Shown here: piece by piece, positions 1-64,000 of the stretch
How positions within the stretch are numbered: position 1 is the first letter of the stretch
Layout of the letters: each line of letters starts with the position of its first letter
Origin: Streptomyces sp. NK15101
Lineage (GTDB): Bacteria > Actinomycetota > Actinomycetes > Streptomycetales > Streptomycetaceae
Reading direction: 5' to 3'
NCBI RefSeq assembly: GCF_020400725.1
Contig: NZ_JAINVG010000001.1
Location: forward strand, 124,001-188,000
DNA: 64,000 nt
Translations under genes and position numbers: made by a program
The notes under the pieces: generated by a model
What the model was told of the DNA's origin: nothing
Database searches by the model: none
What the model saw: only the letters and a program-made list of their open reading frames with translations

Positions 1-1530
1 GACCCGGAGCTTCTCCATGCGGCCGATCTTGCGCTCCACGCCGTTCTCGTCGACGGCCGGCGGAAGCTCCGCGGCCTCGTACTGCTCGTGCGCCGTGAGG
101 CGGTGCAGCTCGCCCTGGCTGAGCGGCTCGTGGACCTCGACGAACTCACCGTGCGGCAGGCGCTTGATGATGCCCGACTCGCGGCCGTGCAGCACCTTGT
201 CCTTGTCGCGGCGCTGGAGGCCGAGGCAGATCCGCTTGGTGACGATGAACGCGATGACCGGGCCGACGAAGAAGAAGATCCGCACGAACCAGGTGATGGC
301 GTTCAGCGACAGGTGGAAGTGGGTCGCCCAGATGTCGTTTCCACCACCCACGAGCATGATCATGTACGCGGTGATCCAGGCGACGCCGAAGGCGGTGCGC
401 GTCGGAGCGTTGCGCGGGCGCTGCGCGATGTGGTGCTCGCGCTTGTCGCCGGTGATCCAGGACTCGATGAACGGGTAGACCGCGATGACCGCGAGGACCA
501 GCGGGAAGATCGCCAGCGGGATCATCACGCCGAGGACCAGCGTGTGGCCCCACAGGTTGATCTCCCAGCCCGGCATGACACGGATCAGACCCTCGGCGAA
601 GCCCATGTACCAGTCGGGCTGGGCGCCGGTGGACACCTGGTCCGGGCGGTACGGGCCCATGGCCCAGATCGGGTTGATCGAGGCGATCGCCGCGATGACC
701 GCGATGACGCCGAAGACCAGGAAGAAGAAGCCTCCGGCCTTCGCCATGTACACGGGCAGCAGCGGCATGCCGACGACGTTGTCGTTCGTCCGGCCGGGGC
801 CGGCGAAGTGCGTGTGCTTGTGGACGAACACCAGGATGAGGTGGGCGACCACGAGGCCCAGCATGATGCCGGGGAGCAGCAGCACGTGCGCCGAGTAGAA
901 CCGGGCGACGAAGTCGCCGCCGGGGAACTCGCCGCCGAACAGGAACATCGACAGGTACGTGCCGAGGACCGGCACGGACAGGATCGCGCCCTGCATGAAG
1001 CGGACACCGGTGCCGGAGAGCAGGTCGTCCGGGAGCGAGTAACCGGTGAAGCCGGTGAACATGCCCAGGAAGAACAGCAGGAAGCCGAACAGCCAGTTGA
1101 TCTCACGCGGCTTGCGGAACGCGCCGGTGAAGAACACGCGCATCATGTGCACGAACATGCCGGCGAGGAAGATCAGCGCCGCCCAGTGGTGGATCTGCCG
1201 GATCAGCAGACCACCGCGCACCTCGAAGGAGATGTGCATGGTCGAGTTGAACGCCTCGGACATCAGCTGTCCCTGGAGCGGGACGTACGGTCCGACGTAC
1301 TCCACCTCGTTCATCGACGGGTGGAAGAACAGCGTCAGGTAGACGCCCGTCAGGATGATGATGAGGAAGCTGTAGAGGCAGACCTCGCCCAGCATGAAGG
1401 ACCAGTGGTCCGGGAAGATCTTCCGCATGTTGGCCTTGGCCAGCGTGTAGATCCCCAGGCGGCCGTCGGCCCAGTCCGCGACCCGCTCACCGGCGGGCGC
1501 CTTCTTCTGCGTGTTGGTCACGGTGCTCAT
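1..1530 (-). CDS. qcrB: Cytochrome bc1 complex cytochrome b subunit (partial)
   Basis: Membrane subunit of the menaquinol:cytochrome c reductase (complex III) of the actinobacterial bcc-aa3 supercomplex. It carries both b hemes and the quinol sites. The first 510 codons are present and the 3' end lies beyond the left edge. Histidine-bearing helices are seen at IHHWAALIFLAG and AHVLLLPGIMLGLVVAH, and the Qo-site tetrapeptide reads PDWY, the actinobacterial form of PEWY. A hydrophilic C-terminal extension follows the helices. ATG start at 1530 overlaps the qcrA stop by 4 bases (ATGA), so the two are translationally coupled. It is last of qcrC-qcrA-qcrB. Confidence 0.97.
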   Translation of the reverse strand, partial: MSTVTNTQKKAPAGERVADWADGRLGIYTLAKANMRKIFPDHWSFMLGEVCLYSFLIIILTGVYLTLFFHPSMNEVEYVGPYVPLQGQLMSEAFNSTMHISFEVRGGLLIRQIHHWAALIFLAGMFVHMMRVFFTGAFRKPREINWLFGFLLFFLGMFTGFTGYSLPDDLLSGTGVRFMQGAILSVPVLGTYLSMFLFGGEFPGGDFVARFYSAHVLLLPGIMLGLVVAHLILVFVHKHTHFAGPGRTNDNVVGMPLLPVYMAKAGGFFFLVFGVIAVIAAIASINPIWAMGPYRPDQVSTGAQPDWYMGFAEGLIRVMPGWEINLWGHTLVLGVMIPLAIFPLVLAVIAVYPFIESWITGDKREHHIAQRPRNAPTRTAFGVAWITAYMIMLVGGGNDIWATHFHLSLNAITWFVRIFFFVGPVIAFIVTKRICLGLQRRDKDKVLHGRESGIIKRLPHGEFVEVHEPLSQGELHRLTAHEQYEAAELPPAVDENGVERKIGRMEKLRV

Positions 1531-2579
1531 CCGCGCTCCCAGAATGCCGGACCGACGGGCTCGTCGAAGTCGCCGAGCGCCTCGAGGAAGCCCTTGTCGT
1601 TCACGCCGATCCGCAGCTGCGGGAGGGGGTGACCGGCCGGGCCGAAGATGACGCGGGCGCCGTCGGAGAGGTCGAAGGTGGACTGGTGGCACGGGCAGAG
1701 CACGTGGTGCGTCTGCTGCTCGTACAGGGAGATCGGGCAGCCGACGTGGGTGCAGATCTTCGAGAACGCGACGATGCCCTGGTGCGACCACTCGAGCTCG
1801 CGCTTGTCCTTGATGTCCTCCGGCTGGATCCGGACGATCATCAGGGCGGCCTTGGCGATCTCGGTCTGGAAGTGCTCGTCGTGCTCCGAGAGGCCCTCGG
1901 GCATCGCGAAGGTGAGCGAGCCGACCGCGACGTCCTCGGGACGCAGCGGCTCGTGCGTGTTCATGTTGATGAGCTGGAGCCCCTTGGTCCACATGGTGGT
2001 CCGGAGCTTCTTCTCGGGCAGCGGGCCCATGTCACGCAGCAGGACGATGCCGGAGAGCGGTACGAGCGACAGCGCGCCGAACATCGTGTTGCGGATGAGC
2101 TTGCGGCGGCCCATGCCCGACTCCGCGGCACCGGCCGCGAAGTCCGCCATGACCTTCGCCTTGACCTCGGGCGACGCCGCCATCGGGTGACGCTCGTCGG
2201 CGACCTCGACGTCGGACATCAGGGTGCGGGCCCAGTGGACCGCGCCCGCGCCGATGAAGAAGAGGGCGGCGCCGAGGGTCAGACCCAGGGCGAAGTTGAG
2301 CGCGGACACCCGGCCGAAGGGCCAGATGTACACGATCTTTTCGACCGGGAAGATCACGTACGAGGCGATGAAGCCGACGGTGGCCAGCATCGACAGCGTG
2401 AACATGAAGGCGACCGCGCGCTCGGACCGGCGGGCGGCCCGCTCGTCGATGTCCTGGATGCGGGGCTTGTGGGGCGGGAGGCCCGGGTCGGCGAACGGGT
2501 CGTCGGCGACCGTCACCGCGCCGTGCGCGGTGTCCTGCCCTGCCGGCAGGGTCTCTTCTGGAATCTCTTGGCTACTCAT
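1527..2579 (-). CDS. qcrA: Cytochrome bc1 complex Rieske iron-sulfur subunit
   Basis: 350-residue Rieske [2Fe-2S] protein of complex III; it passes electrons from quinol at the Qo site to the c-type hemes of QcrC. Cluster ligands are in CTHVGC and CPCHQS near residues 275-300. The N-terminal half carries about three hydrophobic segments (for example AFMFTLSMLATVGFIASYVI), typical of the actinobacterial QcrA, which is longer than the single-helix mitochondrial form. It overlaps qcrC upstream and qcrB downstream by 4 bases each. Confidence 0.97.
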   Translation of the reverse strand: MSSQEIPEETLPAGQDTAHGAVTVADDPFADPGLPPHKPRIQDIDERAARRSERAVAFMFTLSMLATVGFIASYVIFPVEKIVYIWPFGRVSALNFALGLTLGAALFFIGAGAVHWARTLMSDVEVADERHPMAASPEVKAKVMADFAAGAAESGMGRRKLIRNTMFGALSLVPLSGIVLLRDMGPLPEKKLRTTMWTKGLQLINMNTHEPLRPEDVAVGSLTFAMPEGLSEHDEHFQTEIAKAALMIVRIQPEDIKDKRELEWSHQGIVAFSKICTHVGCPISLYEQQTHHVLCPCHQSTFDLSDGARVIFGPAGHPLPQLRIGVNDKGFLEALGDFDEPVGPAFWERG

Positions 2580-3385
2580 GACTTCTTGGCCTTAGCGGTG
2601 TGGGCCGCGACCCAGATGGCAACTGCGATCAGCGCGCCCAGACCGAAGATCCAGCCGAACAGACCCTCACTGACGGGGCCGAGGCCGCCGAGCGAGAGAC
2701 CGCCCGGGTTGTTGGCCTTGTCGCTGTTGACGGCCTGGACGTACGCGATGATGTCCTTCTTCTCCTTCTCCGGCATGGTCGTGTCCGGGAAGGAGGGCAT
2801 GTTCTGCGGGCCGGTCTGCATGGCCTCGTAGAGGTGCTTCGGGTCCACGCCCTCGAGGCTCGGGGCGTACTTGCCGTAGGTCAGCGCGCCGCCCTCACCG
2901 GTGAAGTTGTGGCACTGGGCACAGTTGGTGCGGAACAGCTCGCCACCCTTGGCGATGTCGGCACCGTCAGGGCTGTACTGGCCCTCGGTCGGCTTGATCG
3001 GGCCGGCACCGAGGGAGGCGACGTACGCCGCGAGCTGATCGATCTCAGCCTGCGAGTAGATGACCTTCTTCCTCGGGACCTGGGCACCCGGCTGCTGGGC
3101 CGGCATGCGGCCCGTGCCGACCTGGAAGTCCACGGCCGCCGAACCCACGCCGACCAGGGACGGGCCGTCAGAGGTGCCCTGACCGCCGGTTCCGTGGCAG
3201 CTGGCGCAGCCGACGGAGTAGAGCTTCTTGCCCTCCTCGATGGCGAGGGACTGGGCGGTTTCGTCGGCCTTCGCCGTGCCCGCGGGCGCGAACGCGGCGT
3301 ACAGCCCCCCAGTGGCCGCCAGCGCGAGAAGTAGGACGACGACCGCCGCCAGCGGATGGCGTCGTCGTGCGGAGAGCTTTTTCAC
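2576..3385 (-). CDS. qcrC: Cytochrome bc1 complex diheme cytochrome c subunit
   Basis: 269-residue membrane-anchored cytochrome c with two CxxCH heme sites, CASCH and CAQCH. In actinobacteria it replaces both cytochrome c1 and soluble cytochrome c and hands electrons directly to the aa3 oxidase. There is an N-terminal hydrophobic signal/anchor after KKLSARRRHP and a C-terminal helix (LFGWIFGLGALIAVAIWVAA). GTG start at 3385. It is first gene of qcrCAB and lies 74 bases downstream of ctaE on the same strand, so ctaE-qcrC-qcrA-qcrB probably form one transcript. Confidence 0.97.
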   Translation of the reverse strand: MKKLSARRRHPLAAVVVLLLALAATGGLYAAFAPAGTAKADETAQSLAIEEGKKLYSVGCASCHGTGGQGTSDGPSLVGVGSAAVDFQVGTGRMPAQQPGAQVPRKKVIYSQAEIDQLAAYVASLGAGPIKPTEGQYSPDGADIAKGGELFRTNCAQCHNFTGEGGALTYGKYAPSLEGVDPKHLYEAMQTGPQNMPSFPDTTMPEKEKKDIIAYVQAVNSDKANNPGGLSLGGLGPVSEGLFGWIFGLGALIAVAIWVAAHTAKAKKS

Positions 3386-3459
3386 GGATTACCCCGGTGT
3401 CAGGATCTTCTGCGTCGATGCTTGCTGGATGTCTCGGTCCGCCGTGGAGGCGGAGCCGA

Positions 3460-4080
3460 TTACTTGATCATGTAGATCGTGGCGAAGAGGCCGATCCAGA
3501 CGACATCGACGAAGTGCCAGTAGTAGGACACGACGATGGCGGCGGTTGCCTGCTCGTGAGTGAACCTCTTGGCGGCGTACGTCCGGCCGAGGACCAGCAG
3601 GAAGGCGATGAGACCGCCCGTCACGTGCAGGCCGTGGAAGCCGGTGGTCAGGTAGAACACCGTGCCGTACGGGTCCGACGAGAGCGAGAGGCCCTCGTGC
3701 TTGACCAGCTCGGTGTACTCGAAGACCTGGCCGCCGATGAAGATCGCACCCATCACGAACGTGATGATGAACCACGTCCGGAGCTTCTTCACATCGCCCC
3801 GCTCCGCGGCGAAGACGCCGAGCTGGCAGGTGAGGGAGGAGAGCACCAGGATCGTGGTGTTGGTCGCCGAGAAGGGGAAGTTCAAGGCCGAGGCCTTTTC
3901 CGCCCAGAAGTCGGGACCCATCACCGATCGCAGGGTGAAGTACATCGCGAAGAGGGCCGCGAAGAACATCAGCTCGGAGCTCAACCAGATGATGGTTCCG
4001 ACGCTGGTGAGGTTCGGTCGATTGACCGACGGGTGCGCGTGCCCTGTTTCTACTGTCGTTACTGTCGCCACGACCGACAT
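3460..4080 (-). CDS. ctaE: Cytochrome c oxidase subunit III
   Basis: 206-residue five-helix subunit III of the aa3-type cytochrome c oxidase, in the plasma membrane next to QcrCAB. Family features are [20 protein letters not shown] near the N-terminus, [12 protein letters not shown], and the C-terminal [15 protein letters not shown]. The ATG at 4080 sits inside a perfect 21-bp palindrome and has no good Shine-Dalgarno at normal spacing; the nearest purine stretch, GGGAT, is about 17 bases away. The leader may be absent or structured. ctaE is separated from ctaCDF by about 2 kb holding a receiver-like gene and an L,D-transpeptidase. Confidence 0.96.
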
Positions 4081-4091
4081 TATGTCGGTCG
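4071..4091. promoter_or_regulatory. Perfect palindrome over the ctaE start codon
   Basis: CGACCGACAT, one T, then ATGTCGGTCG: 10-bp perfect arms around a single base. On the minus strand the ctaE ATG lies in the second arm, so the mRNA could fold the start codon into a hairpin, or the DNA could be a repressor site. The arms are seen directly; the role is inference. Confidence 0.55.
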
Positions 4092-4282
4092 CTTATCCCG
4101 CCCTCACTCCGGGGGGTGCCGTTCGGAGTGTCAGGGGGGTGTGTCCAGCCCGAACGGCCCAGCATCGAGGCCGCGGAGCGCCGTTCGAACAGGTGTTGAA
4201 CGGGTGTTGACGGGGTGTGGAGCGGAGTAGCATCCGGCGCATCGATCGACGACCTTCCCACGGACTTCCCCACGGAGGAACG

Positions 4283-4684
4283 ATGCAGTCGAGTGCCACG
4301 GTCCTGGTCTACAGCGACGACGCGAACACCCGCGCGCAGGTGCGGCTCGCGGCCGGGCGCAGGCCCGCGACCGACGTTCCCCCGGTCGAGTTCGTGGAGT
4401 GCGCGACGCTGCCCGCGGTGCTCAAGCGCCTGGACGAGGGCGGCATCGACGTGTGCGTGCTGGACGGCGAGGCGGTGCCCGCCGGGGGCATGGGGGTCTG
4501 CCGGCAGATCAAGGACGAGGTCTTCCGCTGCCCGCCGGTGCTGCTGCTGATCGGGCGCCCGCAGGACGCCTGGCTGGCCACCTGGAGCCGCGCGGACGCC
4601 GCCGTCACCCTTCCGGTGGAACCGGTCGAGTTCGCGGCGTCCCTGGCGTCCCTGCTGCGCTCGCGCCTGTCGATCGACGCCTGA
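4283..4684 (+). CDS. Atypical response-regulator receiver protein
   Basis: 133-residue single-domain protein with a CheY-like receiver pattern: VLVYSDD at strand 1 and VCVLDGEA with the likely phosphoacceptor Asp. The usual Lys before a Pro at strand 5 is missing (VTLPVEP), so it may signal without classic phosphorylation. No output domain is present. I chose the ATG at 4283 because GGAGGA lies just upstream at 4274-4279; a longer reading to 4217 has no such site. It is divergent from ctaE and lies between the two respiratory operons, which suggests but does not prove a respiration-linked role. Confidence 0.8.
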   Translation: MQSSATVLVYSDDANTRAQVRLAAGRRPATDVPPVEFVECATLPAVLKRLDEGGIDVCVLDGEAVPAGGMGVCRQIKDEVFRCPPVLLLIGRPQDAWLATWSRADAAVTLPVEPVEFAASLASLLRSRLSIDA

Positions 4685-4700
4685 GCCGGTCGGCCCCGGT

Positions 4701-5954
4701 TCAGATCGAGGGCCGCAGCCTCGCCTTCTCCGTGGAGGTCACCGGGTTTCCGGCGGCCTCCACCAGGGCGCTGCCCTGGCGCCACTTGTCCCACTCCATG
4801 TTCCAGTCGCCGAAGCCGTTGCCGAAGGTGTCCATCGTGTCGCCGAGGCTGTTGACGACGCGGACGATGTCGCCGGGGCGGACGGTCTTGTAGAACCAGG
4901 CCGCGTTCTCCGTCGACATGCCGACACAGCCGTGGCTGACGTTCTCGATGCCCTGGGAGCCGACGGACCAGGGCGCGGCGTGCACGTACTCGCCGCTCCA
5001 GGTGACCCGGGTGGCGTAGTACACGGGCAGGTCGTACGACTCCGAGCTGCCCTCCGCGATGCCGATGCTGGTGCCCCGCATCCGGACGTAGTACTCCTTG
5101 CCGAGCACGACCTTGATGCCGTTGCGGGTGGAGAAGCCGGGTTTGCCGGTGGTCACCGGCATGGTGTTGATCACTTCTCCGTTGCGCTTCACGGTCATCT
5201 GGTGCGATCCGGCGTCCGCGACCGCCTCGATGCGGTCGCCGATGGTGAGCTTCAGCGGCTTGGACGCGCCGCCGTAGAGCTTGTCGCCGACCTTGAGGCC
5301 GTCCAGGTTCCCGGTGACCGTGACGAGCGCCCCGGCCGGCCAGTACTCCTTCGGACGGAAGTGCAGCTTCTTGTCGTCCACCCAGTACCAGGCGCCCTCG
5401 ACGTAGGGGGTGGAGCGGACCTTGAGGGCCCGCTCGACGACCGCGCGGGCCGACCGGTCCTTGACCGGGAGGCTGAGCTCCGCCGTGATGGGCTGCCCGA
5501 CGCCGTACGTGCCCGCCTCCGGCCCGAAGGTCACGGTCAGGGCCCCTTTGGCCGGAGCCGTCTCGAAAGTGAACGTACGGGCGCCTGGGGCGCCGTCCTC
5601 GTCCTCGGTGGCCACCCGCACCGTGTAGCGGGCACCGGCCGCCAGGGCGGCCGTGGAGCGCCAGCGCTGTCCGTCCGCGGTGAGCTCGCCGGCGAGGTGG
5701 TGCCCGGAGGCGTCGGTGGCCGTGACGTCGGTGATCCGGCCCTTGCCGCCCTTGGCGGTGATCTCCAGGGGCTTCTCGGGGTCCGCCTTGGCACCGTCGG
5801 CGGGAGCGCTGACCGCGAGCTGGTCCGCCGCGTCGTAGGTCTTCTGCGACAGCGGATGGCCGTCGGAGCCCGAGCACGCGGAGGTGCCGGCGGTGACGGT
5901 GACGGCCAGAAGAGTGCAGCTCAGAACAGTCCTTATGCGCGGCGTGTCGTTCAT
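4701..5954 (-). CDS. L,D-transpeptidase lipoprotein (Ig-like + YkuD)
   Basis: 417-residue exported cell-wall enzyme. L,D-transpeptidases make 3-3 cross-links between diaminopimelate residues of peptidoglycan. The N-terminus is a lipoprotein signal ending in a lipobox (AGTSAC), followed by Ig-like regions (about residues 50-260) and a C-terminal YkuD domain with the catalytic motif SHGCVGMS. This matches the mycobacterial LdtMt2 plan. It lies downstream of ctaF on the same strand but behind a strong hairpin, so it is probably transcribed separately. Confidence 0.93.
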   Translation of the reverse strand: MNDTPRIRTVLSCTLLAVTVTAGTSACSGSDGHPLSQKTYDAADQLAVSAPADGAKADPEKPLEITAKGGKGRITDVTATDASGHHLAGELTADGQRWRSTAALAAGARYTVRVATEDEDGAPGARTFTFETAPAKGALTVTFGPEAGTYGVGQPITAELSLPVKDRSARAVVERALKVRSTPYVEGAWYWVDDKKLHFRPKEYWPAGALVTVTGNLDGLKVGDKLYGGASKPLKLTIGDRIEAVADAGSHQMTVKRNGEVINTMPVTTGKPGFSTRNGIKVVLGKEYYVRMRGTSIGIAEGSSESYDLPVYYATRVTWSGEYVHAAPWSVGSQGIENVSHGCVGMSTENAAWFYKTVRPGDIVRVVNSLGDTMDTFGNGFGDWNMEWDKWRQGSALVEAAGNPVTSTEKARLRPSI

Positions 5955-6005
5955 GACTTCACGCTAAGGACAATCCTCGTGGCCAGCGCGCCGAGTACTG
6001 CAAAA

Positions 6006-6047
6006 GAGGGGCCCGGACGCTTCGGTGACGAAGTGTCCGGGCCCCTC
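6006..6047 (-). terminator. Terminator after ctaF
   Basis: Arms GAGGGGCCCGGAC (6006-6018) and GTCCGGGCCCCTC (6035-6047) pair perfectly. The intervening bases extend the stem with CTTCG/CGAAG. On the minus strand it is followed by CTTTTGC, a short U tract. It lies 30 bases past the ctaF stop and should end the ctaCDF transcript. Confidence 0.8.
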
Positions 6048-6076
6048 GGTGTGCTCCGGTGCGGAGCGGGGTACCG

Positions 6077-6475
6077 CTACTGGTTCTGGTTCTCGCCGCG
6101 GTAGAACTCGAAGACCCAGCCGAAGATGCCGACGAGGATCAGCGGGGTGGAGAAGTACAGCAGCCACCAGCCCATCGCGATGGCGAGGAAGGCGAGCGCA
6201 CCGCCGATGGCCAGCGAGAGCGGCTGCCAGCTGTGCGGGGCGAAGAAGCCCACTTCACCGGCCTCGTCCGCGACGTCGGCCTCCTTGTCGTCCTGCGCCA
6301 TCGCGTCGACACGCTTGGCCGTGAAGGCCAGGTAGTAGCCGATCATGATGGCCAGGCCGAAGGCCAGGAAGAGCGCCGTCGTGCCGACCGGCTCCTTGGA
6401 CCAGACGCCGTAGAGGATCGCCATGGCAAGGATGAAGACGCTCAGCCAGATGAACATCTTGCCCTGGATCTTCAC
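6077..6475 (-). CDS. ctaF: Cytochrome c oxidase subunit IV (actinobacterial)
   Basis: 132-residue small subunit of the aa3 oxidase. It has four hydrophobic segments, two before and two after a soluble loop rich in acidic residues (about 75-95), and the sequence [19 protein letters not shown] near the C-terminus. This is the actinobacterial CtaF family, unrelated to proteobacterial subunit IV. GTG start at 6475 overlaps the ctaD stop (GTGA). It is last gene of ctaC-ctaD-ctaF. Confidence 0.93.
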
Positions 6476-8208
6476 TTGCCGGCCTCCTTGCTGCCCGTGA
6501 GGGCCTCGGCCTCGTGCGGCTTGTTCTCGAGCTGGTCGAGAGCGGCGATCTCAGGGTGGTGCAGGTCGAACGCCGGGGATTCCGAACGGATCCGCGGCAG
6601 GGTGAGGAAGTTGTGCCGCGGCGGCGGGCAGGACGTCGCCCACTCGAGCGAACGGCCGTAGCCCCACGGGTCGTCGACCTCGATCTTCTTGCCGTACTTG
6701 GCGGTCTTCCAGATGTTGTAGAAGAACGGCAGGATCGACAGACCGAGCAGGAACGAGGAGATCGTCGAGATCGTGTTCAGCGCGGTGAAGCCGTCGGCGT
6801 CCAGGTAGTCCGCGTAACGACGCGGCATGCCCTCGGCACCGAGCCAGTGCTGCACCAGGAAGGTGCCGTGGAAGCCGATGAACAGCGTCCAGAACGTGAT
6901 CTTGCCGAGGCGCTCGTCGAGCATCTTGCCGGTGAACTTCGGCCACCAGAAGTGGAAGCCGGAGAACATCGCGAAGACGACGGTGCCGAAGACGACGTAG
7001 TGGAAGTGCGCCACCACGAAGTACGAGTCGGAGATGTGGAAGTCCATCGGGGGCGAGGCCAGGATGACGCCGGTCAGACCACCGAAGGTGAAGGTGATCA
7101 GGAAGCCGACGGCCCAGAGCATCGGGGTCTCGAAGGACAGCGAGCCCTTCCACATCGTTCCGATCCAGTTGAAGAACTTCACGCCGGTCGGAACGGCGAT
7201 GAGGAACGTCATGAAGGAGAAGAACGGGAGGAGCACGCCACCGGTGACGTACATGTGGTGCGCCCACACGGTCACGGAGAGACCCGCGATCGCGATGGTC
7301 GCGGCGATCAGGCCGATGTAGCCGAACATCGGCTTGCGGCTGAAGACCGGGATGACCTCGGAGATGATGCCGAAGAACGGCAGGGCGATGATGTACACCT
7401 CTGGGTGTCCGAAGAACCAGAAGAGGTGCTGCCAGAGCAGCGCTCCGCCGTTGGCCGCGTCGAAGACGTGGGCACCGAACTTGCGGTCCGCCTCCAGGGC
7501 GAACAGCGCGGCCGCCAGGACCGGGAAGGCGAGCAGGACCAGGACACCGGTCAGCAGCACGTTCCAGGTGAAGATCGGCATGCGGAACATCGTCATGCCG
7601 GGAGCGCGCATGCAGATGATCGTGGTGATGAAGTTGACCGAACCGAGGATCGTGCCGAAGCCGGAGAAGGCCAGACCCATGATCCACATGTCGGCGCCGA
7701 CACCCGGCGAGCGGACGGCGTCCGACAGCGGGGAGTAGGCGAACCAGCCGAAGTCGGCGGCACCCTGCGGGGTGAGGAAGCCGGCCACCGCGATGAGCGA
7801 GCCGAAGAGGTACAGCCAGTAGGCGAACATGTTCAGCCGCGGGAACGCCACGTCGGGCGCGCCGATCTGCAGCGGCATGATCCAGTTCGCGAAGCCGGCG
7901 AAGAGCGGCGTCGCGAACATCAGCAGCATGATCGTGCCGTGCATCGTGAACGCCTGGTTGAACTGCTCGTTCGACATGATCTGCGTGCCGGGACGAGCGA
8001 GCTCGGCGCGCATGAAGAGCGCCATGAGTCCGCCGACGCAGAAGAAGGCGAACGACGTGACCAGGTACATCGTGCCGATGGTCTTGTGGTCGGTGGTGGT
8101 GAGCCACTTGATGACCACGTTGCCGGGCTGCTTGCGCCGTACGGGCAGCTCGTTCTCGTACGAGTCCTCAGCTGCGGCGGCACCCTGGGTTTCGTTGGGG
8201 ATGCTCAC
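6472..8208 (-). CDS. ctaD: Cytochrome c oxidase subunit I
   Basis: 578-residue catalytic subunit of the heme-copper aa3 oxidase, about 12 helices, containing heme a, heme a3 and CuB; it reduces O2 and pumps protons. Diagnostic motifs are [15 protein letters not shown] with the CuB His and cross-linked Tyr, [10 protein letters not shown] with two further CuB His, and HFHYVVFG with the heme ligands. I chose GTG at 8208 (SIPNETQ follows), overlapping the ctaC stop by 4 bases. A longer in-frame reading would run into ctaC and is unlikely. Confidence 0.96.
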
Positions 8209-9170
8209 AGTTGCTTCTTCTCCGCATTCCTGGCCGGGTCCGTCTGCTCGATGCCAGACGGGATGTAGCCGGTCTGCCCCTTCTCCGCCAGCTCCTTCAG
8301 GTGCTGCTGGTAGCGCTCCGGGGAGACCACCTTGACGTTGAAGAGCATCCGGGAGTGGTCGACACCGCAGAGCTCGGCGCACTTGCCGAGGAAGGTGCCT
8401 TCCCGGGTCGGGGTGACCTCGAAGGCGTTGGGGTGGCCCGGGATGACGTCCTGCTTCATCAGGAAGGGAACCACCCAGAAGGAGTGGATCACGTCACGCG
8501 AGGTCAGGACGAACCGGACCCTCTCGCCCTTGGGGAGCCAGAGCGTCGGTCCCGGGTTGCCGGTCTGGGGGTTCCGGGTGCCGGGGATGCCGGCGTCGTA
8601 GACGCCGCCCGCGTTCTCCGGGAACTGGACCTTGTAGCGGTCCGGAAGCGTAGCCAGGTTCTTGTCCGTCTTCGCGTCGCCCTGCACACCGGGCACGTTC
8701 TCGACGTAGTTGAAGCCCCAGCTCCACTGGTAGCCGACCACGTTGATCGTGTGGGCCGGCTTCGGAGTGAGCTCGAGGAGCTTGGACTCGTCACGCGCGG
8801 TGAAGTAGAAGAGCACCGAGACGATGATGAGCGGGGTGACCGTGTACAGCGCCTCGATGGGCATGTTGTAACGGGTCTGCGGAGGTACCTCGACCTTGGT
8901 CCGGCTGCGCCGGTGGAAGATGGTGGCCCAGAGGATCAGGCCCCACACCAGGATGCCCGTGATCAGGGCGGCGGCCCAGGAGCCCTGCCAGAGGGAGAGG
9001 ATCCGAGGCGCCTCTTCCGTGACGGGGGTGGGCATGCCAAGGCGGGGGAAGTCTTCCCAGTTGTACGAGCAGCCGGTGGCTGTCGCCAGGATCAGGCCCG
9101 CAGTCAGCACCTGCGGCAGCTTCCGCCGCATCGGGCGCCGCGACGAGCGGTCGGAGCCGTTGGGACTCAC
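8205..9170 (-). CDS. ctaC: Cytochrome c oxidase subunit II
   Basis: 321-residue subunit II, which takes electrons from the bc1 complex through its dinuclear CuA centre on the outer face of the membrane. The N-terminus is a lipoprotein signal (LATATGC), followed by two transmembrane helices, then the cupredoxin domain with [14 protein letters not shown] carrying the CuA ligands. I chose GTG at 9170, which has GGGAAGG about 7 bases upstream. The open frame runs further upstream to 9281 through a palindrome and probable promoter, so that start is rejected. First gene of ctaCDF. Confidence 0.95.
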
Positions 9171-9256
9171 GTAGCGCCTTCCCGAGAGTCTCGGCCCGCA
9201 GTGGTCGGCCACGGCCGTCCGTCTCGCTGGTCGGTCGCCGCCCCGGCCGCGGGCAG

Positions 9257-9287
9257 GGGTTTGGATGTTTATGCGGACCAAACCCTA
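9257..9287 (-). promoter_or_regulatory. Candidate ctaC promoter and operator
   Basis: GGGTTTGG (9257-9264) and CCAAACCC (9278-9285) form a perfect 8-bp inverted repeat with a 13-base spacer. On the minus strand TAGGGT (9287-9282), a usual Streptomyces -10, overlaps one arm. A matching -35 is not convincing. The rest of the 425-base gap (9171-9595) shows no gene. Confidence 0.45.
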
Positions 9288-9595
9288 CTGGACGCTATTT
9301 GGGGTCGCGCGGGGAGGGTGCCCAACGCGCCGTTCGGGCCCCCGAAGGGGTGGACTCCGGGGTTCCGGAGGGGGACCGGAGGCGCCCGTCCGGCGGGCTG
9401 TCGGCGTGGTGGGACGGGCTTCTGACGAGGGCTCATCGGAGGTGGGGCGGGGTGGAGCCGGGCGCGTGCGGGGGCGCGGAGCGGGGCGTGCGCGGAGGCC
9501 CGGGGCGGGGGGCGTGCGGCCCGGATCCGGAACACCGAGGGAGGCCGGGCCCGGGCCGACGAGGACCGGCCGGGCACAGGCTCTACCGTGGGCGG

Positions 9596-10981
9596 ATGCC
9601 GTACTTCGACGCCGCGTCCGCCGCCCCGCTGCATCCCGTCGCCCGTCAGGCGCTGCTCGCCTCCCTCGACGAGGGCTGGGCCGACCCGGCCCGGCTGTAC
9701 CGGGAGGGGCGGCGCGCCCGGCTGCTGCTCGACGCGGCCCGGGAGGCCGCCGCGGAGGCCGTGGGGTGCCGTCCGGACGAGCTCGTGTTCACTCCTTCGG
9801 GGACACGCGCGGTTCACGCCGGGATCTCCGGCGCGCTCGCGGGGCGTCGGCGTGTCGGAGACCGGCTCGTCGTCTCCGCGGTCGAACACTCCTCCGTCCT
9901 GCACGCGGGCGAGACGCACGCGGCGGCGGGCGGCACGGTGACCGAGGTGCCGGTGGACCGGTCGGGGGCGGTGGACGCGGAGGCCTTCGCGGCCGCGCTC
10001 ACTCCCGGCACGGCCCTGGCGTGCCTCCAGTCGGCCAACCACGAGGTCGGCACGGTGCAGCCGGTGGCCGAGGCGGCGGAGGCCTGCCGGGCGGCCGGGG
10101 TGCCGCTCCTGGTGGACGCGGCCCAGTCCCTCGCCTGGGGCCCGGTGGACGGCGGCTGGTCGCTGCTGGCGGCGAGCGCGCACAAGTGGGGCGGGCCCGC
10201 GGGGGTCGGGCTGCTCGCCGTACGGAAGGGGGTCAGGTTCGCGCCGCAAGGCCCCTCCGACGAGCGGGAGTCGGGCCGGGCACCGGGCTTCGAGAACCTG
10301 CCGGCGATCGTGGCCGCGGCGGCCTCGCTGCGGGCGGTCCGGGCTGAGGCGGACGCCGAAGGGGCACGGCTGCGGGCCCTGGTGGACCGGATCCGGACGC
10401 GGGTGCCCCAGCTGGTGCCGGACGTGGAGGTGGTGGGCGACGCGGTGCGCCGGCTCCCCCACCTCGTCACCTTCTCCTGCCTGTACGTCGACGGGGAGAC
10501 GCTCCTGCACGAGCTGGACCGGGAGGGTTTCTCCGTTTCGTCCGGTTCGTCGTGTACGAGCTCGACCCTGACGCCCAGCCATGTGCTGCGCGCGATGGGG
10601 GTGCTGAGCGAGGGGAACGTCCGGGTGTCACTGCCCGCGGGGACCTCGGAGGAGGACGTGGACCGCTTCCTCGCCGTGCTGCCGGGTGTGGTGGCGGACG
10701 TACGGGAGCGGCTCGGGGCCCCCGTCTCCGCCCCGCCGGCCCCGTCGCCCTCGGGCTCGCTCGTCGTGGACTCCCTGGGCAAGCGCTGCCCGATCCCGGT
10801 GATCGAACTCGCGAAGGTGATCGGCGACGTGCCGGTGGGCGGAACGGTGACGGTGCTCTCGGACGACGCGGCGGCGCGACTGGACATTCCGGCGTGGTGC
10901 GAGATGCGGGGGCAGGAGTACGTGGGGGAGTCGCCGGGGGCGGGGGGCGGGACGGCGTACGTGGTCCGCCGGGTGTCGTGA
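9596..10981 (+). CDS. Cysteine desulfurase fused to TusA-like sulfurtransferase
   Basis: 461-residue fusion. Residues 1-370 form a class V aminotransferase-fold cysteine desulfurase, which uses PLP to remove sulfur from L-cysteine as a persulfide. The PLP lysine is Lys197 (SAHKWGG) and the persulfide cysteine about Cys320 (SSGSSCTSS). After a Pro/Ser linker, residues 388-461 are a TusA domain with the CPIP motif, likely the sulfur acceptor. The fusion implies direct sulfur relay to Fe-S or thiolation pathways. ATG at 9596 gives the family-typical PYFDAASAAPLHP start. An IscA-type carrier lies 3 kb away. Confidence 0.92.
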   Translation: MPYFDAASAAPLHPVARQALLASLDEGWADPARLYREGRRARLLLDAAREAAAEAVGCRPDELVFTPSGTRAVHAGISGALAGRRRVGDRLVVSAVEHSSVLHAGETHAAAGGTVTEVPVDRSGAVDAEAFAAALTPGTALACLQSANHEVGTVQPVAEAAEACRAAGVPLLVDAAQSLAWGPVDGGWSLLAASAHKWGGPAGVGLLAVRKGVRFAPQGPSDERESGRAPGFENLPAIVAAAASLRAVRAEADAEGARLRALVDRIRTRVPQLVPDVEVVGDAVRRLPHLVTFSCLYVDGETLLHELDREGFSVSSGSSCTSSTLTPSHVLRAMGVLSEGNVRVSLPAGTSEEDVDRFLAVLPGVVADVRERLGAPVSAPPAPSPSGSLVVDSLGKRCPIPVIELAKVIGDVPVGGTVTVLSDDAAARLDIPAWCEMRGQEYVGESPGAGGGTAYVVRRVS

Positions 10982-11007
10982 CCACCGCCTCCGCCCCTCG
11001 CGCCCCC

Positions 11008-11058
11008 CGTTGTGGGCGGTCGTTCCGCCGGGGCGGAACGGGTGGGCACAACGGGACG
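11008..11058. repeat. Intergenic quasi-palindrome, copy A
   Basis: A 51-bp element between the convergent desulfurase-TusA gene and PfkB kinase. Core hairpin is CGTTCCGCC / GGCGGAACG, flanked by GTTGTGGGC and GGGCACAAC. Close copies occur at 21434-21482 and, inverted, 21590-21640; a related one is at 25791-25835. GC-rich satellite repeats (GGGGCACCGCCCCG) follow to 11160. It may double as a terminator. Confidence 0.75.
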
Positions 11059-11163
11059 ACTGCCCACACGGGCGGAAGCGCGGCCCGCACGGGCGGGGCG
11101 AGGGGCACCGCCCCGCCGGGCACGGCGCCCGCGCGGCAGGGGCACCGCCCCGGCGGGGGTGGG

Positions 11164-12138
11164 TCAGAGCAGGTGGGACTGGACCTCCGTCGCGGCCTCC
11201 TCGCCGTACGCCTTCGTGAAGCGCTCCATGAAGTTCGCCCGCCGCAGCGTGTACTCCTGCGTGCCCAGCGTCTCGATGACCAGCGTCGCCAGCATGCAGC
11301 CGACCTGCGCCGCCCGCTCCAGGCCGACGCCCCAGGACAGGCCCGTGAGGAAGCCCGCGCGGAAGGCGTCACCGACGCCGGTGGGGTCGACCTTGGCCGT
11401 CTCCTCGGGGCAGCCGACCTCGATGGGGGTCTCGCCGACCCGCTCGATGCGGACGCCTCGCGAGCCGAGCGTGGTGACGCGGTGGCCGACGCGGGAGAGG
11501 ATCTCCGCCTCGGTCCAGCCGGTCTTGGACTCGATCAGGCCCTTCTCGTACTCGTTGGAGAAGAGGTAGGTGGCGCCGTCGAGGAGGGTGCGGATCTCCT
11601 CGCCGTCCATGCGCGCGATCTGCTGCGAGAAGTCGGCGGCGAAGGGGATGGACCGGGTCCGGCACTCCTCCGTGTGGCGGAGCATCGCCTCGGGGTCGTC
11701 GGCGCCGATGAGGACCAGGTCGAGGCCGCCCACGCGGTCGGCGACGGCCTTGAGCTCGATCTGCCGGGCCTCGCTCATCGCACCGGTGTAGAAGGAGCCG
11801 ATCTGGTTGTGGTCCCTGTCGGTGGTGCAGACGAAGCGGGCGGTGTGCAGGACCTCGGAGATGCGCACCGAGCCGGTGTCGACGCCGTGCCGGTCGAGCC
11901 ACGCGCGGTACTCGTCGAAGTCGAAGCCCGCCGCGCCGACCAGGACGGGGCGGCTGCCGAGCTGTCCCATGCCGAAGCAGATGTTGGCGGCGACGCCTCC
12001 CCGGCGGACGTCCAGGTTGTCGACGAGGAAGGAGAGGGACACCGTGTGGAGCTGGTCGGCCACGAGCTGGTCGGCGAACCGGCCGGGGAAGGTCATGAGG
12101 TGGTCGGTGGCGATGGAGCCGGTGACTGCGATACGCAC
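11164..12138 (-). CDS. PfkB-family carbohydrate kinase, probably adenosine kinase
   Basis: 324-residue ribokinase-fold sugar/nucleoside kinase. The N-terminus RIAVTGSIATDHLMTFPG and RRGGVAANICFGMGQLG carry substrate-binding glycines; the C-terminal signature DPTGVGDAFRAGFL holds the catalytic Asp and anion hole. Spacing and length match actinobacterial adenosine kinases (the mycobacterial CbhK/AdoK type), whose gene also sits near ctaC in mycobacteria, as I recall. Adenosine specificity is inference; another nucleoside or sugar is possible. Preceded by a 177-base divergent gap. Confidence 0.85.
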   Translation of the reverse strand: MRIAVTGSIATDHLMTFPGRFADQLVADQLHTVSLSFLVDNLDVRRGGVAANICFGMGQLGSRPVLVGAAGFDFDEYRAWLDRHGVDTGSVRISEVLHTARFVCTTDRDHNQIGSFYTGAMSEARQIELKAVADRVGGLDLVLIGADDPEAMLRHTEECRTRSIPFAADFSQQIARMDGEEIRTLLDGATYLFSNEYEKGLIESKTGWTEAEILSRVGHRVTTLGSRGVRIERVGETPIEVGCPEETAKVDPTGVGDAFRAGFLTGLSWGVGLERAAQVGCMLATLVIETLGTQEYTLRRANFMERFTKAYGEEAATEVQSHLL

Positions 12139-12315
12139 GGCGGGGTGCTCCTGCGGAATTCAGTAGGGGCGCGCGAGGCGCTCGAACGGAGGCGGTGATG
12201 GGCGACGGAGAGAACGACAGTTCACGCTACCGGGTGGGGGGCGCACTGCCGAACAGTGGAAACTACCCCAGAGTAGGTCTTTTCCGTGGAGCGGTGCGGT
12301 GCATACGGTGCGCCC

Positions 12316-12522
12316 ATGACCACCTACCCCGCTCCTCGTGAGCGTCACGAGTCCGAGTTGAGCCTCGCCCAGCTGCGCGGGGACGGCGCCCGGATGGCTC
12401 CCCACTGGGTGACTCCGACCGGCCCGGACCCCGTTCGGGTCTCCCCCGCGTCGATCCACGGCGTCGTCGTTCCGGCGGCCTCGGCCCGGCTGATCGACGC
12501 CACCGTCGAGTACGGCGGCTGA
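12316..12522 (+). CDS. Small conserved-looking hypothetical protein
   Basis: 68 residues starting TTYPAPRERHESELSLAQ after the initiator Met. No recognised domain, no membrane segment. I chose the ATG at 12316; the frame opens earlier but upstream sequence is leader-like. Codon use is normal for the region. It is divergent from the PfkB kinase, and a small hairpin (CGGACGG/CCGTCCG, 12523-12538) follows the stop. Function unknown. Confidence 0.6.
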   Translation: MTTYPAPRERHESELSLAQLRGDGARMAPHWVTPTGPDPVRVSPASIHGVVVPAASARLIDATVEYGG

Positions 12523-12588
12523 CGGACGGAACCGTCCGCGCCTCCGCTCCGTCCCATCGGCGTCCGGTCGAGACGAGGGAGCGTTGCG

Positions 12589-14067
12589 GTGAGCGGTACG
12601 GAGAACGTGCGGAGGCGACGGAACATCCTCGCCGCCTCGGTGGCGGCGGGTGTGCTGCTCGCCGGGGGCGGTGGCGTCTATCTGGCCACCGCGGCGTCCG
12701 GTGAGGCCACGCCGGCCGGGGCGGCCGGGAAGGCCGCCGACGCGGCCGGATCGCCGCCCCTGGCCCGGGAGGCCGGCGGCGGCAGTACGGGGGGCGGTCC
12801 CGGGATCGCTCCCGGCGAGCCGGACCCGAGCGGTGGTGCGCACGGGACGGTCTACAAGGCCAAGGGCCCGCTCCCCCCAGGGCCCTCCTCGGCCGCGGTC
12901 CACCGGCCCGAGGGCCTGGTCACCTCGGCGGAGGTGACCAGGCTGGCCGAAGCCCTCGGGGTCGAGGGCCGGCCCGTGCTGGTCGGGGACGTCTGGACGA
13001 TCCGGCCCGAGAAGGACGGTCAGGGTCCGCGCCTGGACGTGGCGAAGGCGGCCCCGGGGAACTGGACGTACTCCTGGTACGACGGCGGCCCGGTCGGCGA
13101 CAGCTGCCTCAAGGGGACGGCGTGCCCGCCGCCGGGCCGGGCTAAGCCCCCGACCGCGGGCCGTACGCCGGTGAGCGAGGCGGCGGCGAAGGCGGCGGCC
13201 GTCCCCGTCCTGAAGGCCCTGGGACAGGACGACGCGAAGGTGACGGCGACCCAGGTGATGGACGGTTCGGTGCGGGTGGTCAACGCCGATCCGGTGGTGG
13301 ACGGGCTGCCGACCTACGGCTGGTCGACGGGGCTGCACATCGGTCCGGACGGCCGGGCGGTCGCCGGCAGCGGGACGCTGAAGGAGCCGGTGAAGGGCGA
13401 CACGTATCCGGTCGTCGGGGCGGCGGAGGCGCTCGCGGAGCTGAACGAGGACGCGAAGGGCACCGGCCCGATCGGCATCGGCGGCTGCGCGACGGATCCG
13501 CCGGCCGGGGTCGAGGGGACCGGCGAGGACGGCCCGGCGCCGGTCGACGGGAGCGGCAGGACCGACCCGGCCGCGCCCTGCCCGCCGGCCGCGGACACGG
13601 CCGCACCGACCGAGGTCCCGGTGACGGGCGCGGTGTTCGGTCTGGCCGCGCAGGACGTGGCGGGCGAACGGCTGCTCGTGCCGGCGTGGCTGTTCACGGC
13701 CGACCCGGTGGACGCTGCGCCGTACACGGTGACGGAGACGGCGGTCGCCCCGGGGCACCTGGCGCCGCCGACGAAGCCCTCGCCGGACGAGGAGACGGCG
13801 CCGGCCCGGCGGATCGAGTCGTACCGGACGGCGGAGGACGGCCGGAAGCTGACGGTCACCTTCTGGGGCGGGGTGTGCAGCACGTACACCGCGAAGGCCG
13901 TGGAGTCGCCGGAGAAGGTGACCGTGCGGATCGACGAGAAGTCCGACCCCGGGCGGGCGTGCATCGCGATCGCCAAGGAGATCACGCTGACCGTGACCCT
14001 GCAGAGCCCACTGGGCGGGCGTCCGGTGGTCGACGAGGCGAGCGGGCAGCCGGTGCCTCGGCGCTGA
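12589..14067 (+). CDS. Single-pass exported protein of unknown function
   Basis: 492 residues starting at GTG 12589, which has GAGGGAG upstream. An RRRR-rich N-terminus is followed by one hydrophobic stretch (ILAASVAAGVLLAGGGGVYL), so it is a membrane-anchored or exported protein. A Gly/Ala/Pro-rich linker leads to a large external region with several cysteines (GDSCLKGTAC, GVCSTYTA) that could form disulfides. I recognise no catalytic motif. The region SVRVVNADPVVDGLPTYGWS is followed by a strand-rich stretch loosely like PepSY-type secreted domains, a weak guess. It ends at a strong bidirectional terminator. Confidence 0.8.
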   Translation: MSGTENVRRRRNILAASVAAGVLLAGGGGVYLATAASGEATPAGAAGKAADAAGSPPLAREAGGGSTGGGPGIAPGEPDPSGGAHGTVYKAKGPLPPGPSSAAVHRPEGLVTSAEVTRLAEALGVEGRPVLVGDVWTIRPEKDGQGPRLDVAKAAPGNWTYSWYDGGPVGDSCLKGTACPPPGRAKPPTAGRTPVSEAAAKAAAVPVLKALGQDDAKVTATQVMDGSVRVVNADPVVDGLPTYGWSTGLHIGPDGRAVAGSGTLKEPVKGDTYPVVGAAEALAELNEDAKGTGPIGIGGCATDPPAGVEGTGEDGPAPVDGSGRTDPAAPCPPAADTAAPTEVPVTGAVFGLAAQDVAGERLLVPAWLFTADPVDAAPYTVTETAVAPGHLAPPTKPSPDEETAPARRIESYRTAEDGRKLTVTFWGGVCSTYTAKAVESPEKVTVRIDEKSDPGRACIAIAKEITLTVTLQSPLGGRPVVDEASGQPVPRR

Positions 14068-14100
14068 CGTTCCCCGTGCGCGGCTGACGTTCCCCGTGTA

Positions 14101-14150
14101 CGCGTGAGGGCGGCGGCCCGGGCAATTCCCGGGACCGCCGCCCTCACGCG
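14101..14150. terminator. Bidirectional terminator
   Basis: CGCGTGAGGGCGGCGGCCCGGG pairs with its near-perfect complement ending at 14150 (one bulged A), loop CAATT. It separates the convergent secreted-protein gene and the Fe-S carrier gene. Confidence 0.85.
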
Positions 14151-14159
14151 CGTACAGGC

Positions 14160-14516
14160 TTAGCTGAACGAGTCGCCGCAGGCGCAGGAGCCCGTGGCGT
14201 TCGGGTTGTCGATGGTGAAGCCCTGCTTCTCGATGGTGTCGACGAAGTCGATCGACGCGCCGCCGAGGTACGGGGCGCTCATGCGGTCGGTGACGACCTT
14301 GACGCCGTCGAAGTCCTTCACGACGTCGCCGTCGAGCGAGCGCTCGTCGAAGAAGAGCTGGTAACGCAGGCCGGAGCAGCCGCCGGGCTGAACGGCGACG
14401 CGCAGGGCCAGGTCATCGCGGCCTTCCTGGTCGAGGAGGGCCTTGACCTTGGCCGCGGCGGCGTCGGACAGGAGGATGCCGTCGCTGACAGTGGTCTTCT
14501 CGTCCGATACGGACAT
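14160..14516 (-). CDS. IscA/ErpA/HesB-type iron-sulfur carrier
   Basis: 118-residue A-type carrier that accepts nascent Fe-S clusters and transfers them to apoproteins. The three conserved cysteines are present, one in QPGGCSGLRY and two in the C-terminal SCACGDSF. ATG at 14516 is preceded by GGGAGAGAAG; the longer open frame has no comparable site. It is divergent from nadA, whose product is a [4Fe-4S] enzyme, so a service role for NadA is plausible. Whether it should be called erpA or iscA cannot be told here. Confidence 0.92.
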   Translation of the reverse strand: MSVSDEKTTVSDGILLSDAAAAKVKALLDQEGRDDLALRVAVQPGGCSGLRYQLFFDERSLDGDVVKDFDGVKVVTDRMSAPYLGGASIDFVDTIEKQGFTIDNPNATGSCACGDSFS

Positions 14517-14681
14517 CTGCTTCTCTCCCGGTGTGTACGGAGACTGCTTGCCGACGGTTGCAACCGACGGTGCCCCGGATTCATTCCGGGCCGAGTGGGG
14601 TCTTCCCTCTTTCATGCTCGCACACCATGTCCAGGAGCGCGGACGGCGAATTCGTCACATCGACACTATGGACATCGTCAG

Positions 14682-14717
14682 AATGACGTGAAGCGGGTTA
14701 TGATAGATAGCGTCATT
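14682..14717. promoter_or_regulatory. Candidate nadA promoter and operator
   Basis: AATGACG (14682-14688) and CGTCATT (14711-14717) are perfect inverted arms; a possible -10, TATGAT (14699-14704), lies between them. I see no strong -35. A repressor bound here would block nadA, as NAD-pathway regulators (NrtR/NiaR types) do elsewhere. Regulator identity is inference. Confidence 0.5.
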
Positions 14718-14753
14718 TCGACGAAAAGGTTCCCCGAAGAAAGGGTGCGTGAC

Positions 14754-15932
14754 GTGACCACCGCCCAGCCCCTGGACGTCCAGCCGACGCCGCTCGCCCT
14801 GCTCCTGCTCGGCCGCGAGGCCGACCCGAAGAGCGAGCGCGGCGTGGAGTGTCCTGGCGATCTGCCGTCGCCCTCCGACCCTGACCTCGTGGAGCGCGCC
14901 CGCGCCGCGAAGGAGAAGCTCGGGGACAAGGTCTTCGTGCTCGGCCACCACTACCAGCGCGACGAGGTCATCCAGTTCGCCGACGTGACCGGTGACTCCT
15001 TCAAGCTCGCGCGCGACGCCGCCGCCAAGCCCGAGGCCGAGTACATCGTCTTCTGCGGTGTGCACTTCATGGCCGAGTCGGCCGACATCCTCACCGGCGA
15101 CGACCAGAAGGTCGTCCTGCCCGACCTCGCGGCCGGCTGCTCCATGGCCGACATGGCCACCGCCGAGCAGGTCGCCGAGTGCTGGGACGTGCTGACCGAG
15201 GCCGGCATCGCCGAGCAGGTCGTGCCCGTCTCGTACATGAACTCCTCGGCCGACATCAAGGCCTTCACCGGCAAGCACGGGGGCACGATCTGCACCTCGT
15301 CCAACGCCGAGCGGGCCCTGAACTGGGCCTTCGAGCAGGGCGAGAAGGTGCTCTTCCTGCCGGACCAGCACCTGGGCCGCAACACCGCCGTCCGCGACAT
15401 GGGCATGTCCCTGGACGACTGCGTGGTCTACAACCCGCACAAGCCGAACGGCGGGCTCACCGTCGAGGAGCTGCGCGCCGCCAAGATGATCCTGTGGCGG
15501 GGCCACTGCTCGGTGCACGGCCGCTTCTCGCTGGACTCGGTCAACGACGTGCGCGAGCGCATCCCGGGCGTGAACGTGCTCGTCCACCCCGAGTGCAAGC
15601 ACGAGGTCGTCGCCGCCGCGGACTACGTGGGCTCGACCGAGTACATCATCAACACCCTGGAGGCGGCCCCGGCCGGTTCCAAGTGGGCCATCGGCACGGA
15701 GCTGAACCTGGTCCGCCGTCTGGCGAACCGTTACGCCGACCAGGGCAAGGAGATCGTCTTCCTCGACAAGACGGTCTGCTTCTGCTCGACCATGAACCGC
15801 ATCGACCTCCCCCACCTGGTGTGGACCCTGGAGTCCCTGGCCGAGGGCAACCTCGTCAACCAGATCCAGGTCGACAAGGAGACGGAGAGCTTCGCCAAGC
15901 TCGCCCTGGAGCGGATGCTGGCGCTGCCGTAA
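14754..15932 (+). CDS. nadA: Quinolinate synthase A
   Basis: 392-residue [4Fe-4S] enzyme that condenses iminoaspartate with dihydroxyacetone phosphate to quinolinate in de novo NAD synthesis. Cluster cysteines are in VFCGVHFMAE, HPECKHEV and KTVCFCSTMNR; LGHHYQRDEVIQ is the family's N-terminal signature. I chose GTG at 14754 with AAGAAAGG about 8 bases upstream; GTG at 14745 is an alternative. nadB and nadC are not adjacent here. Confidence 0.96.
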   Translation: MTTAQPLDVQPTPLALLLLGREADPKSERGVECPGDLPSPSDPDLVERARAAKEKLGDKVFVLGHHYQRDEVIQFADVTGDSFKLARDAAAKPEAEYIVFCGVHFMAESADILTGDDQKVVLPDLAAGCSMADMATAEQVAECWDVLTEAGIAEQVVPVSYMNSSADIKAFTGKHGGTICTSSNAERALNWAFEQGEKVLFLPDQHLGRNTAVRDMGMSLDDCVVYNPHKPNGGLTVEELRAAKMILWRGHCSVHGRFSLDSVNDVRERIPGVNVLVHPECKHEVVAAADYVGSTEYIINTLEAAPAGSKWAIGTELNLVRRLANRYADQGKEIVFLDKTVCFCSTMNRIDLPHLVWTLESLAEGNLVNQIQVDKETESFAKLALERMLALP

Positions 15933-15950
15933 CGATTCCCCCCTTGATAC

Positions 15951-15990
15951 GCCCGAAGGGCGCCCCGCGGTGTGCGGGGCGCCCTTCGGC
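15951..15990. terminator. Bidirectional terminator
   Basis: GCCCGAAGGGCGCCCCGC (15951-15968) pairs with GCGGGGCGCCCTTCGGC (15974-15990), loop GGTGT. It lies between the convergent nadA and RND permease genes. Confidence 0.85.
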
Positions 15991-16004
15991 GTACGCGCGG
16001 CCGA

Positions 16005-19000
16005 CTAGGCGTCCAGGACGTCCAGCAGGTCCGTGTCGGTGTTCGCGTCCGTCGGCTGCTCCGGGACGTCCGCGCCGCCCTTCTTCGCCGCCCTCTTCCT
16101 CGCGCGGCGCTCCTTGCGGAGCTCCACCATCGCGTAGAGCGTCGGGACGAGGAGCAGGGTCAGCAGGGTCGAGGTGATCAGACCGCCGATCACCACCACC
16201 GCCAGCGGCTGGGCGATGAAGCCGCCCTCGCCGGTGAGGCCGAGGGCCATCGGCAGCAGGGCGAAGATCGTCGCCAGGGCGGTCATCAGGATCGGGCGGA
16301 GCCGGTGCCGGCCGCCCTCGATCACCGCTTCGACGACGCCCAGGCCCTGCGCCCGGTACTGGTTGATCAGGTCGATCAGGACGATCGCGTTGGTGACGAC
16401 GATGCCGATGAGCATCAGCATGCCGATCATCGCCGGGACGCCCATCGCCGTGCCGGTGGCCACGAGCAGACCGATCGCGCCGGTCGCCGCGAACGGGATC
16501 GAGACCAGCAGGATCAGCGGCTGGACCAGCGACCTGAAGGTCGCCACCAGGAGCATGAAGACGATCGCGACGGCCGCGAGCATCGCCAGGAACAGGTTGA
16601 GGAAGGCCTCGCTCTGGTCCTCGGAGACGCCGCCGATGGTCGCGGTGGCGCCCTCCGGCAGGTCGAGCGCGCCGATCTTCGACTGCAGGGATGCGCTCAC
16701 CGCGCCGGTGTTGTCACCGACCGGCTTGGCCGTGATCGTCGCGGCGCGCGCGCCGTCGATCCGGGTCATCGAGACCGGGCCGGGGACCAGCTCGACGGTG
16801 GCGACGTCGCCCAGCTTCACCGGGCCGAGCGGCAGCGCCCTGAGCGCGGCCAGGGTGGTGGCCGGCTGCGCCGAGGTGATGAGGACGTCCCGCTCGCTGT
16901 CGTCGAGGGTCGCCTTGGCGGCCGGGGTGCCCCGGACGGCCTGGCCGACGACCGCGCCGAGCGAGGTGGTGTCGAAGCCGGCGTCGGCCGCCCTGGCGTT
17001 CGCCTTCACGGAGATCCGCGGGACGGACTGCGAGAGGTCGCTCTGGACGTCGGTGACGTCCTTCAGCCCGGCGATCGCGGTGCGGACCTGCTCGGAGGCC
17101 TTCTCGAGGACCTCCGGGTCGGCGGCCTTGACGACCACGCTCAGGTCCTGGGAGCCGAAGCCGTCGCCCGCGGCGATGGTGGTGTCGCCGACGCCGTCGA
17201 GCGAGTCGAGACCCTTCTCGATGGCGTCGCGCGTCTCCTCGTACGAGGCGGAGTCCTCCAGGCTCACCTTGTACGAGGCCTGGTTGGAGCCGGTGCCGCC
17301 GCCGAAGGCCGCCATGAAGCCGGAGGAACCGACGGTGACCTGGTAGTCCTTGACGCCCTCGGTGTCCGCGAGGACCTTCTCGATCTTCTTCGCGGCCTCG
17401 TCGGAGGCGCTCAGGCTGGTGCCGGGCGCCAGCTCCTGCTGGATGCTGAGGACCTCCTGCTCGCCCTGGTCGAAGAAGTTCGTCTTCAGGAGCGGGGCCA
17501 TGCCGAAGGTGACGACCAGGACGACGATCGCGATGGCCAGGCTCGTGAAGCGGCGCCGGGTCGCGAACCGCAGGACCGGCACGTACAGGCGCTGGAGGCG
17601 GCTCTTCTCCTCCTTCTCCTCGGCCAGCCTGCGGGCCTCCGCCAGGTCCTCCGGGGTGCCCTTGGGGGCGCGCAGGAACCAGTACGAGAGGACGGGGACC
17701 ACGGTCAGGGAGACCAGCAGCGAGGCGAGCAGCGCCGCCGTGACCGTCAGCGAGAACGAGCCGAACAGCTCGCCGATCATGCCGCCGGTCAGGCCGATCG
17801 GCAGGAAGACGGCGACGGTGGTGAGGGTCGAGGAGGTGACGGCGCCCGCCACCTCGCGGACCGCGGTGAGGATCGCGCTCTGGCGCTCCTCGCCGTAGCC
17901 CAGGTGCCGCTTGATGTTCTCCAGGACCACGATCGAGTCGTCGACGACCCGGCCGATGGCGATGGTGAGCGCGCCGAGCGTCAGCATGTTCAGCGAGAGG
18001 TCGCGGGTCCACAGCACGATGAGGGCGAGGACGACCGAGAGCGGGATGGAGACCGCGGTCACCAGGGTGGAACGGACCGACGCGAGGAAGACCAGGATCA
18101 CCAGGACGGCCATGACGAGGCCGAGCGCGCCCTCCGTGGTCAGGCCGGAGACGGCCTTGGCGACGGCCGGGCCCTGGTCGGAGACCACGGTCAGCTCGGC
18201 GCCCGCGCCGAGGTCGCGGCGCAGATCGGGCAGCTTCTCCTCGACGGCGTCGGAGATCGCGACGGCGCTGCCGTCCTTGTCCATGGTGGCCATCACGGCG
18301 AGGCTGGGCTTGCCGTTCGTCCGCGTGAGGGAGGTGCGCGGGGACTCCTCCTGCTTCACGGTGGCGACGTCACCGAGGCGGACCGCCTTGCCCTTGCCGG
18401 GGACGGCCGCCGGGATGCGCAGGTCCTCGATCTGCTTCAGCGAGGTGTAGCCGCCGCCGACCTGGATCGTGCGGGACTTGCCCGCCTCCGAGAAGGAGCC
18501 GGCCGGCATCGTGGCGCCGCCGGAGCGCAGGGCCTCGGCGAGCTTCATCGTGTTGAGCCCGGCCGCGGCGAGCTTCCGCTCGTCGGGGGTCACGGAGACC
18601 TGGAGGTCCTGCACACCGCTGACGGAGACCTGGCCGACGCCCTCGATGTCCTCCAGGGCGGGCACGACGGTCCGCTCCAGCTGGTCGGCGAGCGCCTGCG
18701 GGTCCTTGTCCGAGGCGGCGGCGAGGACGACGGTCGGCATGTCGTCCGTCGAACCGGCGATCACCTGCGGGTCGACGGCGTCGGGCAGCTGGGCGCGGGC
18801 GCGGTTCACGGCCTGCTGGACGTCGGCGACGAGCTGCTTCGTCGACTCGTCGCCGTAGTCGAAGGAGGCCATGACGACGGCCATGCCCTCGGAGGCCGTG
18901 GCGGTGACCGACTTGAGGCCGTCGACGGCCTTGAGGTTGTCCTCCAGCGGCTCGACGACCTGCTTCTCGACCACATCGGGAGAGGCGCCCTGGTACGGGG

Positions 19001-19148
19001 CGAGGACCGAGACCATGGGCAGCTCGATCGAGGGGAACAACTGCTGCTTCAGCTGCGGGATCGCGATCGCCCCGAACACGATCGCGACGATGGACATCAG
19101 CCCGATCAGGGCCCGTTGCGCGAGGCTGAATCTGGACAGCCAGGACAT
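16005..19148 (-). CDS. HAE1/AcrB-type RND efflux permease
   Basis: 1047-residue proton-driven RND transporter with two repeats of one helix, a large external domain and a helix bundle. The N-terminus LSLAQRALIGLM-like segment leads to VFGAIAIPQLKQQLFPSIE; GRVVDDSIVVLENIKRHLG is helix 4 with the paired Asp of the proton path, and GIVVTNAIVLIDLINQYR is its C-terminal counterpart. The hydrophilic tail ends DTDLLDVLDA. No membrane-fusion or outer-membrane partner is nearby, expected in a Gram-positive. ATG at 19148 is chosen; the upstream frame lies in leader. The two-component genes immediately upstream run the same way and may control it. Substrate unknown. Confidence 0.92.
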   Translation of the reverse strand: MSWLSRFSLAQRALIGLMSIVAIVFGAIAIPQLKQQLFPSIELPMVSVLAPYQGASPDVVEKQVVEPLEDNLKAVDGLKSVTATASEGMAVVMASFDYGDESTKQLVADVQQAVNRARAQLPDAVDPQVIAGSTDDMPTVVLAAASDKDPQALADQLERTVVPALEDIEGVGQVSVSGVQDLQVSVTPDERKLAAAGLNTMKLAEALRSGGATMPAGSFSEAGKSRTIQVGGGYTSLKQIEDLRIPAAVPGKGKAVRLGDVATVKQEESPRTSLTRTNGKPSLAVMATMDKDGSAVAISDAVEEKLPDLRRDLGAGAELTVVSDQGPAVAKAVSGLTTEGALGLVMAVLVILVFLASVRSTLVTAVSIPLSVVLALIVLWTRDLSLNMLTLGALTIAIGRVVDDSIVVLENIKRHLGYGEERQSAILTAVREVAGAVTSSTLTTVAVFLPIGLTGGMIGELFGSFSLTVTAALLASLLVSLTVVPVLSYWFLRAPKGTPEDLAEARRLAEEKEEKSRLQRLYVPVLRFATRRRFTSLAIAIVVLVVTFGMAPLLKTNFFDQGEQEVLSIQQELAPGTSLSASDEAAKKIEKVLADTEGVKDYQVTVGSSGFMAAFGGGTGSNQASYKVSLEDSASYEETRDAIEKGLDSLDGVGDTTIAAGDGFGSQDLSVVVKAADPEVLEKASEQVRTAIAGLKDVTDVQSDLSQSVPRISVKANARAADAGFDTTSLGAVVGQAVRGTPAAKATLDDSERDVLITSAQPATTLAALRALPLGPVKLGDVATVELVPGPVSMTRIDGARAATITAKPVGDNTGAVSASLQSKIGALDLPEGATATIGGVSEDQSEAFLNLFLAMLAAVAIVFMLLVATFRSLVQPLILLVSIPFAATGAIGLLVATGTAMGVPAMIGMLMLIGIVVTNAIVLIDLINQYRAQGLGVVEAVIEGGRHRLRPILMTALATIFALLPMALGLTGEGGFIAQPLAVVVIGGLITSTLLTLLLVPTLYAMVELRKERRARKRAAKKGGADVPEQPTDANTDTDLLDVLDA

Positions 19149-19326
19149 GGGGTCTCTCTTCTGTGGCGTACTCGTCGTCAGGCGGGAGCAGCCAAGGCCC
19201 CGGCCCGGACCCGCTGGATCCGCCGGAGCTGCCCCCCCGTCCATACGATCTGCCACTCGCGGCCGGAAGTCCTCGGCCCCCGGGTCCACTTCCTTATGTC
19301 GCGCATACCGCGTCTGGAGTACGCGC

Positions 19327-20016
19327 TCACTCCACCCGGGGGCGTACGAGACCGGACTCGTAGGCCGTGACCACCAACTGGGCCCGGTCGCGGGCGCCGA
19401 GCTTGGCCATGGTCCGGTTGACGTGCGTCTTCACGGTGAGCGGACTGACGTCGAGCCGCTCGGCGATCTCGTCGTTCGAAAGACCGCCCGCGACGAGGAC
19501 GAGGACCTCGCGCTCCCGGGCGGTGAGCACGGCGAGCCGCTCGGCGCGGGCCCCGCCGGGCGCGCCCGTGGTGTCCGCGCCCGGGCCCTGGGCGAGGAAG
19601 GAGGCGATCAGGCCCTTGGTGGCGGCCGGGGACAGCAGCGCCTCGCCGGCGTGGGCGATCCGGATCGCGCCGAGGAGCTCGTCCGGCTCGGCGCCCTTGC
19701 CGAGGAAGCCGGAGGCGCCGGCGCGCAGCGACTGCACGACGTACTCGTCGACCTCGAAGGTGGTCAGCATGACGATCCGCACGTCGGCCAGCTCGGGATC
19801 CGCCGTGATCATCCGGGTGGCGGCGAGGCCGTCGGTGCCCGGCATGCGGATGTCCATCAGGACGACGTCGGGCCGCGTGGAGCGGGCCAGCGCGACCGCC
19901 CCGTCGCCGTCGGGCGCCTCGCCGACGACCTCCATGTCGGGCTCGGAGTCCACCAGGACCTTGAAGGCGCTGCGGAGCAGGGCCTGGTCGTCGGCGAGCA
20001 GTACCCGGATCGTCAC
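19327..20016 (-). CDS. NarL/LuxR-type response regulator
   Basis: 229-residue regulator: receiver domain (RVLLADDQALLRSAF; phosphoacceptor in VVLMDIRMPG; conserved K near FLGKGAEP) and C-terminal LuxR HTH (LTAREREVLVLVAGGLSNDE, then SPLTVKTHVNRTMAKLG). GTG at 20016 follows GGGGAGGA and overlaps the kinase stop by 4 bases, so the pair is translationally coupled. It lies 178 bases upstream of the RND permease on the same strand, a likely target. Confidence 0.94.
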   Translation of the reverse strand: MTIRVLLADDQALLRSAFKVLVDSEPDMEVVGEAPDGDGAVALARSTRPDVVLMDIRMPGTDGLAATRMITADPELADVRIVMLTTFEVDEYVVQSLRAGASGFLGKGAEPDELLGAIRIAHAGEALLSPAATKGLIASFLAQGPGADTTGAPGGARAERLAVLTAREREVLVLVAGGLSNDEIAERLDVSPLTVKTHVNRTMAKLGARDRAQLVVTAYESGLVRPRVE

Positions 20017-21269
20017 GTGCCGTCCTCCCCCGTGCGGGTCGTCACCGGCAGTATCGCCTGGACGCGGAAGCCGCCGCCGTAGCGGGGGGCGGCGGTGAGG
20101 GTGCCGCCCAGCGCGCCGACCCGCTCCCGCATGCCGAGCAGCCCGTGGCCGCCGACCGGGGGCTGCTCGACGGCCGGGGGCGGGACGGCCGGGGGCGCCC
20201 CGTCGTCGAGGACGGTGATCTCGACCGTACGGCCCACCCGGACGACGCTCACCTCGGCCTTCGCGTCCGGTCCCGCGTGCTTGCGCACATTGGTCAGGGC
20301 CTCCTGCACGATCCGGTACGCGGCGAGGTCGACGGTCGCGGGCAGTGTCAGGCCCTCGTCGGCGCGGGCCAGGGCGACGGGAAGGCCGGCCTTGCGGAAG
20401 CTGTCGAGCAGCCCGTCGAGGACGGCGAGGCCCGGGGCGGGCTCGGTGGGGGCCTCCGGGTCGCCGGACTGGCGCAGCAGGCCGACGGTGGCGCGCAGCT
20501 CGTCCAGGGCGGAGCGGCTGGCCTCGCGGACGTGCGCGAGGGCCTCCTTGGCCTGGTCGGGGCGCTTGTCCATGACGTGGGCGGCGACCCCGGCCTGCAC
20601 GTTCACCAGCGCGATGTGGTGGGCGACGACGTCGTGGAGGTCGCGGGCGATCCGCAGCCGCTCCTCGGCGACCCGCCGCCCGGCCTCCTCCTCGCGGGTC
20701 CGTTCGGCCCGCTCCGCCCGCTCCCGGATGGCGTCCACGAAGGCCCGGCGGCTGCGGACGGCGTCCCCGGCCGCGGCCGCCATGCCCGTCCAGGCGAAGA
20801 CGCCGAGGTTCTCCTGCGCGTACCAGGGGGTCGGGCCGAAGGCCATGGCCGCGGCGGTGAGCGCCGTCATCGTGGCGAGGCCGACCCGCCAGGTGGTGGG
20901 CCGGTCGGTGCGGGAGGCGACCGTGTAGAGCGCGACGACGGCGCTCATCGCGATCGGGGCGGGCCGGTTGTCGTCCATCAGCTCGACGAGGCCGAGCACG
21001 ACGGTGACGGAGAGCACCGCGAAGGGGTTCCGCCGGCGCCACACCAGCACGGCGGCCCCCGCGATCATGATGAGCACGCTCCACACGTCGGGCACGCGGT
21101 CCCCGAAGGTCGGCCCGTCCGGGCTGCCGTGGGGATCGGTGAAGGACCCCGCGATCATGGCGACGAGCGTGCCGGCGGCGATCGCGGCGTCGAAGGCGGG
21201 AGGGTGCGCGCGGAACCAGTCGCGGAGACGGGCGTGGAGGGTGCCGGTGGCGGGGCCGGTGGGGGTCAC
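20013..21269 (-). CDS. Two-component sensor histidine kinase (HisKA_3)
   Basis: About 418-residue NarL-partner kinase. The N-terminal half has four to five hydrophobic helices, then a coiled segment (RAERAERTREEEAGRRVAEE), the dimerization/phosphoacceptor helix RIARDLHDVVAHHIALVNVQ, and an ATPase domain ending GHGLLGMRERVGALGG. I chose GTG at 21269 (TPTGPATGTLHARL). The open frame continues to 21476, but that extension is made of the intergenic repeats and would add a low-complexity Pro/Gly/Arg tract. No strong Shine-Dalgarno is visible, so the start is uncertain. Confidence 0.9.
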   Translation of the reverse strand: MTPTGPATGTLHARLRDWFRAHPPAFDAAIAAGTLVAMIAGSFTDPHGSPDGPTFGDRVPDVWSVLIMIAGAAVLVWRRRNPFAVLSVTVVLGLVELMDDNRPAPIAMSAVVALYTVASRTDRPTTWRVGLATMTALTAAAMAFGPTPWYAQENLGVFAWTGMAAAAGDAVRSRRAFVDAIRERAERAERTREEEAGRRVAEERLRIARDLHDVVAHHIALVNVQAGVAAHVMDKRPDQAKEALAHVREASRSALDELRATVGLLRQSGDPEAPTEPAPGLAVLDGLLDSFRKAGLPVALARADEGLTLPATVDLAAYRIVQEALTNVRKHAGPDAKAEVSVVRVGRTVEITVLDDGAPPAVPPPAVEQPPVGGHGLLGMRERVGALGGTLTAAPRYGGGFRVQAILPVTTRTGEDGT

Positions 21270-21356
21270 GGGAGACAACGGTACGGGGCGGGTCCCCGCG
21301 GGGCGGGCTGCCGGGGGCCGTGGGGGCCCGCTCCCGGGCCGGCACCCGCACGGTAC

Positions 21357-21412
21357 GGGCCCGCGCCCGGCGGGACGGCACCCACCTGCCGTGTGGGCCC
21401 GCGCCCGGCGGG
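21357..21412. repeat. Direct repeats of an 18-bp GC-rich unit
   Basis: GGGCCCGCGCCCGGCGGG occurs at 21357-21374 and again at 21395-21412, a 38-bp period, with diverged sequence between. They lie between the kinase start and the large palindrome and resemble the satellite sequence at 11060-11160 and 25740-25790. Confidence 0.7.
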
Positions 21413-21433
21413 GCGGTGCCCCTCCGCCACCCG

Positions 21434-21641
21434 CCGTGTGGGCAATCGTCCCGTAGGGCGGGACGGGTGGGCACACGGAACGGCGCCCTCAGCGGCGCCT
21501 CCGCGTTCCGCGCCTTGACCCGCACCGACAGCGCACTGTGCACGGGGTGCGGGTTCAGGCCCGGGAGCCTCGGGTGCCGGCAAGGGCGCCGTTCCGTTGT
21601 GCCCACCCGTTCCGCCCCGGCGGAACGCCTGCCCACAACGG
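21434..21641. repeat. Composite 208-bp imperfect palindrome (copies B1 and B2)
   Basis: Two copies of the intergenic quasi-palindrome face each other: B1 at 21434-21482 and B2, inverted, at 21590-21640. The DNA between them is also roughly self-complementary: GGGCACACGGAACGGCGCCC against its partner at 21583-21603, and GACCCGCACC against GGTGCGGGTT, centred near 21537. It separates pspAA from the kinase gene, both leftward. It could be a terminator or a miniature mobile element. Confidence 0.75.
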
Positions 21642-21659
21642 GGTGGGCGGGGGCGGGGG

Positions 21660-21938
21660 TCAGCCGGGGATCAGGCCGTTGTCGGAGAGCATCTCGCGGA
21701 CCTCGTCCAGGGTCGCGTCCGGAGCCGGGAGGATCAGTTCCGAGGGCTCCAGGGCGTCGTCCGGCAGTGGCTCACCGAGCCGCCGGACGGCGTCGAGGAG
21801 GGCGCACAGCGTCCGCCGGAACCCTTCCTCGTCCCCCGTCTCCATCTCTTCGAGCAGCTCGTCGTCGAGCCTGTTCAGCTCGACGAAGCGGCTGTCGGCC
21901 AGCTTCCACTGGCCCTCCCCCATGATCCGTACGATCAT
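21660..21938 (-). CDS. pspAA: PspA-associated protein PspAA
   Basis: 92-residue acidic cytosolic protein starting IVRIMGEGQWKLADSRFVEL after the Met. This is the PspAA domain that accompanies PspA in actinobacteria and some archaea and is presumed to modulate the membrane-stress response. ATG at 21938. It follows pspA by 19 bases on the same strand, so the two form an operon. No PspC or PspB homologue is adjacent. Confidence 0.88.
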   Translation of the reverse strand: MIVRIMGEGQWKLADSRFVELNRLDDELLEEMETGDEEGFRRTLCALLDAVRRLGEPLPDDALEPSELILPAPDATLDEVREMLSDNGLIPG

Positions 21939-21957
21939 GACGCGTCCTGTCTGTCGC

Positions 21958-22755
21958 CTACTTCTCGAAGCGCGGGTGGGACTGCTGCTGGGTGCGGTCC
22001 TGCGGCGTGGCCGCGCCACCGCCCTCGATGGCCTGCTGCTGCGCCGAGGGGCCCCCGGCCAGCTCGGCCTTCATCCGCTGGAGCTCCAGCTCGACGTCCG
22101 TGCCGCCGGACAGCCGGTCCAGCTCCGCCTGGATGTCGTCCTTGGCGAGCCCGGACTGGTCGTCCAGGGCGCCCGAGGCGAGCAGCTCGTCGATCGCGCC
22201 CGCGCGCGCCTGGAGCTGGGCGGTCTTGTCCTCGGCCCGCTGGATCGCCAGACCGACGTCGCTCATCTCCTCCGAGATTCCGGAGAACGACTCGGCGATC
22301 CGGGTCTGCGCCTGGGCCGCCGTGTAGGTCGCCTTGATGGTCTCCTTCTTGGTGCGGAAGGCGTCCACCTTGGCCTGGAGACGCTGGGCGGCGAGGGTGA
22401 GCTTCTCCTCCTCGCCCTGCAGCGTCTGGTGCTGCACCTCCAGGTCGCTGACCTGCTGCTGGAGGGCGGCCCGCCGGGACAGCGCCTCGCGCGCCAGGTC
22501 CTCGCGGCCGAGGGCCAGCGCCTTGCGGCCCTGGTCCTCCAGCTTGGCGGACTGGCTCTGCAGCTGGTTCAGCTGGAGTTCGAGCCGCTTGCGGGAGGTG
22601 GCGACGTCGGCGACGCCCCGTCGCACCTTCTGCAGCAGCTCCAACTGCTTCTGGTAGGAGTAGTCGAGCGTCTCGCGCGGATCCTCGGCCCGGTCAAGGG
22701 CCTTGTTCGCCTTCGCGCGGAAGATCATCCCCATACGCTTCATGACACCGCTCAT
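21958..22755 (-). CDS. pspA: Phage-shock protein A (PspA/IM30)
   Basis: 265-residue, almost wholly alpha-helical coiled-coil protein of the PspA/Vipp1 family, which oligomerizes on stressed membranes to preserve integrity. The N-terminal amphipathic helix is VMKRMGMIFRAKANKALDRA; long coiled coil spans about residues 30-215 (for example RAALQQQVSDLEVQHQTLQ); the C-terminus is Gln-rich. ATG at 22755, with AGAAGGGGG upstream; the longer frame is not used. Cotranscribed with pspAA. Confidence 0.94.
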   Translation of the reverse strand: MSGVMKRMGMIFRAKANKALDRAEDPRETLDYSYQKQLELLQKVRRGVADVATSRKRLELQLNQLQSQSAKLEDQGRKALALGREDLAREALSRRAALQQQVSDLEVQHQTLQGEEEKLTLAAQRLQAKVDAFRTKKETIKATYTAAQAQTRIAESFSGISEEMSDVGLAIQRAEDKTAQLQARAGAIDELLASGALDDQSGLAKDDIQAELDRLSGGTDVELELQRMKAELAGGPSAQQQAIEGGGAATPQDRTQQQSHPRFEK

Positions 22756-23083
22756 GGGCTTCGCGCGCCCCCTTCTGACGGACTTCGGCTCCAGCTCTTC
22801 GACAGGATCCACAGTACGGGCCCTGTCTCCATTACCGCACTGTTCGGAGCGGGATGCGCTCCTCCCCAAGGACGACTGCGCGCGGTGTTCCCTCCCGCGC
22901 AGGGAGTAGGTGGATCCCGGGGGAGACCGCGTCGTCCTCGCGTACGTACGCCCCAAGACGCAGTCCGCTCCGCTGTCGCTCCGTCAAGGCCGAAAATTTT
23001 TCAAGATCTTTTCGAAGCATTGCTATCAGATCGTTCCCGGCCCGCATGGGGTTCATGCCCGCCACCCCGTACCCTTGGGTTTT
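22756..23083. other. Divergent intergenic region, pspA / DUF3043
   Basis: 328 bases holding the promoters of pspA and the DUF3043 gene. Its right half is unusually AT-rich for this window (for example AAAATTTTTCAAGATC near 22993-23008). TACCCT at 23069-23074, about 9 bases before the DUF3043 GTG, could be a -10 giving a leaderless or nearly leaderless transcript. A 77-codon minus-strand frame here (22832-23065) was not accepted. Confidence 0.4.
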
Positions 23084-23689
23084 GTGTTCCGTAGCCGTTC
23101 GAAGGACGAGAAGGCCCCCACCGACAAGGTGACGGCGGACCTCTCCACCAAGCAGCCCCGCGACCCCGAGGCCCCCAAGGGCCGCCCGACCCCGAAGCGG
23201 AGCGAAGCGCAGTCCCAGCGCCGGCGCGCCGCGACGGTGCCGACCGACCGCAAGGAGGCCGCCAAGCGCCAGCGCGAGGCACGCCGCTCCGACCTGGCCC
23301 GCCAGCGCGAGGCGCTGGCCAGCGGCGACGAGCGTTACCTGCCCGCCCGCGACAAGGGGCCGGTCCGCCGCTTCGTGCGCGACTTCGTCGACTCGCGGTT
23401 CGCGATCGCCGAGTTCTTCCTGCCGATGGCCGTGGTCATCCTCGTGCTGTCGCTGTTCGGCAACGCCAACCGGTCGCTGCAGAACATCTCCCTGCTGCTG
23501 TGGCTCGGTGTGATCATCCTGATCGTCATCGACTCGATCGGCATCTGGATCCGTCTGCGGAAGCAGCTGAACGAGCGCTTCCCGAACGAGCCCAAGCGCG
23601 GCGCCGTCGCCTACGGCCTGATGCGCACGCTCCAGATGCGCCGACTGCGCCTGCCGAAGCCGCAGGTCAAGCGCGGAGAGCGGCCCTGA
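23084..23689 (+). CDS. DUF3043 membrane protein
   Basis: 201 residues. A long, strongly basic hydrophilic N-terminus (SKDEKAPTDKVTADLSTKQP and RRAATVPTDRKEAAKRQREA) precedes RRFVRDFVDSRFAIAEFFLP and two adjacent transmembrane helices (about 115-165), then a basic tail. This matches the actinobacterial DUF3043 family; function unknown. GTG at 23084 is chosen because it begins the conserved N-terminus; no Shine-Dalgarno is evident. The stop overlaps the next gene's apparent CTG start. Confidence 0.88.
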   Translation: MFRSRSKDEKAPTDKVTADLSTKQPRDPEAPKGRPTPKRSEAQSQRRRAATVPTDRKEAAKRQREARRSDLARQREALASGDERYLPARDKGPVRRFVRDFVDSRFAIAEFFLPMAVVILVLSLFGNANRSLQNISLLLWLGVIILIVIDSIGIWIRLRKQLNERFPNEPKRGAVAYGLMRTLQMRRLRLPKPQVKRGERP

Positions 23690-24531
23690 GCGCCGACAGC
23701 TCGGAGTTCGACGGGCGCGCGTTCGGCGAGGCCACGTCGGAGTCGGGCGGCCCCGTGCTGCCCGTCGTCGCGCACTGGCCCACCGGTCACGGCGGGCTGC
23801 GCGACACCATCCGGCAGGAGATCGTCGCCCGTCAGCTCGACGAGCAGATAACCGCCCGCTATCCCGTGGGCCAGCGGCTGCGGATCCTCGACGCGGGCAT
23901 GGGGCAGGGCACCCAGGCCCTGCGCCTCGCCCGGGCCGGACACACCGTGACCGGCCTGGAGGCCGATCCGGACCTCCTCAAGGCGGCCCGGGACTCGCTG
24001 GCGACGGAGCCCGCCGGGATCCGCGAGCGGGTCCGGATGATCGAGGGCGACGGGCGCGAGACCGGGGTGCACTTCCTGCCCGGCAGTTTCGACGTGGTCC
24101 TCTGTCACGGCGTGCTGATGTACGCGGACGAACCCGACGCGCTGCTCGCGGGCCTGGCCCGGATGCTGGCCCCCGGCGGCCTGCTGTCCCTGGTGGTACG
24201 GAACGCGGAGGCCCTGGCCATGCGGCCGGGGCTCGCCGGGGACTGGCCCGGGGCGCTCACGGCCTTCGACTCCGACGTCTACACGGACGACAACGGCGTG
24301 AAGGTGCGGGCCGACCGGCTGGACTCGCTCACGGCGACGCTCGCGGGGATCGCGGCGCCGCTGCACGCCTGGTACGGCGTGCGGGTCTTCACGGACGGCA
24401 TCCCCGCCGACGCGGGCCTGCCCGCCGCCGAGGAGCTGGAGCGGCTGCTCGCCGCCGAGGACCGGGCCGGACGCACGGAGCCGTACCGGCGGGTCGCGGC
24501 GCTGCTGCACCTGTGCGGGGTACGGGGCTGA
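23686..24531 (+). CDS. SAM-dependent methyltransferase, apparent CTG start
   Basis: About 281 residues. Class I methyltransferase fold: motif I RILDAGMGQGTQALRLA, acidic post-motif residue in VTGLEADPDLL, then FDVVLCHGVLMY and RMLAPGGLLSLVV. It resembles small-molecule or tRNA methyltransferases of the SmtA/CmoM type; substrate unknown. No ATG/GTG lies near the upstream stop in this frame. CTG at 23686, 7 bases after GGAGAG and overlapping the DUF3043 stop as CTGA, fits best. GTG at 23755 is the alternative, giving 258 residues. Confidence 0.85.
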   Translation: MSADSSEFDGRAFGEATSESGGPVLPVVAHWPTGHGGLRDTIRQEIVARQLDEQITARYPVGQRLRILDAGMGQGTQALRLARAGHTVTGLEADPDLLKAARDSLATEPAGIRERVRMIEGDGRETGVHFLPGSFDVVLCHGVLMYADEPDALLAGLARMLAPGGLLSLVVRNAEALAMRPGLAGDWPGALTAFDSDVYTDDNGVKVRADRLDSLTATLAGIAAPLHAWYGVRVFTDGIPADAGLPAAEELERLLAAEDRAGRTEPYRRVAALLHLCGVRG

Positions 24532-24628
24532 CGGGGGCGCGGCCGATGGTCGCGCCCCCTGATCCGGCGCACCCCTGATCGGGTGCGCTCGCCGGGCCGG
24601 GGGCGGGGCGGAATCGGATACTCCGGAC

Positions 24629-25729
24629 ATGGACGTATCCCGTGCCCACGCCCACGCTCGTCACCGCGCCCGCCTCCGCACGCGTCGTGTCCTCCTCCCG
24701 CTCACCGCCGGGACCTGCGCCCTCGCACTGACCGGCGGCTGCTCCTCCGCCGACGGGGACGCGTCCGCCCCGGAGCGGTCCACCCAGGCGGCGGCCCCGC
24801 TCGCCGCCAACGAGCTCCAGGACGACTACCGGACCGTCATCAGGAACGTCCTGCCGTCCGTCGTGCAGATCGAGGCGACGAACAGCCTCGGCTCCGGCGT
24901 CGTCTACGACGCCAAGGGGCACGTCGTCACCAACGCGCACGTGGTCGGCCAGGAGAGGACCTTCAAGGTCACGGCGGCCACCGGCGGGCGGCACGTGACC
25001 GCGCGGCTCGTCTCCTCGTACCCCGAGCAGGACCTCGCCGTGCTCAAGCTGGACAGCGTGCCGCAAGGGCTGAAGGCGGCGAAGTTCGGCAACTCCGCCG
25101 CCGTCGACATGGGGCAGATCGTGCTCGCGATGGGCTCCCCGCTGGGCCTGTCCGGCAGCGTGACCCAGGGCATCGTCTCGGCGACCGGCCGGACGGTCAG
25201 CGAGGGCCGGACCGGCGGCGGAACCGGGGCGACCATCGGGAACATGGTCCAGACGTCGGCGGCGATCAACCCGGGCAACAGCGGGGGCGCCCTCGTGAAC
25301 CTCGACAGCGAGGTCATCGGCATCCCCACGCTCGCCGCGACCGACCCCGAACTGGGCGGCGGCTCGGCGCCCGGCATCGGCTTCGCGATCCCCGCGTCGA
25401 TGGTGCGGACGATCGCCGACCAGATCGTCAAGAACGGCAAGGTGACGGACTCGGGGCGGGCGGCCCTCAACATCACCGGGCGCACCGTCCTCGACGGCGG
25501 CTACGAGCCGGCGGGCGTCGCGGTGGTCGAGGCGCCGGCGGACGGGGCGGCCGGGAAGGCGGGACTGAAGCCGGGCGACGTGATCACGAGCCTCGGCGAC
25601 GAGACGATCACGACGATCACGTCGCTCTCGGAGGCGCTGGCCTCGATGAAGCCGGGGGATGTGGTGACAGTGGGGTACGTCCGCGACGGGAAGGCCCGCA
25701 AGACGGACGTCACCTTGGGCGAGATGTAG
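24629..25729 (+). CDS. HtrA/DegP-like serine protease, lipoprotein
   Basis: 366-residue exported protease. Arg-rich N-terminus, hydrophobic signal and lipobox (LTGGC) indicate a lipoprotein. The trypsin-like domain carries His104 (TNAHVV), Asp135 (EQDLAVL) and Ser218 (NPGNSGGAL). A C-terminal PDZ domain (about 285-360) includes GKAGLKPGDVITSLG. HtrA proteins degrade misfolded envelope proteins. It is a single gene, followed by repeat sequence and a transposase remnant. Confidence 0.94.
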   Translation: MDVSRAHAHARHRARLRTRRVLLPLTAGTCALALTGGCSSADGDASAPERSTQAAAPLAANELQDDYRTVIRNVLPSVVQIEATNSLGSGVVYDAKGHVVTNAHVVGQERTFKVTAATGGRHVTARLVSSYPEQDLAVLKLDSVPQGLKAAKFGNSAAVDMGQIVLAMGSPLGLSGSVTQGIVSATGRTVSEGRTGGGTGATIGNMVQTSAAINPGNSGGALVNLDSEVIGIPTLAATDPELGGGSAPGIGFAIPASMVRTIADQIVKNGKVTDSGRAALNITGRTVLDGGYEPAGVAVVEAPADGAAGKAGLKPGDVITSLGDETITTITSLSEALASMKPGDVVTVGYVRDGKARKTDVTLGEM

Positions 25730-25790
25730 GGCCCACGGACCGCGCCCCCCTGTGTGGGCGCACGCCCGCCGCACGGTACCCGCCCCCGCC

Positions 25791-25835
25791 CGTGTGGGCA
25801 ATCGCCCCGCTGGGGCGGAACGACTGCCCACAACG
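25791..25835. repeat. Intergenic quasi-palindrome, copy C
   Basis: CGTGTGGGCAATCGCCCCGC then TGGG then GCGGAACG and ACTGCCCACAACG. In this copy both outer arms are fully complementary (GTGGGCA / TGCCCAC). It directly abuts the transposase remnant. Satellite sequence lies to its left (25740-25790). Confidence 0.7.
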
Positions 25836-25855
25836 GGGGCACGCCGACTCTTGCC

Positions 25856-26020
25856 GGTAGTCGATCTTGAGGGTGTGGAGGACAGGGACGACGCGGACAG
25901 TGTCGTTGATCGTGTCACGCGTCGGCGGTGTCGCCTCAGCGCCTCGAAGCCCTTGAGGCGGGCGAGGGCGTGTTCGATCCGTGCCCGCCGCCTGGCCTTC
26001 CGATGAGCAGCTGGTGACCG
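25856..26020 (-). pseudogene. IS5-type transposase C-terminal remnant
   Basis: On the minus strand one frame reads AHRKARRRARIEHALARLKG then FEALRRHRRR, the C-terminal block (with the catalytic Glu in RIEH) of IS5-group DDE transposases. A one-base slip near 25920-25928 moves to another frame that continues DTINDTV and VLHTLKIDYR, the family's tail. Nothing like the N-terminal two-thirds is present. It is a dead fragment that runs into repeat copy C. Confidence 0.7.
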
Positions 26021-26065
26021 ATGACGTGGTTGGGCATGGTCGCAGGGAGGCCGGCGAAGACGTAC

Positions 26066-26833
26066 CTATGTCACAGGCATCCTGTAGCGCATCCGGTAAC
26101 GGTGCGCAGCCTTCGTCATCAGTGTGACCTCAATCGGGCGCCGGGCGTCGGAATAGACCACCCGGAAGGCCACCAGTACGGGCATGTCCTTCGGAAGTTC
26201 CAGCGCCACGACTTCCTCCTCTGTCGGGATCTCGGACGACAGCTCGTCCACGAACTCGCGCGGGGGAAGACCCATCGCGTCGAGCAGCGTGGGCGTACCG
26301 CCCCGAATCCGCTTCTTCTCCAGGATGGCCGTGCCCTCGACCAGGCTCAGCGGGTAGTACGACCTCGTGAGTTCGGTCGGCTCCTCGTCCAGGAAAAGGA
26401 CCTGCTTGCGAAGCGCAGCTCGCTCACCGTCCTCCAACTGCAGGGCCTCGGCCACTTCCCTCGGCGGGACGACGACCTCGACGGCAAGGAGCCGAGACCT
26501 GCCGACTTGCCGGCGTTTCGCGGCCTCGGACATCCAGGGGTAGGGCTCGCCCGGCCCGGCAGGCCTCATGTAGGCGATCGGCTCGACGGACTGCTGCGCG
26601 TGCTGCCGTACGTATACACCCTTGCCCGGGAGCCCTTCGAGGAGTCCCTCTGCCTTCAGCGCCTGGAGGGCCTTCTGGACGGTCGTGTTGGCCACGCCGC
26701 CGTACTGCTCCATCAGCTCGGCCGTCGAGCCCAGCTTGCTACCTGGAGGGAGGTCGCCACGGGTGATCTGTCGCCGGATCTCCGCCGCGATCTTCTGGTG
26801 CGGCGATCTCGGATCCTTGAACTCCTTCGCCAT
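26066..26833 (-). CDS. GntR-family regulator with UTRA domain
   Basis: About 255 residues. N-terminal winged HTH (QKIAAEIRRQITRGDLPPGS, then GGVANTTVQKALQALKAEG) and a C-terminal UTRA ligand-binding domain (about 90-250, with RSYYPLSLVEGT and EVTLMTKAAHRYRMRYRM). This is the HutC/KorSA type common on Streptomyces integrative plasmids and near mobile genes. ATG at 26833 overlaps the upstream stop by one base (TGATG); GTG at 26836 is possible. Coupled to the UTRA-only gene. Ligand unknown. Confidence 0.9.
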   Translation of the reverse strand: MAKEFKDPRSPHQKIAAEIRRQITRGDLPPGSKLGSTAELMEQYGGVANTTVQKALQALKAEGLLEGLPGKGVYVRQHAQQSVEPIAYMRPAGPGEPYPWMSEAAKRRQVGRSRLLAVEVVVPPREVAEALQLEDGERAALRKQVLFLDEEPTELTRSYYPLSLVEGTAILEKKRIRGGTPTLLDAMGLPPREFVDELSSEIPTEEEVVALELPKDMPVLVAFRVVYSDARRPIEVTLMTKAAHRYRMRYRMPVT

Positions 26834-27378
26834 CACACGCCCTGCTTCCCGAGCCGATACGTGAGGCGCCTGCCGGCAGGCATGGTCATCAGGGAGGCCT
26901 CCATCGGTGTTCCGTCGGCGGTCCGCGTCAGGCGGAGCAGCTGAAGGACGGCGCTGCCCTCGGGCAGACCCAAGTGCTCGCGCTCCTCCGTGGTGGCGAG
27001 GGCAGCGCTCACGTCCTCCACGACCTCGGCGCCGGTGTACCCGAGCTCCTTGAGCAGGGTGACGGCACCACCGGGCACCTTGCGCGGTTCCGCCAAGGGC
27101 GTGCCTGCGGCGATGGCGACGGGGTAGTAGGAGTCGGCCAGCTCCACGGGCTGGTCATCGAGGAGAATCAGCCGACGCCTGACAATCACGCGCTCAGAGG
27201 CGGACAACCGCAGGGCGGCGCGGACCGCGTCGGGAGCGTCCACTTCGCCTGCCTGGAGGAGGCGTTGGCCGCCACGGCGCCCATGGCGAGCGGCCTCATC
27301 GCTCCATGCGTCGCTCTGACCGGGCTTGCGCGGGGCCAGGTACGGCGCGGTCTCGCTGATCCATGCATCGCCCGACAT
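26833..27378 (-). CDS. UTRA-domain protein lacking an HTH
   Basis: 181 residues: a UTRA effector domain (VIVRRRLILLDDQPVELADS, ADSYYPVAIAAGTPL, MEASLMTMPAGRRLTYRLG) without the GntR DNA-binding domain. The N-terminal 35 residues resemble the linker before UTRA in full-length regulators. It may be a truncated paralogue of the next gene, or a partner that senses ligand for it. GGGGTAGGA precedes the ATG at 27378. A 16-bp palindrome and a TAGGGT -10 lie just upstream. Confidence 0.88.
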   Translation of the reverse strand: MSGDAWISETAPYLAPRKPGQSDAWSDEAARHGRRGGQRLLQAGEVDAPDAVRAALRLSASERVIVRRRLILLDDQPVELADSYYPVAIAAGTPLAEPRKVPGGAVTLLKELGYTGAEVVEDVSAALATTEEREHLGLPEGSAVLQLLRLTRTADGTPMEASLMTMPAGRRLTYRLGKQGV

Positions 27379-27393
27379 GTTCCTACCCCCGGC

Positions 27394-27414
27394 TCACTGT
27401 TGTCAGTGACCCTA
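27394..27414 (-). promoter_or_regulatory. Candidate autoregulatory operator of the UTRA/GntR pair
   Basis: TCACTG TTGT CAGTGA (27394-27409) is a perfect palindrome 15 bases before the UTRA-only start. On the minus strand TAGGGT (27414-27409), a good Streptomyces -10, adjoins it, so a bound regulator would sit on the transcription start. Confidence 0.55.
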
Positions 27415-27441
27415 CTTGCTCGCTCTCACCGGAAGCGCGAT

Positions 27442-27478
27442 CTTAAGGGCTTGCCGCTTAAAGACTGTTGCGCTTAAG
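27442..27478 (+). promoter_or_regulatory. Three phased CTTAA(G/A) boxes
   Basis: CTTAAG at 27442-27447, CTTAAA at 27457-27462 and CTTAAG at 27473-27478, spaced 15 and 16 bases apart, immediately upstream of the 48-residue gene at 27488 and in the divergent gap from the UTRA gene. Possible iterated operator sites. Confidence 0.4.
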
Positions 27479-27487
27479 GCTATCGGC

Positions 27488-27634
27488 ATGGAAGCGATGG
27501 ATTCCGACGAAGCGCGGCATGGCATTCCCGTGCCGCCGGAGGGCTTGAGCCCGGCTCTCCGAGAGCGGGCCGAGGCCGGCTGGCGGAAGTTCCTCCGCCG
27601 GTGGTTCGACGCCTGCGAGGAGTCCGAACGGTGA
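27488..27634 (+). CDS. Small hypothetical protein of the accessory region
   Basis: 48 residues, including DSDEARHGIPVPPEGLSPAL and a basic segment AGWRKFLRRWFDACEESE. No domain recognised. AAGG lies 8 bases before the ATG at 27488; an ATG at 27497 is also possible. It is divergent from the UTRA/GntR genes and its stop overlaps the next start as GTGA. Confidence 0.55.
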   Translation: MEAMDSDEARHGIPVPPEGLSPALRERAEAGWRKFLRRWFDACEESER

Positions 27635-27886
27635 GCGCGCCTGGCGCCGAGGGCGGGGACAGTCACCCCCCTCCTTCACCAGAGGGTCCGCGACATCGCC
27701 AGCCGAGGTGAAGGAGTGCTGACGGCCGTCGCTCACGAGCGGCACGGCGATCGGCTCCTGCATGTCGCATACGTCCAGCCCGCCACCGGCGTCGCCTGGA
27801 CGACGGCGGTCGACAACATCGGGCCCGCCCTGTGGCGTGAGGCATCGCCCGCCGAGGAACCCTCGGAAGGGGACCCGGATTCATGA
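27631..27886 (+). pseudogene. Small frameshifted hypothetical gene
   Basis: GTG at 27631 is well placed (GAGGAG 8 bases upstream, GTGA overlap), but its frame closes at 27711 after 26 codons. A second frame (no stop from 27635) reads LAPRAGTVTPLLHQRVRDIA and continues to GVLTAVAHE and ATGVAWTTAVDNIGPALW, ending at TGA 27886. The end resembles small Streptomyces accessory proteins with a WTT-type C-terminus. The most economical reading is one gene broken by a one-base slip near 27640. Alternatively the intact part is a 56-residue protein from GTG 27716. Confidence 0.45.
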
Positions 27887-28058
27887 CGCGCGCGAGATGC
27901 AGGGGGCCTCGGCTACCCGGGGCCGTGACCGAGGGGTGCGTGCCATAGGGATGGCCGGATCGGACACAGGGGGCGAGGCGGGAGTCTTCTGGAGCACGTT
28001 CGCACGCCAAGGGCTTGCAGAGCATTAACACGGGCGATTTCGAAGGGAGGTGACGGCC

Positions 28059-30055
28059 GTGCAGACTGCCCAGACGCAGGGGGAAGTTCCGAGGCAAGAA
28101 CAAGGCCCCGAAATGGACCAAGCCCGACGGCGGGATCGTGTCCGTGATGGTGCTGCCGCTGGCCGTCACCGCCCCGGCCGACCTTGACCGGCTGGAGAAG
28201 CTGTTCGGTGCGATGTGGTCGGTCAAGCGGGCCGTCCAGCGCGACGCCAGCGCCAAGGTCGACGCGTACTGGGCGGCCAGACGCGAGCGCGACACCCGCG
28301 GGGCGAAGGCCGTACGGCAGCGCCCCGGCCTGTCCCGTGGGGGCCTGGAGCGGTGCGCGTACAAGCATCTTGAGGATGCAGGGCATCTCACGCACCACGT
28401 CTCCAAGGCCCTGGCAATGCACATGGCCGACGAGGTGTGGAACGGCGTGCGGCGGCACCTGTTCGCCGACAACACGGGAAACCGCCACGGCCGCCCCCGC
28501 GTGGGTCGCTGGTACGACTTCACCCGGATTCCGGGCCGCGCCCGCTCCCACACCATCGTGAACAAGTGGGAGACATTCCGCCTCGTCGGCACCTTCCACG
28601 GCCACGCCGTGGCTTACGCCGGCGGAGGCCGGCAAGCCCTGATGCAGCCCCGCCGGATGCCGACACCGACCAAGCCGGACGGCAAGATCTCCACCGACAA
28701 GGGCACCCGCAGGGCCACCTGGTGGGACCACACCGGCCCGCTCGCCGTGGTGTTCGCGGGCGGCCCGGACGGCAAGCGCGGCGACCTCGTCCTCCCCGTC
28801 CGCATCTCCCAGGGGCCGGGCCAGGAAGCCCGCGTACGGCACTTCCTTGCGGCCGACACCTGCTGGCACAAGGTCGATCTCGTGCGCCGCCGCAAGGCCG
28901 GTGCGCCGGGCGGCTGGGTGTACGAGGCACACCTGATGGTCCTCGGCCCCGGCTACGCCTCCCCGGCCGTACGGCAGATGCGGCAGCGCGCTGCCGAGCT
29001 TGACCGGATCGGCGGGGTGGACGGCAACGTCTCCAACCTGTCCGTCGTCTCCTTCCCCGCCTCCCCGGACCCTGCCGACGGTGCCCCGCGCTCCTCGGAG
29101 ATCGTGCCGACCGATCAGGAGCGGGCGCGGCCGGAGCGGGAGGCGAAGAAGCGCCGGAGCCGGATTCGGGCGCTGGAGCGGTCACGCCGGGCGGCGAACA
29201 CCGCACAGTACGGGCTGTCCAAGCGGCAGGCCGCCCGCGCTGAGCGCCGGGCCGCCCAGGGCTTGAAGCCCAAGAAGACCACGGTGCCGGGCGGCGCCCG
29301 CGACTCCCGCTCCGACGGGGTGCCCAAGCAGGCGTTCCGCCGCGACCGGCTGTCCCACGGCTACCGGGAGCTGCGCGCCCGCCAGGCCGAAGCCGCCACC
29401 AGCGCGGCCGAGTACCGGCGTCACCGGGCCCGTGCCGTGGCCCGCGAGATCGTCGCCGCCCACGGCCCCCGCCTGACGGTGGAGGACTGTGATATCCGCA
29501 CCTGGTACCAGCTGTGGGGCAAGCGCCTTTCCCGGACCACGCCGGGCATGCTGATCTCCGCTCTCCGCCCTGGAGATCGAGTGCCGGGCCGCCGGTGGCC
29601 GTCTCGTGCGTGCCTCCACCTGGTCCACGGCCCTGTCGCAGCACTGCCTGTGCGGTGAGCGCGTCACCAAGACGCTGCGGGACCGGGAACACCAGTGCAT
29701 CGCCTGCGGACTCGTCGGCAAGCGGGATCTCGTCTCCGCCGCCCTGGCCGCCTTCGTGGACCTGGCTGGCCCCGACGACCCCAAGACAGCCCGACTGGAC
29801 TCCGCCCGGTCGCGGCACGCACAGATCACGTACGGAGAAGGGCTGGAAGAAGCCCTGCGTGAGTCAACCACACCGTGCCAGAACACCCCTCGGGGTGCTG
29901 GTCGCGTGGCAGTTCCGCGTCAGAGCGGGGCCTCTGCTCACCGAACCGCCGAACGACGGGACCGAGCAACCCCAGATGAGCCGCGCCATATGCGCGACCA
30001 CGCTGGAGCGCCCGGCACCCGACCGGCGTACAGTCCGCAGCTCACCCTCTGGTGA
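28059..30055 (+). pseudogene. TnpB-type (IS200/IS605 OrfB) gene with two frameshifts
   Basis: Three frame segments spell one RuvC-like nuclease. Segment 1 starts at GTG 28059 with an excellent Shine-Dalgarno (AAGGGAGG) and reads QTAQTQG. A G too many in the run at 28079-28083 shifts it to FRGKNKAPKWTKPDGGIVS and the long frame ending 29658. A slip near 29565-29570 leads to ALEIECRAAGGRLVR and the zinc ribbon HCLCG / CIACG. RuvC acids are all present: Asp in GGVDGNVSNL, Glu in LTVEDCDI, Asp in GKRDLVSAAL. TnpB proteins are RNA-guided nucleases that help IS200/IS605 elements persist. No TnpA is nearby. Either a recent pseudogene or consensus errors. Confidence 0.8.
30042..30055. other. Possible right-end hairpin of the TnpB element
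   Basis: TCACC CTCT GGTGA forms a small perfect hairpin at the very end of the tnpB-like frame. IS200/IS605 elements carry subterminal hairpins at their ends, and the guide (omega) RNA normally overlaps the 3' end of tnpB, so 29850-30070 is the place to look. Confidence 0.3.
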
Positions 30056-30070
30056 ATTGCGGAACAAGTC

Positions 30071-30277
30071 TTAGCCCTCCGCGTCGAGGGGCATCGGGCC
30101 GTAGATCTTCGTGCCGTCCTCCGAGAGGGTCACCTGGTCCGCGCCGCCGCTCAGGAGGTCACGCCAGTGTTCGCCGATCCAGCTCTCCGCGTCGCCCTGG
30201 GTGGTGAACTCCTCGGGGGTCACCACCGGCTCGACCTCCGTGCCGTCGGACTTCTCGAACCGCCACGTCCATGCCAT
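30071..30277 (-). CDS. Small conserved hypothetical protein
   Basis: 68-residue acidic cytosolic protein beginning AWTWRFEKSDGTEVEPVV after the Met and containing GDAESWIGEHWRDLLSGG. From memory this is a common core Streptomyces family of unknown function. GGAGG lies 7 bases before ATG 30277. It marks the right border of the accessory patch and is divergent from cobU. Confidence 0.82.
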   Translation of the reverse strand: MAWTWRFEKSDGTEVEPVVTPEEFTTQGDAESWIGEHWRDLLSGGADQVTLSEDGTKIYGPMPLDAEG

Positions 30278-30368
30278 GCAAGCCTCCTGGAGCTCACCGG
30301 ATGATCGGTTTCCTGCCCGCAGCGTAGCCGGGCGCGCACGCCTCGCGGTGGCGCGGGAGGATCTGAGG

Positions 30369-31571
30369 GTGGAACTGACTCTGCTCGGCACCGGCGCCCC
30401 GCTCGGCCTCCCCCGTCCCGACTGCCCCTGCGCCGTGTGCGCGCGCTCCCGGGGGACGCGCGCGCGTGCCGCGACCGCGCTGCTCGTGGACGGGGCCCTG
30501 CTGCTCGATCTGACTCCGGGGGCCGCGCTCGCGGCGGCCCGGTCGGGGCATTCGCTGGTGGGGGTGCGGCAGGTGCTGCTCACGCATCCGCACGCCGGAC
30601 CGGCCGTGGAGGTGCCCGCGGGGCTTCCGACGGCCGGGCGGGTGCCGGACGGGCGGGAGTTGACGCTGATCAGCGGGCACCGGGTGCGGGCCGTCTCGAT
30701 GGACTCCCCCGGGACCGGGTACGAGGTGACCTCGGCGGACGGGGAGCGGTTGCTGTACCTGCCGCCGGGCGGCGCGCCCGCCGGGCTGACGGACGGCCCC
30801 CTCGACCCGTACGACGTGGTGGTCGCCGATGTGACGGGTCGGCCGGACGGGCTGGCCCGGCTGCGGGCGGCCGGGGCGGTGGGCCCGGCCACCGAGGTGA
30901 TCGCGGTGCACCTGGACCACGACGCGCCGACGGGCGCCGAGCTGGACCGGCGGCTCGCGGCGGGGGGGGCGCGGGCGGTGCCGGACGGGACGACGCTGTA
31001 CGTCGGCGACTACCACGAGGTGCCGGAGGTGCCCCGGCGGACGCTGGTGACGGGCGGGGCCCGGTCGGGGAAGTCGGTGGAGGCCGAGCGGCGCCTGGAG
31101 ACCTTCCCCGAGGTGCTGTACGTGGCGACGGGCGGCACCCGGGAGGGCGACCCGGAGTGGGCCGAGCGGGTCGGGCTGCACCGGGAGCGGCGGCCGGGTT
31201 CGTGGCGTACGGCCGAGACCTGCGAGCTCGTGCCGCTGCTCGCGGAGGACGGTCCGGCGCTGCTCGTCGACTGTCTGTCGCTGTGGCTGACGGACGCCAT
31301 GGACCGGGTGGGCGCGTGGGACGACGAGACCTGGGCGAACGGCGGGCAGGCGGCGCTGCGGGAGCGGACGGCGGAGCTGGTGGCGGCGGTGCGGGCGACG
31401 CGCCGCACGGTCGTGGCGGTGACGAACGAGGTCGGCTCCGGGGTGGTGCCGGCGACGGCGGCGGGCCGTCGGTTCCGGGACGAGCTGGGCCGACTGAACG
31501 CGTCCTTCGCGGAGGAGTGCGAGGAGGTCGTCCTCGTGGTCGCGGGCCAGGCCCTCGTACTGCGCGGGTAG
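30369..31571 (+). CDS. cobU: MBL-fold domain fused to adenosylcobinamide kinase/guanylyltransferase
   Basis: 400 residues. The C-terminal half (from about 225) is CobU, which phosphorylates adenosylcobinamide and adds GMP: P-loop TGGARSGKS, then VLLVDCLSLWL-like strand (ALLVDCLSLWLTDAM) and VTNEVGSGVVP. The N-terminal 220 residues resemble a metallo-beta-lactamase fold (VELTLLGTGAPLGLP, CPCAVC, VLLTHPHAGP) with a degenerate metal motif. GTG at 30369 follows GGGAGGAT. First gene of cobU-cobT. Confidence 0.9.
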   Translation: MELTLLGTGAPLGLPRPDCPCAVCARSRGTRARAATALLVDGALLLDLTPGAALAAARSGHSLVGVRQVLLTHPHAGPAVEVPAGLPTAGRVPDGRELTLISGHRVRAVSMDSPGTGYEVTSADGERLLYLPPGGAPAGLTDGPLDPYDVVVADVTGRPDGLARLRAAGAVGPATEVIAVHLDHDAPTGAELDRRLAAGGARAVPDGTTLYVGDYHEVPEVPRRTLVTGGARSGKSVEAERRLETFPEVLYVATGGTREGDPEWAERVGLHRERRPGSWRTAETCELVPLLAEDGPALLVDCLSLWLTDAMDRVGAWDDETWANGGQAALRERTAELVAAVRATRRTVVAVTNEVGSGVVPATAAGRRFRDELGRLNASFAEECEEVVLVVAGQALVLRG

Positions 31572-31619
31572 GGTTCCGATCGCTGATGGCCCTCGCTGAC
31601 TTGTCACTAGGCGGAACCC

Positions 31620-32696
31620 TTGAACCTGGACGACTTCTCCGATCTGATCGAGCGCCCCGACGGCGGGATACGGCGTGACGCCGAGGAGCGCCGGGAGCGG
31701 CTGAGCGTGCCCCCGGGGGCGCTCGGGCGGCTGGACGAGCTGGGCGAGTGGCTGTCCGCGGCGCAGGCCTCGGTCAAGGTGCGGGCGATCGAGCAGCCGA
31801 AGGTCGTGCTGTTCGCGGGCGACCACGGGGTGGCCTCGCTGGGCGTGTCGGGCCGCGCGGCGGGTACGGCGCACGAGCTGGTGCGCGCGGTGCTCGACGG
31901 GGCGAGCCCGGTGGCCGTGCTCGCCCGCTCGATGAGCGTGCCGGTGCGGGTCGTGGACGCCGGTCTGGACTGCGACCCGGAGCTGCTGCCCGCCGAGGTG
32001 GTACGGCACCGGGTGCGGCGCGGCAGCGGCCGGATCGACGTGGCGGACGCGCTGACGGTCGAGGAGACCGAGGCGGCGGTCCGGCTCGGCATCGCGATCG
32101 CCGACGAGGAGGCGGACTCGGGCACCGATCTGGTGGTGCTCGGGGATCTGAGCGTCGGCGGGACGACTCCGGCGTCCACGCTGATCGCGGCGCTGTGCGG
32201 GACGGACGCCTCGGTGGTGACCGGCCGGGGCGGTGCCGGGATCGACGATCTGGCGTGGATGCGCAAGTGCGCGGCGATCCGGGACGCGCTGCGGCGGGCC
32301 CGGCCGGTCCTGGGCGACCAGCTGGAGCTGCTCGCCGCGGTCGGCGGGGCGGACCTGGCGGCGATGACCGGGTTCCTGCTGCAGGCCTCGGTGCGGCGGA
32401 TGCCGGTGATCCTGGACGGTGTGGTGGGCGCGGCCTGTGCGCTGGTGGCGCAGCGGGCGGCGTTCCGGGCGCCGGACTGGTGGCTGGCGGGTCAGGTGAG
32501 CGGGGAGCCGGCGCAGGCGAAGGCCCTGGACCGGATGGCGCTCAACCCGCTGCTCGACCACGGCGTCCATGTGGGTGAGGGAACCGGGGCATTGCTCGCA
32601 CTTCCCCTCGTCCAGGCCGCGGCGGCGTTCGCCGCGGAGCTGCCCGAACGTCCGGATCCGACCACTCCGGACGCCGACGGCGCAGTGGAGGCCTGA
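31620..32696 (+). CDS. cobT: Nicotinate-nucleotide-dimethylbenzimidazole phosphoribosyltransferase
   Basis: 358 residues. CobT makes alpha-ribazole phosphate from dimethylbenzimidazole and nicotinate mononucleotide for the lower ligand of cobalamin. Signatures: VVLFAGDHGVASLGVS, DLVVLGDLSVGGTTPAS, and the C-terminal HVGEGTGALLALPL with the catalytic Glu. TTG at 31620 starts the conserved NLDDFSDLIERPDGG; it has a weak purine tract (GGCGGAA) upstream, so a rare start. It lies 48 bases after cobU. Confidence 0.93.
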   Translation: MNLDDFSDLIERPDGGIRRDAEERRERLSVPPGALGRLDELGEWLSAAQASVKVRAIEQPKVVLFAGDHGVASLGVSGRAAGTAHELVRAVLDGASPVAVLARSMSVPVRVVDAGLDCDPELLPAEVVRHRVRRGSGRIDVADALTVEETEAAVRLGIAIADEEADSGTDLVVLGDLSVGGTTPASTLIAALCGTDASVVTGRGGAGIDDLAWMRKCAAIRDALRRARPVLGDQLELLAAVGGADLAAMTGFLLQASVRRMPVILDGVVGAACALVAQRAAFRAPDWWLAGQVSGEPAQAKALDRMALNPLLDHGVHVGEGTGALLALPLVQAAAAFAAELPERPDPTTPDADGAVEA

Positions 32697-32722
32697 GCGC
32701 GGACGGAAGGGAACGGTCGGCT

Positions 32723-32761
32723 CCGGGGCGGTCACGCGCGACGCGCGCGTGACCGCCCCGG
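32723..32761 (+). terminator. Terminator after cobT
   Basis: CCGGGGCGGTCACGCGCG (32723-32740) and its exact complement (32744-32761) form an 18-bp stem with loop ACG. Confidence 0.85.
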
Positions 32762-32803
32762 GCGTCTCCGCACCGCAAGCGACGCCCCATATGATCGCTT
32801 TTC

Positions 32804-34582
32804 ATGGGAGAAGTCCGCTTGTCTGCCGAAGCAGCGCCCCGGAGCACGACCCCCCGGGGCAGCACCCCCCGTTCGCGGCGCGGCGCCGCGTTCGCCGTCT
32901 GGTACCTACGCGTCGTCACGTTCATCAACTTCCTGAGCGCCGTCTGGGTCTCGTTCGGCAACGACCTGCGCCGGCACAACGAGGACAACTACTTCACGCC
33001 GTACATGCTCACCGCGGGCTTCGCCTCGGGCGTCTTCACCCTCTTCCTGGCGATCACCATGCGGCGCCGCAAACGGGCCGCGTGGATCCTCAACCTGGTG
33101 CTCAGCGGCCTCTTCCTGCTGCTCTTCGCCCTCGTGATGTTCTTCCCCGAGATCCGGCAGCACGCCCAGAACTGGATCTCGCTGGTCCTCACCGCCGCGT
33201 TCGTGCTCGCCCTGCTGCTCAGCCGCAGGGAGTTCTACGCGAAGGGCGACCGCTCCAACCCGAAGCTGGCGGCGGGGGTGGCGGTCGGCGGACTGCTCGT
33301 CACCTCGCTGGCGGCCGCCCTCCTGGTGACCGTCACCAACGAGTCCACCGGCCACTCCACCTTCCTGGACCGCTGGAAGTACGGCGTGCTGCGGCTGGTC
33401 ACCCTGGCCTCCGACGCCTCCGGATTCGACGGGATCAGATCCCCCGGCTGGGTCGACGTCACCATCAACGTCCTGTCCACGCTGCTGCTCTTCGCGGTGC
33501 TCTTCGCCGCCTTCCGCTCCCGGCGGGCCGTCGACCCGCTGACCGAGGAGGACGAGGAGCGGCTGCGGCTCCTGCTCGACAAGCAGGGCGAGCGCGACTC
33601 GCTCGGCTACTTCGCGCTGCGCCGCGAGAAGAGCGTCGTGTGGTCGGCGAGCGAGAAGGCCGCCGTCGCCTACCGGGTGGTCGGCGGCGTCTCGCTCGCC
33701 TCCGGCGACCCGATCGGCGACCCGGAGGCCTGGCCGGGCGCGATCGAGCCCTGGCTCGCCGAGGCGCGCGAGCACGGCTGGATCCCGGCGGTGATGGGCG
33801 CCAGCGAGGAGGCCGGGGTCATCTACGCCCGGCACGGTCTGGACGCCCTGGAGCTGGGCGACGAGGCGATCGTGGAGACCGGCGAGTTCACCCTGGACGG
33901 CCGGGCGATGCGGACGGTCCGGCAGGCCTTCAACCGGGTCAAGCGGGCCGGGTACGAGGTCCGGATCAGGCGCCACGAGGACATCCCCGCGGCCGAGATG
34001 GCGGAGCTGCTGCGCAAGGCGGACGACTGGCGGGACGGGGCCACCGAGCGCGGTTTCTCGATGGCGCTCGGCCGGCTGGGCGATCCCCGGGACGGCCGCT
34101 GCGTGATGCTGGAGTGCACCGACGGGTCGGGTGAGCTGCGGGCGCTGCTCTCCTTCGTCCCCTGGGGGCCGAAGGGGCTCTCGCTGGATCTGATGCGCCG
34201 CGACCGGGATTCCGAGAACGGTCTGATGGAGTTCATGGTCATCGAACTCCTGCAGCGGGCCGAGGAGATCGGGATCACTCAGGTCTCGCTCAACTTCGCG
34301 ATGTTCCGCTCCGTCTTCGAACGTGGCTCGAAGCTCGGGGCGGGACCCGTGCTGCGCATGTGGCGTTCGCTGCTCAGCTTCTTCTCCCGCTGGTGGCAGA
34401 TCGAGTCGCTGTACCGCGCCAACGCCAAGTACCGACCGATCTGGGAGCCCCGATTCATGCTCTTCGAGAAGAGCGCCGACCTGCTGCGCATCGGCCTCGC
34501 CGCCGGTCGGGCCGAGGGCTTCCTGGAGGCTCCCGGCCTGCCGAAGTGGATGCACCGCAGGCATCTGGAGAGCGGGCGTTGA
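32804..34582 (+). CDS. LysX/MprF-like membrane aminoacyl transferase (DUF2156)
   Basis: 592 residues. A basic Ser/Arg-rich N-terminus is followed by six or so transmembrane helices (about 30-245), then a large cytosolic DUF2156 domain (about 260-560) of two GNAT-like lobes, as in MprF and the N-terminal part of mycobacterial LysX. Notable segments: GGVSLASGDPIGDPEAWPGA, GFSMALGRLGDPRDGR and SLNFAMFRSVFERGSKLG. MprF-type enzymes transfer an amino acid from tRNA to phosphatidylglycerol; the exact substrate is inferred. No lysyl-tRNA synthetase domain is fused. Its stop overlaps the next gene's TTG. Confidence 0.88.
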   Translation: MGEVRLSAEAAPRSTTPRGSTPRSRRGAAFAVWYLRVVTFINFLSAVWVSFGNDLRRHNEDNYFTPYMLTAGFASGVFTLFLAITMRRRKRAAWILNLVLSGLFLLLFALVMFFPEIRQHAQNWISLVLTAAFVLALLLSRREFYAKGDRSNPKLAAGVAVGGLLVTSLAAALLVTVTNESTGHSTFLDRWKYGVLRLVTLASDASGFDGIRSPGWVDVTINVLSTLLLFAVLFAAFRSRRAVDPLTEEDEERLRLLLDKQGERDSLGYFALRREKSVVWSASEKAAVAYRVVGGVSLASGDPIGDPEAWPGAIEPWLAEAREHGWIPAVMGASEEAGVIYARHGLDALELGDEAIVETGEFTLDGRAMRTVRQAFNRVKRAGYEVRIRRHEDIPAAEMAELLRKADDWRDGATERGFSMALGRLGDPRDGRCVMLECTDGSGELRALLSFVPWGPKGLSLDLMRRDRDSENGLMEFMVIELLQRAEEIGITQVSLNFAMFRSVFERGSKLGAGPVLRMWRSLLSFFSRWWQIESLYRANAKYRPIWEPRFMLFEKSADLLRIGLAAGRAEGFLEAPGLPKWMHRRHLESGR

Positions 34583-35289
34583 GCGGGCCCCTGAAGGAGT
34601 TCGCCCGCCGTGAGTGGGGGCCGCTGTTCACCACCGTACGGACGGCGCTCGTCACCGGGAGGTGGCGAGCGGTCCCGATGACGCTGGGCGCCGTCTGTCT
34701 GACCGCCCTGTTCCAGCTCGTGCAGAACCAGGACTGGGGCTATCAGCCGGTCCAGGACATCGGCTCCGTACGGGCCGAGGACCCCCTCTGGCTCGCGCTG
34801 CTGCGGACGCCGCCTTCGCTGTTCGTGCCCGCGCTCGACCTGCCCGTCTGGGGCGCCCTCGCACAGGTCCTGCTGGTGTTCGGGATCGCCGAGATCTGCC
34901 TCGGGCGGTGGCGGACGCTCGCCGTCGCCTATCTGGCGACGCTGGCCGGCACGCTCTACGCGCGCGTGGGCATCGCCCTCGGCCCGGACGGTCCCCTCGG
35001 GCTGCCCGCCTCCGACGCGCAGGTCGTCGACACCGGCCCCTCGGCGGCCGTGGTCGGCCTCGCCGTCTACGTCTGCTGGCGGTACGGGGCGCGGTGGACG
35101 GGTGCGCTCGTGGTGCTGGCGATGGTGATCGAGGTCGTGGTCAAGGCGAACCTGGCGGGCAAGGAGCACCTCGCGGCGATCGCCGCCGTCCTCGTCCTGA
35201 TCGCGGTCCAGGCCTGGCGCGGACGGGGTCAGGACGGCGTCGAGCCCCGTCCGGGCACGCGCTCCTGGAAACCGCCGATCAGGTCCTGA
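34579..35289 (+). CDS. Rhomboid-like integral membrane protein
   Basis: 236 residues, about six hydrophobic segments. The arrangement VFGIAEICLGRWRTLAVAYL ... SAAVVGLAVYVCWR ... NLAGKEHLAAI resembles rhomboid-like folds, but the catalytic GxSx/His pair is not clear, so it may be a pseudoprotease. TTG at 34579 overlaps the upstream stop (TTGA) and follows GGAGAG. Coupled to the DUF2156 gene. The 3' end overlaps the convergent neighbour by 61 bases. Confidence 0.75.
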   Translation: MSGPLKEFARREWGPLFTTVRTALVTGRWRAVPMTLGAVCLTALFQLVQNQDWGYQPVQDIGSVRAEDPLWLALLRTPPSLFVPALDLPVWGALAQVLLVFGIAEICLGRWRTLAVAYLATLAGTLYARVGIALGPDGPLGLPASDAQVVDTGPSAAVVGLAVYVCWRYGARWTGALVVLAMVIEVVVKANLAGKEHLAAIAAVLVLIAVQAWRGRGQDGVEPRPGTRSWKPPIRS

Positions 35290-35993
35290 ACCCTGCGCCG
35301 CACCCTGGTCCAGCGCTTGTCGTGGCGGTAGGCGCGGATCCGGGAGCGGGCCCTGGCGCGGTGGCGGCGGCCGTAGAGGCGCCGGGACCACCAGGAGCCG
35401 GGGCGGGCCAGCCGGACGGCGCCGATGATCGCCACGAACGGGACGAGGATCCCGAAAACGGCCATCCGGACCTTCCCCTTCATCAGGGTGACCAGGACGA
35501 TGAGGAAGTTCAGCGCGACGGTGAGGATGAAGGCGGTCCGGTCCTGGCGCTCCTCCGTCGTCATGTCGTTGACGCCGAGCGGTGAGAAGCCGCTCAGGGT
35601 GAGCAGGACCAGGGCCGCGGTGAGCACGACCACCTCGACGCTCTTGCGGCCCTCGTCCGACCAGTACACGTCGTCGAGGTGGAGGATGAGCGCGAACTCG
35701 TCCAGGACGAGCCCCGCGCCGATCCCGAAGACGACGGCGAAGACGGCCGCGGCGACGCCGTACCGGTCGCTGGCCACCGCGCCGAATCCACCGAGGACGG
35801 TGAGGACGACGCCCGGCACGACGTGATGGATGTGGAGGCCCCCCGAGGAAACGTTTCGGAAAGGCCCCTTCCCCGCCCGGATGAGCCGGGTGACGGTGCG
35901 GGTGACCAGGAATGTCAGGACGAAGGAGGTCAGAGCGAGCAACATCGGGAGCTTGCCCGGCTCGACGATGTTCCGGGAGAACCAGTGACCCAT
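35229..35993 (-). CDS. Polytopic membrane protein of unknown function
   Basis: 254 residues with about six transmembrane helices between 12 and 210, and a very basic C-terminus (RRLYGRRHRARARSRIRA). A histidine-rich segment SSGGLHIHHVVPG and acidic LVLDEFALILHLDDVYW lie between helices; His and Asp there could bind a metal. Similar proteins are annotated only as integral membrane proteins. ATG at 35993 follows GGAAGGGGG. Its last 61 bases overlap the end of the rhomboid-like gene on the other strand. Confidence 0.8.
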   Translation of the reverse strand: MGHWFSRNIVEPGKLPMLLALTSFVLTFLVTRTVTRLIRAGKGPFRNVSSGGLHIHHVVPGVVLTVLGGFGAVASDRYGVAAAVFAVVFGIGAGLVLDEFALILHLDDVYWSDEGRKSVEVVVLTAALVLLTLSGFSPLGVNDMTTEERQDRTAFILTVALNFLIVLVTLMKGKVRMAVFGILVPFVAIIGAVRLARPGSWWSRRLYGRRHRARARSRIRAYRHDKRWTRVRRRVQDLIGGFQERVPGRGSTPS

Positions 35994-36060
35994 GCCACCC
36001 CCTTCCGATATGTGAGGTATGCGCAATCTACCGTCCGGGGGCGGCGATTACCCTGCCCGG

Positions 36061-36834
36061 ATGGACGGCCTGCGTTTCGCCTTCGGCACCCTCACCGTGT
36101 TCCCCGCCCGCATCACCCGCTGGGACCGGGACGCGGCGCGGGCCGGCATGCTCTGCGCCCCGCTCGCGGGTCTCGCCGTCGGGCTCTGCTCCGCGGCCGC
36201 CGGCGGCGCGTTCCTGCTGCTCGGCTCGGGTCCGCTGCTCGCGGCCGTCGTCACCACCGCCGTCCCCGCCCTGCTCACCCGGGGCCTCCACCTCGACGGC
36301 CTCGCGGACACCGCCGACGGCCTCGGCAGCGCCAAGCCCGCCGAGGACGCGCTGCGCATCATGAAGCAGTCGGACATCGGCCCGTTCGGCGTCATCGCCC
36401 TGGTCCTCGTCCTGCTCGCCCAGGTCGCCGCGCTGTACGAGCTGTACGGAGAGGGCTGGGCGCGCGGCACCGTCGCCGCGGTCCTCGCCGCCACCGTGGC
36501 CCGCCTCGCCCTCACCCACGCGTCCCGCCACGGCGTCCCGGCGGCCCGCCCCGAGGGCCTCGGCGCGATCGTCGCCGCGACGGTCCCGACCCGCTCCGCG
36601 ACCCTCACGACCGCCCTGCTCCTGGTCCTCGGCGCCGCGGCGGGCCTCCTGCTCTCCCCGTACGACGCCGTCCGCGACGTCCTGGCGGCCGGCGCGGGCC
36701 TCGGCGCCGCGGCACTGCTGCTCCGCCGGTGCGTGCGGCGCTTCGGCGGGGTGACGGGCGACGTGTTCGGCGCGGTCGAGGAGACGGCGGCGACGGCGAC
36801 CCTGGTGGCGCTGACGCTGGGCTCGGCGGGCTAG
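36061..36834 (+). CDS. cobS: Adenosylcobinamide-GDP ribazoletransferase
   Basis: 257-residue membrane enzyme that joins adenosylcobinamide-GDP and alpha-ribazole, the last assembly step of cobalamin. Signature TRGLHLDGLADTADGLGS with the Mg-binding Asp residues, then MKQSDIGPFGVIALVL and FGGVTGDVFGAVEE. About seven helices. ATG at 36061. It is 4.5 kb from cobU-cobT, separated by unrelated membrane-protein genes. Confidence 0.94.
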   Translation: MDGLRFAFGTLTVFPARITRWDRDAARAGMLCAPLAGLAVGLCSAAAGGAFLLLGSGPLLAAVVTTAVPALLTRGLHLDGLADTADGLGSAKPAEDALRIMKQSDIGPFGVIALVLVLLAQVAALYELYGEGWARGTVAAVLAATVARLALTHASRHGVPAARPEGLGAIVAATVPTRSATLTTALLLVLGAAAGLLLSPYDAVRDVLAAGAGLGAAALLLRRCVRRFGGVTGDVFGAVEETAATATLVALTLGSAG

Positions 36835-36853
36835 GACCTTTCGGATCGGGCCC

Positions 36854-37654
36854 CTAGCAGGGCCGGCGCCAGGCGTCCAGTTCGTACCGTTTCCGCATGG
36901 AGCTGAGGCCCAGCTTCCGGGTCTCGGGGCAGAACTGGTCCGCCGTCAGCTCGTACTCGACGTGGAAGACGGCCTTGCCCGCCGTGACGAACGGGACGAG
37001 ACGGCCGCACTCGTCGTACTCGGCGCACTGCTCGTTGACCGCGAAGTCGAAGTCCGGGAGAAGTTCCGGGATCTGGTCCAGATCGTTCTTGAGGCCGACC
37101 GCGAGGCCCCGCTCGTGGGCCATCGCGGCGATGAGGCGGTTGTAGCGGAGCTGGTCGGCGGCGGTCAGGGGGAAGCCGGTGCGGTTCTCGTAGCCGTCCA
37201 TGTTGTCGGGTTCGACGGCGTCGAAGCCCTTGTCCCGGCACATGTCGAGGCGCTTCGCCATGAGGGGCGCGAGGAGGTCGGTGCGGCGGATGTCGAGCCA
37301 GCGCTCGCCCTCCCAGCCGTTGCCCTTGCCGAGGAGCGGCTTCGGGAAGTCGCCGGCGTCGGGGCGGAAGTCCTCCCAGGCGCCGGTGGACAGGTAGCAG
37401 ATGACCTTGCGGCCCCGGCGGTGGAGGTCGGCGACGGTCGACGCCGGGTGGTCGAAGCCGTCGATGTCGTACACCGGGACGTCGACGGCCGGGTCGAGCG
37501 TGCCGCTGAGCTGCCACTGCCAGGCGAGGCCGGGGGCCGGCCGCCAGCGGTCGTCGGTCGTCTTGGGGTCCGGGCCGGGGCCGGGGGCCGCCGTGCAGGC
37601 CGTGGCGAGGAGCAGGATCCCCACGAGCAGGGCCGTCACGCGGGCGGCCCTCAT
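36854..37654 (-). CDS. GH114 endo-alpha-1,4-polygalactosaminidase, lipoprotein
   Basis: 266 residues. Lipoprotein signal with lipobox LLATAC, then a GH114 TIM barrel: WQWQLSGTLDPAVDVPVYDI, VICYLSTGAWEDFRPDA and the catalytic-site region GFDAVEPDNMDGYENRTGF, then AVNEQCAEYDEC. GH114 enzymes cut alpha-1,4-linked galactosamine polymers; Aspergillus Ega3 is one. Last gene of a five-gene operon; its ATG overlaps the spherulin-4 stop (ATGA). In exopolysaccharide operons such hydrolases trim or release the polymer. Confidence 0.92.
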   Translation of the reverse strand: MRAARVTALLVGILLLATACTAAPGPGPDPKTTDDRWRPAPGLAWQWQLSGTLDPAVDVPVYDIDGFDHPASTVADLHRRGRKVICYLSTGAWEDFRPDAGDFPKPLLGKGNGWEGERWLDIRRTDLLAPLMAKRLDMCRDKGFDAVEPDNMDGYENRTGFPLTAADQLRYNRLIAAMAHERGLAVGLKNDLDQIPELLPDFDFAVNEQCAEYDECGRLVPFVTAGKAVFHVEYELTADQFCPETRKLGLSSMRKRYELDAWRRPC

Positions 37655-38271
37655 CGGGCGGGCTCCAGGAGGTGCGGGAGGGTGCCCCAGGGGTGCGCGC
37701 CCGCGCCGGGGACGGCGCAGTGCACCGGGGTGGCCGGGCGGAAGTCCGCCGGGGCCGCGTAGACGAGGTGGCAGTAGTGGGCGGCGACCGGCAGATCGAG
37801 CGTCCGGTACGTGTCCCAGGGGCCCTCGAAGGTGACGAGGAGGTCGGCCTGCGCCTCGTAGCCGGGGTCCGGGTGGGCGCCGTGGTTGAAGACCAGGGTC
37901 GCGGCCCCGGCGGCCCGGGCCGCGACCGCGATGCGGCGGTAGTGGGCGAGGGCGGCGGGCGCGGTCGCCGCCTGGTCCAGGAAGGCGCCGTCGGCGCCGT
38001 ACCAGTCGCGGTGGCGGACCAGTTCGGCGATGACCTCGGCGTGCGGGCGGCGTCCGTAGGCGGTGTCCACGTAGCCGAGGACCCGCACCCCGGCCGCCCG
38101 CAGCCGCCCGGCGGCCTCGGCGAACGCCGGGTCGGGGGCCGCGCCGGCGCCGCTCGCCGGATTGAGGACGACGCCGTACAGGGACGGGGCCGCGCCGACG
38201 AGCGCCGACCAGGCCTCGGGGCGTTCGGACGGGTGCTCGTAGTACGGCACCAGGAGGGAGGGGTTCGTCAT
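37651..38271 (-). CDS. Spherulin-4 family glycoside hydrolase (GH135/Sph3-like)
   Basis: 206 residues. Family pattern: SLLVPYYEHPSERPEAW at the start, VVLNPASGAG, GVRVLGYVDTAYGRRP, DWYGADGAFLDQA, LVFNHGAHPDPGYEAQ and DLLVTFEGPWD. Fungal Sph3 (GH135) is required for galactosaminogalactan synthesis. The usual Asp-Glu pair after GIFF is Asp-Gln here, while the Glu in VTFEG is kept. No signal peptide is seen, so it may act inside the cell or leave another way. ATG at 38271 is 7 bases from the upstream stop. Confidence 0.9.
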   Translation of the reverse strand: MTNPSLLVPYYEHPSERPEAWSALVGAAPSLYGVVLNPASGAGAAPDPAFAEAAGRLRAAGVRVLGYVDTAYGRRPHAEVIAELVRHRDWYGADGAFLDQAATAPAALAHYRRIAVAARAAGAATLVFNHGAHPDPGYEAQADLLVTFEGPWDTYRTLDLPVAAHYCHLVYAAPADFRPATPVHCAVPGAGAHPWGTLPHLLEPAR

Positions 38272-38278
38272 GGCGTCC

Positions 38279-40147
38279 CTAAGCGCGGTGGGCGGTCGGT
38301 CGTACCAGCAGAGCACAGGTCAGGGCGGCGAGCACCGCCGCCGCTCCCCCGGCGGCCACCGGGCCCGCCGCCGGCTGCACCGTCTGTGCGGCCGCCGCCA
38401 GCAGGCAGACGGTGGCGGCGCTGAGCACCGCCCCGAAGGCCTGGAGCAACAGCCCGAGCCAGAGCACGGCCCCGATCAGGAGCAGGGTGGCCAGGCGCGG
38501 GAGCGTCGGCCACGGCGCGCCGGGCCAGGCCAGGGTCGCGGCGAGGGTGAGGGCGAGGAGCACGGTGAGGTAGCCGCCGAGGCAGAGCACGAGGGTGCCG
38601 GTGACCGCCCGGCGGAACTCGCGGGCGGTGGTGAGGGTCCGCAGCCGGGTCAGGCTCTCGCCCCGGAAGCGGTGCAGGAGCCACTCGGCGGGGCCCATGG
38701 AGAGGGTGAGCGCGATGACCGCCCCCGCCCCGCTCACCAGCGTGTCGGCCACGCCCGCGTGGAGGACGAGCAGGCCGCTGCCGAGGCCGAAGAGGCCGTA
38801 CGGCAGGGAGGCGGTCCGCGGGGGGCCGCCGCGGCCCCCCGCGCCCCGGCGGGCGCCGGGGCGCAGGACGAGCACGGCGAAGGCGACGGACGCGGTGAGG
38901 GAGGCGAGGAGCAGTCCGGCGCGCAGCGCGTCGGGCAGGTCCCAGCGGAAGGCGGGGACGGCTCCGGCGAGCGGCAGCAGGGCGCAGAGCAGGGCCCGTT
39001 CACGGCCGAGGACGAGGAGTGCGGTCGCGGCGGCGAGGTAGAGCGACTGGCCGGCGGCGAAGACGGCGGCCGGGATCTCGCCGGGCCCGGCGGTCACGAG
39101 GGCGACGGCCGTCCCCGCGAGGGCGCCGGCCGGGGCGCCGGTGAGCAGCGCGCGGGCGGCGGCGGGCCGGTCGCCGAGGCCGAGCCAGGTGTACGCGCGG
39201 TGGGAGAGGGCCTGGTTCCAGACCCAGCCGGTGACGGCCCCGGCGAGCAGCGGGACGGTCCCGGCGGGGAGCCCGAACCTGCCGTGTTCCGCGGCGAGCA
39301 GCGGGGCGGCGAGGACGTACGCGAGGCCGGGGAGCGCGAAGACGAGCCCGCGCAGCAGACAGCCCCAGAGCTCGCTGTGCCAGGCGCCGGCGGACGGCGC
39401 CGACGGTTCGGGGTGGCGCCGCTCCACGCGCGCGTAGAGGTCCTCGGCGAGGGAGAAGGAGTCGGCGCGGCCGTAGGTGAGCCGGATGTGCTCGTCGGTC
39501 ATGCCGTCGGACTCCAGGATCGCGGCGATCTCGTCCGGGTGCACGGCGGCGGCGACGAACCCGTCGAGCCGCTCGGCGAGTTCGTCGAGCGGATCAGCGG
39601 CGAGACCGTCTCCGGCGGGAGGCGGGACAGCGGAGGGCGGGGCGCCCTCCGCGGCGAGCTCGCCCCCGGCGGGGGGCGGGCCGATCCGGGCCGGCTGCCC
39701 GGCGACGGGCGCGGGCCGGGCCGGACGGACCGGGGCCCCGGCGGGGCCGGCTGCAGCCGAGGGCCCGGCGGCCGCGGGACCGACAACAACCGGCGGACCG
39801 GCGGTCGCAGGACCGGAAGGAACCGGCGAGCCGGCAGTCGCAGGACCAGCAATAACCGGCGGGTCGGCAGCCACGGGACCGGCAGGAACCGGTGGGGCGG
39901 TCGGGGGCGGCGGGCCGGCGGTGTCCGGTGGGAGTGGGGCCGCTCGTCCGGTGGGCGTCCCGGGCCGGGCGGTGCCGGGCGGGGTCGGATGCCCGGCCCG
40001 CCCGGCGGCTGCCGTCCCGAGTGCCCGGGGCGGAGCCCCCGCCCCCGCGCCCGGGGCTTGGTCGGGGCGGGCCACCCGGGGCCGGGGGATGCCGGGAAGC
40101 GGGGTCGCCCCCGTCGTCGGGGGCTTCAGCCAGAGGGAGCCGCTCAT
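38279..40147 (-). CDS. Large polytopic membrane protein with Pro/Ala-rich N-terminus
   Basis: 622 residues. The first 190 are low-complexity Pro/Ala/Gly with imperfect repeats (GPATAGSPVPSGPATAGPPV). A short soluble domain follows (HPDEIAAILESDGMTDEHIR, about 205-250), then about ten to twelve transmembrane helices (265-620). It overlaps the PelF-type glycosyltransferase by 4 bases (ATGA), so it is the likely membrane partner that exports the polymer, the place taken by PelG in Pel loci and by the helical part of fungal Gtb3. I see no clear sequence match to PelG. Stop TAG at 38279. Confidence 0.85.
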   Translation of the reverse strand: MSGSLWLKPPTTGATPLPGIPRPRVARPDQAPGAGAGAPPRALGTAAAGRAGHPTPPGTARPGTPTGRAAPLPPDTAGPPPPTAPPVPAGPVAADPPVIAGPATAGSPVPSGPATAGPPVVVGPAAAGPSAAAGPAGAPVRPARPAPVAGQPARIGPPPAGGELAAEGAPPSAVPPPAGDGLAADPLDELAERLDGFVAAAVHPDEIAAILESDGMTDEHIRLTYGRADSFSLAEDLYARVERRHPEPSAPSAGAWHSELWGCLLRGLVFALPGLAYVLAAPLLAAEHGRFGLPAGTVPLLAGAVTGWVWNQALSHRAYTWLGLGDRPAAARALLTGAPAGALAGTAVALVTAGPGEIPAAVFAAGQSLYLAAATALLVLGRERALLCALLPLAGAVPAFRWDLPDALRAGLLLASLTASVAFAVLVLRPGARRGAGGRGGPPRTASLPYGLFGLGSGLLVLHAGVADTLVSGAGAVIALTLSMGPAEWLLHRFRGESLTRLRTLTTAREFRRAVTGTLVLCLGGYLTVLLALTLAATLAWPGAPWPTLPRLATLLLIGAVLWLGLLLQAFGAVLSAATVCLLAAAAQTVQPAAGPVAAGGAAAVLAALTCALLVRPTAHRA

Positions 40148-41688
40148 GCCGGGGTGCCTCCCGTGACGAGGGCCGGGGAGGTGCGGCGCGGGGCGGGGAT
40201 GCTCAGGCGGAGGGGTTCCCGGGGCAGCGGGGCGGGGCGCGGCGGGCGGCCGCCCGCGAGTTCGCGGTAGATCTGCCGGAAGCCGTCCACCGAGCGGTGC
40301 AGGGTGAACTGGTCGATCACGCGCTGTCGGGCCCGGCGGCCCAGCTCGGCGCGGCGGGCGCCGTCCCGGAGGAGGGCGGAGACGGCGGCGGCCATGACGG
40401 CCGGTTCGCGGGGCGGGACGACGATCCCGGTGTCGCCGACCGCTTCCCGTACGCCTCCGACGTCCGTGGAGACGGTGGCGCGGCCGCAGGACATGGCCTC
40501 GATGAGGGAGAAGGGGAAGCCCTCGCTGATGGAGGAGAGCATGACCACGCTGCCGGCCGCGTAGGCGGAGGGCACGTCGGAGACGCGGCCCTCGAAGGAG
40601 ACGCCGTCGGCGACGCCGAGTTCGGCGGCGAGTTTCTCCAGGCGGGTCAGGTAGTCCTCGTTCCCCGCCGGGACCGGGCCGAAGAGGCGGAGCCTCAGCT
40701 CGGGGAGTTCGGCGCGCGAGATCGCGTACGCCCTGATCAGGGTCTCCAGGTCCTTGATGGGGTCGACCCGGCCGCACCAGCTGAGGGTGGGGGTCTCGGG
40801 TTCGGGTCCGGCCTCGGGGAAGAGGGCCGGGTCGACGCCGTTGTAGACGGTGCGGATGCGGTCGGCGGGAGCTCCGCCGCGCTCCTCCCAGCGCCGGTTG
40901 TACTGGTTGCAGGGGGTGATGAGGTCGGCCTTGCGGTAGCCGAGGGTGTTGAGCTCGCGGTAGAAGCCGAGCATGAGCGCCTTGACGGGCCAGCGCTGTG
41001 CTTCGGTGCGGTAGCCGAGGTAGCGCTCGCGGAGGTAGATGCCGTGTTCGGTGAGCAGGAAGGGCACCCCTTCGAAGTGCTGCGCGGCGAGTGCGGGCAG
41101 CGTGGCGAGGCCGCTGGAGACGGCGTGCGCCACGCCGCCGGTGGCTATCCGGGCGGCGAGCGGACGGAGGGCGTGTTCGAGCAGGTCGGTGGCGGTGAGC
41201 GCGTCGTGGACGGTGGGCCGGGCCGCGAGCGTCGGCAGGTGCGGCATGGTCCAGATCCACATGAGGGAGCGCAGGGCCGGCTCTGAGCGGAGGGCGGCGG
41301 TCAGCCGTCCCTGCCGGGCGAGGGCGGCCAGTTCGTACAGGCTCGCGCCGAAGTCGCGGCCCGCCGCGGGGTCGAGGAGGGCGAGCAGGAGTCCTTCGTA
41401 CGCGTCGAGGAAGCGACGGCGTTCGCGCCCCCGCAGGCCCCGGCGCGCGCGCCCTGGCGCGGCCGGACCCTGCGGAAGGCCCCAGAGGGGGTAGGCGGTG
41501 TGCCGGGTGACGTTGGGCGGCAGCTCCCACGTGACGGGTTCGCGGCCGCTGCCGGTGAGGGCGAGGATCTCGAAGTCGACCTCCGGCATGCCGCGGACGA
41601 GCTGGTCGCACCAGGTGCTGACGCCGCCGTGGACGTGCGGGTAGGTGCCTTCGGTGAGCATGGTGACGTGACGGCCACTGCTCGGCAT
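40144..41688 (-). CDS. PelF-type GT4 glycosyltransferase
   Basis: 514-residue cytosolic GT-B glycosyltransferase. N-terminal GRHVTMLTEGTYPHVHGGVS and TWCDQLVRGMPEVDF, and HGIYLRERYL are typical of PelF; the C-terminal domain has YNGVDPALFP, LSWCGRVDPIKDLETLIRAY and the E-x7-E segment SEGFPFSLIEAMSCGR that binds the nucleotide sugar. PelF polymerizes a hexosamine from a UDP-sugar. ATG at 41688. It lies 26 bases downstream of the deacetylase gene and overlaps the membrane-protein gene. Confidence 0.93.
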   Translation of the reverse strand: MPSSGRHVTMLTEGTYPHVHGGVSTWCDQLVRGMPEVDFEILALTGSGREPVTWELPPNVTRHTAYPLWGLPQGPAAPGRARRGLRGRERRRFLDAYEGLLLALLDPAAGRDFGASLYELAALARQGRLTAALRSEPALRSLMWIWTMPHLPTLAARPTVHDALTATDLLEHALRPLAARIATGGVAHAVSSGLATLPALAAQHFEGVPFLLTEHGIYLRERYLGYRTEAQRWPVKALMLGFYRELNTLGYRKADLITPCNQYNRRWEERGGAPADRIRTVYNGVDPALFPEAGPEPETPTLSWCGRVDPIKDLETLIRAYAISRAELPELRLRLFGPVPAGNEDYLTRLEKLAAELGVADGVSFEGRVSDVPSAYAAGSVVMLSSISEGFPFSLIEAMSCGRATVSTDVGGVREAVGDTGIVVPPREPAVMAAAVSALLRDGARRAELGRRARQRVIDQFTLHRSVDGFRQIYRELAGGRPPRPAPLPREPLRLSIPAPRRTSPALVTGGTPA

Positions 41689-41714
41689 GAGCGGGTCCCC
41701 CCAGGACGTGCTGG

Positions 41715-43820
41715 TCAGGCGGTCGGGAGCGTGAGTGTGACGGCGGTCTGGAGCGGTTCGGGCGTGGTCCAGGCGGAGCGGGTGCCCGCGTAGGCCGTCC
41801 CGAAGGCGGTGCTGCCGAGGAGGAGCCGCTTGCGGGTGCCCTCGGGGGCGGTGACGGGCACGTTGACGCCGGCTGGTGCCTTGACGGTGACCGTGGTGCC
41901 GATGCGGTAGGCGGTGACCTTTCCGGTGGCGACGGCCTGGTCCCAGGCGGCGCGGCGGTTCAGTTCGGTGCCGGCCTCCTTCTGGGCCGGGTTCACCAGG
42001 GGCGTGTTCGCCGCGAACAGGGCCCGGTAGTCGGCGAGCACGCGGTCGAGGACGGGGTAGAGGAGGCGCTCCTCGGCGAGGTTGGACTGGTGCACGTAGT
42101 GCGGCCGGGGGTCGTTGCCGAGGACGTGGGAGAGGGCGGTGCGGGCTTCCTGCGGCACGATGTGGTCGGCGTAGCCGGTGGTCGTGGGGAGCGGTGCGGG
42201 CAGGCAGGTGGAGGCCGGGTCGGACTCGCAGATGCCGCTGCCGCCGTCGGCGCGGGAGGTGTAGATCCAGTTGTACTCGTCGGTCATCTCGGCGGCGGTG
42301 CCCACGTTGTAGTACACGTTCATCGGGTGGCGGGGCACGGTCCTCGCGGCGCCGGTGCCCACGGCGCGCTGCTCGGGTTCGCGGGAGTTGTCGCTCGCGG
42401 TCCACTTCACGCCGTTGTCGGCGAGGGCGCCGGCGAGGTTGGGATTGTCGACGGGCTGCTGGGGCAGGGTCCTGAGGCCGGAGTGCTCGCCGGTGACGAG
42501 TTCGGAGCGGTCGACGGAGATGCCCTTGCCGACGGCCCAGTTGTGGTTGTCGCGGATCTGGCCGGAGAGTTCGGAGCGGCTGACCCAGAGGGTGTTGCCC
42601 GCGGTGTCCGTGGCGCACCGCCAGGGGACGACGGTGTTGTCCTGGACGCAGCCGAGGAAGGGGTGGGTGTAGGTGTGGTTGATCCACCGGTACTGGGCGC
42701 GGTCGGCGACGAGCCGGTCGGTGAGCGGGTCGGTGCCGCCGTGCTCGGTCTTCCACTGTTCGCCCTGGCCGCCGTTGTAGACCATGTCGAGCTTGAAGCC
42801 GGAGGACTTCTGCCAGGCGGCGGCGTACTGGGCGTCGGCGGCCGTCATGCGGATGGGATCGGCGCCCTCTCCGTCGTCGCCGACGCAGTCGAAGTCGCCG
42901 GGGGTGCAGTTCAGCGCGACGTCCCAGCGGGCGTCGGGGGCGAAGACGTCGTCGACGTGGACGGAGAGGTAGTTGCGGCTCTGCCCGAGGTGGACGCCCT
43001 GGGTGAGCCAGTCGACGATGCCGCGGGCGAGGGCGCGGAACTGCCGCTGGTACCGGTTGTAGGCGAAGGTGACGACGAGTTCGCGGCGCCCGTCGGCGGC
43101 GTACTCGCCGACGAGGCTGGCCCGGCCGCCGCCGTCGACGGGGATGTCGAGGTAGCTGGTGTAGCCGGCCCGGGGGCGGCCCGCGTAGCCGTAACTCTCG
43201 GCGATCGCGGGGTCGTTGTCCTCGAAGGCGAGCGTCCCGGCGAGGTACCGGAAGGGGCCCGCCTGTCCCGCGGCGGTGACGCCGGCGGTGGTCCCGTCGA
43301 GGACGCCGGACCAGCCGCCCTGGTCGGTGTAGTCGAGGCCGACGCCGGGGTGCGACCAGGTGTAGGCGTCGACCTGCGGGATGCCGAAGGTCCGCTCGTA
43401 CGCCTGGAGGGCGGTCTGCTCGGCGGAGTCGGGGCCGAAGGCGCTCTCGTGGGGCAGGACGACGCCCTGGTACTTGGCGCGGGGCCGCCCGTCGACGGTG
43501 TCGCTGAGGAAGGCCGCGTCCAGGACGGGCCGGTTCGGGTCCCCGAGGTCGATCCTGCGGTACGGGACGCCGGCGCCCTTCAGCTCGGCGGCGATCGCCC
43601 CGACCGCGCTGCCGCCGTCGTCGACGACGAGGACGGTGAGGTCCACGCGGGGCGCCGTCGTCTCGGCGACCGCCTGCGCGGACGGGACGACGGTGGCGAG
43701 GAGCGCGGCGGCGGCGAGGGCCGCGATCCTGCCCGTGCGGGGCGCGGTCCCGCCCGTACGGGACGTGGTGCGGGCGGTGCGGGACGCGGTTCTGGGCGTA
43801 CGGATTCGGTCGGAGTCCAT
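41715..43820 (-). CDS. Exported polysaccharide deacetylase-like protein (Agd3/PelA type)
   Basis: 701 residues. Signal peptide (RIAALAAAALLATVVPSAQA). Residues 50-250 form a Rossmann or carbohydrate-binding-like region (DLTVLVVDDGGSAVGAIAAE). The central domain carries NYLSVHVDDVFAPDARWD with the metal/catalytic Asp pair and RWINHTYTHPFLG with the HxxxH-type metal histidines, a deacetylase core as in CE18 enzymes (fungal Agd3, PelA C-terminal part). A later His is in RHPMNVYYN. Such enzymes partly remove N-acetyl groups from hexosamine polymers. ATG at 43820. First gene of the operon. Confidence 0.82.
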   Translation of the reverse strand: MDSDRIRTPRTASRTARTTSRTGGTAPRTGRIAALAAAALLATVVPSAQAVAETTAPRVDLTVLVVDDGGSAVGAIAAELKGAGVPYRRIDLGDPNRPVLDAAFLSDTVDGRPRAKYQGVVLPHESAFGPDSAEQTALQAYERTFGIPQVDAYTWSHPGVGLDYTDQGGWSGVLDGTTAGVTAAGQAGPFRYLAGTLAFEDNDPAIAESYGYAGRPRAGYTSYLDIPVDGGGRASLVGEYAADGRRELVVTFAYNRYQRQFRALARGIVDWLTQGVHLGQSRNYLSVHVDDVFAPDARWDVALNCTPGDFDCVGDDGEGADPIRMTAADAQYAAAWQKSSGFKLDMVYNGGQGEQWKTEHGGTDPLTDRLVADRAQYRWINHTYTHPFLGCVQDNTVVPWRCATDTAGNTLWVSRSELSGQIRDNHNWAVGKGISVDRSELVTGEHSGLRTLPQQPVDNPNLAGALADNGVKWTASDNSREPEQRAVGTGAARTVPRHPMNVYYNVGTAAEMTDEYNWIYTSRADGGSGICESDPASTCLPAPLPTTTGYADHIVPQEARTALSHVLGNDPRPHYVHQSNLAEERLLYPVLDRVLADYRALFAANTPLVNPAQKEAGTELNRRAAWDQAVATGKVTAYRIGTTVTVKAPAGVNVPVTAPEGTRKRLLLGSTAFGTAYAGTRSAWTTPEPLQTAVTLTLPTA

Positions 43821-44124
43821 GGCGGGTGTCCCCCCTCGACGGGCCCCGCCCGAACCGGCAGGACCCGTGGAGATGTCGCAGATGAGGCGAAGGACGGTGT
43901 GTCGTCCTTGCATGAATGAGGCGAGTGTGACCGGGCGACAGAGGCCGAAAGGGTAAACATGAAAGAGACACCACGGATGAGTGAATCAACGCCGCCGTGA
44001 TCGAACCTTGTGAGCGAGCGTAGGCTCGTTCTCGGCGCTCTCCGGGCCGAAATACGATGCGGCGGGCACGGTCGGCCCATCCCTCGACCGCCACAGAACT
44101 CAATGGAAGCGAGATTTCACCACC
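43821..44124. promoter_or_regulatory. Divergent promoter region, exopolysaccharide operon / pepA
   Basis: 304 bases between divergent starts. It contains an imperfect inverted repeat AGCGAGC / GCTCGTT around 44013-44030 that includes TAGGCT, a possible -10. I see no small gene here. Confidence 0.4.
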
Positions 44125-45633
44125 GTGACTGCTCTCACTCTCAGCACTGCCGGCGCGGCGACGCTGCGCGCCGACGCCCTGGTCGTCGGCGTCGCGAAGT
44201 CCGGGAAGACCCTGGTCGTCGCCCCGGGCGCCGAGGCCGTCGACAAGGCCTTCGACGGCCGGCTCGCCGCCGTCCTGGAGACCCTGGGCGCCTCGGGTGC
44301 CGAAGGTGAGGCGACGAAGCTGCCCGCCCCCGCCGGTCTCAAGGCTCCCGTCGTCCTGGCCGTCGGCCTCGGCGAGGCCCCCGAGGACGGCGAGTCCTTC
44401 GGTGCGGAGACCCTGCGCCGCGCCGCCGGCACCGCCGCCCGCACCCTGACCGGCTCGAAGAAGGCCGCGTTCGCGCTGCCGATCGCCGCCGCCGACGACG
44501 CCGCCGCCATCGCGGAGGGCGCCCTGCTCGGCGCGTACGCCTACACCGCGTACCAGGAGAACGGCAAGGACGCGAAGAAGCCCCTCGCCGAGGTGGCCCT
44601 GCTCGGCGCCAAGCCGCGCGACAAGGCCCACAAGGCCGCCGCCGAGCGCGCCCAGGCCGTCGCCGAGGAGATCAACCGCGCCCGCGACCTGATCAACCAG
44701 CCGCCGAACGACCTGACCCCGGCCGCCTTCGCCGCCGTCGCCCAGGCCGCCGGCAAGGAGCACGGCCTCAAGGTCCAGGTCCTCGACGAGAAGGCGCTCG
44801 CCAAGGGCGGCTACGGCGGCATCCTCGGTGTCGGCGCCGGCTCCGTGAACCCGCCGCGCCTGGTCCGGATCGCCTACACCCACCCGAAGGCGGAGAAGAC
44901 CCTCGCCCTCATCGGCAAGGGCATCACCTACGACTCGGGCGGCATCTCCCTGAAGCCGGCCGGCCACAACGAGACGATGAAGTGCGACATGAGCGGCGCC
45001 GCCGCCGTGTTCTCCGCCGTCGTCGCCGCGGCCCGCCTCGGCCTGGAGGTCAACGTCACCGGCTGGCTCGCCCTCGCGGAGAACATGCCGTCCGGCTCGG
45101 CCACCCGCCCGGGTGACGTGCTGCGCATGTACAGCGGCAAGACCGTCGAGGTCCTGAACACCGACGCCGAGGGCCGGCTCGTCCTCGCCGACGCGATCAC
45201 CAGGGCCTCCGAGGAGCACCCGGACGCCATCGTCGACGTGGCGACCCTGACCGGCGCCATGGTCCTGGCGCTCGGCGACCGCACCTTCGGCATCATGGCC
45301 AACGACGACGACTACCGGACCGCGATCCACGAGATCGCCGAGGAGGTCGGCGAGCAGTCCTGGCCGATGCCGCTCCCCGCGGAACTGCGCAAGACCATGG
45401 ACTCCCCCACCGCCGACATGGCGAACATGGGTGTCCGGATGGGCGGCGGCCTGGTCGCCGGCCTCTTCCTGCAGGAGTTCGTGGGCGAGGGCATCACCTG
45501 GGCCCACCTGGACATCGCGGGCCCGGCCTTCCACGAGGGCGCCCCGTACGGCTACACCCCGAAGGGCGGCACCGGCTCCTCGATCCGCACCCTGGTGAAG
45601 CTGGCCGAGCGCACGGCGGCCGGCGAGCTCTGA
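44125..45633 (+). CDS. pepA: Leucyl aminopeptidase
   Basis: 502-residue M17 cytosolic aminopeptidase with two metal ions. The active-site lysine and metal ligands are in LIGKGITYDSGGISLKPAG and MKCDMSGAAAV, and the signature NTDAEGRLVLADAI is present. The N-terminal 170 residues are the Ala-rich macro-like domain. GTG at 44125 is weakly preceded by GGAAGCGAG. Single gene, followed by a terminator. Confidence 0.96.
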   Translation: MTALTLSTAGAATLRADALVVGVAKSGKTLVVAPGAEAVDKAFDGRLAAVLETLGASGAEGEATKLPAPAGLKAPVVLAVGLGEAPEDGESFGAETLRRAAGTAARTLTGSKKAAFALPIAAADDAAAIAEGALLGAYAYTAYQENGKDAKKPLAEVALLGAKPRDKAHKAAAERAQAVAEEINRARDLINQPPNDLTPAAFAAVAQAAGKEHGLKVQVLDEKALAKGGYGGILGVGAGSVNPPRLVRIAYTHPKAEKTLALIGKGITYDSGGISLKPAGHNETMKCDMSGAAAVFSAVVAAARLGLEVNVTGWLALAENMPSGSATRPGDVLRMYSGKTVEVLNTDAEGRLVLADAITRASEEHPDAIVDVATLTGAMVLALGDRTFGIMANDDDYRTAIHEIAEEVGEQSWPMPLPAELRKTMDSPTADMANMGVRMGGGLVAGLFLQEFVGEGITWAHLDIAGPAFHEGAPYGYTPKGGTGSSIRTLVKLAERTAAGEL

Positions 45634-45650
45634 GCACCGCGGATGTGACG

Positions 45651-45681
45651 AAGGCCCCGAGAGCTCCGGCTCCGGGGCCTT
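45651..45681 (+). terminator. Terminator after pepA
   Basis: AAGGCCCCG (45651-45659) pairs with CGGGGCCTT (45673-45681), followed by CCCCTTT. It is 17 bases after the stop. The remaining gap to 45928 shows no gene. Confidence 0.75.
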
Positions 45682-45928
45682 CCCCTTTCACCGGCCGCTG
45701 TTCGCCCGCGACGAAATCCGTAGGTTCGTACGCCCCCGTGACCCCGCCGTACGGACGATCGGCCGTCTCAGAGCCCGGCCCCGCGTCCCGTCGTCCGTCA
45801 ACAAGTGCGAAGATGGGTTCTCGGCAGGACAGGGCCCCCACCACAGGGCCGAAATAAAGCGGCCGGACACCAGCCGCCGCCAGGTCATCGACGACCGGCG
45901 ACGAGCGCACATGCATGGAGGACGTGAC

Positions 45929-47317
45929 GTGGCGAACGACGCCAGCACCGTTTTCGACCTAGTGATCCTCGGCGGCGGTAGCGGCGGTTACGCCGCGGCG
46001 CTGCGCGGAGCGCAGCTGGGCCTGGACGTCGCACTGATCGAGAAGAACAAGCTCGGCGGCACCTGCCTGCACAACGGCTGCATCCCGACGAAGGCCCTGC
46101 TCCACGCCGGCGAGGTCGCCGACCAGGCGCGCGAGGCGGAGCAGTTCGGTGTCAAGGCCTCTTTCGAGGGCATCGACATCAAGGCCGTGCACAAGTACAA
46201 GGACGACGTGATCTCCGGCCTGTACAAGGGCCTGCAGGGTCTCGTCGCCTCCCGCAAGGTGACGTACATCGAGGGCACGGGTCACCTGTCCTCCCCGACC
46301 TCCGTCGACGTGGACGGCCGCCGCGTCGAGGGTCGTCACGTCCTCCTGGCCACCGGTTCCGTGCCGAAGTCCCTGCCCGGCCTGGAGATCGACGGCAACC
46401 GGATCATCTCCTCGGACCACGCGCTGACGCTGGACCGGGTCCCGGAGTCCGCGATCATCCTCGGCGGCGGCGTCATCGGCGTCGAGTTCGCCTCGGCGTG
46501 GAAGTCCTTCGGCACCGACGTCACGGTGATCGAGGGCCTGAAGCACCTCGTCCCGGTCGAGGACGAGAACAGCTCGAAGCTTCTTGAGCGCGCGTTCCGC
46601 AAGCGCGGCATCAAGTTCAACCTCGGCACCTTCTTCCAGTCCGCCGAGTACACCGACAACGGCGTCAAGGTCACCCTCGCCGACGGCAAGACCTTCGAGG
46701 CCGAGGTGCTCCTGGTCGCCATCGGCCGCGGTCCGGTCTCGGCCGGCCTCGGCTACGAGGAGCAGGGCGTCGCCATGGACCGCGGCTACGTCCTGGTGGA
46801 CGAGTACATGCGCACCAACGTGCCGACGATCTCGGCCGTGGGCGACCTCGTCCCGACCCTCCAGCTCGCGCACGTCGGCTTCGCCGAGGGCATCCTCGTC
46901 GCGGAGCGGCTCGCGGGTCTGAAGCCCGTGCCGATCGACTACGACGGCGTGCCCCGGGTGACGTACTGCCACCCCGAGGTCGCCTCCGTCGGCATCACCG
47001 AGGCCAAGGCCAAGGAGATCTACGGCGCGGACAAGGTCGTCGCCCTGAAGTACAACCTCGCGGGCAACGGCAAGAGCAAGATCCTCAAGACCGCGGGCGA
47101 GATCAAGCTCGTCCAGGTCAAGGACGGTGCCGTGGTCGGCGTCCACATGGTCGGTGACCGCATGGGCGAGCAGGTCGGCGAAGCGCAGCTGATCTACAAC
47201 TGGGAGGCGCTGCCGGCCGAGGTCGCGCAGCTCATCCACGCCCACCCGACGCAGAACGAGGCGCTCGGCGAGGCCCACCTGGCCCTGGCCGGCAAGCCGC
47301 TGCACTCCCACGACTGA
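45929..47317 (+). CDS. lpdA: Dihydrolipoyl dehydrogenase (E3)
   Basis: 462-residue FAD flavoprotein that reoxidizes dihydrolipoamide in 2-oxoacid dehydrogenase complexes. FAD site [17 protein letters not shown], redox disulfide [16 protein letters not shown] site [14 protein letters not shown], and the C-terminal catalytic pair in [16 protein letters not shown] at 45929 has GGAGG 7-8 bases upstream; the 6-codon longer frame is not needed. It is 62 bases before sucB. Confidence 0.96.
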
Positions 47318-47379
47318 CGCTCACGTCATCACAGGGCGCGACGACCACTTTCCGCAATTCGTTAGGAGCAACTGAAACC

Positions 47380-49155
47380 ATGTCGGTTTCCGTAACCCTG
47401 CCGGCGCTCGGCGAGAGCGTCACCGAGGGCACCGTCACCCGCTGGCTCAAGGCCGAGGGTGAGCGTGTCGAGGCCGACGAGCCGCTGCTCGAGGTCTCGA
47501 CCGACAAGGTCGACACCGAGATCCCCGCCCCCGCCTCGGGCATCCTGGCCTCCATCAAGGTCGCCGAGGACGAGACGGTCGAGGTCGGCGCCGAGCTGGC
47601 CATCATCGACGACGGCTCCGGTGCTCCGGCCGCCGCCCCGGCCCCGGCCGCCGAGGCCGCTCCGGCTCCGGCCGCCGCCCCGGCCCCCGAGGCCCCCCAG
47701 GCCGCCCCGTCCACCGAGGTCCAGGAGCCGGCCCCGGCGCCGACGGCCGAGGCTGCCGCCGGCGGCGGTTCCGCCCAGGGCACCGACGTCGTGCTGCCCG
47801 CGCTGGGCGAGTCCGTCACCGAGGGCACCGTCACCCGCTGGCTGAAGTCGGTCGGCGAGACCGTCGAGGCCGACGAGCCGCTGCTCGAGGTCTCCACGGA
47901 CAAGGTCGACACCGAGATCCCCGCCCCCGCCTCCGGCGTTCTCCTGGAGATCGTCGTCGGCGAGGACGAGACCGCCGAGGTCGGCGCCAAGCTGGCCGTC
48001 ATCGGTGCCGCGGGTGCCGCCCCGGCCCCGGCCGCCCCGGCGCCCGCCGCCGCTCCGGCCCCCGCCGCCCCGGCGCCCGCCGCCGCTGCCCCGGCTCCGG
48101 CCGCCCCGGCCCCGGCCCCCGCGCCGGCGGCCCCGGCTCCGGCCGCTGCCGCTCCGTCGATCGCCCCGGCCGTGGTCACCCCGGTCCCGGCGGCCCCCGC
48201 GGCCGCTCCGGCCGCTCCGGCCGAGGACGGCGCGTACGTGACCCCGCTGGTCCGCAAGCTCGCCACCGAGAACGGTGTCGACCTGGCGTCCGTCAAGGGC
48301 TCCGGCGTCGGCGGCCGCATCCGCAAGCAGGACGTCCTCGCGGCCGCCGAGGCCAAGAAGGCCGCCGCTGCCGCCCCGGCCCCCGCCGCCGCCCCGGCCG
48401 CCGCGGCGAAGGCCCCGGCCCTCGAGGTCTCCCCGCTGCGCGGTCAGACCGTCAAGATGACCCGCATGCGCAAGGTCATCGGCGACAACATGATGAAGGC
48501 GCTGCACGGCCAGGCCCAGCTGTCCTCGGTCGTCGAGGTCGACATCACCAAGCTGATGAAGCTGCGCGCCCGCGCCAAGGACGCGTTCGCCGCCCGTGAG
48601 GGCGTCAAGCTCTCCCCGATGCCGTTCTTCGTGAAGGCGGCGGCCCAGGCGCTGAAGGCCCACCCGGTCATCAACGCCCGGATCAACGAGGACGAGGGCA
48701 CGATCACGTACTTCGACTCGGAGAACATCGGCATCGCCGTGGACTCCGAGAAGGGCCTGATGACCCCGGTCATCAAGGGTGCGGGCGACCTCAACATCGC
48801 CGGCATCTCGAAGGCCACGGCCGAGCTGGCCGGCAAGGTCCGCGCGAGCAAGATCACGCCGGACGAGCTGTCCGGTGCGACCTTCACCATCAGCAACACC
48901 GGTTCGCGCGGCGCCCTGTTCGACACGATCATCGTGCCGCCGAACCAGGTCGCCATCCTGGGCATCGGTGCCACGGTCAAGCGTCCGGCCGTCATCGAGA
49001 CCGCCGAGGGCACCGTCATCGGCGTCCGGGACATGACCTACCTGACGCTGTCCTACGACCACCGCCTGGTGGACGGCGCCGACGCGGCCCGTTACCTGAC
49101 GGCCGTCAAGGCGATCCTGGAGGCCGGCGAGTTCGAGGTCGACCTCGGTCTCTGA
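47380..49155 (+). CDS. sucB: 2-oxoglutarate dehydrogenase E2, dihydrolipoamide succinyltransferase
   Basis: 591 residues. Two lipoyl domains (about 1-78 and 130-208), each with the lipoylated Lys in [10 protein letters not shown], are joined by Ala/Pro-rich flexible linkers. A peripheral-subunit-binding domain follows ([17 protein letters not shown]), then the catalytic acyltransferase core (about 355-591) with [17 protein letters not shown]. In actinobacteria this E2 works with a fused E1/E2-like OGDH and may also serve pyruvate dehydrogenase. LipA and LipB, which lipoylate it, are in the same window. Confidence 0.94.
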
Positions 49156-49191
49156 CCCGTCGTCCGAGGCGCAACGTAACGAGCCTCACCT

Positions 49192-49233
49192 GCGGCGCCC
49201 CCGTCCGGAAGTGTTTCCGGACGGGGGCGCCGC
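49192..49233 (+). terminator. Terminator after sucB
   Basis: A perfect 19-bp stem (49192-49210 with 49215-49233), loop GTGT, starting GCGGCGCCCCCGTCCGGAA. It ends the lpdA-sucB transcript. Confidence 0.88.
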
Positions 49234-49273
49234 CGTATTGTCTAAGGGTCAACACTCCCCGAGGAGCCGCTTC

Positions 49274-49897
49274 ATGACCGTCCCCGTCGTCCACTCGTTG
49301 CGCGAGCAGATCCGCGAGCACATCGTGGAGGGGATCGTCAGCGGCCGCTGGAAGCCGGGCGAGCGCATCGTGGAGCGTCGGATCGCGACCGAGCTGGAGG
49401 TCTCCCAGACGCCCGTCCGCGAGGCGCTGCGCGAGCTGGAGTCGCTGCGGCTGATCGAATCGGCGCCCAACAAGGGCGTCCGGGTCCGCAACCTCACCGC
49501 GGCCGACCTGGAGGAGAGCTACCCCGTCCGCGCCGGTCTGGAGCAGATCGCGGCCGAGCTGGCGGCCGGGCGGCTCGCGGCGGACTGCTCGGCCCTGGAG
49601 CCGCACGTGGCCGCCCTGTACGAGGCGGACGCGGCCTCGGACGGGACGGCGCAGGTGCGGCACACGGTGGCCTTCCACCGGGAGCTGGTGAAGGCGGCCG
49701 GGAACGGCGTCCTGCTGCACACCTGGGAGACGCTCGGCATCGAGGTCTTCACGGCCCTGTCGATCCGCTGGCTGGGCACGGTCCAGAAGTCGTACGCGGA
49801 GGAGCACCAGGAGCTGGTGGAGGCCTTCCGGCGGGGCGACCCGAACATCGGCGCCCTGGTGAAGGCGCACGTCCTGGGCTGCGCGCCGCGCGCCTGA
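49274..49897 (+). CDS. GntR-family (FCD) transcriptional regulator
   Basis: 207 residues. Winged HTH (REQIREHIVEGIVSGRWKPG, then EVSQTPVREALRELES) and an all-helical FCD ligand domain (about 75-200, with the metal-type His in VAFHRELVKAAG and KAHVLG). FadR-like regulators often sense organic acids. ATG at 49274 with GAGGAG 8 bases upstream. It sits between sucB and aceE, so control of central carbon genes is an attractive but unproven guess. Confidence 0.92.
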   Translation: MTVPVVHSLREQIREHIVEGIVSGRWKPGERIVERRIATELEVSQTPVREALRELESLRLIESAPNKGVRVRNLTAADLEESYPVRAGLEQIAAELAAGRLAADCSALEPHVAALYEADAASDGTAQVRHTVAFHRELVKAAGNGVLLHTWETLGIEVFTALSIRWLGTVQKSYAEEHQELVEAFRRGDPNIGALVKAHVLGCAPRA

Positions 49898-49916
49898 GCC
49901 ACGCCCGTACGCACGG

Positions 49917-49948
49917 TGAGCGGGTCCGTCTTCCGGCGGGCCCGCTCA
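49917..49948 (+). terminator. Terminator after the GntR gene
   Basis: TGAGCGGG and CCCGCTCA (49917-49924, 49941-49948) with further GCC pairs between them form a hairpin 20 bases past the stop. Confidence 0.6.
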
Positions 49949-49987
49949 TTCGTGCGCGCACACCTTCACACAACCGGGTTCACCTGC

Positions 49988-50110
49988 GAAAACAAGGCAG
50001 AAAACAAGGCACCGGGTGCCCCTTTCCCTGGCACCCTGTGCCGACTTTCTCGATCTGAAGAGGTTTTCCGCTTCAACCCTTTGATCGATCATCGATCGCC
50101 GGTTTACAGT
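49988..50110 (+). promoter_or_regulatory. aceE promoter with tandem palindromes
   Basis: From left to right: a 12-bp direct repeat GAAAACAAGGCA twice (49988-50011); two palindromes GGCAC-CGG-GTGCC (50008-50020) and GGCAC-CCT-GTGCC (50030-50042), centres 22 bp apart; then a plausible promoter TTGATC (50081-50086), 18 bases, TACAGT (50105-50110). A third palindrome, GATCGAT-C-ATCGATC (50083-50097), overlaps the -35 and spacer. Predicted leader about 80 bases. Confidence 0.6.
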
Positions 50111-50199
50111 CTTCGGCGGGCCGTCACCCGGCCCTTCGCCCTGTCCTGCCAGACAAGGCCCCCTTATCTCCACCCCCATCCGTCCGGAAGGCGGCGATC

Positions 50200-52905
50200 A
50201 TGACCGATCCCGTAGGCAAGATTCCGAGCGAGCTCGACCAGCTCCCGGACCGTGACACCGAGGAGACCGCCGAGTGGGCGGCCTCCCTGGACGCCGTCAC
50301 CAAGGCCGCCGGCCCCCACCGGGCCGCCTACCTGATGCGCCGCACCCTCCAGCACGCCGAGGGGGCGGGCCTGGCCCTCCCCAAGCTCCTGGAGACGGAC
50401 TACGTCAACACCATCCCCACGGCCGCCGAGCCCTCGATCACCGAGTTCGGCGGCGACGAGGAGATGGAGCGGAAGATCACCGCGTGGAACCGCTGGAACG
50501 CGGCCGCGATGGTCACCCGCGGCTCCAAGCACGGCGTCGGCGGCCACATCGCCACCTTCGCCTCCGCTGCCTGGCTCTACGAGACCGGCTTCAACCACTT
50601 CTTCAAGGGCAAGGAAGCCGACGGTTCCGGCGACCAGCTCTACATCCAGGGCCACGCCTCCCCCGGCATCTACGCCCGCGCCTTCCTCGACGGGCGCCTG
50701 AACGAGGCCCACCTCGACAACTTCCGGCAGGAGTCCGGCGGCAACGGCCTGCCCTCCTACCCGCACCCGCGCCGCCTCCCCTGGCTGTGGGAGTTCCCCA
50801 CCGTCTCCATGGGTCTGGGCCCGCTCTCCGCGATCTACCAGGCGCGCTTCAACCGCTACCTGACCAACCGCGGCATCAAGGACGTCTCCGCCTCGCACGT
50901 CTGGGCCTTCCTGGGCGACGGCGAGATGGACGAGCCCGAGTCGACCGCGGCCCTCGCCCTGGCGGCCCGCGAGGGTCTGGACAACCTGACCTTCGTCATC
51001 AACTGCAACCTGCAGCGCCTCGACGGCCCGGTCCGCGCCAACTTCAAGATCGTGCAGGAGCTGGAGGCCCAGTTCCGCGGCGCCGGCTGGAACGTCGTGA
51101 AGTCGCTGTGGGGCAACGCCTGGGACGAGCTGTTCGCGCTCGACACCACCGGTGCCCTCGTCCGCCGCCTCCGCGAGGTGCCGGACGCGCAGGTCCAGAC
51201 GTACCAGACCCGCGACGCCGCCTACATCCGCCAGGACTTCTTCGGCAAGGACCCGGCGCTCGTCGCGATGGCGCAGCTGCTGAGCGACGACAAGATCCTC
51301 GAGTGCTTCCACCTCTCCCGCGGTGGTCACGAGCCGCGCAAGGTGTACGCCGCGTACAAGGCCGCCCTGGAGTTCAAGGGCGCGCCGACGGTGATCCTGG
51401 CGCAGACCGTCAAGGGCTTCACCCTGGGCGAGGGCTTCGCGTCGAAGAACGCGAACCACCAGATGAAGAAGCTGACGACGGACGAGTTCAAGAACATGCG
51501 TGACCTTCTTGAGCTGCCCATCTCGGACGCGCAGTTCGTCGACGGCGTGGTCCCCTACGGCCACCCGGGCGCCGACTCCCCCGAGGTCCGCTACCTCCAG
51601 GAGCGCCGCGCGGCCCTCGGCGGCCCGGCCCCGGCCCGCCGCACCCACGCGCTCGCCCCGCTGCCGGCCCCGGCCGACAAGGCCTTCGCCGCGTTCGACA
51701 AGGGCTCCGGCTCGCAGTCGATGGCCACGACGATGGCGTTCGTGCGACTGATCAAGGACCTGATCCGCGACAAGGAGACCGGCAGGCGCTGGGTCCCGAT
51801 CGTCCCGGACGAGGCCCGCACCTTCGGCATGGAGTCGCTGTTCCCGTCGCTCGGCATCTACTCGCCGAAGGGCCAGACGTACGAGCCGGTCGACCGCGAC
51901 CAGCTGATGTACTACAAGGAGGCCGTCAACGGCCAGATCCTGAACGAGGGCATCACCGAGGCCGGCTCGATGGCCGACTTCATCGCCGCGTCCACCGCGT
52001 ACGCGACGCACGGCGAGGCGATGATCCCGTTCTACATCTTCTACTCGATGTTCGGCTGGCAGCGGACCGCCGACCAGATGTGGCAGCTCGGCGACCAGCT
52101 CGGCCGCGGCTTCCTCGTCGGCGCGACCGCCGGCCGCACCACCCTGACCGGTGAGGGCCTCCAGCACGCCGACGGCCACTCGCCGGTGATCGCGGCCACC
52201 AACCCGGCTGCGCTGACCTACGACCCGGCGTTCGCCTACGAGGTCGCGGTCATCGTCAAGGAGGGTCTGCGCCGGATGTACGGCGAGGCCGCCGAGGGCG
52301 AGGACCGGGACGTCTTCTACTACCTCACCGTCTACAACGAGCCGATGCCGCAGCCGGCCAAGCCGGCCGGCGTCGACGAGGGCATCATCAAGGGCCTCTA
52401 CCGCTTCAACACGGCGGAGTCGGCCGGTCTGGAGCTGCCCGCGAACGCCGCGCGCGTCCAGCTGCTCTCCTCCGGCACGGCGATCCACTGGGCCCTGGAG
52501 GCGCAGAAGCTGCTCGCCGCCGAGTGGGGCGTGGCCGCCGACGTGTGGTCCGCCACCTCCTGGACCGAGCTGCGCCGCGACGCGCTGGAGGCCGACGCGG
52601 CCCTCCTGCGCGGCGAGGAGCGGGTGCCGTACGTCCGCAGGGCGCTGGAGGGCATCGACTCCCCGGTCCTCGCGGTCTCCGACTACATGCGCCAGGTCCC
52701 GGACCAGATCGCGCAGTGGGTCGAGCAGGACTACACCTCGCTGGGCGCCGACGGCTTCGGCCTCTCGGACACCCGCGACGCGGCCCGCCGCCACTTCGGC
52801 GTCGACGCCCAGTCGATCGTCGTCGCGGCCCTGGCCCAGCTGGCCCGCCGCGGCGAGGTCCAGGCGACGGCCGTGAAGGAGGCGCGCGAGCGCTACGGCC
52901 TGTAA
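50200..52905 (+). CDS. aceE: Pyruvate dehydrogenase E1 component (homodimeric)
   Basis: 901-residue thiamine-diphosphate enzyme that decarboxylates pyruvate and acetylates the lipoyl group of E2. TPP-binding segment [19 protein letters not shown] and further [14 protein letters not shown]-terminal [21 protein letters not shown]-terminal transketolase-like domain. This is the E. coli-type single-chain E1. ATG at 50200 follows GGAAGGCGG. Monocistronic between a regulated promoter and a strong terminator. Confidence 0.96.
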
Positions 52906-52920
52906 GGGCCTCCGATCCGT

Positions 52921-52964
52921 CCGAGGGGCCGCCTCCGCACGCACGTGCGGAGGCGGCCCCTCGG
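52921..52964 (+). terminator. Terminator after aceE
   Basis: Perfect 20-bp stem, 52921-52940 with 52945-52964, loop GCAC, starting CCGAGGGGCCGCC. Confidence 0.9.
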
Positions 52965-52988
52965 CGTGCGTACGGCACTCTGGTGGTC

Positions 52989-53951
52989 ATGCGTGCCGCC
53001 CGCCTCATCAAAATGGTCCTGCTCCTCCAGAACCGGCCGTCCATGACCGCCGCCCAGCTCGCCGCCGAGCTGGAGGTGTCGGAGCGGACCGTCACCCGGG
53101 ACGCGCTCGCCCTTTCGGAGGCGGGGGTGCCGGTGTACGCGGCCCGGGGCCGGACCGGTGGGTACCGGCTGGTCGGCGGGTACCGGACCCGGCTGACCGG
53201 GCTCGGGCGCGACGAGGCGGAGGCGCTGTTCCTGTCCGGACTGCCGGGGGCGCTGCGGGACATGGGCCTGGAGGACGCCGCCTCGGCGGCCCGGCTGAAG
53301 GTGTCGGCGGCGCTGCTGCCCTCGCTGCGGGACGCGCACGAGTCGGCGGCCCGGCGCTTCCACCTGGACGCGCCGGGCTGGTACCAGGAGCCGGAGACGC
53401 CGGAGCTGCTGGCGCCGCTGGCGGAGGCGGTCTGGGACGACCGGTGGGTGTCGGCGCGGTACCGGCGCGGGGACGGCGGCGAGGTGGAGCGGGAGCTCCA
53501 GCCGTACGGCCTCGTCCTGAAGGCGGGCGTCTGGTACGTGTGCGCGCGCTCGGGCTCCTCGTTCCGCACGTACCGGGTGGACCGGTTCACGGCGGTGGCC
53601 GTGGGCGAGGCCCGGTTCGACCGGGACCCCGACTTCGACCTGCCCGCCTTCTGGGAGGAGCGGTCGGCGGAGTTCACCCGCTCCCTGCTCCGTACGGAGG
53701 TGGTCGTGCGGCTCTCGGAGGCGGGCGCCCGCCGGCTGCCGCACGTCACGGACCGCGCTGCCGCCGAGGAGGCGCTGGCGGCGGGGACCGCCGAGGGCGG
53801 CCTCGTGCGGGTCGTCCTCCGGGTGGAGAGCGAGGAGGTCGCCCTCGGTCAGCTGCTCGGGCTCGGCCCGGAGGCGGAGGTGCTGGCCCCGGACTCGCTC
53901 CGGGAGCGGTTCGCGGAGGCGGCCCGGGGCCTGGCGGAGCTCTACCGGTAG
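52989..53951 (+). CDS. WYL-domain transcriptional regulator
   Basis: 320 residues. N-terminal HTH_11/DeoR-type winged helix (MTAAQLAAELEVSERTVTRD) and a WYL domain (about 140-215; LKAGVWYVCARSGSSFRTYR, then DRFTAVAV) thought to bind nucleotides or nucleic acid, then a WCX-type C-terminus. ATG at 52989. It converges on an SDR gene 18 bases away; a regulatory link to it is possible. Target unknown. Confidence 0.92.
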   Translation: MRAARLIKMVLLLQNRPSMTAAQLAAELEVSERTVTRDALALSEAGVPVYAARGRTGGYRLVGGYRTRLTGLGRDEAEALFLSGLPGALRDMGLEDAASAARLKVSAALLPSLRDAHESAARRFHLDAPGWYQEPETPELLAPLAEAVWDDRWVSARYRRGDGGEVERELQPYGLVLKAGVWYVCARSGSSFRTYRVDRFTAVAVGEARFDRDPDFDLPAFWEERSAEFTRSLLRTEVVVRLSEAGARRLPHVTDRAAAEEALAAGTAEGGLVRVVLRVESEEVALGQLLGLGPEAEVLAPDSLRERFAEAARGLAELYR

Positions 53952-53969
53952 GGCCCTGCCGGCGGAGCC

Positions 53970-54896
53970 CTACCGGTAGTCGGCCACGTCCGGATTCCCC
54001 GTCTCGTTCGCGACGATGAAGCCCCAGGCGTCGGGGCGGGAGCCGTCGGCGTCGGTGAAGCCGTACTCGCCGGCCAGCTGCGCGCTGGAGAGGGACTGTC
54101 CGGTCCAGCGGTGCCGGTCGGGGTCGGCGGCGAGGGCGGCGACGGCCCGGCCGACGTAGACCGGTGACTCGGAGACGCCGAAGTCGGGGATCTTCTCGGT
54201 GGCGTCGCGCCAGTTCTCCTCGGTGACGCCGAAGCCGGCGAGCATCTGCTCCGACCTGAGCCAGCCGGGGGTGACGACGACGGCGGTGCCGCCGTACTCC
54301 TCCAGTTCCCGGGCGAGGCCGAAGGCCATCCGGATCGGGGCGTTCTTGGCGAGGTCGTAGTAGAGGTTCTCGCGGAAGCGGGTGCCGTTGTACGCGGCGG
54401 TGCCGTCGGTGACCTCGACGACGAGCCCGCCGGGGTTGCGGATCAGCAGCGGGACGGCGAGGTGCGAGGTGATGGCGTGGGTGCGCACGCCGAGTTCGAG
54501 CATCCTCAGGCCGTCGGCGAGGTCGAGCTCCCAGGTCTTCTTGCCGAAGGAGGGGCCGAGGAGGTGCTCGCCGCCCCACACGTCGTTGACGAGGACGTCG
54601 AGCCGGCCCCGCTCGCGGTCGATCCGGTCGACGAGTGCGCGGACCCTGTCGGGGTCCAGGTGGTCGGTGGGAACGGCGATGCCCTCGCCGCCGGCGGCCG
54701 TCACCAGTTCGGCGGTCTCCTCGATGGTCTCCGTGGCGCGGCCGACCTCGCTGAGCTTCTCGCGGGTGGTGCGGCCCGTGACGTACACGGTGGCCCCGGC
54801 GGTGCCGAGTTGGACGGCGATGGCCCGTCCGGCGCCCCGGGTGGCCCCGGCGACCAGGCAGACACGTCCGCGCAGGGGTGTGGTCTCAGTCGTCAT
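53970..54896 (-). CDS. Short-chain dehydrogenase/reductase
   Basis: 308-residue Rossmann-fold oxidoreductase. Cofactor motif VAGATRGAGRAIAVQLG; LDVLVNDVWGGE replaces the usual NNAG; the Tyr/Lys site is the shifted form in ENLYYDLAKNAPIRM. GRTTREKLSE after strand 2 suggests NADP. Long C-terminus typical of the Streptomyces family. ATG at 54896. Substrate unknown. Confidence 0.88.
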   Translation of the reverse strand: MTTETTPLRGRVCLVAGATRGAGRAIAVQLGTAGATVYVTGRTTREKLSEVGRATETIEETAELVTAAGGEGIAVPTDHLDPDRVRALVDRIDRERGRLDVLVNDVWGGEHLLGPSFGKKTWELDLADGLRMLELGVRTHAITSHLAVPLLIRNPGGLVVEVTDGTAAYNGTRFRENLYYDLAKNAPIRMAFGLARELEEYGGTAVVVTPGWLRSEQMLAGFGVTEENWRDATEKIPDFGVSESPVYVGRAVAALAADPDRHRWTGQSLSSAQLAGEYGFTDADGSRPDAWGFIVANETGNPDVADYR

Positions 54897-54995
54897 GGGC
54901 GCCAGCCTGTCAGGAAAGCACGACATCTTCTGTCGGGTTTCCTTTCGGGTTTTCCGGGTGCGTCGGACTCCGCGAACCACGATGCTGGAGCCGTG

Positions 54996-55517
54996 ATGGA
55001 CGAGACCGAGTTCTGGGAGCTCATCGACGCCACCCGCGAGGAAGCCGAGGGCGACCCCGAGGAGCAGGCCGACCTGCTCGTGGAGCGGCTGACCCGGCTC
55101 GACCCCGACTCGGTGCTCGACTACGCGCGCCATTTCGAGGCCCGCTTCAACCGCGCGTACCTCTGGGACCTGTGGGGTGCGGCGGCCGTGCTCTTCGACG
55201 GGGCGGGCGAGGAGACCTTCGACTCGTTCCGCTGCTGGCTGATCGGCCAGGGCCGTGAGGTGTACGAGGGGGCCGTGCACGATCCGGACGCGCTGGCGGA
55301 GCTGCTCGGCGACTTCGACGTGGAGATCGACGGGGACGGCGAGGAGATCGGCTTCGCCGCCGACGAGGCGTACGAGCAGCTGACCGGCGGCGAGACCCCC
55401 GACCTGGGCATTCCGATGCCGGGCGGGGAGCCGCTGGGCACCCCCGTCGACCTGGGGGACGAGGGCGTGCTCGCGAGCCGCTTCCCCCGGCTGTGGGAGC
55501 GCTTCGGGACGGCGTGA
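54996..55517 (+). CDS. DUF4240 protein
   Basis: 173-residue acidic cytosolic protein beginning DETEFWELIDATREEAEGDP after the Met, the DUF4240 pattern (also LWGAAAVLFDGAGEETFDSF, FRCWLIGQGREVYE). Related to toxin-immunity-type SMI/WGR-neighbour proteins in annotation, but no function is established. ATG 54996 (GTG at 54993 adds one residue). Divergent from the SDR gene. Confidence 0.85.
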   Translation: MDETEFWELIDATREEAEGDPEEQADLLVERLTRLDPDSVLDYARHFEARFNRAYLWDLWGAAAVLFDGAGEETFDSFRCWLIGQGREVYEGAVHDPDALAELLGDFDVEIDGDGEEIGFAADEAYEQLTGGETPDLGIPMPGGEPLGTPVDLGDEGVLASRFPRLWERFGTA

Positions 55518-55521
55518 CGCG

Positions 55522-55557
55522 CCGGGGTGCGGATCCTTCCGGGATCCGCAGCCCCGG
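55522..55557. terminator. Bidirectional terminator
   Basis: CCGGGGTGCGGATCC and GGATCCGCAGCCCCGG pair with one bulged base; loop TTCCG. It separates DUF4240 from the convergent SDR-tail gene. Confidence 0.8.
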
Positions 55558-55566
55558 GTGGGTGGT

Positions 55567-55800
55567 TCAGCCCGGCTGCGGCCGGGGGTTCTCCTGGCCG
55601 AGGATCATGTCGGTGCGCGCCTTGAGCGCCGGGCAGAGCTGCTCGGGCTGCGGGATCGCCCGGTACCTGCCCTCCGCGATCATCTCGAAGACCCTCTCGG
55701 CGTGCTCCTCGGGCGTGGGCCCGTGCTCGTCGGCGAGGGCCTCGACCGAGGCGGGTTCGGCGACGTCGGTGACGACGGCCGTGACCTCGGCGGCGGTCAT
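55567..55800 (-). CDS. 77-residue SDR C-terminal-like protein
   Basis: Reads EPASVEALADEHGPTPEEHA, then ERVFEMIAEGRYRAIPQPEQ and LKARTDMILGQENPRPQ. This is the pattern of the last 70 residues of short-chain dehydrogenases that end with a substrate-loop tail (xxAERVxxAIREGRFxxLPxP), with no Rossmann core. The ATG overlaps the stop of the full SDR gene as TGATG, so it is translationally coupled. It could be a separated tail of an ancestral SDR or a small partner subunit. Confidence 0.7.
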   Translation of the reverse strand: MTAAEVTAVVTDVAEPASVEALADEHGPTPEEHAERVFEMIAEGRYRAIPQPEQLCPALKARTDMILGQENPRPQPG

Positions 55801-56594
55801 CAGAAGTGGGTCCCGCCGTCGATGCGGACCTCGGTGCCGGTGATGAACTTCCCGTCCTCGGAGGCGAGCATCGCGACGACGCCGGCGACGGTCTCGGGGC
55901 CGGCGAAGCCCTGGCCGAGGGCGGGGGCGAGCTTGGCGAAGAGGGACCAGTCGGTGTCCTCGGGCAGGCCGGGGCCCTGGGACTGCTTGGAGGCGCCGGA
56001 GCCGTCGGTCATGCCGGAGGAGATGGAGCCGGGCTGGACGGCGGTGAAGCGGATGCCCTGCTTGGCGTACTCGGCGGCGAGAGCGTGGGTCATGGACTGG
56101 ATGCCGCCCTTGCTGGCCGCGTAGGCCGCCATGTAGGGGTGGGCGAACTGCGCGGAGGTGGAGGAGAAGTTCACGACGGCGGAGCCGTCGCCCTCCAGGA
56201 GCGCCGGTATGGCCTCGCGGATCACGAGGAAGGTGCCGGTGAGGTTGACCCGGACCACCTGCTCGAAGGAGTCCAGGGTCGTCTCGTGGGTGTGCGAGGA
56301 GCGCAGGATGCCGGCCGCGTTGACCAGGACGTCCAGGCCGCCGAGCGCCTCGACGGCGGCGGCGACGCCGGCCCGTACGGAGGCCTCGTCGGCGACGTTC
56401 ACGACGACGGTGGTGAGGCGGTCGGCGGCGTCGCCCGCCTTGGCGACGGTGTCCTTGAGGCCGTCCTCGCTGACGTCGGCGGCGACGACCCGGCCGCCCT
56501 CGGCGAGCATGCGCAGGACTGTGGCCTGGCCGATGCCGGAGCCGCCGCCGGTGATGAGGGCGCGGCGTCCTTCGTAACGGGTCAGCTGGTTCAT
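55800..56594 (-). CDS. Short-chain dehydrogenase/reductase
   Basis: 264-residue classical SDR. Cofactor site ITGGGSGIGQATVLRML with an Asp after strand 2 (VVAADVSED), implying NAD(H); NAAG motif in VLVNAAGILRSS; catalytic Ser in NFSSTSAQF and YxxxK in YMAAYAASKGG. ATG at 56594. Divergent from a TetR regulator with a 17-bp palindrome between them, so probably its target. Confidence 0.93.
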   Translation of the reverse strand: MNQLTRYEGRRALITGGGSGIGQATVLRMLAEGGRVVAADVSEDGLKDTVAKAGDAADRLTTVVVNVADEASVRAGVAAAVEALGGLDVLVNAAGILRSSHTHETTLDSFEQVVRVNLTGTFLVIREAIPALLEGDGSAVVNFSSTSAQFAHPYMAAYAASKGGIQSMTHALAAEYAKQGIRFTAVQPGSISSGMTDGSGASKQSQGPGLPEDTDWSLFAKLAPALGQGFAGPETVAGVVAMLASEDGKFITGTEVRIDGGTHF

Positions 56595-56648
56595 GGCGGC
56601 AACCTCTCGATGTCAAGCTTCCGGGGAACGCCGCCACCGTACGCCCGA

Positions 56649-56665
56649 GTGGCACGTTTTGCCAC
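56649..56665. promoter_or_regulatory. TetR-type operator in the SDR/tetR divergent gap
   Basis: GTGGCA CGTTT TGCCAC: perfect 6-bp arms, 5-base spacer, in the 118-base region between divergent starts. Position and symmetry fit a TetR-family dimer controlling both genes. Confidence 0.65.
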
Positions 56666-56712
56666 ACCTGCACGTCATGCATCTCCGGCAGTCGCAGGCG
56701 TACGCTTCGCGG

Positions 56713-57366
56713 GTGAGCACCAAGCCCGAGGGCACCACGCCCCCCACTCCCTCGCTGACGGAGCGCCGCAAGGCCGCCACCCAGCTCGACATCGCCCGCG
56801 CCGCGGCCGAGCTCTTCACCGAGCGCGGCCCCGACGGCACCACGGCCGAGGAGATCGCCCAGCGGGCCGGCGTCGCCCTGCGCACCTTCTACCGCTACTT
56901 CCGCTCCAAGCAGGACGCCGTCGCCCCGCTCCTCGCGGGCGGCGCCGACCGCTGGCGGCGACTCCTCGCCGCGACGGAACCGGGCGCCGGCGTGCCCGAG
57001 GCCCTGGAGCGCTCGATCGCCGCCTCGCTCACCCCGCAGACCGAGGCGGACGCGGAGGGCCTGCGCTGGACGCGCGGGCTGCTGCGGGCCGCCGCCGAGG
57101 ACCCCGCCCTGCGGGCCGTCTGGTACCGGGTCAACCAGGAGTCCGAGGAGCGGCTGCGCGAGGTCGTCGCCGGGCTCGCCGGACCGGACGCCGACCCGCT
57201 GGAGGTGCGCCTCGCAGCGGCGGCGGCCACCGACGCCATCCGGATCGCCCTGGAGAGCTGGGCGGAGACGGACGCCCCGGAGCGCGGAGAGGGAGCACCG
57301 GCCGCGCTGGCGGTCCGCTGCCTGCGCGAACTGATGGGCGGGATGCGGCTGTTGCGGGACGCGTGA
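56713..57366 (+). CDS. TetR-family transcriptional regulator
   Basis: 217 residues. N-terminal HTH (TQLDIARAAAELFTERGPDG, then AEEIAQRAGVALRTFYRYFR and SKQDAVAP) and a variable helical ligand domain with ESWAETDAPERGEG near the end. GTG at 56713. It most likely represses the divergent SDR pair through the palindrome at 56649-56665. Ligand unknown. Confidence 0.92.
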   Translation: MSTKPEGTTPPTPSLTERRKAATQLDIARAAAELFTERGPDGTTAEEIAQRAGVALRTFYRYFRSKQDAVAPLLAGGADRWRRLLAATEPGAGVPEALERSIAASLTPQTEADAEGLRWTRGLLRAAAEDPALRAVWYRVNQESEERLREVVAGLAGPDADPLEVRLAAAAATDAIRIALESWAETDAPERGEGAPAALAVRCLRELMGGMRLLRDA

Positions 57367-57404
57367 CGGCGGCGCGCCGGCCCCCGGGGCGGGCGGCCGT
57401 CACG
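57362..57404. terminator. Terminator between tetR and GNAT genes
   Basis: CGTGACGGC (57362-57370) pairs with GCCGTCACG (57396-57404); the inner 25 bases are also GC-rich and partly self-complementary. It overlaps the tetR stop codon. Confidence 0.55.
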
Positions 57405-57409
57405 GGCTC

Positions 57410-57907
57410 TCAGCGGACCAGCGACCGGCCCATGAGCACGTCGTCCACGTACGCCCCGTCGAGGAACATCTCCCCCGGCAGCACGCCCTCGACCACGAAG
57501 CCCTCGGAGGCGTAGAGCGCGCGGGCCGGCGCGTTGTGGCCGAGGACCCGCAGGGTGAGCCGTACGGCGCCCTGTTCCCGGGCCCGGTCCATGGCGGCCC
57601 GCAGCAACGCCCGCGCGACGCCCCCGCCCCGGGCGGACCCGGCCACGGCGAGGCCCTGGATCTGGCGGACGTGGGCGGTGGCGGCGAGCGGGGTCGGCGG
57701 CACCACCCGGACGTAACCGACGACCGCTCCCCCGCGCACGGCCACGAGGTAGTCCTCGGGCAGGTGGCGCGCGTCGAAGAAGGGCGCGCCCGGCTCCGGG
57801 GCGGGCATCACCGCGTGGAGCGTCGACCAGGTGGCCCGGTCGAGCTCCGCGAGCGCGGCGTCGTCGTCCTGCACGGCGGTGCGTATCTGCGTCTCCGGCA
57901 CGATCAT
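57410..57907 (-). CDS. GNAT-family N-acetyltransferase
   Basis: 165 residues, one GNAT domain. The acetyl-CoA pyrophosphate loop is in AVAGSARGGGVARALLRAAM (Q/RxxGxG/A variant), with LRVLGHNAPARALYASEGF as motif B. ATG at 57907. Divergent from the epimerase gene, 38 bases apart. Substrate unknown; likely a small amine, peptide or ribosomal N-terminus. Confidence 0.88.
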   Translation of the reverse strand: MIVPETQIRTAVQDDDAALAELDRATWSTLHAVMPAPEPGAPFFDARHLPEDYLVAVRGGAVVGYVRVVPPTPLAATAHVRQIQGLAVAGSARGGGVARALLRAAMDRAREQGAVRLTLRVLGHNAPARALYASEGFVVEGVLPGEMFLDGAYVDDVLMGRSLVR

Positions 57908-57945
57908 GACGGCCACTGTGCCACGCACCGGCCGGAGAGGGCAGG

Positions 57946-58866
57946 ATGGTGCGCATGCAGCGTTCCGCCACTCGCAAGCGCGTCGCCGTCACCGGCGCCT
58001 CCGGACTCATCGGCTCGGCCCTGGTCCGCTCCCTGCGCGCCGACGGCCACGACGTCCTCCGCCTCGTCCGCCGCCCCGCCCGCACCGCCGACGAGGTCGA
58101 ATGGGACCCGAAGCGGCTGTACGTGGACGCCGCCGGGCTCGTCGGCGTCGACGCCGTCGTCCACCTGGCGGGCGCCGGCGTCGGCGAGCGCCGCTGGAAC
58201 GAGGCGTACAAGAAGGAGATCCGGGACAGCCGGGTCCTCGGCACGACGGCGATCTCCCAGGCGCTCGCCTCGCTCGCCGACCCGCCGGAGACGCTGGTCT
58301 GCGGCACGGCGCTCGGTTGGTACGGGGACACCGGCACCCGCGCGGTGGACGAGAGCGCCCCCGCCGGCACGGGCTTCCTGCCCTCGGTGTGCGGGGAGTG
58401 GGAGGCCGCGGCCGCCCCCGCCGAGGAGGCCGGCATCCGGGTCGCCTACGCCCGCACGGGCCTGGTGGTGGCCCGCCAGGGCGGGGCGTGGGGACGGCTC
58501 TTCCCCGTCTTCCGCGCGGGGCTCGGCGGGCGGATGGGCGACGGCCGCCAGTACTGGTCGCACATCTCCCTCCACGACGAGGTGGCCGCCCTGCGCCACC
58601 TGGTCGACACCCCCGCCCTCTCCGGTCCGGTGAACCTGACGGCCCCCGAGCCGGTCACCAACCGCGAGGTGACGGCGGCGATGGGCCGGGTGCTGCGCCG
58701 CCCGACCGTGTTCACCGTCCCCGCGCCGGCCCTGAGGATCGTCCTCGGCGACTTCGCCCAGGACGTGCTGGGCAGTCAGCGGGTGCTGCCGGGGCGCCTG
58801 TTGGAGAGCGGCTTCGACTTCGCCTTCCCGACGATCGACGACTCGATCCGGGCGGCGCTGCGCTGA
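57946..58866 (+). CDS. TIGR01777-family epimerase (SDR39U1-like)
   Basis: 306-residue extended SDR. NAD(P) motif VTGASGLIGSALVRSLRA; VVHLAGAGVGERRWNEAYKK is typical of the family, as are GTALGWYGDTGTRAVDE (Tyr) and GPVNLTAPEPVTNREVT. The C-terminus DUF1731 segment (VLPGRLLESGFDF) is present. ATG at 57946 with GGAGAGG 6 bases upstream. Reaction unknown; family members are annotated nucleotide-sugar epimerases. Confidence 0.92.
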   Translation: MVRMQRSATRKRVAVTGASGLIGSALVRSLRADGHDVLRLVRRPARTADEVEWDPKRLYVDAAGLVGVDAVVHLAGAGVGERRWNEAYKKEIRDSRVLGTTAISQALASLADPPETLVCGTALGWYGDTGTRAVDESAPAGTGFLPSVCGEWEAAAAPAEEAGIRVAYARTGLVVARQGGAWGRLFPVFRAGLGGRMGDGRQYWSHISLHDEVAALRHLVDTPALSGPVNLTAPEPVTNREVTAAMGRVLRRPTVFTVPAPALRIVLGDFAQDVLGSQRVLPGRLLESGFDFAFPTIDDSIRAALR

Positions 58867-59063
58867 GCCCCCTCCCCGCGGGGTGCGCTCCCCCGTGCTG
58901 CGTGAACCCCACCGCGCGCGGCCGACTTCCGCGGCGGCACTGCCTAGGCTCGATGCCCACCGTTCGATGACCACCGTTCGATACGAACGCGAACTCGGGC
59001 GTTCCGGAGGCCTGTCGGGGGCATAACGCCTCCCACCGGCGGCGCCGACCTGGGGAGGGGCAC

Positions 59064-60440
59064 GTGCTCAGTACCGCAACCAGCGCACAGCACAGGGACG
59101 TCGTGGAGGCCGTCGACGTCGTCATCGTAGGAGCCGGGACCGCGGGGCTCGCGGCCGCGCACCGGCTGACGGGCGCCGGGCTCGCCGTCGCCGTCCTGGA
59201 GGCGGAGCCGCAGGTCGGCGGACGGCTGGCCACCGATCTCGTCGACGGTTTCCTGCTCGACCGGGTGGGCCCGCTGCTCACCCTCTCCTCGGAGGAGCTG
59301 CGGACCACGCCGGGTCTCCACGGCCTGGAACTCCGCCCCTTCGCCCCCGGGGTGCTCGTGCACAGCGACGGGCGGTACGCGCGATGGGGCGTCCCGCACC
59401 CGCGCCGGACCGCCGGACACCGGACCGCCGGACACCGGAGCGGCGGAGTCCACCGGGGCGTGGGGGGAGCGTTCAGCGTGGCGCGCGCCCTCGCGAGCGC
59501 CCCCCGGAATCCGGCCGCGTCGCTCGACCAGGCGCGGCTCGGCGCCTCCCTCGTGCGGCTCGCCGCGACGCCGCCGCAGCGACTGCTGGCCCGGCCCGAC
59601 CGGACCGCCCGGGAAGCCCTGACCGCGAGGCTCCCCGCCCGTACCGTCCAGGGGGTGCTGCGGCCGCTGCTCGCCGCGCTCCTCGCCGATCCGGACCTCG
59701 GCATGTCGAGCCGTCAGGCGGACCTGGCACTGCGGGCCTTCGCCCGGGGACGGCCGACCGTCCCCGAGGGCGGTTCGGCGGCGCTCCCCGAGCGGCTCGC
59801 CGCCTCGCTGCCGCCGGGCACGGTCCGCACCGGCGTCCGCGTCACCGACGTGTCGGTCTCCCGGGTCACGACGGCCGAGCACGGCGTGATCGGCTGCCGC
59901 TCGGTGCTCCTGGCCACGGGGGCGCGCACGGCGGCGGAGCTGCTGCCGGGCCTGCGGCTCCCCGCGTTCCACCCGGTCACCGTCCTCCACCACACGGCGC
60001 CCGCGGCGCCCGTCTCGGACCCCACCCTGCTCCTGGAGTCCGACCCCGGCGGACCGGTCGCCCACACGGCGGTGATGAGCGCGGTCGACCCGACCCGGGC
60101 GCCGGCCGGGAAGGGCCTCGTCACCTCCACGGTCCTCGGCACGCCCCCGGACGACACGGAGCGCCGGGTCCGCAAGCACCTGGCAACGCTGTACGGCACG
60201 TCCACGGACGACTGGGAGCTCCTGGCCCTCCACCACACCCGGGACGCGGTCCCGGCGATGCCGCCGCCGCACGACGCGCACCGCCCGGTCCGGCTCCTGG
60301 CGGGGTTGTACGTGTGCGGGGACCACCGGGAGGCGGGGACGGTCCGGGGCGCGCTGACGTCGGCGGCCCGCGCCACGAGGTCCCTCATGGCGGCCCGGGG
60401 GGCCCGCCCCCGCCTGGCGGAACCGGACGCGGCGGCCTGA
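59064..60440 (+). CDS. FAD-dependent oxidoreductase (phytoene desaturase-like fold)
   Basis: 458 residues. FAD dinucleotide motif VVIVGAGTAGLAAAHRLTGA, then LEAEPQVGGRLATD with the second glycine motif; the C-terminal FAD contact is LYVCGDHREAGTVRGALTSA. This is the amine-oxidase/CrtI-like protoporphyrinogen-oxidase fold. A 15-bp tandem duplication (59406-59435) gives TAGHR twice in a loop near residue 118. GTG at 59064. Not in a carotenoid cluster; substrate unknown. Confidence 0.9.
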   Translation: MLSTATSAQHRDVVEAVDVVIVGAGTAGLAAAHRLTGAGLAVAVLEAEPQVGGRLATDLVDGFLLDRVGPLLTLSSEELRTTPGLHGLELRPFAPGVLVHSDGRYARWGVPHPRRTAGHRTAGHRSGGVHRGVGGAFSVARALASAPRNPAASLDQARLGASLVRLAATPPQRLLARPDRTAREALTARLPARTVQGVLRPLLAALLADPDLGMSSRQADLALRAFARGRPTVPEGGSAALPERLAASLPPGTVRTGVRVTDVSVSRVTTAEHGVIGCRSVLLATGARTAAELLPGLRLPAFHPVTVLHHTAPAAPVSDPTLLLESDPGGPVAHTAVMSAVDPTRAPAGKGLVTSTVLGTPPDDTERRVRKHLATLYGTSTDDWELLALHHTRDAVPAMPPPHDAHRPVRLLAGLYVCGDHREAGTVRGALTSAARATRSLMAARGARPRLAEPDAAA

Positions 60441-60476
60441 CCCCGTCACGGGCATGCGTTCCGCCGGGGCGCCGTG

Positions 60477-61961
60477 TCAGCCGATCGCCGCGACGCGGTC
60501 CCGGTAGGTGCGGGCGGCCGCCGCGTCGCGGTACGGCTCCAGGCGGCGCTCGAAGTCGCGTACGTACTCCAGCGCCCGCGCCGAGCGCATCTCCGACGCC
60601 TGCTGCGCCGCCTCCGCGCCCAGCGCGCACGCCTGCTCCAGTTCGCCCAGGGCCAGGCGTGACGTGGCGAGGACGACCCGGCAGAACAGCCGGCTGCGGG
60701 CGAAGCCGGGCGCGCGGAGCTGGAGCGCGCGCTCGGCGTGCTGCGCGGCGGGCCGGTACTGCTGGAGGTCCCGGTGGCAGTGCCCGAGCTCGTCGGCGAG
60801 TTGTGCCTCGTCGAAGTGACGGGCCCAGTACGGCACCTCGTCGCCGGGCCGGGCCGCTTCGAGGGCCCGCTCGGCGCGGACCAGGGAGGCGCTGCAGGCC
60901 CGCGCCTCGCCGAGGACCGCGTGGCCGCGCGCCTCGACGGCGTGCAGCATCGCCTGGACGACGGGCGGGGCGGCGGGGCCGACGCCCTGCTGGGCGACTC
61001 GGGCGAGCTGTACGGCCTCGCGGCCGTGGCCGAGGTAGACGGCCTGGCAGCTCATGGTGAGGAGCACGTACGAGCCGTAGGCGCGGTCACCGGCCGCCTG
61101 GGCGAGGCGCAGCGCCTGGACGAAGTAGCGCTGGGCGAGGCCGTGGGCGGCGATGTCGTACGAGGTCCAGCCGGCGAGCCGGGTGAGGTCGGCGGCGGCG
61201 GCGAAGAGCCGGCGGCCGGTGCTCTCCCCGTACGTGCCGCGCAGCATGGGCTCGGCCTCGTGCTCCAGGTAGCGGACGAGGGCCTGGCGGGCGTGGCCGC
61301 CGCCGTAGGCGTGGTCGAGGGTGCGGAAGAGTTCGCCGACGGAGCGGAGGGCGGCGATGTCGCCGCTGGACACCCGCTGCCCGGGGCCCCGGTCCGTGCC
61401 GCGCTGGCGGGGGACGGAGAAGCGGCCCTGGGGCGGCACCCGGGGGTCCTGCGCGGATCCGGCGGGGGCGGACGGCGGGCGGGCGGCCGGGCCGGGGGCG
61501 GGCTCGCCGCGGGCGACCCGGTCGTCGGCGCGGCCGATCAGCCAGTCGCGGCTGGGGACGACGAGGCCGGCCGGGGTGAAGGCGATCTTGCGGAGTTCGG
61601 CGTGGCTGCCGGAGTCCTTGCGCCACAGGCCGCTGACGATGTCCACGGCCTCCTCGGGGGTGGCGGCGAACTCCAGGCCCGCGTAGACGGGCGCGCAGGC
61701 GTCGAGGCCGAGGTCCTGGGCGGAGAGGCGGCGGCCGAGGCGGCGGGTGAAGACCTCGGCGATGAGGGCGGGGGTGGTGCCGCGCGGCTGCTGGCCGCGG
61801 AGCCAGCGGGTCACGGAGGTCTTGTCGTACCGCAGGTCGAGCCCGTGTTCCAGACCGAGCTGGTCGACCCGTCTGGCGAGCCCCGCGTTGGAGAACCCGG
61901 CTTCGGCGATGAGCGCGGCGAGCTGGCGGTTCGGGATGCGCTGCGGTGGTCGTTCCGTCAT
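60477..61961 (-). CDS. NsdA-like XRE/TPR regulator
   Basis: 494 residues. N-terminal DNA-binding-like region (NRQLAALIAEAGFSNAGLAR, then YDKTSVTRWLRGQQPRGTTP), a proline-rich linker (about 150-195) and a helical TPR-like half (VQLARVAQQG, AERALEAARPGDE). This plan is that of NsdA/NsdB, Streptomyces proteins that repress antibiotic production and sporulation. ATG at 61961; the open frame further upstream is antisense to lipB. Divergent from lipB. Confidence 0.85.
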   Translation of the reverse strand: MTERPPQRIPNRQLAALIAEAGFSNAGLARRVDQLGLEHGLDLRYDKTSVTRWLRGQQPRGTTPALIAEVFTRRLGRRLSAQDLGLDACAPVYAGLEFAATPEEAVDIVSGLWRKDSGSHAELRKIAFTPAGLVVPSRDWLIGRADDRVARGEPAPGPAARPPSAPAGSAQDPRVPPQGRFSVPRQRGTDRGPGQRVSSGDIAALRSVGELFRTLDHAYGGGHARQALVRYLEHEAEPMLRGTYGESTGRRLFAAAADLTRLAGWTSYDIAAHGLAQRYFVQALRLAQAAGDRAYGSYVLLTMSCQAVYLGHGREAVQLARVAQQGVGPAAPPVVQAMLHAVEARGHAVLGEARACSASLVRAERALEAARPGDEVPYWARHFDEAQLADELGHCHRDLQQYRPAAQHAERALQLRAPGFARSRLFCRVVLATSRLALGELEQACALGAEAAQQASEMRSARALEYVRDFERRLEPYRDAAAARTYRDRVAAIG

Positions 61962-62249
61962 CAGCTGTGCGGTCTCCTGCCTTCCGGGTCCGGGCGGCAG
62001 CCCCGTCGGACCCTCATGGAACGGCGTGAATTTAGCGGTCTCCGCGGCCCGTACCGCCACCTTCGCCCCACATTCATCCGATCGTGTGAGGATTGACGGC
62101 ATCGCTGACGTAGGTGCCCCCGTCCACCTGCCGGAGGGGCGTCCCCGGTACCGCCGTACAGTGGCATGGGCGCGAATGACGCATGGTGCCGAGCCGGCCC
62201 GGGATGATCCCCGGTTCCCGGCTTCCGGCGCCCAGGAGGAGGCATGGCC

Positions 62250-63047
62250 GTGAGTGAGCTGCGATTCGTCCGCCTTGGGTTCGGCGAGGAATCCGTCGAC
62301 TACCAGGTGGCCTGGGACAAGCAGCGCGAAGTGCACGCCGCACGGTTCGCCGACGAGATCGACGACACCTGTCTGCTGCTGGAGCACCCGCCGGTCTACA
62401 CCGCCGGCCGGCGCACGCAGGAGAACGAGCGGCCGCTGGACGGGACGCCGGTGGTGGACGTGGACCGGGGCGGCAAGATCACCTGGCACGGTCCGGGCCA
62501 GCTGGTCGGCTACCCGATCCTGAAGCTGCCCCGCCCGGTGGACGTCGTCGCGCACGTGCGCCGCCTGGAGGAGGCCCTGATCCGCACGGCCGCCGAGTTC
62601 GGCGTGGAGACGACGCGGGTCGAGGGGCGCAGCGGGGTCTGGGTCCTCGGCGACCCGGTCGAGCGGCGGCCGTCGATCGGCGGCCTCTCCCTGGACTTCG
62701 ACCCGCGGCTGAACGACGAGGAGTTCGACCCGCGCCTGAACGGCCCCGAGTACGCCCCGTCCAACGCCGGCCAGCGCCGCGAGGACCGGAAGCTCGCCGC
62801 GATCGGCATCCGGGTCGCCAAGGGCGTCACCATGCACGGCTTCTCGTTCAACGTGAACCCGGACAACGCCTGGTTCGACCGGATCATCCCGTGCGGCATC
62901 CGCGACGCGGGCGTGACCTCGCTCGCCAACGAGCTGGGCCGGGACGTCACGATCGAGGAGGTGCTCCCGGTCGCGGAGAAGCACCTGCGGGACGTGCTGG
63001 AGAACGCGGAGCCGAAGCCGCGGGAGATCGAGCGGGCCTCGGCCTGA
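62250..63047 (+). CDS. lipB: Lipoyl(octanoyl) transferase
   Basis: 265 residues. LipB moves octanoate from acyl carrier protein to lipoyl domains. Signatures: [37 protein letters not shown], catalytic Lys in [12 protein letters not shown] and catalytic Cys in [10 protein letters not shown]. An actinobacterial insert with two FDPRLN units lies at about 150-165. I chose GTG at 62250, 7 bases after GGAGG; ATG at 62244 lies too close to that site but is possible. Upstream of lipA; together they lipoylate E2s such as SucB. Confidence 0.95.
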
Positions 63048-63105
63048 GGAATGCCGAGCTGTGGCCACAGGTTGGCCAAGCGTAAAGCAAGGCATGGAAG
63101 CAACG

Positions 63106-63125
63106 GGCGTACCCTGGTGTACGCC
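63106..63125. promoter_or_regulatory. Inverted repeat upstream of lipA
   Basis: GGCGTAC CCTGGT GTACGCC, perfect 7-bp arms, 27 bases before the lipA start. Two TGGCCA hexamers (63062-63067, 63073-63078) lie upstream, 11 bp apart. Could be an operator or a short leader hairpin. Confidence 0.4.
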
Positions 63126-63151
63126 GAAGAATCGAAGCTACAGGAGCCGAT

Positions 63152-64000
63152 GTGTCCGCAGTCGCCCCCGACGGACGCAAGATGCTGCGCCTGGAGGTCC
63201 GGAACGCCCAGACCCCCATCGAGCGCAAGCCCGAGTGGATCAAGACCCGCGCGAAGATGGGTCCCGAGTACACGAAGATGCAGGGCCTCGTGAAGAGCGA
63301 GGGCCTGCACACGGTCTGCCAGGAGGCGGGTTGTCCCAACATCTTCGAGTGCTGGGAGGACCGCGAGGCGACCTTCCTCATCGGCGGTGACCAGTGCACC
63401 CGGCGCTGCGACTTCTGCCAGATCGACACGGGCAAGCCCGAGGCGCTCGACCGCGACGAGCCCCGCCGCGTGGGCGAGTCGGTCGTCACGATGGACCTGA
63501 ACTACGCCACCATCACGGGCGTCGCGCGCGACGACCTGGAGGACGGCGGCGCCTGGCTGTACGCGGAGACCGTCCGCCAGATCCACCAGCAGACGGCGGA
63601 CCGCGCCGAGGGCCGCACCAAGGTCGAGCTGCTCGCCCCCGACTTCAACGCGGTGCCGGAGCTCCTGAAGGAGGTCTTCGACTCCCGCCCGGAGGTCTTC
63701 GCGCACAACGTCGAGACCGTCCCGCGGATCTTCAAGCGGATCCGTCCGGGCTTCCGCTACGAGCGCTCCCTGGACGTCATCACCCGGGCCCGCGACTACG
63801 GTCTGGTCACGAAGTCGAACCTGATCCTCGGCATGGGCGAGACCCGCGAGGAGATCAGCGAGGCGCTCCGGCAGCTGCACGACGCGGGCTGCGAACTCAT
63901 CACGATCACGCAGTACCTGCGCCCCTCGGTCCGGCACCACCCCGTGGAGCGCTGGGTGAAGCCGCAGGAGTTCGTGGAGCTGAAGGAGGAGGCCGACGCG
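63152..64000 (+). CDS. lipA: Lipoyl synthase (partial)
   Basis: First 283 codons; the 3' end is beyond the right edge. Radical-SAM enzyme that inserts two sulfurs into octanoyl groups. Auxiliary [4Fe-4S] cluster cysteines are in [15 protein letters not shown], and the radical-SAM cluster is [11 protein letters not shown] at 63152 has AGGAG about 6 bases upstream. An ATG at 63150 is in another frame. It follows lipB by 104 bases. Confidence 0.96.

Follow-up and report, generated by a model that had tools for sequence, protein, structure and literature searches.

The five leftward genes at 36854-43820 of the window, the 64,000-nucleotide stretch of Streptomyces sp. NK15101 DNA analysed here, probably constitute a compact Gram-positive machine for synthase-dependent exopolysaccharide production of the galactosaminogalactan/Pel type. 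This reading is based on which genes are present, on their protein families, folds and catalytic residues, and on predicted location and conservation. The genes are referred to as D (deacetylase), F (GT4), M (membrane protein), S (spherulin-4/GH135) and G (GH114), and with their flanks are as follows.

43820-41715, minus strand: deacetylase (D), Agd3/CE18-like, predicted exported, 701 aa
41688-40144, minus strand: PelF-type GT4 glycosyltransferase (F), predicted cytosolic, 514 aa
40147-38279, minus strand: polytopic membrane protein (M), predicted polymer exporter, 622 aa
38271-37651, minus strand: GH135/spherulin-4 glycoside hydrolase (S), predicted cytosolic, 206 aa
37654-36854, minus strand: GH114 endo-galactosaminidase-like lipoprotein (G), 266 aa
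43821-44124, no strand: intergenic region separating the operon from divergent pepA, presumed site of the operon promoter, from gene positions
44125-45633, plus strand: pepA (leucyl aminopeptidase), flank outside the system, PF00883 399 bits
36019-36834, plus strand: cobS (cobalamin-5-phosphate synthase), flank outside the system, PF02654 157 bits

Successive genes from D to G are separated by 26, -4, 7 and -4 bases and all five frames are open, and these coordinates confirm the order and spacing given in a first-pass annotation, which had read the operon as a bacterial counterpart of the galactosaminogalactan/Pel cluster; families, folds and gene co-occurrence support that reading. The kind of operon is already described: Bamford et al. 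2020 (PMC7229062) report bacterial agd3 operons, some of the actinobacterial ones with spherulin-4, containing an Agd3 homologue, a cytoplasmic glycosyltransferase, a multi-spanning membrane protein and, consistently, a GH114 protein. This is the window's set, and as far as the text of that paper goes there is no difference in gene content. What goes beyond the known kind is the predicted division between a GH135 enzyme inside and a GH114 enzyme outside the cell, and an apparently swappable sugar-supply module in relatives; the available text of PMC7229062 mentions neither sugar-nucleotide modules nor a cytosolic GH135, and in its main text 'dehydratase', 'dehydrogenase' and 'GalE' do not occur and 'epimerase' occurs twice, both times for the fungus.

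D consists of a signal peptide, an N-terminal CBM87-like domain, a CE domain and a C-terminal beta domain, and both of the motifs originally noted in it, HVDDVF and NHTYTHP, are present. Its predicted structure matches Agd3 in the PDB (Foldseek E 2.7e-27), and the AF2 model of residues 56-701 superposes on residues 142-805 of Agd3 (6NWZ) with a Z of 28.6 and an rmsd of 2.9 over 542 residues, covering all three CE18 domains (CBM87, CE and beta); the structural match to CE18, on which the first-pass annotation had staked its proposal, thus holds. A single-sequence search of the PDB with D gave nothing significant, but a profile search gave 6NWZ as its sole significant match (E 2.2e-17). Residues D290, D291, H382, H386 and H577 are invariant in 27 aligned rows, and by profile alignment D290, D291 and H577 correspond to Agd3 D377, D378 and H668 (chain numbering plus 122, by our own count); the HxxxH motif, H382/H386, lies outside the Agd3 alignment and is assigned by motif. 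In CE18 enzymes the DD pair provides base and metal ligand, HxxxH binds the metal, and the C-terminal His is the acid (PMC7229062). D falls short of the curated cut-off of PF25115 (Agd3_CE) with 22.8 against 27.6 bits (E 5.5e-5) and is therefore classed, on its fold and motifs, with the Agd3 homologues and not as a member of PF25115. This profile has no match in the strain's own genome or in any of 14 control genomes, a silence that is one of sensitivity and not of absence, as D itself gives the above score directly. Sequence and model together suggest that D is an Agd3/CE18-like deacetylase, and activity on an alpha-1,4-GalNAc polymer is predicted.

F matches the PelF equivalog NF038011 with 167.3 bits (cut-off 100) from residue 8 to 474, spanning profile positions 2-489 of 489, and also matches PF11997 and PF13692, so that its earlier description as a PelF-type GT4 stands; it has no hydrophobic segments. 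M is built of a Pro/Ala-rich N-terminal stretch, a small conserved helical domain and a fold of the MOP superfamily (MATE/Wzx/MurJ). The AF2 model of residues 183-622 has a pLDDT of 92.3 and aligns by VIA-align with MATE1, WzxE and MurJ (Z of 20.3, 15.2 and 12.7 respectively); by Foldseek alone the evidence is weak (best E 5.1e-4), and there is no match to Pfam or NCBIfam at E up to 1. On this modelled fold M is predicted to be the exporter of the polymer. PelG is also a member of the MOP superfamily (PMC13254593), and the likeness of M to it is probably that of the common fold only. The PelG profile PF16933 matches neither M nor any protein of the strain's own genome (the control was matched in Thermotoga maritima), and none of the 50 structures listed for M is named PelG. 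Comparison of M with PelG by hhalign gives a probability of 0.2, a weak test with two near-identical actinobacterial rows on the PelG side, and this result does not make them unrelated.

The operon thus shares with Pel operons (pelABCDEFG, and pelDEADAFG in Gram-positives) a PelF equivalog, a predicted MOP-fold exporter and an extracellular deacetylase, but its five genes include no PelD, PelE, PelB or PelC, M is unmatched to PelG by Pfam or by the weak profile comparison, and D is nearer in fold to Agd3 than to PelA. A PelD search of the strain's own genome gave no match, with a control that matched nowhere.

Both hydrolase assignments made at the outset, spherulin-4 and GH114, are upheld by matches well above cut-off, of S to PF12138 (96.8 bits, cut-off 30.2) and of G to PF03537 (294 bits, cut-off 27). 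S matches the Sph3 structure 5C5G (E 4.1e-9), and its residues D99 (kept in 66/66 rows) and E149 (66/67 rows) correspond in the alignment to an Asp and a Glu that lie 56 residues apart in 5C5G and are probably the catalytic pair. We take the Sph3 pair to be Asp166/Glu222. The residue that follows the catalytic Asp, presumably also with a role, is acidic in Sph3 (Glu167) and a Gln in S. The pair is printed as Asp196/Glu222 in the available text of PMC12054363. S has neither a signal peptide nor a hydrophobic segment, and the sole upstream start, a GTG at 38316, would add 15 residues, still without a signal. Starts of S in the retrieved loci were picked by a script as those nearest to the window's start, so that the lack of a signal peptide, firm in the window, depends on gene calling in the other loci. 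G matches Ega3 (6OJ1) with an E of 1.9e-57 and identity at 96 of 207 aligned residues (46%), which places this Streptomyces protein closer to the Aspergillus enzyme than a Fusarium member is (33-35%, in the available text of PMC12054363). Its D150 and E208 are each kept in 47/48 rows with the spacing of Ega3 D189/E247, and its N-terminus, which is hydrophobic and leads into a loose lipobox (ATAC), suggests a membrane-anchored lipoprotein. GH135, the family acting on acetylated polymer, is thus predicted inside the cell, and GH114, which acts on deacetylated polymer, outside.

In the Aspergillus fumigatus cluster (uge3, gtb3, sph3, ega3, agd3), Agd3, Sph3 and Ega3, of which the window encodes homologues, are likewise clustered with a glycosyltransferase and a membrane part. 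In the window, however, the latter two are separate proteins, there is no epimerase in the operon, and the GH135 enzyme lacks a signal peptide or membrane anchor, whereas Sph3 is described as membrane-bound (PMC12054363).

We infer the sugar, its linkage, the direction of transport and the role of S as follows. F would polymerise a UDP-N-acetylhexosamine at the inner face of the membrane, with UDP-GalNAc, supplied by a GalE encoded elsewhere, the most likely donor; M would export the chain; and exported D would strip part of the N-acetyl groups to give a cationic polymer, the deacetylated stretches of which G could cut outside. Cytosolic S may cut the still-acetylated chain inside, for length control or for rescue of stalled polymer, and the product may serve in hyphal adhesion, aggregation or a matrix. 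Secretion of an endo-alpha-1,4-galactosaminidase is reported for Streptomyces griseus, and Streptomyces walls are reported to contain polysaccharides with galactosamine (both in the available text of PMC7229062). The second report, along with the predicted membrane anchoring of G, would fit a wall-bound glycopolymer, either teichoic-acid-like or a wall galactosaminoglycan, in place of a free exopolysaccharide; we consider this unlikely, as there is no ligase or polyprenyl-phosphate transferase among the five genes and the synthase-dependent relatives, Pel and galactosaminogalactan, are exopolysaccharides.

A D homologue is present in 53 of the 101 Streptomyces genomes sampled. Besides the window, 42 fetched Streptomyces loci adjoin pepA (type A), and 23 of these hold all five genes, in agreement with the expectation that the genes stay together in relatives; because the block recurs next to pepA across the genus, the association is more than chance. 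The 19 incomplete loci comprise eleven without G (including L098, which lies close to the end of its contig), one without S, one without both, three with D alone beside cobS, and three on contigs that end early. F accompanies D in 38 and M in 36 of the 42, contig breaks not being discounted. Of the type A loci in which cobS or its neighbour is visible, 24 retain F, and ten of these are without G (nine DFMS and one DFM), while three further ones have D alone; G is therefore dispensable and D is able to stand alone. These solitary D genes, the predicted export of D and G and the soil habitat could also suit a catabolic or competitive role, in which the enzymes would break down the galactosaminogalactan or Pel made by fungi or by other bacteria, but the frequency with which D is accompanied by F, a PelF-type synthase, and by M, a predicted exporter of MOP fold, and the predicted cytosolic location of S, make this very improbable. 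One of the locus sets consists of the best 80 of 574, and its genomes partly overlap the 101-genome sample, such that some genomes enter the totals over both sets (115 F, 81 G) twice. A reading of flagged stops as damage to the genes was rejected, as no extended match to the five proteins holds a stop; the flagged stops were taken as the genes' own ends, the flagged matches reaching the last residues of the query.

The Streptomyces D loci away from pepA differ in their putative sugar-supply genes. The type B operons are defined by a sugar-nucleotide module, so its presence in all of them is no result, and the figure that counts is that 27 of the 33 loci away from pepA hold legB, ntp and sdr2, which encode a LegB-type dehydratase (454 bits, below the cut-off of 475), a nucleotidyltransferase and a second SDR, nearly always between M and S. 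The other six are L078, without a module; L097, with the deacetylase only; L087 and L093, on short contigs; L116, which is decayed and retains legB and parts of sdr2; and L117, with another module. In another family, L113 has the module in the same order as the Streptomyces sister operons. L115 and L117 carry ntp, sdr2 and an NDP-sugar dehydrogenase above its cut-off. In a further actinomycete, L112, F-M-S-G is immediately preceded by a galE (337 bits, cut-off 262), and with it the gene set of the fungus is complete there.

These arrangements suggest one machine for synthesis, export and deacetylation with an exchangeable precursor supply; the module may change the chemistry of the polymer, operon types may use different monomers, and GalNAc is not to be assumed for the whole group. 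It is a serious possibility, somewhat short of an even chance, that this is a general amino-sugar polymer machine to which each operon type feeds another NDP-sugar (a 6-deoxy-amino sugar, a uronic acid or GalNAc), and the prevalence of the modules, the LegB-type dehydratase and the dehydrogenase-bearing loci all favour it. The window itself does not: its five genes include none of the module genes, and no legB orthologue was found in its own genome (G000) at 1e-90. Two GalE proteins above the curated cut-off are encoded elsewhere in that genome. Supply of a type A sugar by a legB module elsewhere was rejected for lack of an own-genome orthologue and because every one of the 25 legB orthologues in the 101 genomes sits in a type B cluster or the remnant of one; of the 11 ntp orthologues, a single one (G290, L212) is without a cluster of this kind within about 10 kb. 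For the window, GalNAc is the better guess than another monomer.

More tentatively, the actinomycetes may combine one conserved machine and exchangeable modules into a family of cationic polymers, GalNAc-based (galE or no module), 6-deoxy-amino-sugar (LegB, nucleotidyltransferase and SDR) and oxidised (NDP-sugar dehydrogenase), with synthase and hydrolase specificity tuned to match; the genomes with D genes of both operon types (9 of the 101) may then make two different polymers. Should the modules indeed alter the monomer, they would be a source of new cationic polysaccharides and matched hydrolases. Galactosaminogalactan and Pel hold together the biofilms of major pathogens, and hydrolases of these polymers are under study as anti-biofilm agents. 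With a Streptomyces counterpart, the entire pathway would become accessible in a safe and genetically tractable organism; the product could be a matrix polymer of the mycelial pellets met in industry, and the genes would offer a way to test whether the cluster passed from bacteria to fungi.

Two residues mostly follow the module, with exceptions, and this too favours a different monomer in the sister operons. Residue 25 of F, in the motif GGVS-x-W, is Ser/Thr or Val/Ile/Leu according to the module, and residue 151 of G, next to the GH114 nucleophile, is Asn or Leu/Val. The window's own residues again point the other way, as F has Thr25, as in the galE-bearing L112 and near the Ser of PelG-linked PelF, and residue 151 of G is that of Ega3. 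Both switches were chosen post hoc, F alone having 19 near-fixed differences between operon types (figures from the 101-genome sample and the window), and since few clades hold all the loci, about two independent changes underlie the correlation. Residue 350 of F was rejected as a module marker, being Cys in PelG-linked PelF and in some module-less loci, as were positions 12, 17 and 193 of S, which separate the operon types but are unlinked to the module in other families. The exceptions are L078 (G089), which has the five-gene order away from pepA and no module, with Thr25 in F and Leu151 in G, and L093, on a short contig ending in F, with Val25 and no module in view. The second, weaker PelF-like gene of locus L202 has an Arg at residue 25.

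The reading of these genes as a bacterial galactosaminogalactan/Pel-like machine, made in the first-pass annotation, is borne out, and all five are present as it described them; such machinery is common in Streptomyces and of a kind already described. Homologues of Agd3, an Aspergillus galactosaminogalactan enzyme, were reported in 45 bacterial species by Bamford et al. (2020, PMC7229062), whose discussion mentions galactosamine-containing polysaccharides of Streptomyces walls, and whose paper notes a secreted galactosaminidase of S. griseus; on the strength of that report the window operon is one more example of an already known kind. Among the papers listed in a literature search, none, judged by title and opening lines, characterises an operon of such kind in Streptomyces. 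What is added here is the exact operon anatomy, the exporter fold, a predicted inside/outside split of both hydrolases and, as the part worth experiment, exchangeable precursor modules in relatives. The locus comprises:

44125..45633 (+), pepA, flanking gene
41715..43820 (-), D, deacetylase
40144..41688 (-), F, PelF-type GT4
38279..40147 (-), M, membrane protein
37651..38271 (-), S, spherulin-4 protein
36854..37654 (-), G, GH114 lipoprotein
36019..36834 (+), cobS, flanking gene

The deacetylase D carries a hydrophobic signal at its N-terminus, and its proposed likeness to CE18/Agd3 is upheld by both profile and predicted structure. With a D profile of 27 rows, Agd3 of Aspergillus fumigatus is the sole significant match among solved proteins (E 2.2e-17; the next, a heparan sulfate N-deacetylase, has E 0.35), and the alignment pairs D290/D291 of D with Agd3 D377/D378, and H577 with H668. 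In an AlphaFold2 model (m8a9982dba421, mean pLDDT 87.6) all three domains superpose on Agd3, with Z 28.6 and rmsd 2.9 over 542 residues. We note that human heparan sulfate N-deacetylase/N-sulfotransferase 1 comes second to Agd3 among solved folds (Z 24.1, 426 residues), the likeness covering both the CBM87-like and CE domains.

F scores above the curated PelF cut-off, in keeping with its assignment as a PelF-type GT4. M matched no known family, and its high-confidence model (residues 183–622, pLDDT 92.3) predicts a MOP-superfamily arrangement, with Z 20.3 to MATE, 15.2 to Wzx and 12.7 to MurJ; PelG belongs to the same superfamily (PMC13254593). Residues about 40–180 of M (window 39600–40030) form a long Pro/Ala/Thr-rich N-terminal stretch, almost wholly missing in some relatives (e.g. 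loci L071, L075 and L105).

The spherulin-4 and GH114 assignments also hold: S is a GH135 protein related to Sph3, and G is a lipoprotein with 46% identity to Ega3 across 207 residues, the GH114 protein of F. solani having 33–35% identity to Ega3 (PMC12054363). The window S has neither a signal peptide nor a hydrophobic segment, and most of 66 retrieved homologues (with script-called starts) begin right at the barrel domain; some have short N-terminal extensions with no obvious signal, and one, at locus L116, is a fragment. Sph3 is an N-acetylgalactosaminidase and Ega3 a galactosaminidase (PMC12345266), Sph3 being specific for fully acetylated polymer (PMC12054363). Taken with the missing signal peptide, these specificities lead us to predict that in Streptomyces the acetyl-specific family lies within the cell, where chains have yet to lose acetyl groups, and that the GalN-specific family lies outside it, following the deacetylase; S would then cut nascent or stalled chain. 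This differs from the fungal arrangement, in which Sph3 is membrane-bound and is proposed to work outside, on polymer leaving the synthase (PMC12054363).

Homologues of D occur in 53 of 101 Streptomyces genomes, its own included. For the class the figure is 18 of 296 genomes, and for the phylum, searched by profile at a stricter limit, it is 13 of 396. Around each of 80 matches from the Streptomyces and class searches we fetched up to 20 kb; this set excludes the window locus and repeat fragments of a place already covered, one fragment having been added afterwards. As at the window locus, D lies beside pepA in 42 of the 80 (type A). All five genes stay together in 23 of these 42, as had been anticipated for relatives; G is missing in 11, S in one, and both in one, three have D alone next to an intact cobS, and three lie on early-ending contigs (D-F, D-F and D). 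Among named Streptomyces loci, the best 80 of 574 all adjoin pepA. This recurrence beside pepA marks the five-gene block as an old, conserved Streptomyces locus and rules out a chance neighbourhood. In the D-only loci between pepA and cobS (L050, L065 and L103), D has outlasted the synthase and the exporter, and it may serve some other purpose. A membrane-like protein adjoining cobS (window 35229–36026, minus strand) is found in the type A loci reaching that far, a constant neighbour outside the operon; it has no Pfam match and no NCBIfam match above cut-off.

A further 33 of the 80 loci are in Streptomyces away from pepA, and 27 of these (type B) carry three extra genes, which nearly always sit between M and S:

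legB, LegB-type NAD-dependent 4,6-dehydratase (TIGR04180)
ntp, sugar-phosphate nucleotidyltransferase
sdr2, second SDR

The remaining six of the 33 are L078, with no module; L097, with the deacetylase only; L087 and L093, on short contigs; L116, decayed but retaining legB and parts of sdr2; and L117, with a different module. The legB of type B locus L075 scores 453.7 bits, just below the TIGR04180 cut-off of 475, with the next family at 168 bits. Orthologues of legB (82–100% identity; next proteins no more than 55%) are present in 25 of 101 Streptomyces genomes, at type B loci or remnants in all 25, and at the same limit there is none in the window's genome. In 21 they share one block with D; the others are spread across contigs (G099), accompanied by a piece of D (G016), without D (G095) or decayed (G069). 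At the decaying G016 locus (L204) D survives only as a C-terminal piece, and the other genes are present; at that of G069 (L116) most genes are fragmented, legB being the best preserved. Should LegB have the activity that its family name implies, presumably on NDP-GlcNAc, type B operons would supply a 4-keto-6-deoxy and then, by reduction, a 6-deoxy sugar.

The type B module recurs in an identical position at locus L113, from a different family (legB 64%, ntp 65% and sdr2 42% identity; LegB 458 bits). L115, in a third family, has ntp, sdr2, another SDR and an NDP-sugar dehydrogenase, and so has L117, a second locus within a Streptomyces (TIGR03026, 292 and 308 bits respectively; cut-off 190). 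Of 11 ntp orthologues in 246 class genomes, 10 lie at such clusters, the one in G095 lacking D, and the copy in G290 is the sole one elsewhere. In L112, from a fourth family, galE (337 bits; cut-off 262) directly precedes F-M-S-G, D diverges and a second GH135 gene lies in between, so that this locus holds all the functions of the fungal cluster; GalE is known near Gram-positive pel operons (PMC7112168).

Two residues mostly follow the module. Residue 25 of F, directly after the GGVS motif, is Thr in 38/39 type A rows (window counted) and Val in all 27 type B rows; in blast alignments of all retrieved loci, whose samples share duplicates, it is Thr in 115/115 type A loci and Val in 30/30 with ntp and legB. 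It is also Thr in L111, L112, L200 and L078, and among ntp carriers Val in L113, Ile in L115 and Leu in L117. Residue 151 of G, after the nucleophile, is Asn in 25/25 type A rows, L111, L112, L114, L202 and Ega3, and Leu in 18/18 type B rows; the two GH114 proteins of L113 have Leu and Val. As an exception, L078 has Leu151 yet no module. In the PelF tree types A and B are sister groups, a branch setting type A apart in 96% of bootstrap trees; outside them lie L113, L115 and L117, then L111 and L112, this outer part carrying a long-branch warning and the B label of L112 coming solely from a weak legB match of its galE. For residues and module to agree in this way, about two independent changes are therefore required, and because the positions were found by looking, it is a lead only.

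Two loci, L199 (G399) and L201 (G427), bridge Pel and Agd3 operons: each has a PelF-like gene (Ser at residue 25), a PelG above cut-off that is immediately followed by an Agd3-like gene and, on the other strand, a GH135 gene. The actinobacterial L202 has two adjacent PelF-like genes (5513–8406), the better with Thr at residue 25 and the other with Arg, beside a GH114 gene and an Agd3-like gene recovered in pieces only.
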